This document shows positions 1 through 24,319 of a stretch of DNA of 24,319 bases, one piece after another; positions within the stretch are counted from its first letter, which is position 1, and the number at the start of each line of letters is the position of its first letter. The DNA lies in IMG/VR virus record IMGVR_UViG_3300025151_000296, positions 1 to 24,319 of that record, one strand, 5' to 3'. Origin of the DNA: a virus. Under the pieces are notes generated by a model. That model did no database searches, had not been told where the DNA came from, and saw only the letters and a program-made list of their open reading frames with translations. The translations under genes were made by a program, and so were the position numbers.

Positions 1-647
1 ACTGCTATTTCACCACTTATCTCCTCAAAAGAAGGTGCTTCGGGAAATACAACTTTTACAGAACCACTTATTCTAAAAGGAATTTTTCTAGGCTTCTTTG
101 CTAACTCAAGTATTTCATGGACTTGTTTATCTAAGTCAGTCCTAAGTAATGGTATGCAAAAGTATGGATTGCCATTCTCATCCCTAGAACTCATGTTTAC
201 TGTATTAGGTATTCTTCTAAGCCTAGTTGCTTGTCCGACCCTATCATCGAGGGTTATATCATTACCTACTATGTTTACTAAGTATTCCTTAATCTCTCTA
301 AAGAAAACCTGTATGTTTCTAATTGTATTCGTGACTTCACCAAAAATAAACAAGTGAAAGCCCCTACCCGAAAAGAAAAGTGTGTGTTGATAATCATTAT
401 CAACAACATAAGTCATAACAACATTAACATCTCTCCATGCTTGTTCAATACTTTGACCGTGAGCATCAAAGTCAAGAAAGATTCTATCAAGTATAACTGA
501 TGAATCTATCTTGGCTTTTTCTGCAAATTCAGCAAAATCATAAACACTAGTGTAAACATTAGTTCTATTATTTTGAGCCTTTACATAACTCAAGTATTCT
601 TCTTTACTTCTTACTATTCTTCTTGGTAGTGGAGGAGCGTTCTTCAT
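1..647 (-). CDS. priS: Archaeo-eukaryotic primase small subunit (PriS-like), 3' end cut by window
   Basis: Predicted DNA primase catalytic subunit making primers for viral replication. The minus frame is open from an ATG at 647 to the window edge (215 codons seen). AEP motifs appear in order: the metal-binding pair D59-x-D61 in FLDFDAH, the SGRGFH motif at residues 93-98 (nucleotide-binding SGxGxH of the family), and D134/D135 followed by RLRRIPNTVN (142-151), matching the third acidic residue and the downstream arginine motif of PriS. The start has GGGGAG five bases upstream and overlaps the previous gene by 44 nt. No PriL-like large subunit is seen in the window. The C-terminal part, where any zinc or helicase-like domain would lie, is outside the window. 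Confidence 0.85.
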   Translation of the reverse strand, partial: MKNAPPLPRRIVRSKEEYLSYVKAQNNRTNVYTSVYDFAEFAEKAKIDSSVILDRIFLDFDAHGQSIEQAWRDVNVVMTYVVDNDYQHTLFFSGRGFHLFIFGEVTNTIRNIQVFFREIKEYLVNIVGNDITLDDRVGQATRLRRIPNTVNMSSRDENGNPYFCIPLLRTDLDKQVHEILELAKKPRKIPFRISGSVKVVFPEAPSFEEISGEIA

Positions 648-969
648 TTGACTCCCCGACCACACTTCTCTCGGAAACTTCATTTTTATTACCACCAAAA
701 TTAACTGTTGCGTTATTTAACATATTTCTTACTGTATCTGCTACTTCTGCTCTTAGAGCAATCATAACCGTTTGCTTCATTACATCTTCAAAGACTTCAC
801 CAACATAAGTTTCTTTGATTCTAATTTCTCTAATTAACTCAAATCTTTCTATTAGTTTCATTTCCTCGTATATATCAGTAGCAAGACTTTCTATTGTTTT
901 CTTTAAATCGGCTATTTCATTGAATGTCCAATTCTTTGCTAATACTTTTTGTTGTATTATATCATTCAC
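604..969 (-). CDS. Hypothetical helical protein, GTG start
   Basis: A 121-aa protein of unknown function. It is mostly charged helix (residues 10-85, rich in E, K, I and L) with a low-complexity polar tail rich in S, N, E and K (about 90-121). I take the GTG at 969 because AAGGAG lies ten bases upstream, it overlaps the stop of the preceding gene, and the first in-frame ATG is 36 codons in. The gene overlaps the primase start downstream, so it is probably translated with it. It could be a primase or replisome accessory factor, but only position suggests that. Confidence 0.75.
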   Translation of the reverse strand: MNDIIQQKVLAKNWTFNEIADLKKTIESLATDIYEEMKLIERFELIREIRIKETYVGEVFEDVMKQTVMIALRAEVADTVRNMLNNATVNFGGNKNEVSERSVVGESNEERSSTTKKNSKK

Positions 970-1240
970 TTTCTTTCAACTCCTTTAATTGTTCATAGGC
1001 TTGCAGTCGGCTTCTTTTTAGAGAACTAGCCGTTTTCACAACTGACGCTATGTAAAAACAAACTAATTCATGCTCGTAAGGGTCTAAACTTCTAAGTAAT
1101 AGTCTAGTTGCCGTAACATAATCATTACAGTCTCTACATACTCTATCTTCAAAATCCTCAAGAAGAGGTTGAGGATTATTACCTTCAAACTCTTTCATCT
1201 CTACTTCACATAATTTACATTTTATTATTTTATCATTCAT
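962..1240 (-). CDS. Small zinc-ribbon protein
   Basis: A 92-aa protein of unknown function. An N-terminal zinc ribbon is seen: CKLC at residues 8-11 and CRDC at about 34-37, followed by a helical C-terminal region. A longer in-frame reading to 1318 exists, but the ATG at 1240 is chosen because GGAGG lies just upstream and it makes an ATGA overlap with the stop of the MazG-like gene. It is one of many small Cys-pair proteins in this window. DNA or protein binding is a family-level guess. Confidence 0.75.
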   Translation of the reverse strand: MNDKIIKCKLCEVEMKEFEGNNPQPLLEDFEDRVCRDCNDYVTATRLLLRSLDPYEHELVCFYIASVVKTASSLKRSRLQAYEQLKELKESE

Positions 1241-1425
1241 TCTTGTTCCTCCATTTCTATTAACTTCTGTAAGTAAATCGCTAAATCCATAGCCTCTTGT
1301 TGGGCATGGATTAACCATTCTTTTCTTGTCAGTTGTTCTTTTTCCATTGTTATACCGTATTTGATTTCTCCAATACCGGCTCTTGTCATTATTTTCTTAC
1401 AAACGGTTTCTTCTATTCTACTCAT
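1237..1425 (-). CDS. MazG-like small protein (putative nucleotide pyrophosphohydrolase fold)
   Basis: A 62-aa protein resembling the short phage proteins related to MazG/all-alpha NTP pyrophosphohydrolases. What I recognise is the KYG segment near residue 23 and the EWLIHAQQEAMDLAIYLQKL helix (about 36-55), whose WLxHAxxEAxDxxxYL pattern is the conserved metal-binding helix of that group. At 62 residues it holds only part of a full MazG fold and would have to act as an oligomer. A nucleotide-pool or (p)ppGpp-related role is known for the family, not shown here. ATG at 1425 has GGTGAT upstream and an ATGA overlap with the previous gene. Confidence 0.6.
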   Translation of the reverse strand: MSRIEETVCKKIMTRAGIGEIKYGITMEKEQLTRKEWLIHAQQEAMDLAIYLQKLIEMEEQE

Positions 1426-1535
1426 TTTATCACCTTCTCGTATCTATCTAACAACATCTTAGCCAAATCATCATGTCCTAAATGTTGTATGATTGTTATT
1501 GCATCTATCGCTATTCTATATATTGAGTCGTTCAT
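1422..1535 (-). CDS. 37-aa hypothetical miniprotein
   Basis: A 37-codon ORF filling the space between two genes, with ATGA overlaps at both ends (1535-1532 and 1425-1422). It is predicted helical and ends in a charged DRYEKVIK stretch that also carries the GGTGAT ribosome site of the next gene. No family is recognised. The coupled start and stop positions are the main support. Confidence 0.55.
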   Translation of the reverse strand: MNDSIYRIAIDAITIIQHLGHDDLAKMLLDRYEKVIK

Positions 1536-1768
1536 TCTACTATCCCCATTCCTGTAATTGTTGTAGGAGTCACAACAACATATGGGTTGCTATCCCTCTT
1601 CAATAAAATAGTAATTTCACAACCTAGCCCACAAGCCCAATTAGATATTTCACGATATAGTTTTTGAGCATCTTTATATTCCTTAAAAAACAATCTAACT
1701 ATTTTAGTTCCGCTAGGAGTCGTGTCTTGTTCACACTCTACCGTTCCATTATTAAATTCATAAAGCAT
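1532..1768 (-). CDS. Hypothetical protein, 78 aa
   Basis: No family recognised. An alpha/beta composition is likely, with a central helix (EYKDAQKLYREISNWA) and two Cys near CGLGC. A longer in-frame reading begins at GTG 1819. I prefer ATG 1768 because it follows the preceding stop in the TGATAATATG pattern that also starts the genes at 1940 and 22882, with GAGG upstream. Confidence 0.6.
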   Translation of the reverse strand: MLYEFNNGTVECEQDTTPSGTKIVRLFFKEYKDAQKLYREISNWACGLGCEITILLKRDSNPYVVVTPTTITGMGIVE

Positions 1769-1772
1769 ATTA

Positions 1773-1940
1773 TCAAACCTCATCCGTTGCTGACATACAC
1801 AACTCATGTATTTTTTCACAATGCTGACATTTTATTGTCACATTTACTAGTGCTTCAAATTCATTATCTTGTTGAAGTATTGAATGAATATCAACTCCAC
1901 CCCAAACAAACCATTCGCACATTTCACATTCTTCACTCAT
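1773..1940 (-). CDS. Small zinc-ribbon protein, 55 aa
   Basis: Unknown function. Two Cys pairs (C5-x2-C8 and CQHC at about 38-41) suggest a zinc ribbon. The reading frame is open further upstream to 2045, but that would overlap the nuclease by 100 nt. The ATG at 1940 lies five bases after the nuclease stop with GTGTGAT as ribosome site, so it is chosen. Confidence 0.7.
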   Translation of the reverse strand: MSEECEMCEWFVWGGVDIHSILQQDNEFEALVNVTIKCQHCEKIHELCMSATDEV

Positions 1941-1944
1941 ATTA

Positions 1945-2853
1945 TCACACCCATGAATCCTCTTCCGCCGCATCGCACATACTAAAATAACTACAATGAG
2001 AACATGTCTTAAAGAAAAACTTAGTTGGAAATGTGTCTTGTTCATAGTGCCAAATCAACTTAGCAATATTCTTCATAACAGACTTCATATTTCTACCCTT
2101 TGCATTTTCAGCAAATACATAATTAGAAGCCGGATAATACCAACCCCAATGAGTCACAGGAACATTAGGTTCTAATCCATTCTTAATTAGAACTTCATCT
2201 TCCGCATTCTCAATAAGCAATTGATAAAAGGCCATTTCTTTTCTCATAGAAGTAGCCTTGTAATCTTTCCATGCCCCCGTTTTATATTCAAATGGAACAT
2301 AGCCACCATTCTCTTGAAAGACCCTATCAATGATACCTTGAATATGTATCTTGTAATCTCTTCTAAGTGGAAACTTAGGATTAGTATTAGCCTCTATTGT
2401 TATTTCAGCATCAAACAGTCCTTCATTACATACAGGTAAATATTCATCTATCTTGCCTTCTGCTCTAGCATCCATGAATCTTTGTGCTTCAAAGGAAGCG
2501 ACAGTCATAGACATATCGAAGTATTCATCAATAGGCGTTAGACTAGCGCAGTAGTCGTGTAATTCATCAGCCGACATATGCTCCGCTTTCTTAATATCAA
2601 AGTCATTAAAGAAGTTCTCTCTATGAACATGTAATATAGTTCCTTTACGCATGGCTTCTGTTTGGTCTTGCGGTAGCCTTTGCACATAACTAAAGTTGTA
2701 TTTCTTGGGACACCAATCGAATGAACCTAAAGAAGATTTAGTTATCTTCAATATAGGTTGTGATGGGTCGTCGTAATTTTCCGGCTTCCAATCATAAGTA
2801 TATTCATCCATTGATTTAATTATCGCTTCATATTTTTCATCGTTATTCATCAT
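1945..2853 (-). CDS. Cas4/RecB-like PD-(D/E)XK nuclease with Fe-S cluster
   Basis: A 302-aa predicted DNA exonuclease of the Cas4/AddB group. The nuclease motifs are seen in order: the HVH segment at 75-77, D176 in GIIDR, the E189-Y-K191 pair in PFEYKTG, and the Q211 helix. Four cysteines match the 4Fe-4S arrangement of this group: C48 near the N terminus and C284-x2-C287-x5-C293 near the C terminus. The gene sits just downstream of the polymerase C-terminal part, so a role in DNA end processing, recombination or replication is likely. No cas1, cas2 or repeat array is nearby, so a CRISPR adaptation role has no support here. Start ATG 2853 overlaps the upstream stop (ATGA). Confidence 0.88.
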   Translation of the reverse strand: MMNNDEKYEAIIKSMDEYTYDWKPENYDDPSQPILKITKSSLGSFDWCPKKYNFSYVQRLPQDQTEAMRKGTILHVHRENFFNDFDIKKAEHMSADELHDYCASLTPIDEYFDMSMTVASFEAQRFMDARAEGKIDEYLPVCNEGLFDAEITIEANTNPKFPLRRDYKIHIQGIIDRVFQENGGYVPFEYKTGAWKDYKATSMRKEMAFYQLLIENAEDEVLIKNGLEPNVPVTHWGWYYPASNYVFAENAKGRNMKSVMKNIAKLIWHYEQDTFPTKFFFKTCSHCSYFSMCDAAEEDSWV

Positions 2854-3038
2854 AATGCCCCCTTTCTTTTCATTTCATCAACAAATGATGTAAACTCACC
2901 ATCTAACATATCTACATACCAAAGAAGAAAATCCTCAAAGGACATATCTTCTTTAACAGTTAATTGAAACTTACCAAATTCATAAGTCCACTTTTCTCTT
3001 ATTTCATCTAAACTATCTTTCATTTTACTTTCTTTCAA
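2850..3038 (-). CDS. Hypothetical acidic protein, TTG start
   Basis: About 62 aa, no family recognised. It is helical and acidic, with a FEDFLLWYVDMLDGEF stretch that may form an amphipathic helix. An ATG at 3044 sits only one base after GGAGG, too close. The TTG at 3038 overlaps the polymerase stop as TTGA with proper spacing from GGAGG, the same arrangement as at 4640, 13968 and 16627. ATG 3023 is a third option. Confidence 0.65.
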   Translation of the reverse strand: MKESKMKDSLDEIREKWTYEFGKFQLTVKEDMSFEDFLLWYVDMLDGEFTSFVDEMKRKGAL

Positions 3039-3940
3039 AACCATTCCTCCAAATTTGTTTGTATTTTACCCGATTTGATATTAGACAAATCCCAATTCAT
3101 AGCCTTATAAATTGGTTCAGCCTTCTTTATTACTTGCTCGGCATAGTGTTGATAATCGGGTTTATACTTATCAAAATCAATATACCGAGAACCTGCTACA
3201 TATTCAACAGTCTTCACTTCTTTAGTTAGCGGGTGTGTAAATACTTCACCGGACTTTGCTACTTTAAGGTATAAGTAAGAGTCGTCAAATGTAATGTCTT
3301 TTTGTTTGGCGTGTAATACACCTGCAATACCCGAACCTATTGTTGGTTTTTTACCATCTAAAGTCCTAAAATTCTTAACATCTTCACCGCATTTTTTACA
3401 CCATCTTAAAGGCAAGCACTCATGTAAAGTGTATCTTGATTTACAACCCCATCCATGCTCTGTAACTTTAGAACATTTTACTTTCAATCTGTTTTCTTTA
3501 AGCCTACTTCTTTTAATAATATCTTGTAGTTCGACCTTTCCATCCAATACTGACATGTATTTATTGTGTAGATATTTGTTGATTTCTAACATTGGTTTTT
3601 CATTCACCCACATTGTCAATACATCGGTTTGAACTTCTTTAGCAAGTTTAGTTTCACTAACTCTTTTGGCCGTAAAACCTGTCATAATAAACTCCGGTTC
3701 ATCTAGCCATTCTCCATCTTTCCAAGTTATCATACCTGCATTTCTATTCTTAGTTGTTCCAACACCCAATGCTGAATAGTATTTCTCAAACTCTAGCACT
3801 ACGGGGTGTTGTTCTAATCCCATAACATTAGGGAAGTGTTCTCTAACACTAGACTCTATTTCTTTAATAGCGTCTTGTGCCTTTTCAACAGAATCAATTT
3901 GAACATAAATCGAATCTGTATGTCCGTAAACTACTTTCAT
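3035..3940 (-). CDS. polB: Family B DNA polymerase, C-terminal part (motif C, thumb, PIP box)
   Basis: The 301-aa C-terminal half of a split replicative polymerase. It begins MKVVYGHTDS: motif C lies at residues 5-10, so the protein starts four residues before the catalytic strand. The family form is YGDTDS; here His7 replaces the first Asp while the metal-binding Asp9 is kept. TKNRNAG (about 63-69) takes the place of the family KKRYAG loop. Cysteines 156, 166, 175, 181 and 184 form a likely zinc-binding insertion in the thumb region. The last eight residues, QTNLEEWF (294-301), are a PIP box for PCNA. ATG 3940 with GTGAT upstream is preferred over GTG 3952. The partner is the gene at 5707-7371; the two products must assemble for activity. 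Confidence 0.88.
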   Translation of the reverse strand: MKVVYGHTDSIYVQIDSVEKAQDAIKEIESSVREHFPNVMGLEQHPVVLEFEKYYSALGVGTTKNRNAGMITWKDGEWLDEPEFIMTGFTAKRVSETKLAKEVQTDVLTMWVNEKPMLEINKYLHNKYMSVLDGKVELQDIIKRSRLKENRLKVKCSKVTEHGWGCKSRYTLHECLPLRWCKKCGEDVKNFRTLDGKKPTIGSGIAGVLHAKQKDITFDDSYLYLKVAKSGEVFTHPLTKEVKTVEYVAGSRYIDFDKYKPDYQHYAEQVIKKAEPIYKAMNWDLSNIKSGKIQTNLEEWF

Positions 3941-3944
3941 AATA

Positions 3945-4142
3945 TCACACACTGCTATAATTAAACATCATTCCAACAGGTTGATTTGCTAACTTAGCGA
4001 CTTCTTCCATAATGTCTCTTATGTTGCTACTTGAAACTTTTGTTAGTTCTATCTCTAAGTATAGTTCTTCTACCTCTCTTTCTAAGCCTTCAATCCTTTC
4101 TTCTAATTTTTGTATTTCATATTTCATTTCTTTTTCATTCAT
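3945..4142 (-). CDS. Hypothetical coiled-coil protein, 65 aa
   Basis: Residues 3-35 form a heptad-like, Glu/Lys/Leu-rich coiled coil (IQKLEERIEGLEREVEELYL). The remaining tail, with NIRDIMEEVAKLANQPVG, is unrecognised. The gene is the last of the nine lying between the two polymerase halves, five bases before the start of the C-terminal half, with GGTGAT as ribosome site. Its position makes it a candidate partner of the split polymerase, by inference only. Confidence 0.7.
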   Translation of the reverse strand: MNEKEMKYEIQKLEERIEGLEREVEELYLEIELTKVSSSNIRDIMEEVAKLANQPVGMMFNYSSV

Positions 4143-4273
4143 AATATCACCGTTATTATTGTTATAATGGTCGCTATATTTACAATATTTACCATCATTA
4201 ATATTTTATTGCTCTTAGCAATCATAGCGAGTAATTCCTCAAGGAGTTCATTTGTCTTGTCCATCATCGACAC
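4139..4273 (-). CDS. 44-aa single-pass membrane miniprotein, GTG start
   Basis: A short N-terminal polar region (MDKTNELLEELL) is followed by one strongly hydrophobic segment rich in I, V, M and T (about residues 24-44) that runs to the C terminus: a tail-anchored single membrane helix. GTG 4273 is chosen because GGAGG lies at proper distance; ATG 4267 is the alternative. The stop overlaps the next start (ATGA). No family is recognised. It is the only clear membrane protein in the window. Confidence 0.6.
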   Translation of the reverse strand: MSMMDKTNELLEELLAMIAKSNKILMMVNIVNIATIITIITVIL

Positions 4274-4275
4274 TG

Positions 4276-4434
4276 TTATTCCTCCGTGTCTTGTCCATCA
4301 ATTTCTATAATAGTTGCCTTACGCTTTACATTAGTTAGCATTTCTATTATATCATAAATGTCTTTTTCTGTTTCTTTCCATGTTTCTTCCGTATCGTATT
4401 CTATTTTGGCAACTACATATTTTGTGTATTTCAT
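4276..4434 (-). CDS. Hypothetical protein, 52 aa
   Basis: Unrecognised. Probably beta-alpha-beta: YVVAKIEYDT, a charged helix, then ATIIEID. GGAGG upstream and the ATGA overlap with the previous gene support the ATG at 4434. The final codons (DTEE) carry the GGAGG for the next gene. Confidence 0.6.
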   Translation of the reverse strand: MKYTKYVVAKIEYDTEETWKETEKDIYDIIEMLTNVKRKATIIEIDGQDTEE

Positions 4435-4640
4435 ATATTTAACCTCCTATATTCTCCTTCACCTATTCTTTCTACTAATTTAGGCATAGTAGATAGTAGG
4501 CTACCTACCTCTTGAGAGTTTCCAATATACATACTAGTTCCTTTCTTTTCAACAATAGCGGAAACAATTTCATTAACTGTAAATGTCTCTTCCATTTCCT
4601 CTACTGTTTCAAGAATCCATTTCTTAAAATATTTATTCAA
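4431..4640 (-). CDS. Winged-helix-like hypothetical protein, TTG start
   Basis: 69 aa. FTVNEIVSAIVEKKG followed by a second helix and a GEGEYRRLNI wing-like hairpin suggests a small winged helix-turn-helix DNA-binding fold; this is pattern reading only. The TTG start at 4640 makes a TTGA overlap with the upstream stop and has GAGGAGG nine bases before it; the next in-frame ATG is 15 codons downstream and would lose the first helix. Confidence 0.65.
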   Translation of the reverse strand: MNKYFKKWILETVEEMEETFTVNEIVSAIVEKKGTSMYIGNSQEVGSLLSTMPKLVERIGEGEYRRLNI

Positions 4641-4774
4641 CTAAATACCTCCTCGTAGTCACAAGAGTTACATGCCAATTTAGCCCTTTTCTTAGTATGT
4701 TGAGCATAAGAATAATTAGTTTTGGGCTTCAATTCTATGTAAGTTATTGAACCTCCACATCTAGGACATTTCAT
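4637..4774 (-). CDS. 45-aa zinc-ribbon miniprotein
   Basis: Begins MKCPRCGG and ends near CNSCDY: two C-x2-C pairs (C3/C6 and C35/C38) separated by 28 residues, a typical zinc-ribbon plan. Its ATG overlaps the previous stop (ATGA, 4774-4771) and its stop overlaps the TTG of the next gene. Partner and function are unknown. Confidence 0.7.
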   Translation of the reverse strand: MKCPRCGGSITYIELKPKTNYSYAQHTKKRAKLACNSCDYEEVFS

Positions 4775-5217
4775 TGTATCAACCTCTTTTCAAATGCTTT
4801 TATCTTATTCCTCATTCTTGTAATAGAACCCTTTTGTAAGTTTATTGTTTTATTAAGTTCTTTGATTTCTTCTTGTGCTTTTTGTGATTTAGTCATAGAA
4901 GAGATAATAACATCTTTTAGTTCACTAACTTTTTCATCCACTATTCTTTCTACAATAGGTTTTATGTCATTAGTTATTTGGTGCTGAACTTCAACTCCAA
5001 TATTGCTATGTAATACATCAATAGAGGATTTTAAATCTTCTATTTGCTTTTCCATATTATCTACTATTGCTATTGCATTAACAGTTTTATTAGCCATAAC
5101 CTTGTATCTGTTTCTTCCTCCGCTACCTCTACAAGCCTCGCATATTTTTTCTGTTGATTTCAAAGACCTCTTTCTAAAGACCTGCCTACATTCTCTACAT
5201 TCTGTTGTTATACTCAT
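4771..5217 (-). CDS. Zinc-ribbon plus coiled-coil protein
   Basis: 148 aa. An N-terminal zinc ribbon (CRECRQVF at about 7-14, CEACRGSGGR at about 26-35) is followed by a long coiled coil over residues 50-148. It is the largest gene in the block between the polymerase halves. A scaffold or adaptor that dimerises through the coil and binds nucleic acid or protein through the ribbon is plausible, but no family is recognised. The ATG at 5217 has GAGG eight bases upstream. Confidence 0.75.
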   Translation of the reverse strand: MSITTECRECRQVFRKRSLKSTEKICEACRGSGGRNRYKVMANKTVNAIAIVDNMEKQIEDLKSSIDVLHSNIGVEVQHQITNDIKPIVERIVDEKVSELKDVIISSMTKSQKAQEEIKELNKTINLQKGSITRMRNKIKAFEKRLIQ

Positions 5218-5320
5218 TTTTATTCCTCATTTTTATTTCTTCTGCACATCTTTTACAATGAAACTTACCCTCAAATTGAGGATTATGTGCCAATGGTTTC
5301 ATACATTTTATTCTATTCAT
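5195..5320 (-). CDS. 41-aa Cys/His miniprotein
   Basis: A short ORF with C6, H12, H21 and C22-x2-C25, a possible single zinc site, then a basic helix. AAGGAG lies upstream of the ATG at 5320. It overlaps the genes on both sides (8 and 23 nt), which is more than most overlaps here, so it is less certain than its neighbours. Confidence 0.5.
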   Translation of the reverse strand: MNRIKCMKPLAHNPQFEGKFHCKRCAEEIKMRNKNEYNNRM

Positions 5321-5471
5321 TCTTCCGACTCCTTTTTGGTTTCACTTTATTTATTAACATAATAAGGCCATAGTCCACACAATTTCTGCATACCGACCAT
5401 TCTTCATTTCCTAAAACAAATGTCTTAAGATATTCATTTTTATTACATATCATACATTCCATACTTCCCAT
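5313..5471 (-). CDS. 52-aa zinc-ribbon miniprotein
   Basis: Two Cys pairs (CMIC at residues 6-9 and CRNC at about 28-31) flank a short strand region; the tail is basic (KPKRSRKNE). The frame opens earlier at 5498, but ATG 5471 overlaps the previous stop as TAATG and has AAGGAG upstream. Function unknown. Confidence 0.68.
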   Translation of the reverse strand: MGSMECMICNKNEYLKTFVLGNEEWSVCRNCVDYGLIMLINKVKPKRSRKNE

Positions 5472-5710
5472 TATACTTCCAACTCCTTTACTATCCATGC
5501 TGATACGCCATAAATAGGATTAGCACCATAAACACACCAACCAAAATAACTTCTATCATTTTCAGCCTCATATTTTGCTATTTCTTCTTTACTCCAACGA
5601 TATAAACATGGTCTGTAAAAAGGAATATCCCCTGTATCTTCTTCGGCTTCTTGTAATACAATATCTCCTAAGCCTTCATGTGGCGGTAATTTATTTAATT
5701 GTAAACTCAT
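5471..5710 (-). CDS. Hypothetical protein directly after the polymerase N-terminal part
   Basis: 79 aa, no family recognised. It has many aromatic residues (YRPCLYRWSKEE, YFGWCVYG) and an acidic N-terminal third. It begins in an ATGA overlap with the end of the polymerase N-terminal part and ends in the same five residues, KELEV, because a 16-nt sequence is repeated at both ends of the gene. Confidence 0.72.
   Translation of the reverse strand: MSLQLNKLPPHEGLGDIVLQEAEEDTGDIPFYRPCLYRWSKEEIAKYEAENDRSYFGWCVYGANPIYGVSAWIVKELEV
5473..5488. repeat. 16-nt direct repeat, copy 1
   Basis: ATACTTCCAACTCCTT on the plus strand; on the minus strand it gives AAGGAGTTGGAAGTAT. It encodes KELEV and serves as ribosome site for the gene starting at 5471. 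It is identical to copy 2 at 5709-5724; the two copies bracket the 79-aa gene. Confidence 0.85.
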
Positions 5711-7371
5711 ACTTCCAACTCCTTCGCCTTAAATGCGGCTAGTCTAATCGCTTCTCTAGCACTAGCAGTAATACTAGCGGCTAAATCTACATCGGCCCAA
5801 CCAAATCCTTGAAACGCTAATACACCATAAAATGAAGCCATTAGTCTCTTGACCGCCATTTGGTTATTATACCACTTGACATACTCATCACCTTCGGAGT
5901 TCTTCATTCTTTTCTTGTAATCATTTCTTAACTCTTTCAATTCAAGAACTGCTCTAGGTAATAGTCCTAGTTCATCAGTTCTATAATAGTGCATTCGCTC
6001 TCCTTCCACTTCGCTGAAATCTCTTGGTGTTAATATATTAACCCCAAATTCAGTAGGTGTTTCGCTCTTAGTTTCCCAAGATATGTTTCTAGCAACCATC
6101 ATTGAAGGATATAGCCCCGCAAAGTCAAATGCCGCTACATTAAGATGTAAACCATTAGTATTCTCACTAAGCGGGTCATAAATCATAGCCCCTTGATATT
6201 CTCTTCTATCAGCACTTTTGATACCTGTTGGTGCTTTCCACCAAGCATTTCTCATAAAGTAAATAGAACCCATATGTGAAGCATAGAAGCAAGCCTTGAA
6301 AGGTGCTTTTAGTAATCGTTGTAATGATATTATTGCTTCACTACAATAGTTTGATTCATCTATTTTAACTAAGAGTTCTACATCTACTAAGGCATAATTT
6401 AAGTATGCTTCTGTATCTTCTAACCATGCTCTACGATAAAATTCGTTAGGGTCTTCAAACTTAGTTTCCATTACCTTTCCTTCATCGAACAATATCTTAG
6501 AAACATAATCAAGACTTAGTGAAGGTAATGTTCCTCTTTGAGAATCATTCCATTGTCTTTCAAATGCTAGGTCTAAGTTAAGAGTTAGCCTTCCACCAAT
6601 AGGTTGTTCAATTGGTGAATAACCATCTTGTCTCTTAAAACTGCAACCTTTCTTAAGTTGCTTAACTCCATCTATCTTATGATAAGGCGACATGATTAAA
6701 GGATTCAAACCCAAAGCACATGCTCTATCTAATAACTTAGGTAAGTCGAACTTAAGACCAAACCATGCAATTAACATATCGGGGTCTTTAGCAATCATAT
6801 ATCCCATAAAGACTTCAAGCATAAATTTTTCATCACGACAAAAATAAGTGTTGTGTTTTGTTTCTGTATTATAACTTATTATTTGGGATGGGTTATAACA
6901 TTGATGGCCTTCGGGAAACCAAGTCCACTGAATGTATTTCTTATCGTAGTTATCATACACTACAATAGTAGTAATGCAACCATCATGTTCTCCTCCTTGT
7001 TGCCATTCCATATCCCAATACCACTTACGCATATTGTATTCGGGCATCTCATTAACTTCATCAACTGCATATCTAAATGTATAAGGCACATCAGCCTCAT
7101 ATGTTTTAGTAAAGAGTTGCCTAGCACTTTTTATGTCATATGATTTTTCAACATAGACTCTCTTCAAAGGTTCACCTTCTAGGCTTTTCCAATCTCCATC
7201 TTCATATTCAAATCTACCATTGGTATATTTGTTCAAAGGATAGTAATTTCTTTCTACCTCATCTTCTAAAACATAGAAGTAGGGTCGAAACTCTACCTCT
7301 TCGCTTTTTCTTTTTCCGTTTTCTCTCCAAGATTTGTATATTGTATTTCCATTTTTATTACTAATTATCAT
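5707..7371 (-). CDS. polB: Family B DNA polymerase, N-terminal part (3'-5' exonuclease, motifs A and B)
   Basis: The 554-aa N-terminal half of the split replicative polymerase. Exonuclease motifs: D120-x-E122 in YWDMEW (Exo I), WFGLKFDLP around D209 (Exo II) and NYALVDVELL (Exo III), so proofreading looks intact. Motif A is DFAGLYPS with D416. Motif B is K508-RLM-A-SFYG516; the family usually has Asn where Ala512 stands. The protein stops after the helix following motif B (ELEV), exactly before the strand carrying motif C, which begins the gene at 3035-3940. Start ATG 7371 has GAGG nine bases upstream. Directly downstream of PCNA in one operon. Split PolB is known in Methanothermobacter, where the small subunit also carries motif C. 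Confidence 0.92.
   Translation of the reverse strand: MIISNKNGNTIYKSWRENGKRKSEEVEFRPYFYVLEDEVERNYYPLNKYTNGRFEYEDGDWKSLEGEPLKRVYVEKSYDIKSARQLFTKTYEADVPYTFRYAVDEVNEMPEYNMRKWYWDMEWQQGGEHDGCITTIVVYDNYDKKYIQWTWFPEGHQCYNPSQIISYNTETKHNTYFCRDEKFMLEVFMGYMIAKDPDMLIAWFGLKFDLPKLLDRACALGLNPLIMSPYHKIDGVKQLKKGCSFKRQDGYSPIEQPIGGRLTLNLDLAFERQWNDSQRGTLPSLSLDYVSKILFDEGKVMETKFEDPNEFYRRAWLEDTEAYLNYALVDVELLVKIDESNYCSEAIISLQRLLKAPFKACFYASHMGSIYFMRNAWWKAPTGIKSADRREYQGAMIYDPLSENTNGLHLNVAAFDFAGLYPSMMVARNISWETKSETPTEFGVNILTPRDFSEVEGERMHYYRTDELGLLPRAVLELKELRNDYKKRMKNSEGDEYVKWYNNQMAVKRLMASFYGVLAFQGFGWADVDLAASITASAREAIRLAAFKAKELEV
5709..5724. repeat. 16-nt direct repeat, copy 2
   Basis: Identical to 5473-5488. It encodes the last codons (KELEV) of the polymerase N-terminal part and acts as ribosome site for the gene at 5710. 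Its position is the exact seam where the polymerase gene is broken. Confidence 0.85.
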
Positions 7372-7380
7372 TTATATTCC

Positions 7381-8154
7381 TCAATTTGCTAAGTGTGGTG
7401 CTTTAATCAAAAGTTTATTCTCCGATATAATTAACATCGGGAAATCATCTTTGACATAAAAGTTCAACATTTCATTGTCAAACAATACATGTAGTGGGCT
7501 AGAAAAATCTAGTGTTGCTGATTCTCCAATATTGCCTTCTAACTCAATAGAAGTTTCAAACTTATTTGAGTTGTTAGTAGCACTAGACAGTGATAACTTA
7601 TTCTTATCATGTTCATAGTTTAGGTGATAAACACCACTACCGATTAACTCACAAAGTTTCATAGTTTCACTAAATGTATTTGAGTCTAATTGAAATGCAC
7701 CTTCATATTTTTCTTTGTTAAAGTTAAACAAAGTTTCTAGGTTTTCCTCAAAGCGTGTATCTAGGACATGCTGACCCATACGATTTAATGTTTCCATATT
7801 AGGATGATTCGCAATAGTAGGTTGTGAAAGTTTACTATTGTTATTTGTCATAGTAATAATATCACCACAGTTTACTACTACATCACCACTGAACTTCTTT
7901 AGATATTTCAACAACTCTCCGGTTTCACCAACAACCGTTCCGTCTTCATCACCTTCAACAGTTATATTGACTCTAACTATTAATGAATTAATAGAATCGC
8001 AATTCCATAAACTCAATGTATTATTGTGCAATTTAGCGTAAAAATACTCTATTAAAGTATTATTAGTTAGACTTGCACCATTGAAGTATTTTCCTTTCAA
8101 TTGTATATCTGTTAATGCTTTGACTAATTCTTTTGCATCTACTGTAAATTTCAT
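7381..8154 (-). CDS. pcn: PCNA-like sliding clamp
   Basis: A 257-aa ring-forming processivity clamp, the usual length for archaeal PCNA. The start MKFTVDAKELVKAL matches the first strand and helix of PCNA, and the end (YVKDDFPMLIISENKLLIKAPHL) matches the last strands of the family. It lies between the RecA-like ATPase and the polymerase. The PIP boxes of the polymerase C-terminal part and of the RFC-large-like protein should bind it. ATG 8154 is chosen over the upstream in-frame start at 8190: GGGAG precedes it and it makes an ATGA overlap. Overall identity is low, so the call rests on ends, length and context. Confidence 0.8.
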   Translation of the reverse strand: MKFTVDAKELVKALTDIQLKGKYFNGASLTNNTLIEYFYAKLHNNTLSLWNCDSINSLIVRVNITVEGDEDGTVVGETGELLKYLKKFSGDVVVNCGDIITMTNNNSKLSQPTIANHPNMETLNRMGQHVLDTRFEENLETLFNFNKEKYEGAFQLDSNTFSETMKLCELIGSGVYHLNYEHDKNKLSLSSATNNSNKFETSIELEGNIGESATLDFSSPLHVLFDNEMLNFYVKDDFPMLIISENKLLIKAPHLAN

Positions 8155-8912
8155 ATTTCTCCCTCTCTTAATTCCTTTAGTCCATTCCATGTAATGTTAG
8201 GTGGAGTTCCTTGTCTTGTAGTCCACTTAGAACCTACAAGTTTACCATTAGTTCTACTACCCAATAATTCAGCAAAGAAATGTAGTTCTCCCTTTACTTT
8301 CTTTTTAGAACAGTAAATCTCTTGTTCAAGTTTACCTCCCCAATCTTTCCACATTGGCTGAACTCCAACAGGCACATTATCGACATATTTTTCAGTATCA
8401 TGCGTAATAAATATTACATCACATTCTAAGTTGTATATAGTATCTAATAAATAATAGAATGCTTTGTTTCTGTTACCATATTGGAACGGCATAATCTTTG
8501 TCACCACTCTAGGATTAGGATTAACTTTCAACATACATGAAGAAAGCCAAGTATCTACTCCATCAATAACAAAGATAGGTTTATCTCCTGCATCTATTGA
8601 TTGCTTAGCATGATTGATAAATTCTAACGAGCGTGATTCACTTTCGTTAATATCAATAATGTTATCTTTATTCATTACAATAGGACAAAATACTTCTATT
8701 CTATCTGTTGCATCGTGGTGTTGAAACCAAGTTGATTCAACGCCTCTATCCCAATCTAAAACAAATATCTTTCTATCGGGGAAGTCTAATGCAAGTCCGG
8801 TTTTACCCGTCTTTGGTTCTCCCCAAATACCCAATACCATTCTAGGTTTTCTATTCTCTCTTTTCATTTTCATTAATTCACTAAAATTTATTTTCTCTTT
8901 TCTAAAACTCAT
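8151..8912 (-). CDS. RecA/RadA-fold ATPase, Sak4-like
   Basis: A 253-aa ATPase of the RecA core, similar to phage Sak4 single-strand annealing/recombination proteins. Walker A is GEPKTGKT (31-38), followed by DFPDRKIFVLDWDRG, typical of this group. Walker B is PIFVIDGVD (D117), and VIFITHDTEK fits the next core strand. It lacks the N-terminal DNA-binding domain of full RadA. It probably loads on ssDNA with the viral SSB during recombination-dependent replication; that role is family knowledge. ATG 8912 has GGTGA upstream. Confidence 0.78.
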   Translation of the reverse strand: MSFRKEKINFSELMKMKRENRKPRMVLGIWGEPKTGKTGLALDFPDRKIFVLDWDRGVESTWFQHHDATDRIEVFCPIVMNKDNIIDINESESRSLEFINHAKQSIDAGDKPIFVIDGVDTWLSSCMLKVNPNPRVVTKIMPFQYGNRNKAFYYLLDTIYNLECDVIFITHDTEKYVDNVPVGVQPMWKDWGGKLEQEIYCSKKKVKGELHFFAELLGSRTNGKLVGSKWTTRQGTPPNITWNGLKELREGEI

Positions 8913-9171
8913 AATTTTCACCTATCTCATTTTTATCTAATAATAATTCTGTTTCTTTCAATAATCCCCATGCGTTTAATATGCGACACAATTCATTTTT
9001 GCCTTCACAAACATATCTTGTCTCCTTAGTCCCAACATGAAGTTTAATCCAATAACTATCTTTTTTGTTTTCATTTTCCTTCCAAGTAATAAAGTCTACA
9101 CTATTTAAATCAATAATATAACTTTCATTTTTTAGAAGGAATCTTTCCTCAATAATTCCTTTTCTATACAT
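8902..9171 (-). CDS. Hypothetical protein, 89 aa
   Basis: No family recognised. Predicted mostly beta in the first 60 residues (YIIDLNSVDFITWKE, YWIKLHVGTKET), then a helix rich in L and E. It is the first gene after the stem-loops that follow the SSB gene. The frame is open to 9201 with GTG, but ATG 9171 with GAGG upstream is preferred. Confidence 0.72.
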   Translation of the reverse strand: MYRKGIIEERFLLKNESYIIDLNSVDFITWKENENKKDSYWIKLHVGTKETRYVCEGKNELCRILNAWGLLKETELLLDKNEIGENYEF

Positions 9172-9183
9172 TTTTATTCCTCT

Positions 9184-9205
9184 AAAAAATAGGCTTCGCA
9201 CCTAT
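9184..9205 (-). terminator. Short hairpin followed by six T
   Basis: On the minus strand ATAGG (9205-9201) pairs with CCTAT (9193-9189) around a 7-nt loop, directly followed by TTTTTT (9189-9184). The T-run could end archaeal transcription. It lies only 13 nt before the next ATG, so it may instead act as an attenuator in the leader. Confidence 0.45.
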
Positions 9206-9253
9206 CCGAGCGTCAATTTCTTCCTCAAGTTCACACTTACACTTGGGCTGCTA

Positions 9254-9292
9254 GGGGTTTGTTGTATTATTGATGGAGCAACAACAAACCCC
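9254..9292 (-). terminator. 12-bp perfect stem-loop after the SSB gene
   Basis: GGGGTTTGTTGT (9254-9265) and ACAACAAACCCC (9281-9292) are perfectly complementary, with a 15-nt loop. It starts 13 nt after the SSB stop, so it sits at the mRNA 3' end. No T-run follows directly, so it may protect the RNA end or mark processing rather than terminate. Confidence 0.7.
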
Positions 9293-9305
9293 CCTTGGAA
9301 TCTAA

Positions 9306-10535
9306 TCAAAACCAAACAATGTCTTCATCCTCTACGCCCTGTTCTTCGGCAACCGGATTACCAAATGCCTCTTGAACTAACAAACCACTAGTATTAATTG
9401 TAATTGGTTCGGCTTCCCCGTCGATAATTCTTTGGGAAGTTCTACCGACAACAATGACGGTTGAACCGATACCAAAGTTAATGTTGATGTGTTCGGGAAT
9501 CCAACAAGTAGTTGCTAAATCTCCATCGTCTTCTGTCAATTCCATATCGGATGCTTTATCAGTAATGGATAAGATTCTATTACCGTTAGCAGTCGGTGTC
9601 ATTCTTTGATTAACAACCGTTCCTTCAACAATAGCGAATCTTTCTTTTGTTGCTTCCATTTGTAAATTAGTATGTAGTCTATCCAAATCAACAAGCGGTG
9701 TTCCGTTCTTAGGATAGTTTTCATACAAACAAGATGCAAAGTCAAAAGAACTCATATCCCTGTAATCGCTATTATCGGGGTTTAAATCAACATTTCTAAT
9801 TAGACTGTCTTTAGTCGCCATAGTCATACCATACAAGTTTGTTCCATCATCACTAGGAATAGCCTTGAAGTGAACCCAATCAAAAGTTTCGGGTGCAAAA
9901 TCTATTCCACCTTGATTCTTATAAGAGAAGTAGTAAGACTTCATATCTCCACCGTCAATGCTACCAAAGAAAATACCATTTCTTCTAAATTCATTCTTAG
10001 GTAAAGGCTTACCATATCTTCTATTTTCAGCACCGCTTGTATAATTAGGCATACTGTCTAATGGAATAATAATAGTTCCATCTTCCAATTCTTCCGCACC
10101 ATCGGGTAGTTTCTTTACCATAGTTTCTTGATAGTCACCTTTATAGTATCTTTCAAGATTATATGTTTCATCTCCATTATCAGTAGCAACCGCAACAATA
10201 CCTTCGGATAGTGCTTTTTCACCATCTCTTAGATATTCTTCTCTTGCTTTGTTTCTACTCCAACTCATCATATCTCTTGGGGCTTCTAGGCTTACAAAGA
10301 AACCGAATGCGCTCTTAACTAAACTGTTAGAACCACTATTGGTATTTGCTTTCTTTGGTTTCATATTACCACGCACATAGTTTCTAAATAGTGATTGAGA
10401 TACAACATCGTTTACATCGGTGTTGTTCTCTTCACATATAGAACGGTATTTTGTTTCCGCTTCATCGGCGGTGATACCCATATGCCCTGCTCCTATTTCT
10501 ATTTCTTTCATTATTTTTTCATCTATTTCTTTCAT
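9306..10535 (-). CDS. Putative ssDNA-binding protein (OB fold, acidic C-terminal tip)
   Basis: A 409-aa protein ending EDEDIVWF (402-409), an acidic tip with a terminal aromatic like bacterial SSB (DDDIPF) and the phage T7 gp2.5 type, which recruits replication partners. A beta-rich region at about 300-390 (FAIVEGTVVNQR, NRILSITDKA, STVIVVGRTSQ) looks like an OB fold. The N-terminal 70 residues are helical. The gene lies between the RFC small subunit and the recombinase ATPase, and has a strong AAGGAGG and its own stem-loop at the end, consistent with high expression. The middle region is unrecognised. An RPA-related origin is possible. Confidence 0.65.
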   Translation of the reverse strand: MKEIDEKIMKEIEIGAGHMGITADEAETKYRSICEENNTDVNDVVSQSLFRNYVRGNMKPKKANTNSGSNSLVKSAFGFFVSLEAPRDMMSWSRNKAREEYLRDGEKALSEGIVAVATDNGDETYNLERYYKGDYQETMVKKLPDGAEELEDGTIIIPLDSMPNYTSGAENRRYGKPLPKNEFRRNGIFFGSIDGGDMKSYYFSYKNQGGIDFAPETFDWVHFKAIPSDDGTNLYGMTMATKDSLIRNVDLNPDNSDYRDMSSFDFASCLYENYPKNGTPLVDLDRLHTNLQMEATKERFAIVEGTVVNQRMTPTANGNRILSITDKASDMELTEDDGDLATTCWIPEHININFGIGSTVIVVGRTSQRIIDGEAEPITINTSGLLVQEAFGNPVAEEQGVEDEDIVWF

Positions 10536-10547
10536 ATTTTTTCCTCC

Positions 10548-11459
10548 TTAAAGTTGTCCTACCATCCATGAAATTATTACTTTAGGGGTCATGGTAGTAG
10601 AACGGTATTCTGCTTCCCCTATTATCCTAAGAAGTTTAAACTTCTCTTTGGACTCTAAACCTTCTGCTTCTAAAACAGAATTATGAAGTGCTAAACATAT
10701 TTCTTTCACACTTCTTCCTCCATACAATATATCGTGTAATTTATCTAATGTTTCATTAGGTTTTTTATTAAGTATTAAATTTAGTATTCCATCAAACTCT
10801 TTCAACGAGTTTTGTATTTGTTTTCTTAGTGTGAAGTTTGAGGCATTGGCAGCCTGTATTTCTGTAATTGCCCTGCGTAAATCTCCATCTAATTGATATA
10901 TAAAGCGAGCCAATTCGGTTTCATCGAATCCACTTACGCCTTCTTTATCAAGAATCTTAGTAATTACTTCAAGCACTAATTCATTTTTTAATGGATTGAA
11001 TCTGTAATTTGCACACCTGCTTTGTAATGGAAAGATAATCCTTGACCTATCATTACAAGTAATGATGAATCTTATATTACTAGCATATCTTTCCATGATA
11101 CGCTTTAGCGCATTTTGAGCGTCGTTAGTCATACCATCCATTTCATCTAATAACATTATTCTAAATGGGGCTTCACCAATAGTTCCGCTTTGTGCTACTT
11201 GTTTAATTGTAGTTCTTACATTTTCTAACCTTCTATCATCGGAAGCATTTACTTCAAAGAAGTTATCTTTGAATGCTTCTCCCAACATATCCTTTGCTAA
11301 TGCTATACCTGCTCCGGTTTTACCTGTTCCGGCAACACCGTAAGCAAGAACATTAGGCATATTCTTTTCTAATACCCATTGTTCAGCATCTAATACAAAA
11401 TGTTCTTGTCCTACAATATCACTTAATTTACTTGGTCTGTATTTTTCTGTCCATAACAT
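10548..11459 (-). CDS. rfcS: Replication factor C small subunit (clamp loader ATPase)
   Basis: A 303-aa AAA+ clamp loader subunit that opens and loads PCNA. Residues 1-10 (MLWTEKYRPS) match the family N terminus. Walker A is GVAGTGKT (41-48), Walker B LLDEMDGM (D105, E106), sensor 1 TCND, and the arginine-finger SRC motif is S147-R148-C149. The LDGDLRRAI segment matches sensor 2, and a C-terminal helical collar follows. Length is close to cellular RFC-S (about 320). It starts in a TAATG overlap with the previous gene. Confidence 0.95.
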   Translation of the reverse strand: MLWTEKYRPSKLSDIVGQEHFVLDAEQWVLEKNMPNVLAYGVAGTGKTGAGIALAKDMLGEAFKDNFFEVNASDDRRLENVRTTIKQVAQSGTIGEAPFRIMLLDEMDGMTNDAQNALKRIMERYASNIRFIITCNDRSRIIFPLQSRCANYRFNPLKNELVLEVITKILDKEGVSGFDETELARFIYQLDGDLRRAITEIQAANASNFTLRKQIQNSLKEFDGILNLILNKKPNETLDKLHDILYGGRSVKEICLALHNSVLEAEGLESKEKFKLLRIIGEAEYRSTTMTPKVIISWMVGQL

Positions 11460-11671
11460 TATATCCTCTCCAACTTAGATTCTATTTCTTCTATCTTATT
11501 TGTAACATCAAAGACTGCTTGAGACAATTCCATATCTATATGATGGGGTTTGTAAATATCAACCCAATCTAAGTTATCGTAAATCATTTCTATATCTTCT
11601 AGTGCCTCTAGCAATTCTTTATAGTCTCTTAATTTGTCTTCTATTTCTTTTATCCTTTCCGATGCTTTCAT
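11459..11671 (-). CDS. Coiled-coil hypothetical protein, 70 aa
   Basis: Charged helices at both ends (ERIKEIEDKLRDYKELLEAL and NKIEEIESKLERI) suggest an antiparallel or dimeric coiled coil. No family. It is translationally coupled to RFC small subunit (TAATG) and may be a partner of it; that is inference. Confidence 0.7.
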   Translation of the reverse strand: MKASERIKEIEDKLRDYKELLEALEDIEMIYDNLDWVDIYKPHHIDMELSQAVFDVTNKIEEIESKLERI

Positions 11672-11794
11672 TTATTCACCCTCCAAATCAAGATATAAGT
11701 CAACAAGTCTGTTGAATGAACTTTCCGGTTCTTTCTTTAGTTCGTACAAGTCCATTATTTCTTGTAATCTTTTCATTAATTCTTTTTTCTTCAT
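11672..11794 (-). CDS. 40-aa helical miniprotein
   Basis: Basic N-terminal helix (KKKELMKRLQEIMDLYELKK) and acidic C terminus (VDLYLDLEGE). AAGGAGG, lying in the last codons of the upstream gene, is well placed for ATG 11794, and the stop abuts the next ATG. No family recognised. Confidence 0.6.
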   Translation of the reverse strand: MKKKELMKRLQEIMDLYELKKEPESSFNRLVDLYLDLEGE

Positions 11795-11796
11795 TT

Positions 11797-12057
11797 TTAT
11801 TCCTCCTTATTCTTCCAAGCAACCTGTCTTACTTTTTCATCAAAATATGCCTTCTCAAACCTACGACCCAATACAGAAGATAACTGATTAATTGTTATTC
11901 CCCAAGCAGGAAATTTTTTCCTTCCCGCCGTATTTACACTTTTTGTATTGTGTAATAAATCGTATATTTGGCCTGTTGTCATATTTGGTGTTTCATCTAA
12001 CATCATTTTTATTTTCTTTATTATCATTTTGTTTCCTTTTCTTCCCATAATTCTCAT
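11797..12057 (-). CDS. HTH-like protein, paralog of the upstream gene
   Basis: 86 aa. MTTGQIYDLLHN, ITINQLSSVLGRRFEKA and VAWKNK align along the length with LTTREIYNRMVE, LTIHQLSNILSSYFDKV and IIWKNR of the gene at 11993-12292. The spacing suggests a winged-helix DNA-binding domain with a basic N-terminal arm. ATG 12057 overlaps the paralog by 65 nt; ATG 12027 would shorten the arm. A regulatory or origin-binding role is possible. Confidence 0.68.
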   Translation of the reverse strand: MRIMGRKGNKMIIKKIKMMLDETPNMTTGQIYDLLHNTKSVNTAGRKKFPAWGITINQLSSVLGRRFEKAYFDEKVRQVAWKNKEE

Positions 12058-12292
12058 CTCTATTTTTCCATATTATATTATTATCTTTTTTACTAAAACC
12101 CACCTTATCGAAATAAGATGAGAGAATATTACTTAGTTGGTGGATTGTTAAATCTCCACCATTTCTTTTCATACTGTTTTTAGAAGGATGTTCTACCATC
12201 CTATTGTATATTTCTCTAGTAGTTAATTCATTACTACCGACTATATTTATCAGTCGCATGACTACTCTCTTTTTTCCCTTTCTAATCTTCAT
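11993..12292 (-). CDS. HTH-like protein, first of a tandem pair
   Basis: 99 aa, paralogous to the next gene. After a basic arm (KIRKGKKR) comes a predicted helix-turn-helix or winged-helix core (LTTREIYNRMVEHPS, LTIHQLSNILSSYFDKVGF) ending IIWKNR, then an Asn/Lys-rich tail that overlaps the next gene. ATGA overlap with the RFC-large-like gene. DNA binding is inferred from pattern and charge. Confidence 0.68.
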   Translation of the reverse strand: MKIRKGKKRVVMRLINIVGSNELTTREIYNRMVEHPSKNSMKRNGGDLTIHQLSNILSSYFDKVGFSKKDNNIIWKNRDENYGKKRKQNDNKENKNDVR

Positions 12293-13134
12293 AAGTAGTC
12301 ACCCAAACTAACCTGTTTTTTCTTAACGGGCTTTGCTTTACGCACCCGCTTTTCTCCTAAGTTCATTAGGCGACACTCACTATTATTTAGTTTGCTTTTA
12401 GCAAATTTAACAAAATTTTCATCTTGTATTAATTGCTTAAAGACTCTCTTATCAGCGTTTTTAATACCAAGCCTTCTTAACAAAGAAGGAACTTTAGAAT
12501 ATTGTTTTCTAGTTGGCATATTCAACCTACCATAAAACCTACCATCATAAGCGTATGCTAACATTTCATAGAAGTAATCTTGCGACCATCTTCTTCTAAC
12601 TCTACCATCAATGAATAACAATTTATTCGGATTTGAATTTACACAAAGCCAATTCAATATTTGAGTATCGGATGGTTTGTTAATCTTCAAAACCCTACAA
12701 ACTTCTTCTCTATCACTTTCTTTCAAGAAGTAATTCACTAAACTAAAGGTGTCCATCTGTAATGAAAAGGGTTCTTCGCTTCTAGGTGCTAGTTCTTTAA
12801 TTGAGTTTAATAAGTGCTTTTCAGTCCCCGCCCTTTTTATTTGACAAAGAGGCTTCACTTCCTTTGGAATGTCTTTTTCATTAAGCGAGGTCATTACTAG
12901 TTTACCTCTATACCGTCTAATTATATTCAATAAGCGTTCTTTATCACTATTATAATGAATATCTTCGATAATAAGTCCATTTTCAACATTAATTGAATTT
13001 GAGTCTATTTCTAATTCATCACTAAATATAACCAAAGCATCTGGAAGTATCTCTTTTGCCTTTGTTGTTTTTCCTGTTCCTGTTTTTCCTGTTATTATTA
13101 TTGGTCTATTTCTATTCATATTTGTTAATCCCAT
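12289..13134 (-). CDS. RFC large subunit-like P-loop ATPase with C-terminal PIP box
   Basis: A 281-aa protein. Walker A is GKTGTGKT (16-23); LIIEDIHY (E57, D58) serves as a weak Walker B, and LVMTSLNEKDIPK resembles the sensor-1 strand. A helical middle is followed by a basic stretch (KRVRKAKPVKKK) and QVSLGDYL (274-281), a PIP box at the extreme C terminus exactly where archaeal RFC large subunits carry theirs. It is much shorter than cellular RFC-L (about 480 aa) and lacks clear RFC boxes. Next to RFC-S in the same operon, it is likely the fifth subunit of the viral clamp loader. A packaging or other ATPase is the alternative. Confidence 0.65.
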   Translation of the reverse strand: MGLTNMNRNRPIIITGKTGTGKTTKAKEILPDALVIFSDELEIDSNSINVENGLIIEDIHYNSDKERLLNIIRRYRGKLVMTSLNEKDIPKEVKPLCQIKRAGTEKHLLNSIKELAPRSEEPFSLQMDTFSLVNYFLKESDREEVCRVLKINKPSDTQILNWLCVNSNPNKLLFIDGRVRRRWSQDYFYEMLAYAYDGRFYGRLNMPTRKQYSKVPSLLRRLGIKNADKRVFKQLIQDENFVKFAKSKLNNSECRLMNLGEKRVRKAKPVKKKQVSLGDYL

Positions 13135-13532
13135 TACATAACCCCTTTTAATTTAAATAATTCTTCTAATCCTTCTAATTGTAAGTGTCTTGCCTCGGCT
13201 ACTATTCTTACTGCTCGTTTAAAGTCGCTAAGACTGTCGTTAGCATCGGGTAAATCCACCAATAACTTGTGAACTACCAACGCAATATTTTTTATTCCCG
13301 ATATAATTAATATCGGTGTTGGTCTACTTTTATTTTGTTGAGGTTTAAACTTAGACTCTATATCATATTGAACAAGAGTTCTTTGTATTGCTTGTAGGAA
13401 CTTAGGACTGCCTCTAATGCTAATTGTTAGTTTAGTTCGATAGCCTATCAAAATATCATTGTTTTTAGTTAGCCCTATGTGTCCTTTAGCCTTAGCAAGA
13501 AATATACCCTTTAGCATATCTTCACTATACAT
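13134..13532 (-). CDS. LAGLIDADG-fold protein lacking the catalytic acid
   Basis: 132 aa. MLKGIFLAKAKGHIGL resembles a LAGLIDADG helix and first strand, followed by the usual plan: KLTISIRGSPKFLQAIQRTL, a YDIESKF turn, PILIISGIKNIALVVHKLL and a C-terminal helix with LSDFKRAV. The acidic residue that cuts DNA is replaced in LAKAKG, so a DNA-binding rather than cleaving role is likely. It stands alone, without intein or intron. ATG 13532 is preferred (GAGG upstream, overlap with the previous stop); GTG 13565 is the alternative. Confidence 0.6.
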   Translation of the reverse strand: MYSEDMLKGIFLAKAKGHIGLTKNNDILIGYRTKLTISIRGSPKFLQAIQRTLVQYDIESKFKPQQNKSRPTPILIISGIKNIALVVHKLLVDLPDANDSLSDFKRAVRIVAEARHLQLEGLEELFKLKGVM

Positions 13533-13968
13533 TGGACTCAACCTCAAAGAATCCAATGAACTCACATTCTACTTGCATATACTGTAAACCTTCAAGAACA
13601 AGATGTTGAATATACTCGTAGTGTTCTTGAAAACATCCGCCCAAAACAATGTTTAGGTTTGTGTTTTCTACCCTTCCAAACAAAGAAGCCTTTTCCTTAT
13701 CTTCTTTTGCTTCAATAATAAGCATGTTTCTTTCAAAATCTTTTGGAAGAACAATGCTATCATTACATCGTAAAGCAACATATAGTCCTTTAGTTATAAC
13801 AAATATATCTCCCTCTGTTATGTCACTATAAAGAGCATATGTAAATATAGATGCTTTCCCATATTTATTTATCAAATCTTTAACTTCCATAGGGCTAGTC
13901 AAATCATCAGTTTCATAAATTGTTTCATCAAACATATCTTTTAGCCACTTATTCCAATCTTCTGTCAA
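13525..13968 (-). CDS. Hypothetical protein, TTG start
   Basis: 147 aa, no family recognised. Mixed alpha/beta with several hydrophobic strands (GDIFVITKGLYVALRC, NLNIVLGGC). TTG 13968 is used: it overlaps the upstream stop as TTGA and has GGAGG seven to ten bases before it. The first in-frame ATG is at codon 12 and has no such site. It lies between the ligase group and the LAGLIDADG-fold gene. Confidence 0.72.
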   Translation of the reverse strand: MTEDWNKWLKDMFDETIYETDDLTSPMEVKDLINKYGKASIFTYALYSDITEGDIFVITKGLYVALRCNDSIVLPKDFERNMLIIEAKEDKEKASLFGRVENTNLNIVLGGCFQEHYEYIQHLVLEGLQYMQVECEFIGFFEVESNV

Positions 13969-14138
13969 ACTAAATCCTCCACATCATTAATATTGTATCT
14001 ATTCAAGCCGTAGTAGCCTTCACTATGATAAGGAAGACCAACATAAAGACAATAGCACTCTTCACAACAAAAGGCTCTTTGGCCTATTGGTGTCATAACC
14101 AAATATTTTACTGATTCTTCTCCACAATTAGCGCACAT
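13965..14138 (-). CDS. 57-aa Cys-rich zinc miniprotein
   Basis: Begins MCANCGEE and continues to FCCEECYC (24-30): C2/C5 and C25/C28 form a zinc-ribbon plan, with C24 and C30 in addition. The tail is Tyr-rich. ATG 14138 overlaps the ligase stop (TAATG) and the stop overlaps the TTG of the next gene, so it lies in the same translation chain. Confidence 0.7.
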   Translation of the reverse strand: MCANCGEESVKYLVMTPIGQRAFCCEECYCLYVGLPYHSEGYYGLNRYNINDVEDLV

Positions 14139-15673
14139 TATACTAAAGCCTCCACATCTTTTATTGTATTAATATCAGCCACAAACTTATCATGTCGTAT
14201 TCTTTTACATCTAGGAAATCTTAACCCATAGTTGCCCTTTGCATCTTGAGTAACTAAGTCTGCTGATACTTCTAAAACAACTCTCGGTAATAAGTTATAT
14301 GTTCCTTTATCGTAAGTTTCTACATTCTTTCTTAGTTCATTTGTTAGCCAAACTAAATCAGCATCACTAAAACCCGTTCCAATAGAACCTACCGATTTGA
14401 AACCACTATCGCTCTTTACAGAAATACCGAAAGTTCCAAACACATTTGCTCTTGAGCCTTCACCGTATTTAGCAGTAGTAATAACCACATCTAATTCAAT
14501 GCGAGGAGGCTTGTATTTAGCCCACCCTGCGCTTCTTTTACCTGCTTCATAAGGTAAGGTAGGGTCTTTGACAATAATGCCCTCAAAGCCATCGTTAATC
14601 GCTCTATTATAGAATGCTAGAACATCACCGCCCTCTTCCATTCTATGTGCTTGGTCGGGTAATTCTTTCATCATAGTAAGTCTATGTGAATAAGGCATAT
14701 CCGTCAAAGTTATTATCCTGTATTTTAGACAATCAAATATAACCCACTTGACTTTAACCTTCTCTCTTGCTTCTGCATGGTCTTTAGAATGAACTCTTGT
14801 TCCCATTAGTTTATGTTCAGCAGGTGAACCATCATCTTTAATTGGATATATTTCTCCATCAAGAATACAACGGTCAACCGGATATTCTCTAACCCGTTCT
14901 ACAACATCTTGAAACTGTGGAGTAACTATGTTTCCTTTACGATTAAAGATAATTATATTATCTCCTTCTTTGTGTATTTGGTATCTGTTGCCATCATATT
15001 TGTAATCTACAACTTTATTCTCCGGCCATTTATCCATAGGAACTTCTTTCGCTAACATTGGTTTTACAAAAGAGCCATGTGATAAATTACATGGTGGTTC
15101 TTCTTTCATTTCATAATATGTGCAAAGATTACTAAGACTGTTAAAGTTAGAATGATTCTTAACCTCACTAATTTTCTTGTCGTAGTATTTTGCTAACACT
15201 TTCTTAACAACTCCACTATCAATACCGTTTGTTGGTGAACCCAACCAATATCTAACAAACCACTTTCTTTCTAGTGCTGACATGTTTAACAATATATCTT
15301 TCACTACAACAAAAGAAGCATCATTTACAGAACCACAAGCATTCTCTAAAACCCTAAGAACAGAATGAATACCTATATTTCTTTGAGTTTCTGCTCCTGC
15401 GTCTAGTAAATATACTGCTTCTCCTAGTTCTCCATCTATTGCATACAATACTTCTATTTCATCGTCAAAACAATCAAACATCTTAGTTAGCCAAGACTTA
15501 GCCTTTGCTAAACCAATATTATTACTAGGATATTCCCTAGCCAATAACTGTATTACTGCACTCTTGTAAGTATCAAACTTATCTAGTTCTGTTGCTATCA
15601 ATTTTACTTGTTGAGTTGGTGTTTTGTCCTTTGTGGATTCTAACAGTCGGCTCATCATCTTCCAATCTATCAT
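14138..15673 (-). CDS. lig: ATP-dependent DNA ligase
   Basis: A 511-aa ligase that seals nicks, for example between Okazaki fragments. The N-terminal alpha-helical DNA-binding domain covers residues 1-200. Motif I is DYKYDGNR with the adenylated lysine K225; ILDGEIYP, VIFDCLKY (III), FEGIIVKDP (IV) and WAKYKP (V) follow, then an OB domain with RFPRCKRIRHDK (motif VI). Length is close to archaeal Lig1 (550-600 aa) and slightly short. All catalytic motifs look intact. ATG 15673 has AAGGAG upstream and lies inside the previous gene. Confidence 0.96.
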   Translation of the reverse strand: MIDWKMMSRLLESTKDKTPTQQVKLIATELDKFDTYKSAVIQLLAREYPSNNIGLAKAKSWLTKMFDCFDDEIEVLYAIDGELGEAVYLLDAGAETQRNIGIHSVLRVLENACGSVNDASFVVVKDILLNMSALERKWFVRYWLGSPTNGIDSGVVKKVLAKYYDKKISEVKNHSNFNSLSNLCTYYEMKEEPPCNLSHGSFVKPMLAKEVPMDKWPENKVVDYKYDGNRYQIHKEGDNIIIFNRKGNIVTPQFQDVVERVREYPVDRCILDGEIYPIKDDGSPAEHKLMGTRVHSKDHAEAREKVKVKWVIFDCLKYRIITLTDMPYSHRLTMMKELPDQAHRMEEGGDVLAFYNRAINDGFEGIIVKDPTLPYEAGKRSAGWAKYKPPRIELDVVITTAKYGEGSRANVFGTFGISVKSDSGFKSVGSIGTGFSDADLVWLTNELRKNVETYDKGTYNLLPRVVLEVSADLVTQDAKGNYGLRFPRCKRIRHDKFVADINTIKDVEALV

Positions 15674-15803
15674 CTATAATCATCTCCTTATTTTTATTTA
15701 CCTTTGTTATTAATTCTTTTAGAAGGTCGCTAACTTTACCTTCATGTTTTTCAGCGTAAGCCCACATAGCATTCGCTAAATAAACCCAATCATTCCTCTT
15801 CAT
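15579..15803 (-). CDS. Hypothetical protein overlapping the ligase by 95 nt
   Basis: 74 aa, no family recognised. The N-terminal half (NDWVYLANAMWAYAEKHEGKVSDLLKELI) is a good helical domain; the C-terminal 30 residues are polar and fall entirely inside the ligase reading frame. ATG 15803 has GGTGA upstream and overlaps the previous gene by 14 nt; the in-frame GTG 15815 is less likely. Confidence 0.65.
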   Translation of the reverse strand: MKRNDWVYLANAMWAYAEKHEGKVSDLLKELITKVNKNKEMIIDDRLEDDEPTVRIHKGQNTNSTSKIDSNRTR

Positions 15804-16146
15804 TATCGTCACCACTATTGATAATACCCATAATACGGGTGAAGTTAATCATAATAGCGTTCATTACTTGAACTTCATCCATCTTTCCTTGTTCTATTAA
15901 TCTGTTAGTCATAGAGATTAATGTCCCTTGAACTAAAGGAGGGGCTATTGTTCCTAACTTAGTGTCTGTTTGTATTTCCCAATACATAACAAAAGAAGCC
16001 CTTGTAAATTCATTAGTGTTGCTCATTTGTGAAAAGTCTTTATCGAAGTGTTCTTCTAATCTTTCGTTAGATAACTTCTTTCTAATTTGCTTTCCCCACT
16101 CCTTAAACTTCTTATCATCTTGCCAAGTTCTAATATATCTAAACAT
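15790..16146 (-). CDS. Hypothetical helical protein, 118 aa
   Basis: Unrecognised. Almost all helix, basic at the N terminus (FKEWGKQIRKKLSNERL) and acidic at the C terminus (SGDDNEEE). It starts in a TAATG overlap with the histone-fold-like gene. Confidence 0.72.
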   Translation of the reverse strand: MFRYIRTWQDDKKFKEWGKQIRKKLSNERLEEHFDKDFSQMSNTNEFTRASFVMYWEIQTDTKLGTIAPPLVQGTLISMTNRLIEQGKMDEVQVMNAIMINFTRIMGIINSGDDNEEE

Positions 16147-16433
16147 TATTCTTCGCCTCCAAGAACTTCTTTATGCTCCGCTACATAATGTTCTATTACA
16201 GGGTGTTTTGATACTCTTATAGCATTTGATAAAATATACAAAGAGTCTGCTATATCTTGTGGTTTAACTCTACTGTTTCCTACCATATTTGTTTCAACTT
16301 CCTCAAGTAAAAAACCTGCCAAAGTTACAATATCTGCTCTAAGGCGTTGTATGCAACCTTCCGACCATTCTCTTTTAGGATTCATAGCCTTCATCAATTT
16401 CTTTATTTGCACATCTGTTATAATTTTCGTCAT
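16146..16433 (-). CDS. Histone-fold-like protein (tentative)
   Basis: 95 aa. A short first helix (IKKLMKAMNP), a long central helix (EGCIQRLRADIVTLAGFLLEEVETNMV) and the segment RVKPQDIADSLYIL resemble helix 1, helix 2 and the loop-2/helix-3 region (TIKAEDI) of archaeal histones. Extra residues follow at the C terminus. It lacks the dense basic residues of a packaging histone, so a TAF- or transcription-factor-like histone fold that dimerises is also possible. Lies next to the PC4-like gene. Confidence 0.5.
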   Translation of the reverse strand: MTKIITDVQIKKLMKAMNPKREWSEGCIQRLRADIVTLAGFLLEEVETNMVGNSRVKPQDIADSLYILSNAIRVSKHPVIEHYVAEHKEVLGGEE

Positions 16434-16627
16434 TCTAATTCTCTCTCCAATATTTTTAATAATAATTTAGCCTCTTCAATATTCATGCGAATACCTTTTC
16501 TTGATGGTTTGTCATTAACATACCATCGAACATCAAAGACTTCAATGTTCCAATAATTTCCACGCTTAACTAATATTTCTTCTGTTGCGTTTCGGGCTAT
16601 TGTTCCCTTTGTTTCTAAATCACTCAA
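16430..16627 (-). CDS. PC4-like ssDNA-binding protein (tentative), TTG start
   Basis: About 65 aa. FDVRWYVNDKPSRKGIRMNIEEAKLLLKIL matches the PC4/YdbC core pattern: a strand with VRxxY, a turn, KGIxLxxEE and a final helix. Such proteins bind ssDNA as dimers and act in transcription or replication. Three codons upstream, GTG 16636 is an alternative but lies directly on the GAGGGG site. TTG 16627 gives a TTGA overlap with the previous stop. Confidence 0.55.
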   Translation of the reverse strand: MSDLETKGTIARNATEEILVKRGNYWNIEVFDVRWYVNDKPSRKGIRMNIEEAKLLLKILERELE

Positions 16628-17022
16628 CTCATCCACCCCTCTTTGAACTTCTTTAGTTCTTTTAAAGAAGTAAAATATCTAGGCGTATCTAATTCATCTA
16701 ATCTATTTACTACCCAACAAGCACCGCCTAAAGATGATATTTGCACTATCTCGTATTGTCCCTCATTAACTTCAACTACTTCTTTAGTTCCTATCTCCGG
16801 CACTAAACCATACATTCTAGTTAATTCTTGAGAAACATCTTGCATGTTCTCCATAACATATTTGATAATGTGCGCTCTTTGTATTGGTATCTTTGGTGCA
16901 ACATCTATCTTTAGATTACCTGTCATATTACAGACTATACATTTATTCCCTTTACAAATAGGGCATTTTATCTGTGCTTTATGTGGTGCAGGTAAATTAA
17001 CTGTTATTGCTCTTTTTTTCAT
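16624..17022 (-). CDS. Zinc-finger protein with DnaJ-like CxxCxGxxC core
   Basis: About 132 aa. CPICKGNKCIVCNMTG (near 20-35) resembles one DnaJ-type cysteine-rich repeat. A C-terminal segment (YEIVQISSLGGACWVVNRLDEL) is unrecognised. It is located just downstream of GroEL, but whether it works with the chaperonin is not shown. ATG 17022 with GGTGA upstream is preferred over GTG 17031. Confidence 0.7.
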   Translation of the reverse strand: MKKRAITVNLPAPHKAQIKCPICKGNKCIVCNMTGNLKIDVAPKIPIQRAHIIKYVMENMQDVSQELTRMYGLVPEIGTKEVVEVNEGQYEIVQISSLGGACWVVNRLDELDTPRYFTSLKELKKFKEGWMS

Positions 17023-17110
17023 TTTCTTCACCTTCTAAACATACCTTACACATACCGAACCTTCTAGCATAATACTTAGACATATCTCTCCAACAATTAG
17101 GACATTTCAT
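16997..17110 (-). CDS. 37-aa zinc-ribbon miniprotein
   Basis: MKCPNCWRD and CKVCLEG give two C-x2-C pairs (C3/C6, C21/C24). GGAGG, within the last codons of GroEL, is well placed for ATG 17110. It overlaps the next gene by 26 nt. Confidence 0.62.
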   Translation of the reverse strand: MKCPNCWRDMSKYYARRFGMCKVCLEGEENEKKSNNS

Positions 17111-17112
17111 TA

Positions 17113-18624
17113 TTATTCCTCCGGTAACAGAACCGCTACATCAGTAGAATAGAAAAGTTGTGCGATAGACATAGCCGCCAAAAAACTATTCTTAGTTACT
17201 TTAACAGGGTCAAAGACTCCTGCTTTTCTTAAGTTTTGAGTGCTACCTGTTAAAGCATTAAAGCCCATATCTTTCTTGCCAAAAGAAATAGAAGGATTGT
17301 TTATTCCACTATTATACTGTAATACTTTCATTGGTTCTTGCATGGCTAACTCAAACCACTTAGAATCTTTTATGCCCTTTGTTGCTACCTTAGCGGCCCT
17401 TGCTAATGTTAGTCCACCGCCAACAATAATCCCTTCTTCTAGTGCGGCTTTTGTAGCATTAAGAGCATCGTCTAATCTTTCTTTCTTTTCTCTCATTTCA
17501 ATAGATGAAGAAGCACCAACCTTAATTGTAGCAACGCCACCACTAAGTCTTGCTATTCTTCTCTTGAGTCTAAGTTTATCATACTCGTCTTGAGAATCTT
17601 CAAGTGTTCCTTTTAGTGTAGTTATTCTGTTTTCTGTTAGTGGTCTATTACCTCCAACAAAGATTGTTTTATCTTTAGTAATTGTAATAGTATCGCAACT
17701 TCCAAAAGTATGTGCATGTATTTTCTTAGGGTCGTCTTTGCTTTCATCTGTATAGACAGTTCCACCAACAACTCCTGCAATATCGGCCAACTCATCTAAT
17801 TGAGCATCACCAAAGTTAGGTGCGGTAATTACTGCTACATCAATTGTCTTTTGTAATAAATTCATAATGACATTATTCATAGCATTACCATCCATTCCTT
17901 TACAGAATATAACTAACGGTTGTTTATTATTAGCCGCATGTTCCATCATAGGTAATATTTCACTAAAGTTTCTTATCGCTAAGTTAGATAAGAAAATCAG
18001 TGGACTATCAAATGTGCATTTACCATCTTCACTATTAGCCATTAAATGACTCATATAGCCTTCATCAATTTCTAGTCCTTTTCTTACTACAATTTCAGTG
18101 TTATGTGTTTTAGATTCTTCAACAGTAATAATACCATCACGCCCAACTTTATCAATGGCTTCTGCAATTAAAGAACCCAAATGAGAATCGTTATTGGCCG
18201 CTATTGTGGCAATATTCTCAATATCAGTATCTTTGACCTCTTGTGATGCTTGGTCTAAATGAAAAATCGTGGACAATTTTAATCTCTCAATCAAACTATT
18301 AAATTGATGAACATTCATTTCCGGTGCATCTAACATATTATGACATAGTGCTTGAGCGAGAATACAAGCAGTAGTAGTTCCATCACCACTACCCTCTTGC
18401 GCTTTACTTGCTAAGTTTTGAACTAGTTGTATTCCCATTTGAACATAGGGGTCTTCATTACTAATATATTTTGTAATTGTAACTCCATCATTAATTACAA
18501 CAGGCGGATTACCTTGTAATATAACTGTCTTGGCTTGTGGGCCAAGTGTAGGTTTTACTGTATTAGCAACTATGTCTATTCCTTGTAGTAGTTTTTGTTT
18601 TACTTCACTTCCATTAATTATCAT
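17113..18624 (-). CDS. groL: Group I chaperonin, GroEL/Hsp60 type
   Basis: A 503-aa ATP-dependent protein-folding chaperonin. Group I signatures are plain: SGDGTTTA (79-86, ATP site), VGRDGIITVEES, the apical segment with ITAPNFGDAQLDELADIAGV, and KRRIARLSGGVATIKVGA followed by EEGIIVGGG of the lower equatorial domain. It is shorter than E. coli GroEL (548 aa) and lacks the Gly-Gly-Met tail, ending VAVLLPEE. It overlaps the co-chaperonin stop (ATGA), so the two are one unit. It is not the archaeal thermosome type, so bacterial ancestry is likely. It probably folds a virion or replication protein. Confidence 0.95.
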   Translation of the reverse strand: MIINGSEVKQKLLQGIDIVANTVKPTLGPQAKTVILQGNPPVVINDGVTITKYISNEDPYVQMGIQLVQNLASKAQEGSGDGTTTACILAQALCHNMLDAPEMNVHQFNSLIERLKLSTIFHLDQASQEVKDTDIENIATIAANNDSHLGSLIAEAIDKVGRDGIITVEESKTHNTEIVVRKGLEIDEGYMSHLMANSEDGKCTFDSPLIFLSNLAIRNFSEILPMMEHAANNKQPLVIFCKGMDGNAMNNVIMNLLQKTIDVAVITAPNFGDAQLDELADIAGVVGGTVYTDESKDDPKKIHAHTFGSCDTITITKDKTIFVGGNRPLTENRITTLKGTLEDSQDEYDKLRLKRRIARLSGGVATIKVGASSSIEMREKKERLDDALNATKAALEEGIIVGGGLTLARAAKVATKGIKDSKWFELAMQEPMKVLQYNSGINNPSISFGKKDMGFNALTGSTQNLRKAGVFDPVKVTKNSFLAAMSIAQLFYSTDVAVLLPEE

Positions 18625-18845
18625 TTTATCTTCTCCACTGCCATAATGTTTTCATAAGGAACGGCAATATATTCACCGACTGAATTATACTCATTCCTAT
18701 TACTAAAATATACTAATCTACCATTTAGGTTCTTATCACAAGAACAATGAATAACCTTGCCCTTGTTGTTAGCGGAAGATATAATTCCACCACTAGTCTT
18801 TTCTTTTCCTATTTCTACCAATACCCAATTTCCAATTGCTTTCAT
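18621..18845 (-). CDS. groS: GroES/Cpn10-like co-chaperonin
   Basis: 74 aa against about 97 in bacteria. MKAIGNWVLVEIGKEKTSGGIISS matches the first strands and the start of the mobile loop (KTSGGI); NGRLVYF, EYIAVPYENIMAV match the last strands, ending with the typical I(L/M)AV. The shortening falls mainly in the roof region. It precedes and overlaps GroEL, as in bacterial groESL operons. Confidence 0.85.
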   Translation of the reverse strand: MKAIGNWVLVEIGKEKTSGGIISSANNKGKVIHCSCDKNLNGRLVYFSNRNEYNSVGEYIAVPYENIMAVEKIK

Positions 18846-18979
18846 TATTCTTCACCATACCATTCTTTTTTATTTACTTCTTTTACTCCGTCATATTCAT
18901 TACAAGTAGAACAAGACCAATAGCCTAAATTATCGTCTGCTTCTCCTTCACAATAAACACAAATCATAATTGTTGTCAT
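18845..18979 (-). CDS. 44-aa zinc-ribbon miniprotein
   Basis: CVYC (7-10) and CSTC (23-26) form a compact zinc ribbon, followed by an acidic/charged tail. Its ATG overlaps the JAB stop (ATGA) and its stop overlaps the GroES start (TAATG), so it is translated within that chain. Function unknown; its place makes an adaptor role for the JAB protein possible. Confidence 0.7.
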   Translation of the reverse strand: MTTIMICVYCEGEADDNLGYWSCSTCNEYDGVKEVNKKEWYGEE

Positions 18980-19515
18980 TCTTCTCCACTCCTAATTTTC
19001 GATTCTAAATTATATTGGCTTTGCACCCAAAACGATTCTTCACCGTTTACATCTACATTTCTAATCATTAATAAGTTAGGCTTTTCATTTGTCCAATAAC
19101 CATAATGTTCTACTCCACCTAACACATAGGCTTCTTGCATTTGACTTTTCCATGTATTAACTGTATTCCAATCAATACCGCTAAAGTAAGCACTACCGAA
19201 GGGGTGTGTATGAATCCAACACTTGATAGGTAATTTCATACCAATAGGAGGTTTCATACCAAACTCAACATAGCCCGATGAACCCGTAGTAACATGGCAA
19301 TTATTATTATCATCAATAACTACTTGCACTTCTAAAGCAGGTAGTAATTCAGTTGAAGCAATCCAAATCGCCTCAAAAAACCCTTCCGCTTCAACATGTG
19401 GATTTAAACCCCAACATTCTTTTATGTATTCTTCTACTCTTGCTCTAGCATCTTCAATGCTTTGCTCATATTCAACCATGTTCTCAAAATCTCTTATTGA
19501 CTTACCATCGGACAT
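18976..19515 (-). CDS. JAB/MPN+ metalloprotease (deubiquitinase-like)
   Basis: 179 aa. The JAMM zinc motif H102-x-H104-x7-S112-x2-D115 is complete (CWIHTHPFGSAYFSGID), so the enzyme should be an active zinc isopeptidase. Candidate upstream glutamates lie near residues 42-48 (EAEGFFEA). In bacteria such proteins process or remove ubiquitin-like proteins together with E1 and Ubl partners (PRTRC, 6A-type and Bil operons). An E1-like gene lies one gene upstream and a Ubl further upstream here. ATG 19515 has GGAG upstream; the TTG at 19521 is less likely. Confidence 0.88.
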   Translation of the reverse strand: MSDGKSIRDFENMVEYEQSIEDARARVEEYIKECWGLNPHVEAEGFFEAIWIASTELLPALEVQVVIDDNNNCHVTTGSSGYVEFGMKPPIGMKLPIKCWIHTHPFGSAYFSGIDWNTVNTWKSQMQEAYVLGGVEHYGYWTNEKPNLLMIRNVDVNGEESFWVQSQYNLESKIRSGEE

Positions 19516-19735
19516 TATCAATCATCTCCACATAATCAAAGTAAACTTTAGTAAACTTCTCTAGTTCTTCCTTAGTGATTTCTTGAATAATAACTCCACC
19601 GGAGGTATATACCTTCAATTCAATCTTATCATATGCAGTATTCTTCCAACTAAAGTGTTGAATATTTGAATACCTTACACATGCTCTGCTCGTTTGTAAT
19701 ACTCTTCTTAATATTTTTATATTTCCTTCTTTCAT
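19502..19735 (-). CDS. Hypothetical protein between E1 and JAB genes
   Basis: 77 aa, unrecognised. Basic N terminus (KILRRVLQTSRACVRYS), two or three strands (KIELKVYTSGGVIIQEI) and a helix (KEELEKFTKVYFDYVEMI). It has GAGGG before ATG 19735 and overlaps the JAB gene by 14 nt. Lying inside the Ubl-related gene set, it could be a substrate adaptor or take the place of an E2, though no conserved Cys context supports that. Confidence 0.72.
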   Translation of the reverse strand: MKEGNIKILRRVLQTSRACVRYSNIQHFSWKNTAYDKIELKVYTSGGVIIQEITKEELEKFTKVYFDYVEMIDNVRW

Positions 19736-19745
19736 TTTTTATCCC

Positions 19746-20300
19746 TCATACATTTACTACGGCAAAAGAATTTACACTCTCACCATTAAACCATCTTTGA
19801 ATCCATTCAGCACCCATACCTGCAATAGCCATGTGCATGAAATGTATTCCTTCTTGTGAACCATCCCAAGTCTCGCCTTGACAACTAAAAGAACCTTCTT
19901 TACCCGCCAATAAACTATCATACATTGATGGGTCGGCTTGATAAGATACATAGGCAGCGTTTCTACCCTGTGACCTTAAATCCAACCACTTTACATTTGA
20001 ATTGTAAAGCATTCTTCTAGTGCCTAAATTATCAACACAACAAACTACTAAGTCAAAGCCTTCAAGTTGTTGCGGTGTTAAGATAGGATATGGGCTAGAA
20101 ATGCTTACACACTTATGTTTACCCATAGCCATAGATTTATTTTTTCCAACTTCTTCTTCACTAAAGTTTTGATAAGTTAGATTCTTTGTCTCTACTTTAT
20201 CATCATCATTTACTTGTATTTCATACAAGTTTAAATTATCTAAGAATGAAATAAGATAACTTCCTATTCCACCTGCTCCAATTACTAATATTTTTCTCAT
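19746..20300 (-). CDS. ThiF/E1-like adenylyltransferase
   Basis: A 184-aa Rossmann enzyme expected to adenylate the C-terminal glycine of a ubiquitin-like protein. GAGGIG (8-13) is the nucleotide loop; D33/D34, N40-L-x2-Q44 and K55 match the family D...NL.RQ...K set, with Tyr43 where Arg is usual; VDNLGTR (89-95) carries the metal-binding Asp90 and Arg95. C140 in SFSCQGE is a candidate thioester Cys. It is short (ThiF/MoeB about 250 aa) and has no CxxC zinc pairs, like minimal E1s of PRTRC type. Coupled to the gene upstream by ATGA. Confidence 0.88.
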   Translation of the reverse strand: MRKILVIGAGGIGSYLISFLDNLNLYEIQVNDDDKVETKNLTYQNFSEEEVGKNKSMAMGKHKCVSISSPYPILTPQQLEGFDLVVCCVDNLGTRRMLYNSNVKWLDLRSQGRNAAYVSYQADPSMYDSLLAGKEGSFSCQGETWDGSQEGIHFMHMAIAGMGAEWIQRWFNGESVNSFAVVNV

Positions 20301-20509
20301 ACATTTTCCTCCTGTCTTCTAAAGGCACTAACCGCTAAATACATTGTTAGAAAAGAAGAGGCTAACCAATCTTCTTTATTTAATATAGTTAAATCATTCT
20401 TCAATTCCATCTTATACATATTATCAATTTCTTTCATCATCTTTTCTCTATGTTGTAGAAAAAGCATTTCATTATTTACCTTAAATTTTTTTGTCTTTTC
20501 TTCATTCAT
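20297..20509 (-). CDS. Hypothetical helical protein, 70 aa
   Basis: Unrecognised. Charged N-terminal helix, then a more hydrophobic helix (WLASSFLTMYLAVSAF) too short and mixed to call a membrane segment. ATGA overlaps on both sides join it to the E1-like gene. Confidence 0.68.
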   Translation of the reverse strand: MNEEKTKKFKVNNEMLFLQHREKMMKEIDNMYKMELKNDLTILNKEDWLASSFLTMYLAVSAFRRQEENV

Positions 20510-20715
20510 TCTTCCACTTCCTTAAAACCTTCATGTCCTAGTATTGCTCTAATATCGAACTTATCAATTGGTTTAATATCATTCATACTTACATTATCGA
20601 GTAAGAACATAAGCATATTCTCTACTCTATTTCCTTTGCTTAGTTCATCCAAGACATAGAGTTTACCGTCTACATCAAAGGTTATATTCCATATTGTTAT
20701 ATTATCATTATTCAT
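20506..20715 (-). CDS. Hypothetical protein, 69 aa
   Basis: Unrecognised. Starts with two strands (ITIWNITFDVDGKLYVLDEL), then helix, and IDKFDIRAILGHEGF near the end. AGGAGA upstream of ATG 20715; ATGA overlap with the next gene. Confidence 0.68.
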   Translation of the reverse strand: MNNDNITIWNITFDVDGKLYVLDELSKGNRVENMLMFLLDNVSMNDIKPIDKFDIRAILGHEGFKEVEE

Positions 20716-20717
20716 TT

Positions 20718-20915
20718 TTATTCTCTCCTAATTATTTTCTTTTCTATTAATTCATCATAGTTGTCCATCCAACTACTTAGAATTTTTATTGCCTCTCTTC
20801 GGCCTAAGCCGAACTCTTCTCTCAAATACGGAGTTGCACCAAACATGTTAGTGACTCCGCTTTGTCTTAATACTTCTAAGAATACATAGTATTCTGTCCA
20901 TTCTTCATTTATCAT
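20718..20915 (-). CDS. Small HTH-like protein with TNMFGA motif
   Basis: 65 aa. The order SGVTNMFGATPYLREEFGL, then REAIKILSSWM, resembles a small protein family that I recall from many tailed phages of marine bacteria; I know no assigned function. The layout suggests a helix-turn-helix-like fold. The gene lies directly after TFB, with the stop and next ATG two bases apart. Confidence 0.75.
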   Translation of the reverse strand: MINEEWTEYYVFLEVLRQSGVTNMFGATPYLREEFGLGRREAIKILSSWMDNYDELIEKKIIRRE

Positions 20916-20916
20916 T

Positions 20917-21750
20917 TTAATTTCTCCTTATTTCATTTATCTGTTTTCCTTTTATTTGAGAACAATTCTCATAACCAATCAAAGCCAACAGTTTCTTTGT
21001 GGTTAGTTTTATTGACGAGATAGACACTTTAGCCTTTCTCGCAATATCTTTTTGTTTTATTGGATGCAAGAACATATTCTTAGCAATCCAACAAATACTA
21101 GCATAATAGACTGTGCCTTTAACACAATCAATATCTTTAGTTATTGATTCAAACACTTCTAATACCTCTTGGCATTTTGAAGCAAACTCCAAATCGAGTG
21201 TTATTTTAGAAGTTATTCTTTTCAACATGTAAGTTGGGTCTGCTCCATCCTTTCTAGGAGCATTATAGTGCTTGTTAATTCTTTTTATTGCCCTGTTCAA
21301 AGTTCTAGTATTACAAGAAAACTCTTTCCTTAATTCCTTGAGTGGAATAGGAGTTCTGTTCTCTTTTAGAACATAATAAACAACCGCAGTTGCTTTTTCT
21401 TCAATGCCTAGAGTAGTCAAGACATTCTTCCTGTATAGTTGAATATAGCACTCTTCGACTCTATCTTTCAATGGGTGTTTTGGCATCAATGTTGATAATA
21501 ACATATTACACATTCTAAGCCCATTCTCCAAATGAACATTATTAGATTTAATCCAATTAGGAACTAAACTAGTAGGGGCTGAACCTAATACTTTGTCCGG
21601 CGAGTGAATTAAATCTCCCTTTCTATCGAAAGAACTTACGCTCTGCTCAAACAACTCGGTTATGGCTACTAGGCCACAATCATTACAAGTTAGTTCTCCC
21701 ATTCTTTCATTCATTGTAAATTTATTTCCATTACATTCAAGACATTTCAT
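20917..21750 (-). CDS. tfb: Transcription initiation factor B (TFB/TFIIB)
   Basis: A 277-aa archaeal TFB homolog that recruits RNA polymerase to TBP-bound promoters. The N-terminal zinc ribbon is C3-x2-C6 and C22-x2-C25 (CLECNGNK, CNDCGLV). After a linker come two cyclin-like repeats (about 80-170 and 180-270); the second holds an HTH-like IKQKDIARKAKVSISSIKLTTKKL that fits BRE contact. It diverges in the B-reader region. The virus may use it to redirect the host polymerase to its own TATA promoters, such as that at 23713. ATG 21750 is preferred to the in-frame TTG at 21759; it overlaps the previous gene. Confidence 0.9.
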   Translation of the reverse strand: MKCLECNGNKFTMNERMGELTCNDCGLVAITELFEQSVSSFDRKGDLIHSPDKVLGSAPTSLVPNWIKSNNVHLENGLRMCNMLLSTLMPKHPLKDRVEECYIQLYRKNVLTTLGIEEKATAVVYYVLKENRTPIPLKELRKEFSCNTRTLNRAIKRINKHYNAPRKDGADPTYMLKRITSKITLDLEFASKCQEVLEVFESITKDIDCVKGTVYYASICWIAKNMFLHPIKQKDIARKAKVSISSIKLTTKKLLALIGYENCSQIKGKQINEIRRN

Positions 21751-22882
21751 CAATATCAACTCTTTGTTTTTTATTTGGTTTTCTTTTTAGGTAGCCTTTA
21801 ATCGTATTTACTCTTGCTACCGTTAAATTGTCATTCATAACTGCTAATGCTCTTGTTGCGAATTGGTCGCCTAGAGAAGAACCTCTAGCCATATTATCTA
21901 TACAAATTGGGCCTGTCCATCCCCATTTCTTGTCGTCTTTAGGTTGTCTTACATAAGTAGATACCATTTGTATGTTGCTTTTGAATTGGCTATTCTCTAA
22001 CTTCCAATCATATTCATTACCAACAACATACATAGTTTGTGGTTCTCCGTTATCATCCCATATCATTTTTATTCTAGTAGGATGTTTATTAGCCATATCG
22101 GTTAGTAATTGCTTGGCTCTATTCTCCACCAAGTCTTGTGTTCTATTTTGCATCAAGAATGCTTTTATTCTTTTAATGTCCGAATCTAAAGGTTCTTGGC
22201 CAATAATAGTTTGATATAGTCTTTTTAGGCCCATTCTCTTAAATTTACTATTTTGCCTACCATGAATATAATAACCACAAAAGGACTGTAAATCTTTCAT
22301 TGACATATTACCCCAAACACCGTCACCAATCTCTAAGGCAAATTCTTTATCTCCTATTTGAGCAACATTTAGCCTTACTTCTTCCTTATCAAAATCATTA
22401 AAGAAATGATAAGGAACTCTATTCTCCAAAACATACTTTATGTCTTCTGTTAGGCTTAATGCCGAAAACAAAGTTTTCATTAGTTCTCCATTATCATCAG
22501 TAAAGCATGATTTGAACAATACCCTAGCAAGCACATTACTAATGGTAGCGATACTTTCCGCTTTACCATTTATTCTATACTTACTACCCTTTCTAATCAA
22601 AGATATAGGGCATTCTTTTATGTAGAATACTCCTTCAAAATCACCTTCTCTCAATTGATTGGGCTTACTATTAGTATGTCCCCATCTAGTTGTTTTAGGC
22701 TTAGTTAGCATTTGTTTGAACCATAACTTTATTGAGTGATGAAGTGGGTCTTTTGCGCCCCTATCGGGGTAAATTGTTTGCATGACATTACCTGCTCTTT
22801 CAAACAAATCACTGCTAATAATAGTTGCATAATCAATCCCTCCGTCTTGGGGCTTACTTATTCTCATTCTTATTTCTCTCAT
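21737..22882 (-). CDS. Conserved-looking protein of unknown function, 381 aa
   Basis: The largest unrecognised protein of the window. It is a soluble, mixed alpha/beta protein with basic N and C termini (KGYLKRKPNKKQR). Segments of note are FKSCFTDDNGELMKTLFSAL, GDKEFALEIGDGVWGNMSMKDL and an aromatic stretch WGWTGPICIDNMARGSSLGDQ. No Walker, nuclease or metal motif is evident. It overlaps the TFB start, so regulation or DNA binding is possible but not shown. ATG 22882 follows the TGATAATATG pattern. Confidence 0.75.
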   Translation of the reverse strand: MREIRMRISKPQDGGIDYATIISSDLFERAGNVMQTIYPDRGAKDPLHHSIKLWFKQMLTKPKTTRWGHTNSKPNQLREGDFEGVFYIKECPISLIRKGSKYRINGKAESIATISNVLARVLFKSCFTDDNGELMKTLFSALSLTEDIKYVLENRVPYHFFNDFDKEEVRLNVAQIGDKEFALEIGDGVWGNMSMKDLQSFCGYYIHGRQNSKFKRMGLKRLYQTIIGQEPLDSDIKRIKAFLMQNRTQDLVENRAKQLLTDMANKHPTRIKMIWDDNGEPQTMYVVGNEYDWKLENSQFKSNIQMVSTYVRQPKDDKKWGWTGPICIDNMARGSSLGDQFATRALAVMNDNLTVARVNTIKGYLKRKPNKKQRVDIDEMS

Positions 22883-22886
22883 ATTA

Positions 22887-23054
22887 TCACATCATATATA
22901 TTTTTGATTTTGGTTTAAGACCGCATTCGGCGTGTCTTTCCATTTTTATTTCTTCGGGCAACAATAGTTGTCCACCGCATATACGGCATCTAGTAGCAAT
23001 TCTTTTCTTATACGCTCTATGACTACTGACATAGTTCGGGTCTTTTTCTTTCAT
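22887..23054 (-). CDS. Zinc-finger miniprotein, 55 aa
   Basis: Basic N terminus, then CRICGG and HAECG (C-x2-C and H-x2-C), a treble-clef-like zinc site. The frame opens earlier at 23114, but ATG 23054 has GGAGAG at proper spacing and shortens the overlap with the preceding gene to 32 nt. Confidence 0.68.
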   Translation of the reverse strand: MKEKDPNYVSSHRAYKKRIATRCRICGGQLLLPEEIKMERHAECGLKPKSKIYMM

Positions 23055-23382
23055 ATATCTCTCTCCAATTTTTATTAAATTTGCATATTTTACATTGAGT
23101 TTCGCAGTTATCATCGTGATAAAGAAATGCTTCTAATCTAATTGGTAAGTTTATACTTTTCCAATTAGTAAAACCAATATCTATTGCTTCGGGGCTATCC
23201 CACAAAAAATTATCTAATTCTTGATTCAATAGATATTTCTTTCTACTATCACTACCATACCCTCCTAAGATTACAAAAAATCTTTTTAGGTTAAACTCTC
23301 TATTGATATTAGATATTGTATCAATATCTAACATAAACGAGTAAGCACACTTAGCGAAGTCTTCCAACTTCATAGTGTGCAT
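23023..23382 (-). CDS. Hypothetical Cys-cluster protein, 119 aa
   Basis: Unrecognised. The C-terminal third has CETQCKICKF (Cys spaced 4 and 3), a possible metal site, and a basic tail. The middle has aromatic strands (RFFVILGGYG). It begins 25 nt after the stem-loop ending the Ubl unit and has only a weak ribosome site; ATG 23373 is an alternative start. Confidence 0.65.
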   Translation of the reverse strand: MHTMKLEDFAKCAYSFMLDIDTISNINREFNLKRFFVILGGYGSDSRKKYLLNQELDNFLWDSPEAIDIGFTNWKSINLPIRLEAFLYHDDNCETQCKICKFNKNWREIYERKRPELCQ

Positions 23383-23406
23383 GGCTATGTCTCTCTCTTA
23401 TTAAAT

Positions 23407-23436
23407 GGAGGGAAGAAGCCTAAGCCTCTTCCCTCC
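23407..23436 (-). terminator. 10-bp perfect stem-loop after the Ubl gene
   Basis: GGAGGGAAGA (23407-23416) pairs perfectly with TCTTCCCTCC (23427-23436) around a 10-nt loop, 34 nt after the Ubl stop. No T-run follows. It probably ends or protects the short Ubl mRNA, as the stem-loop at 9254-9292 does for SSB. Confidence 0.72.
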
Positions 23437-23470
23437 TTGCCCACAATCAAAGAAGATAAACTATCTACGC

Positions 23471-23677
23471 TTATTGTCCACCTACGATAGCAGGGGTCAA
23501 ATGCACTTCCGATACTTCATCCCAATTGATTTCATTGATGGTTTCACGGCTAACCATTATATCATCAACAAAAACCCAATGTGTAGGGTGTGTGTCTATC
23601 TGTTCAATCACTTCCGAACTAGCAAGTGAAGCCATTTCGGTGTGTCCTGTTTCATTTTGTATTACCAATTTTATCAT
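23471..23677 (-). CDS. Ubiquitin-like beta-grasp protein ending in GGQ
   Basis: 68 aa. The C terminus EVHLTPAIVGGQ follows the MoaD/ThiS/Urm1/Prok_Ub pattern (a last strand, then Pro, then Gly-Gly): G66-G67-Q68. The rest fits a small beta-grasp: MIKLVIQNETG (strand 1), HTEMASL (strand 2), helix SEVIEQID, and strand THWVFVDDIMV. One residue, Gln68, must be removed to expose Gly-Gly, a job for the JAB protease at 18976; the E1-like enzyme at 19746 would then activate it. It has its own promoter, GGAG ribosome site and stem-loop, consistent with strong, separately controlled expression. A sulfur-carrier role is the alternative to conjugation. Confidence 0.68.
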   Translation of the reverse strand: MIKLVIQNETGHTEMASLASSEVIEQIDTHPTHWVFVDDIMVSRETINEINWDEVSEVHLTPAIVGGQ

Positions 23678-23708
23678 ATCTATTTCTCCTATTTTCTTCT
23701 TTGTTTAA

Positions 23709-23748
23709 TCACTATTTAAAGTGAGCCTGTTTTCACTACAAGAGTGAA
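23709..23748 (-). promoter_or_regulatory. TATA promoter with two operator-like inverted repeats
   Basis: TTTAAATA (minus strand, 23720-23713) matches the archaeal TATA consensus 36-43 bases before the Ubl ATG. It lies inside an inverted repeat TCACT (23709-23713)/AGTGA (23720-23724). A second inverted repeat with the same halves, TTCACT (23732-23737)/AGTGAA (23743-23748), sits about two helical turns upstream. A repressor bound there would block TBP/TFB. Confidence 0.65.
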
Positions 23749-23774
23749 CGCTTGGTGTTGAATTAATAATTAAC

Positions 23775-24044
23775 TTATTCATCAATATCACCATTAATTT
23801 GCTTTTGCATGTCATTATCATCAATTTCAAATAACCTTTGTTCCCTCAAATATCCGTCTAAAATCATATCTAATTTTTCCGGCAGGGCATCAAAGATTCC
23901 TACTAATAATCGTCTATTTAAAGACAACCATATTTTATGTTGAGTGTTTAACATAACCTTTGGTTCATCATCTTCATTCATTGAGATTACCATAGGTGGT
24001 AATTCCAAATCGCTTACTACATTAAATTCTACTTTTCTTTTCAT
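23775..24044 (-). CDS. Hypothetical acidic protein, 89 aa
   Basis: Unrecognised. Beta strands at the start (KVEFNVVSDLELPPMVISM), then helix (IWLSLNRRLLVGIFDAL), and a very acidic tail (FEIDDNDMQKQINGDIDE). Starts in a TAATG overlap with the previous gene and is the last of its unit before the Ubl promoter. Confidence 0.7.
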   Translation of the reverse strand: MKRKVEFNVVSDLELPPMVISMNEDDEPKVMLNTQHKIWLSLNRRLLVGIFDALPEKLDMILDGYLREQRLFEIDDNDMQKQINGDIDE

Positions 24045-24319
24045 TATATCACTTCCATTGACATGAAGATAGTCTCCACATCTTTATTTTTTATTGCCAT
24101 TTCTACATTAGAGAAGTCACTTGCACAAAACCTATCGGTTAAATCAATAAGTTTTGTGGCGAATGCTTTCGCTAATCTTTGTTTACTTATACTAGAGAGC
24201 ATTTTACTTACCTCTAGTATTAAGTCCTGCATGTGTTTTTCATTGGCCATGCAAACATAGCATTGTTCTCTCATCATAACATCGTGGTTATGATTCCATG
24301 TTTTTATCCATCCTGTTCC
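24044..24319 (-). CDS. Hypothetical protein, N terminus probably outside the window
   Basis: The frame is open from the window edge to a stop at 24044 (91 codons plus stop). The first internal ATG is at 24277, but no ribosome site precedes it and the 14 upstream codons are in frame, so the protein probably begins beyond the window. It has a CYVC pair just after the ATG and then a helical region (MLSSISKQRLAKAFATKLIDL). No family recognised. Confidence 0.6.
   Translation of the reverse strand, partial: GTGWIKTWNHNHDVMMREQCYVCMANEKHMQDLILEVSKMLSSISKQRLAKAFATKLIDLTDRFCASDFSNVEMAIKNKDVETIFMSMEVI

Follow-up and report, generated by a model that had tools for sequence, protein, structure and literature searches.

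Inteins occur near motif C of family-B DNA polymerases (PolB). Methanothermobacter thermautotrophicus carries a split PolB (Kelman et al. 1999), and this archaeal two-gene family-B polymerase reportedly needs both chains; it is a cellular enzyme, whereas the one considered here is viral. The position of the magrovirus split may adjoin the pol-c intein site.

The T4-like Aeromonas phages 44RR2.8t and 25 carry PolB split as genes 43A and 43B, phage 25 has a free-standing endonuclease gene at the gene 43 split, and polymerase activity was reported to co-purify with the 43A and 43B products (PMC2988022). In 44RR (NC_005135), 43B starts upstream of KILINSLYG and the break precedes motif B, whereas the magrovirus break falls after motif B and before motif C and is not of the gp43A–gp43B type. 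The phage split is also known from few phages, as against a deep clade with growing cargo here. Two further phage genes, nrdA in Aeh1 (with mobE) and gene 60 in T4 (with mobA), are essential genes interrupted by an HNH homing endonuclease gene, and each yields two working chains (PMC2988022). There the host gene is a different one, whereas the magrovirus break is clade-wide and usually lacks a nuclease. Phage HEG islands place nuclease genes, along with cargo, beside essential replication genes (PMC10448857); the magrovirus slot, in contrast, lies inside a former polymerase gene.

Among described viruses, Poseidoniales virus YSH_150918 (ON649702; Aoguangviridae) belongs to the same virus order, and a two-part PolB gene is already annotated for it: a figure legend in the 2023 ICTV profile labels PolB-NTD and PolB-CTD separately (PMC10768690). 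In the texts consulted on this virus, the split, its position, its distribution and the inserts are not discussed.

Two polymerase genes in one window

The window (the whole stretch of DNA analyzed, 24,319 nucleotides) is a magrovirus-type genome, from a virus of marine Poseidoniales archaea, and its GroEL, TFB, RFC-S and PCNA genes match the content of YSH_150918. Its family-B polymerase is encoded by two genes, designated PolB-N and PolB-C. As an earlier note made from the sequence had described, nine overlapping small genes are packed between them (∼1.77 kb), many chained by 4-nt ATGA overlaps. In reading order, the features are:

5707..7371, minus strand: PolB-N; N-terminal domain, 3'-5' exonuclease, palm motif A (D416), fingers and motif B
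5709..5724, minus strand: 16-nt repeat, copy 1 (AAGGAGTTGGAAGTAT), at the 3' end of PolB-N; contains a Shine-Dalgarno-like GGAG
5471..5710, minus strand: insert gene 1 (f18), with an ATGA overlap with the PolB-N stop
5473..5488, minus strand: 16-nt repeat, copy 2, at the 3' end of insert gene 1
5313..5498, minus strand: insert gene 2 (f21), CxxC miniprotein
5195..5320, minus strand: insert gene 3 (f4), CxxC miniprotein
4771..5217, minus strand: insert gene 4 (f6), zinc-binding-like N-terminus and coiled coil
4637..4774, minus strand: insert gene 5 (f5), zinc-ribbon-like miniprotein
4431..4640, minus strand: insert gene 6 (f3), winged-helix-like miniprotein; weak HARE-HTH match below the cut-off
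4276..4434, minus strand: insert gene 7 (f2), 52 aa
4139..4273, minus strand: insert gene 8 (f0), 44 aa, hydrophobic C-terminus
3945..4142, minus strand: insert gene 9 (f1), 65-aa coiled coil directly before PolB-C
3035..3940, minus strand: PolB-C; remaining palm with motif C (YGHTDS, D9), thumb and C-terminal PIP box

PolB-N is 554 aa long and ends directly past the helix after motif B, in ...REAIRLAAFKAKELEV followed by the stop. PolB-C would be 305 aa long if read from GTG 3952 and 301 aa from ATG 3940; the latter (MKVVYGHTDS), which is the start that relatives keep, is most likely the true one, and the earlier reading is corrected in this respect. Its thumb carries a zinc-ribbon-like CxxC..CxxC insertion, and its C-terminal PIP box (QTNLEEWF) has a counterpart in 111 of 113 relatives with the same split. 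PolB-N matches Pfam PF03104 and PF00136. Coverage of PF00136 is complementary, with positions 38–202 of the 453 in the profile matched by PolB-N and 222–370 by PolB-C, and no further match to this profile was found in the window.

The earlier proposal that the catalytic site must be built across two proteins is supported. D416 in PolB-N and D9 in PolB-C, the residues named there, do not vary in alignments with 26 and 23 relatives. Also invariant in PolB-N are D120, E122, D209, D330, K508, Y515 and G516. Judged by sequence, the pair in the window thus has the exonuclease residues and motifs A, B and C of a family-B polymerase. AF2 models were of single chains, each half alone. The PolB-N model resembles residues 5–606 of RB69 gp43 (Z 23.4, 444 residues, rmsd 5.1) and the PolB-C model resembles residues 534–757 of archaeal PolB (Z 13.6, 199 residues, rmsd 6.2), and both halves are thereby predicted to have the polymerase fold. 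Confidence in each lone half was low mainly in the palm part, consistent with a palm that is completed by the partner chain.

Relatives and the history of the split

The non-redundant relatives in IMG/VR comprise 113, drawn from many metagenomes, in which PolB is broken at exactly this point and 26 in which it is a single intact gene; none has an intein at the junction. These relatives bear out the proposal that the gene is truly split, immediately before motif C, with almost nothing lost. Intact genes read AFKAxELGYEVIYGHTDS across the junction, and split ones read AFKAKELEV (stop) and MKVVYGHTDS, with the PolB-N end identical in all 113. The reading-frame relation of PolB-N to PolB-C differs among relatives. 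Gene order (RPA, AAA_24, PCNA, PolB, PD(D/E)XK nuclease) is common to the split and intact states. The insert is not constant, a further small correction to the earlier reading: its length ranges from 79 to 2392 nt, gene content turns over, and inserts can be reduced to one miniprotein of ∼30 aa; those of L084–L093, which are also split, are tiny.

In the concatenated tree, split and intact states are separated by one change (SH-aLRT 99), and in trees of PolB-N only and PolB-C only, one branch parts them with a support of 100. Since one branch separates the two states in the tree of each half, a single ancient event is implied, presumably in the ancestor of a large magrovirus clade. No healed (re-fused) copy was found. 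Note that the tree was rooted with HF2 and that, due to the very long HF2 branch, the alternative polarity, in which the intact clade is a derived fusion, retains a small probability.

Purifying selection is strong on each half, with median dN/dS values of 0.13 for PolB-N and 0.11 for PolB-C. A second complete PolB elsewhere in the genome, a possibility raised in the earlier note, was not found in the long, near-full-length split genomes searched (80–98 kb), which gave N and C pieces only; in a few of these, just one piece scored above the search cut-off, or the pieces were merged. Intact genomes gave a single PolB match each. The locus is therefore a split-gene PolB, i.e. two complementary genes without a second full copy in the genomes searched. 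Strong discordance between the halves in L006 and L071 (86–97% for N versus 53–56% for C) suggests that these are natural hybrids, each represented by a single contig. An exchange of PolB-C only was considered for L007 and L010 and is not claimed; nucleotide profiles there are mosaic along both genes.

Junction genes and the origin of the split

Endonuclease-like genes, not present in the window, occur in 12 of the 113 inserts, and in 11 of these they occupy the first position, directly after PolB-N. They comprise HNH families (f15, f24, f51) and a MUG113-T5orf172 family (f26). Pfam matches were obtained for f15, f51 and f26 (PF01844/PF14279 and PF13455/PF10544), and f24 has an HNH-like motif only, without a Pfam HNH match. 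In three collection scans, which reach close relatives only and may miss copies elsewhere, all 16 homologous loci lie at the split, next to PolB-N, PolB-C or both. Related viruses have the slot either empty (PolB-N followed by f7-f0-f1) or occupied between PolB-N and f7 by f26, f24, f51-f52 or f15. By domains (HNH or GIY-YIG superfamily) and by these occupied and empty sites, the genes in relatives are classed as putative free-standing homing endonuclease genes, and would be active in homing. No virus with an endonuclease within an otherwise intact PolB was seen among the relatives examined.

Probably, the two proteins form a two-subunit polymerase, the split resulted from gene insertion, and the junction is now a slot for homing endonucleases and cargo. 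PolB-N and PolB-C would assemble without covalent joining into one active enzyme, PolB-N supplying the exonuclease, fingers and motif A and PolB-C supplying motif C, the thumb and the PCNA-binding tail. The break falls at the turn that joins the motif C strand to the helix after motif B, and nothing essential was lost. It would have arisen once, most likely when a small gene or a free-standing homing endonuclease gene was inserted, and on this reading an endonuclease would be the cause of the original break and not a later arrival. From then on, the junction would have served like any other boundary between genes. Endonuclease genes would land just past the PolB-N stop, the last PolB-N codons doubling as a ribosome-binding site (a Shine-Dalgarno-like motif lies in the final 16 nt of PolB-N in 112 of 113 split viruses). 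Cargo, in the form of small overlapping genes, would come and go.

It is quite possible, instead, that a plain small-gene insertion or rearrangement made the split and that endonucleases had no role in it, settling safely at a later time in a gene that was already divided. In many split viruses, some of them on deep branches, the insert consists of one or two miniproteins without a nuclease; small genes are mobile in these genomes, and the HNH/MUG113 genes, found in roughly one split virus in ten, may postdate the split. The same question was left open for gene 43 of phage 25 (PMC2988022). However, endonuclease-like genes occupy the same site on both deep split branches (L163 and L170 basal; L012, L126 and L147 derived), and there are known cases of phage genes split by homing endonucleases (PMC2988022).

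The suggestion that the inserted miniproteins are polymerase subunits is, as a general claim, not supported, given that inserts differ between split viruses, down to one miniprotein, and that f2 homologues are found elsewhere in two other split genomes and directly upstream of intact PolB in L240/L269. For f0 (membrane-like) and f1 (coiled coil) in particular, a role as true accessory or assembly subunits is unlikely: both occur in 70 of the 113 split viruses, with f1 usually directly before PolB-C, but deeper split clades lack them and have unrelated miniproteins instead, and f2, another insert family, occurs away from PolB. Very doubtful is a reading of the break as a maintained feature rather than a scar, i.e. 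a two-chain replicase with assembly controlled through the gap genes, f1/f0 acting at the subunit junction and halves exchanged between viruses into new enzyme combinations.

Joining of the halves after transcription or translation, by an intron or split intein, to give a single-chain polymerase is extremely unlikely, even with the inteins near motif C mentioned above. PolB-N terminates at a stop codon and carries the ribosome-binding site of the gene that follows, PolB-C has its own start, and the relation between the N and C frames varies between relatives. Although the PolB of N. equitans is split in two genes (PMC3655853), no intein halves of that type were found at the chain ends, in the insert or at relatives' junctions, and Pfam gave no intein domain in the insert, in agreement with the earlier note. 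A self-splicing intron was likewise rejected, with no Rfam match up to E 1 across 3000–7400 and hence no known intron RNA family in the insert. That PolB is decaying or the contig misassembled, with another polymerase replicating the genome, is scarcely credible: the open frames do lie 1.77 kb apart in a single contig, but misassembly and a pseudogene are ruled out by the 113 non-redundant split relatives and by dN/dS values of ∼0.1 in both halves, and in addition the catalytic residues are invariant and the long split genomes have no second PolB.

In these magroviruses, an essential replicative polymerase has long been cut within the catalytic palm throughout a whole clade, and intact sisters, minimal-insert forms and endonuclease-occupied forms can all be compared. 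Because these three forms are available, an endonuclease-driven change from one gene to two subunits becomes testable, as do the questions of why splits stay unhealed and whether the gap feeds gene gain. PolB-based surveys of magroviruses may miscount or truncate the marker gene.

Open frames of 948–987 aa over both parts, in two records, were rejected as continuous genes due to stops between the parts. One 184-kb record (G007) has two split copies and is perhaps two genomes joined. Among cellular genomes there was one match, on a contig filed under a Maricaulis MAG; it is split and looks viral.

Position of the break in PolB

IMG/VR was scanned using PolB-N, joined N-C sequences and intact homologues as queries. 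Both PolB parts were carried by 139 non-redundant sequences, with PolB as two genes (split, n = 113) or as one (intact, n = 26). The minus-strand gene order in the window is RFC, RPA-like, AAA_24 ATPase, PCNA, PolB-N, nine small genes, PolB-C and PD-(D/E)XK nuclease, where the PCNA and RPA names come from position and resemblance, neither having a Pfam match. The genes bordering the break are:

5707-7371, minus strand, PolB-N (554 aa), covering 38-202 of the 453 positions of PF00136
5471-5710, minus strand, gene 1 of the nine small genes
3035-3940, minus strand, PolB-C, covering 222-370 of PF00136; its start, ATG 3940, is common to relatives and gives MKVVYGHTDS

Split relatives share the PolB-N end AREAIRxAAFKxxEL..* and a PolB-C beginning with M-x-V/I-V-Y-G/A-H-T-D-S, each with few single-letter exceptions, and in intact relatives AFKAxELGYEVIYGHTDS runs across the break position. 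Judged from these sequences, almost no residues are missing, and the break falls in the short turn that links the helix following motif B to the strand of motif C. The earlier note had placed the split just before motif C with hardly any loss, and the same break in 113 relatives, set beside 26 intact counterparts, bears this out. In split and intact PolB alike, His replaces the first Asp of motif C; this substitution is therefore older than the break.

The window also contains chaperonin, TFB and RFC genes. Its gene content matches that of described magroviruses (PMC10768690; PMC5332604) and fits assignment to this group on the basis of content and relatives, without a named reference genome. 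Elsewhere in the window, a ThiF/E1-like protein (PF00899) adjoins one with a JAB-like HTH pattern seen by eye but without a Pfam match (19746-20300 and 18976-19521), possibly a ubiquitin-like conjugation pair. A P-loop protein (12289-13134; no Pfam match) ends in QVSLGDYL, which resembles a PCNA-binding motif.

Origin and function of the two-part polymerase

In a tree of 869 columns, one branch separates split from intact PolB (SH-aLRT 99), and the N-only and C-only trees gave the same separation with support of 100 each, pointing to a single origin of the break. The same genes flank PolB in both states, so the insert truly interrupts the PolB gene. The split is likely the derived state, since PolB is a single gene in halovirus HF2, as in most PolB; note that this outgroup rooting is weak, the HF2 branch being very long.

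Median dN/dS values were 0.13 for PolB-N (270 pairs) and 0.11 for PolB-C (255 pairs). Catalytic residues do not vary among aligned relatives, and a PIP box at the PolB-C C-terminus is kept in 111 of the 113 split relatives. Split records of 80-98 kb hold PolB as two pieces only and intact records as one, except that in a few split records the pieces were merged or just one exceeded the cut-off; any of these long records may be an incomplete genome. When chains were modeled singly with AlphaFold, the N-terminal and exonuclease domains and the thumb were confident and the palm parts were not. This agrees with a palm that would be completed only within the PolB-N/PolB-C complex; shallow alignments could also lower palm confidence. 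A CxxC..CxxC zinc-ribbon-like segment in the PolB-C thumb region, present in the window, was detected by pattern in 77/113 split versus 0/26 intact sequences.

Content of the gap and the endonuclease slot

Gaps range from 79 to 2392 nt, and every one contains at least one ORF. A 4-nt overlap is by far the commonest spacing (171 cases); 73/113 split relatives have an ATGA in which the stop of PolB-N and the following start codon overlap, and 112/113 have an SD-like motif within the final 16 nt of PolB-N. The membrane-like family f0 and the coiled-coil family f1 each occur in 70 of the 113 split viruses, while the remaining families come and go. The smallest inserts are single miniproteins, and family f2 is also found directly upstream of an intact PolB and elsewhere in two split genomes. 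The suggestion that insert miniproteins are accessory subunits fares poorly: this turnover, the single-miniprotein inserts and f2 away from the split speak against most gap genes being polymerase subunits, a reading we disfavour. Cargo in relatives' gaps includes MazG and two proteins that are each gene 4 of 6 in their insert: a Viral_Rep (CRESS-type Rep) domain protein (E 4e-17) at locus L195, from a tailed archaeal virus, and a PemK/MazF-like protein (E 4e-16) at L205.

Among the 113 inserts, 12 hold an HNH (f15, f24, f51) or MUG113/T5orf172 (f26) gene, in 11 cases in first place after PolB-N. When two HNH proteins and one MUG113 protein served as queries against the entire viral collection, they retrieved 16 loci, all at the PolB split; three lose one PolB part at a contig end and some are contigs from the relative set. 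An HNH_5 search of 32 records gave three matches, all at the split, two of these records having been picked for carrying one. Among close relatives, the same point after PolB-N is either empty (PolB-N followed by f7-f0-f1) or occupied by four different nuclease families. A 3' end like that of PolB-N (at least 17 of 24 nt) was found in 6/102 first-slot genes versus none at other positions, in an unplanned test with few positives; gene 1 of the window carries, at 5473-5488, a copy of the 16 nt at the PolB-N end (5709-5724). This likeness would fit insertion by recombination at the PolB-N end, and selection to keep a common ribosome-binding site could also contribute.

Precedents and odd contigs

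In phages, homing endonucleases are known to divide essential genes so that each yields two functional chains, as in Aeh1 nrdA, T4 gene 60 and possibly phage 25 gene 43 (PMC2988022); in 44RR gene 43 the break lies elsewhere than in magrovirus PolB. ICTV has already given PolB-NTD/CTD labels for a magrovirus (PMC10768690), and a literature search, with key papers outside its reach, found no discussion of the magrovirus split. Splitting by endonucleases is thus known in principle and may have caused the magrovirus break; what appears new is the site, the virus group, the deep clade-wide spread and the matching empty and occupied forms.

Two loci, L006 (N 813-2441, C 4394-5266) and L071 (N 3167-4837, C 5265-6215), have a PolB-N 86-97% identical to one lineage and a PolB-C only 53-56% identical to that lineage; by sequence they may be natural hybrid polymerases or, alternatively, chimeric contigs. 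L323 (NZMJ01000151.1), a split magrovirus PolB on a contig assigned to a Maricaulis MAG, is likely viral contamination. The 184733-base record G007 (loci L073 and L156) holds two split PolB copies ∼90 kb apart and is possibly two joined virus genomes.

Follow-up and report, generated by a model that had tools for sequence, protein, structure and literature searches.

A probable virus-encoded ubiquitin-like protein-modification pathway in magroviruses

Magroviruses are viruses of marine Poseidoniales archaea and are among the most abundant viruses infecting archaea at the ocean surface. To our knowledge neither the magroviruses nor their hosts are in culture, so that their way of taking over the cell is unknown. 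The DNA analyzed here (the window; 24,319 nt, positions 1 to 24,319 of the IMG/VR record IMGVR_UViG_3300025151_000296) carries three genes which an initial annotation had read as a small ubiquitin-like protein (Ubl), an E1-like enzyme and a JAB protease. Do these genes work together, and are proteins the substrate? We consider it probable (roughly 0.7) that they constitute a reversible pathway of protein modification by the Ubl, encoded by the virus and akin to SAMP/UbaA/JAMM.

The window itself matches the order Magrovirales by its gene set (split PolB, RFC-type AAA, DNA ligase, TFB-like protein and GroEL) and by its relatives, which sit on contigs of 84-103 kb. Members of this order have a genome of ~90-110 kb with a family B polymerase, a clamp loader, an ATP-dependent ligase, TFB and GroEL/GroES (PMC10768690), and it was this published gene list, not a named magrovirus genome, against which the assignment was made.

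The three genes and their motifs

All three open reading frames are present on the minus strand where they had been annotated. The features of the region are as follows.

23471-23677, minus strand: Ubl modifier, 68 aa, beta-grasp, C-terminus ...LTPAIVGG-Q (AlphaFold2, Foldseek and homologues)
23477-23482, minus strand: codons of Ubl Gly66-Gly67 (Gly-Gly in 84/84 distinct homologues)
23474-23476, minus strand: Ubl Gln68, C-terminal extension after Gly-Gly (codon reading)
21737-22882, minus strand: 381-aa neighbor, tentative E2-like candidate (87/87 distinct loci have it between the Ubl and TFB genes)
20917-21759, minus strand: transcription factor B-like protein (between the 381-aa gene and E1, order in 87/87)
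19746-20300, minus strand: minimal E1-like ThiF-type adenylating enzyme, 184 aa (Pfam ThiF)
19881-19883, minus strand: codon of E1 Cys140, candidate catalytic Cys (SxSCQ in 111/111 distinct relatives)
18976-19521, minus strand: JAB/JAMM metalloprotease, 181 aa (Prok-JAB in family members)
19171-19212, minus strand: JAMM motif H104-T-H106-P-x6-S114-x2-D117 (113/113 distinct relatives)
18621-18845, minus strand: putative GroES (weak Cpn10 match, 0.04), directly downstream of JAB; context, outside the pathway
17113-18624, minus strand: GroEL (Cpn60, 2.3e-43), downstream of JAB; context, outside the pathway

The adjacency of GroEL/GroES to JAB is not universal among the relatives.

By sequence the 68-aa protein has no match in Pfam or profile searches. 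A fold prediction had been proposed as a check of its nature, and AlphaFold2 predicts a beta-grasp (pLDDT 87.8) with the topology strand-strand-helix-strand-strand-short helix-strand. The best 50 matches of this model in a Foldseek search of the PDB are all ubiquitin, UBL, NEDD8 or ISG15, with probabilities up to 1.00 and modest TM-scores of 0.41-0.49. Of 28 Ubls, 11 match the protease inhibitor PinA, at best with E 0.0024, which we set aside as weak. The annotated Gly-Gly-Gln ending is read directly from the codons (...LTPAIVGGQ), and in each of the 84 distinct homologues the protein ends with Gly-Gly followed by 0-3 residues of varying identity: none in 17, one in 10, two in 56 and three in a single homologue. 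Such a tail would be expected of a Ubl precursor that is processed, and the retention of Gly-Gly in 84/84 homologues with a variable extension rules out that it arose by chance. Since there are only 0-2 lysines per Ubl, single tags are to be expected rather than Lys-linked chains.

The E1-like protein matches Pfam ThiF above the cut-off (E 5.7e-16). It has the motifs GAGGIG, DxDxVxxxNLTYQ and VDNLGTR as well as Cys140, and the residues G8, G10, G11, G13, D32, D34, N40, K55 and D90 are invariant; the ThiF-type Rossmann fold with GxGxxG, DxDxVxxxN and the ATP-site Lys and Asp is thus present. The best PDB match of the AlphaFold2 model (pLDDT 88.2) is ThiF of E. coli, the ThiS-activating enzyme (E 1.5e-10), with MoeB, UBA5 and Cap2 as further matches. 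Of the motifs listed in the initial annotation the nucleotide loop, VDNxxTR and Cys140 were borne out, whereas the pattern NLxxQ masks a tyrosine in place of the near-universal Arg of NLxRQ: this position is Tyr in the window, Tyr or Asn in 109 of 111 relatives and Arg in none of the 111. The Arg-bearing N-terminal segment of MoeB-type E1s is missing as well, the protein beginning right at the Rossmann strand. With both of these arginine elements absent, adenylating activity is not certain. Cys140 lies in a low-confidence loop of the model (residues 135-148, pLDDT below 50) and is a candidate for the acceptor Cys in a mobile loop. Cellular homologues of the E1 were found at only three loci, all in contigs of marine bacterial MAGs; their neighbors are magrovirus-like and we read them as mis-binned virus contigs.

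For the JAB protein the full HxHx7SxxD motif had been claimed correctly. The window protein alone scores below the Pfam threshold (Prok-JAB, 15.5 vs 25 bits), but 28 of 30 family members match Prok-JAB (best 9.4e-5) and the family profile matches AMSH-type deubiquitinases (9.8e-5). The upstream Glu64 is invariant (56/56), and we infer that it is the catalytic Glu. It had been suggested that JAB trims Gln68. Trimming is retained in our proposal, but presumably it is not the sole task of the enzyme, as the JAMM motif is intact in the 23 of 88 distinct triples whose Ubl already ends in Gly-Gly; from this sequence pattern JAB probably acts as a deconjugase besides trimming.

Ubl, E1 and JAB occur in the same order and on one strand in 87/87 distinct loci, and they are found together in every relative with a sufficiently long contig. 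With the 381-aa gene as anchor 65 of 80 loci have all five genes, every gap being at a contig end, and with the Ubl as anchor the genes co-occur in 76 of 78. Anchoring on an unrelated gene, the DNA ligase, gave 26 of 27, the sole exception being cut off at that place. The co-occurrence check that had been called for therefore turned up no adequately long relative which keeps E1 and JAB and lacks a Gly-Gly-ended Ubl. Ubl and E1 are not adjacent (2.3-7 kb, median 4.8 kb). As the motifs are invariant across divergent relatives and the order is invariant in 87 loci, the three-gene set is not due to chance. Co-occurrence alone is, however, no proof of joint function, because the TFB-like gene (its TFIIB zinc ribbon match, 1.1e-6, narrowly misses the Pfam cut-off) and the 381-aa gene are equally conserved.

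A proposed pathway and its alternatives

From the computed folds, catalytic residues, Gly-Gly tail, co-occurrence and gene order we infer trimming, adenylation, conjugation and deconjugation as follows. JAB would trim a Ubl precursor bearing residues after Gly-Gly to a free Gly-Gly end, which the minimal ThiF-type E1 would adenylate, probably handing the Ubl to Cys140. The Ubl would then be attached to viral or host proteins, either directly from E1, in the manner of haloarchaeal SAMPylation, or via an unrecognized carrier, possibly the 381-aa protein, and JAB could take it off again. The position of the genes within a replication/transcription block suggests that the targets might be found in the takeover of transcription or replication.

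The initial annotation had seen no E2. Indeed no known E2 family (PF00179, PF14461) was found in 20 long relatives; this negative is not conclusive since the positive control for PF00179 matched nothing. A possible exception is the 381-aa neighbor, whose Cys327 (codon 21902-21904, motif WxGPICIDN) is invariant in 116/116 sequences. In an hhalign comparison with four E2 sequences, one of them confirmed against the PDB, Cys327 is aligned with the E2 active-site Cys, at a probability of 2.3% and an E of 0.02 (not significant); the score is reached by 5 of 150 column shuffles. By these sequence comparisons the protein is a weak candidate for an E2-like carrier. It is a doubtful idea that magroviruses as a whole group possess as a core trait a private full cascade (Ubl, minimal E1, divergent E2-like 381-aa protein with Cys327 in GPICIDN, and JAB) which, in infection, redirects transcription or replication in the archaeal cell by acting on its machinery.

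Instead of tagging proteins the Ubl could be a sulfur carrier: E1 would activate its C-terminus to a thiocarboxylate, the Ubl would give sulfur to a tRNA, a cofactor or a metabolite, and JAB would only mature the carrier. ThiF is not only the closest fold to the E1, the nearest curated name is also thiazole-biosynthesis ThiF; the Ubl is compact and of ThiS/MoaD-like size, and cellular archaeal Ubls participate in sulfur transfer (PMC2948915). The claim that a sulfur-transfer partner is missing held, on the other hand, for the families searched in 20 long relatives (rhodanese, ATP_bind_3 of the tRNA thiolase type and class V aminotransferase of the cysteine desulfurase type, all with controls that responded), and JAB is retained where the Ubl needs no trimming. 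A partner might come from the host, but on balance we hold this explanation to be unlikely.

Unlikely in our estimate is also that the viral proteins act on a SAMP-like pathway of the host, where the Ubl would compete or serve as a decoy while JAB strips host tags from viral proteins. Such counter-defense has been proposed for the many putative deSAMPylases on Borg elements of methane-oxidizing archaea (PMC12660748), and the magrovirus JAB profile matches the same AMSH group. Pure stripping, however, needs neither a private E1 nor a private, highly conserved Ubl, and a single conserved copy in fixed synteny resembles a core function rather than an arms-race gene.

The E1 might further perform peptide-nucleotide or small-molecule chemistry of the MccB or AclA type, in which the C-terminus of the Ubl, or some other peptide, is modified and no isopeptide conjugates are formed. 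MccB is the best PDB match of the single E1 sequence (2.7e-7) and AclA the best profile match (9.1e-11). But the substrate of MccB is a short peptide whereas here we find a folded beta-grasp partner and an obligate JAB, and adenylation alone would not need Cys140, which is nevertheless invariant, so that this chemistry appears very unlikely. That Ubl, E1 and JAB are functionally unrelated and linked only by their place in a conserved replication block, as the equal conservation of their TFB and 381-aa neighbors might suggest, is hardly credible for three biochemically complementary families with invariant diagnostic residues, of which the E1-JAB pair recurs in bacteriophages of another lineage.

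If the protein-modification pathway is real, the universal conservation of Ubl, E1 and JAB implies that tagging with a ubiquitin-like protein belongs to the core infection program in one lineage of archaeal viruses. Ubiquitin signaling would gain a virus-borne branch in its prokaryotic ancestry, Ubl substrates could be searched for directly, and the 184-aa E1 would offer a testable minimal enzyme.

Comparison with known systems

We found no earlier report of the set in archaeal viruses, and ubiquitin, ThiF and JAB are not mentioned in PMC10160649, PMC5332604 and PMC8651126; other magrovirus papers may hold an annotation. The novelty that had been claimed stands for archaeal viruses and for the Gly-Gly-tailed Ubl, and it is limited to these because bacteriophages already have related E1-JAB pairs. 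In the crAss-like phages bajarodcaudo virus 1, PhiCrAssBcn14 and cr126_1 a JAB gene lies directly beside a ThiF-type gene, and their families align with those of the magroviruses at hhalign probabilities of 98.8% (E1) and 93% (JAB). The crAss-like proteins are larger, however, the hosts are bacterial, and profile comparison of these clusters gave no match to the magrovirus Ubl or 381-aa protein. Vibrio phage D69 has a PRTRC-like cluster with JAB, a weakly matching Prok-E2_D and an E1 at the tblastn level; it shares the E1-JAB neighborhood in a tailed virus, and no small Gly-Gly-ended protein was seen beside it.

Bacterial operons (types 6a-6e, PRTRC, Bil and CBASS Cap2-Cap3) likewise combine an E1-like protein, JAB and Ubl, many of them with an E2 (PMC1779556, PMC10097602), but they are cellular and several serve in defense, whereas the magrovirus set is carried by an archaeal virus and has no recognized E2. 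The magrovirus E1 scores 37.8 bits against 144.75 for PRTRC_ThiF and no PRTRC partner was recognized; the E2 of the Bil, 6A and CBASS Cap2 types (PF00179/PF14461) was not seen in the 20 long relatives, for PF00179 without a positive control. A viral Ubl with a viral JAB is also known from the tail proteins TAPI (Ubl) and TAPK (JAB-NlpC) of Lambda and T1 (PMC1779556); these are tail-assembly genes without an E1, while the magrovirus genes belong to the replication/transcription block. The Borg deSAMPylases resemble the magrovirus JAB in that they too are JAMM enzymes similar to AMSH and are encoded on an extrachromosomal element of archaea (PMC12660748), yet they are multicopy and diversifying, and the magrovirus JAB is a single copy with a dedicated Ubl and E1.

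The haloarchaeal SAMP system (SAMP1-3, UbaA, HvJAMM1/JAMM2) shares with the magrovirus set a Gly-Gly-ended beta-grasp modifier, one ThiF/MoeB-type E1, a JAMM protease and no known E2. In Haloferax these components serve proteasome-linked turnover and the reversible control of enzymes (PMC4895103, PMC4443979). That system is cellular, whereas the magrovirus set is viral and has an E1 of only 184 aa in which the Arg of NLxRQ is missing. As the NCBIfam model of UbaA gives 35 bits with the magrovirus E1 (cut-off 450), we speak of functional resemblance to the SAMP system rather than of membership. In archaeal genomes, finally, linkage between Jab and Ubl genes is rare (PMC2948915), whereas in the magroviruses all three genes are linked.

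A five-gene block in a probable magrovirus

The window spans the whole of an IMG/VR record, 24,319 bp long, and carries nearly all of its plausible genes on the minus strand. Among them are a split family B DNA polymerase, two AAA proteins (one an AAA_24-type ATPase, the other a clamp loader), an ATP-dependent DNA ligase, a TFB-like protein whose zinc ribbon is of the TFIIB type, and GroEL with a putative GroES. Judged by this gene content we infer that the window stems from a magrovirus. Magroviruses infect marine Poseidoniales archaea, have tails and genomes of 90-110 kb (PMC10768690, PMC12999244), and carry GroEL (PMC5332604); the likely host of the window follows from this literature. Contigs of the relatives reach 103 kb. 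Separate N- and C-terminal PolB domains have been labelled in a relative (PMC10768690). The initial annotation had placed a ubiquitin-like protein (Ubl), an E1-like enzyme and a JAMM metalloprotease (JAB) in this region, and all three genes were found at its coordinates.

Features of the window
3035-3952 and 5707-7371, minus strand: family B DNA polymerase in two ORFs, with about 1.8 kb of small ORFs between
16430-17031, minus strand: 135-aa protein with four conserved cysteines (C23, C26, C31, C34) and a 68-aa protein, highly conserved, after the block
18976-19521, minus strand: JAB, weak alone (Prok-JAB 15.5 bits)
19746-20300, minus strand: E1-like protein, clear ThiF family member (Pfam 5.7e-16)
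21737-22882, minus strand: 381-aa protein of no assigned family, always situated between Ubl and TFB in the relatives
23471-23677, minus strand: Ubl, 68 aa, beta-grasp AlphaFold2 model and Gly-Gly tail

Relatives were gathered via the 381-aa neighbour, via Ubl and via the DNA ligase, a gene without relation to the pathway. With the 381-aa gene all five block genes were recovered at 65 of 80 loci, and at each of the other 15 the absent gene falls beyond the contig end; with Ubl 76 of 78 loci were complete and the remaining two truncated. Of 27 contigs found through the ligase, 26 carry E1, Ubl and JAB together, and the single negative contig begins 2 kb from the ligase on the side expected for the block. 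Across 87 distinct complete loci the five genes keep to one strand and one order: Ubl, 381-aa gene, TFB, E1, JAB. Co-occurrence alone is no proof of joint function, as TFB and the 381-aa gene are just as constant; our argument for it is the complementary chemistry combined with the invariant catalytic residues.

Folds and conserved residues of Ubl, E1 and JAB

At the sequence level Ubl gave no convincing match in any library searched. Its AlphaFold2 model, built from 28 relatives (pLDDT 87.8), has the beta-grasp order strand-strand-helix-strand-strand-short helix-strand, and the 50 best PDB matches by Foldseek consist only of ubiquitin and ubiquitin-like chains (best E 2.6e-3, probability 1.00; TM-score 0.41-0.49). 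Gly-Gly stands at the end of all 84 distinct sequences from the loci collected, followed by 0 (n=17), 1 (n=10), 2 (n=56) or 3 (n=1) residues whose letters vary freely. A motif PA[IVM]VGG is kept in nearly all of them and the tail behind it is unconserved, the pattern expected of a Ubl precursor. Pfam PinA, a peptidase inhibitor family, was weakly matched by 11 of 28 Ubl relatives (best E 0.0024).

For the E1 model (pLDDT 88.2) E. coli ThiF is the best structural match (E 1.5e-10); UBA3, UBA5, Cap2 and MoeB come next. SxSCQ around Cys140 is kept in 111/111 distinct E1s; Cys140 lies within the sole low-confidence loop of the model (135-148), and the acceptor cysteine of ThiF and UBA5 is also found in a mobile segment. 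The arginine of NLxRQ, present at the aligned position in MccB, AclA and Uba1, occurs in none of the 111. Moreover, MoeB has an N-terminal arginine-bearing segment, which the viral E1 lacks since it starts at the first Rossmann strand. Both absences call for caution about the enzyme.

Prok-JAB was matched by 28 of 30 JAB relatives, and the family profile matches AMSH-type deubiquitinases and an Rpn11-like protein. HTHPx6SxxD is kept in 113/113 distinct JABs. In one relative (G052:C1:24155-24701) the JAB gene appears as two matches in adjacent ORFs, possibly a frameshift or an assembly error. In 23 of 88 distinct loci with all three genes Ubl ends exactly at Gly-Gly and the full JAB motif is still kept; since no trimming is needed there, JAB most likely also strips the tag from targets, besides trimming.

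Among 84,980 species genomes the E1 profile matched at just three loci; each lies on a marine bacterial MAG contig beside magrovirus-like genes, and we read these contigs as viral ones placed in the wrong bin. A cellular donor did not emerge from the species genomes searched. Magrovirus-like E1, JAB, 381-aa, ligase or GroEL genes occur on contigs assigned to Altibacter and Maricaulis MAGs (loci L093, L094, L095), so that these MAGs appear contaminated by viral contigs.

A putative modification pathway

From the computed folds, residues, tail and linkage of the three proteins we infer a pathway in which the Ubl precursor would be trimmed, adenylated, transferred and removed again, with JAB as the likely remover. 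Lysine is absent from 27 of 84 Ubl sequences and otherwise there is usually one, near the N-terminus, which argues against lysine-linked chains and for single tags. A self-contained viral sulfur pathway is unlikely, since no rhodanese, tRNA-thiolation-type ATPase or cysteine-desulfurase-type aminotransferase was found in 20 long relatives with good controls. In Haloferax, UbaA, SAMPs and JAMM enzymes control TBP2 turnover and MPT synthase (PMC4895103, PMC4443979), so archaea can manage without a known E2. Given this precedent, the missing sulfur partner and a JAB kept where trimming is not needed, our preferred reading is a SAMP-like modification of proteins that the virus runs and can reverse.

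Neither UQ_con nor Prok-E2_B was found in the 20 long relatives, the UQ_con control also giving no match. The 381-aa protein matched nothing in Pfam, PDB, PHROG or phage searches. Its Cys327 is invariant (116/116) within W-x-G-P-I-C-I-[DN], which resembles the E2 active site N-G-S-I-C-L-D. Aligned with four E2 sequences, one of them verified, the profile brings both cysteines into register at a non-significant score (Prob 2.3%, E 0.02), which 5 of 150 column shuffles equalled. The protein may thus tentatively be considered a candidate for the missing E2-like part, the most useful lead rather than a finding.

Likeness to known systems

In crAss-like phages the JAB gene directly adjoins a ThiF gene, and their profiles match the magrovirus proteins (E1 98.8%, 1.2e-16; JAB 93%, 3.4e-7). 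A conserved cluster with JAB beside a ThiF-type gene is carried by bacteriophages at loci L279 and L284-L288 (crAss-like) and at L281 and L283; in the crAss-like phages it adjoins DNA primase and uracil-DNA glycosylase. Further genes without assigned function stand upstream of JAB. An E1-JAB neighbour pair is also present in Vibrio phage D69, where Prok-E2_D is weakly matched as well. The bacteriophage clusters compared yielded nothing corresponding to the magrovirus Ubl, nor was any description of the trio found in the magrovirus papers PMC10160649, PMC5332604 and PMC8651126. Jab-Ubl gene linkage is rare in cellular archaea (PMC2948915). Operons of bacteria that combine Ubl, E1 and JAB, like the TAPI/TAPK pair of phages, have been known for a long time (PMC1779556), and Borgs carry deSAMPylases in multiple copies (PMC12660748). 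Together with the phage E1-JAB pairs, these systems make the magrovirus trio a variation on a known theme.
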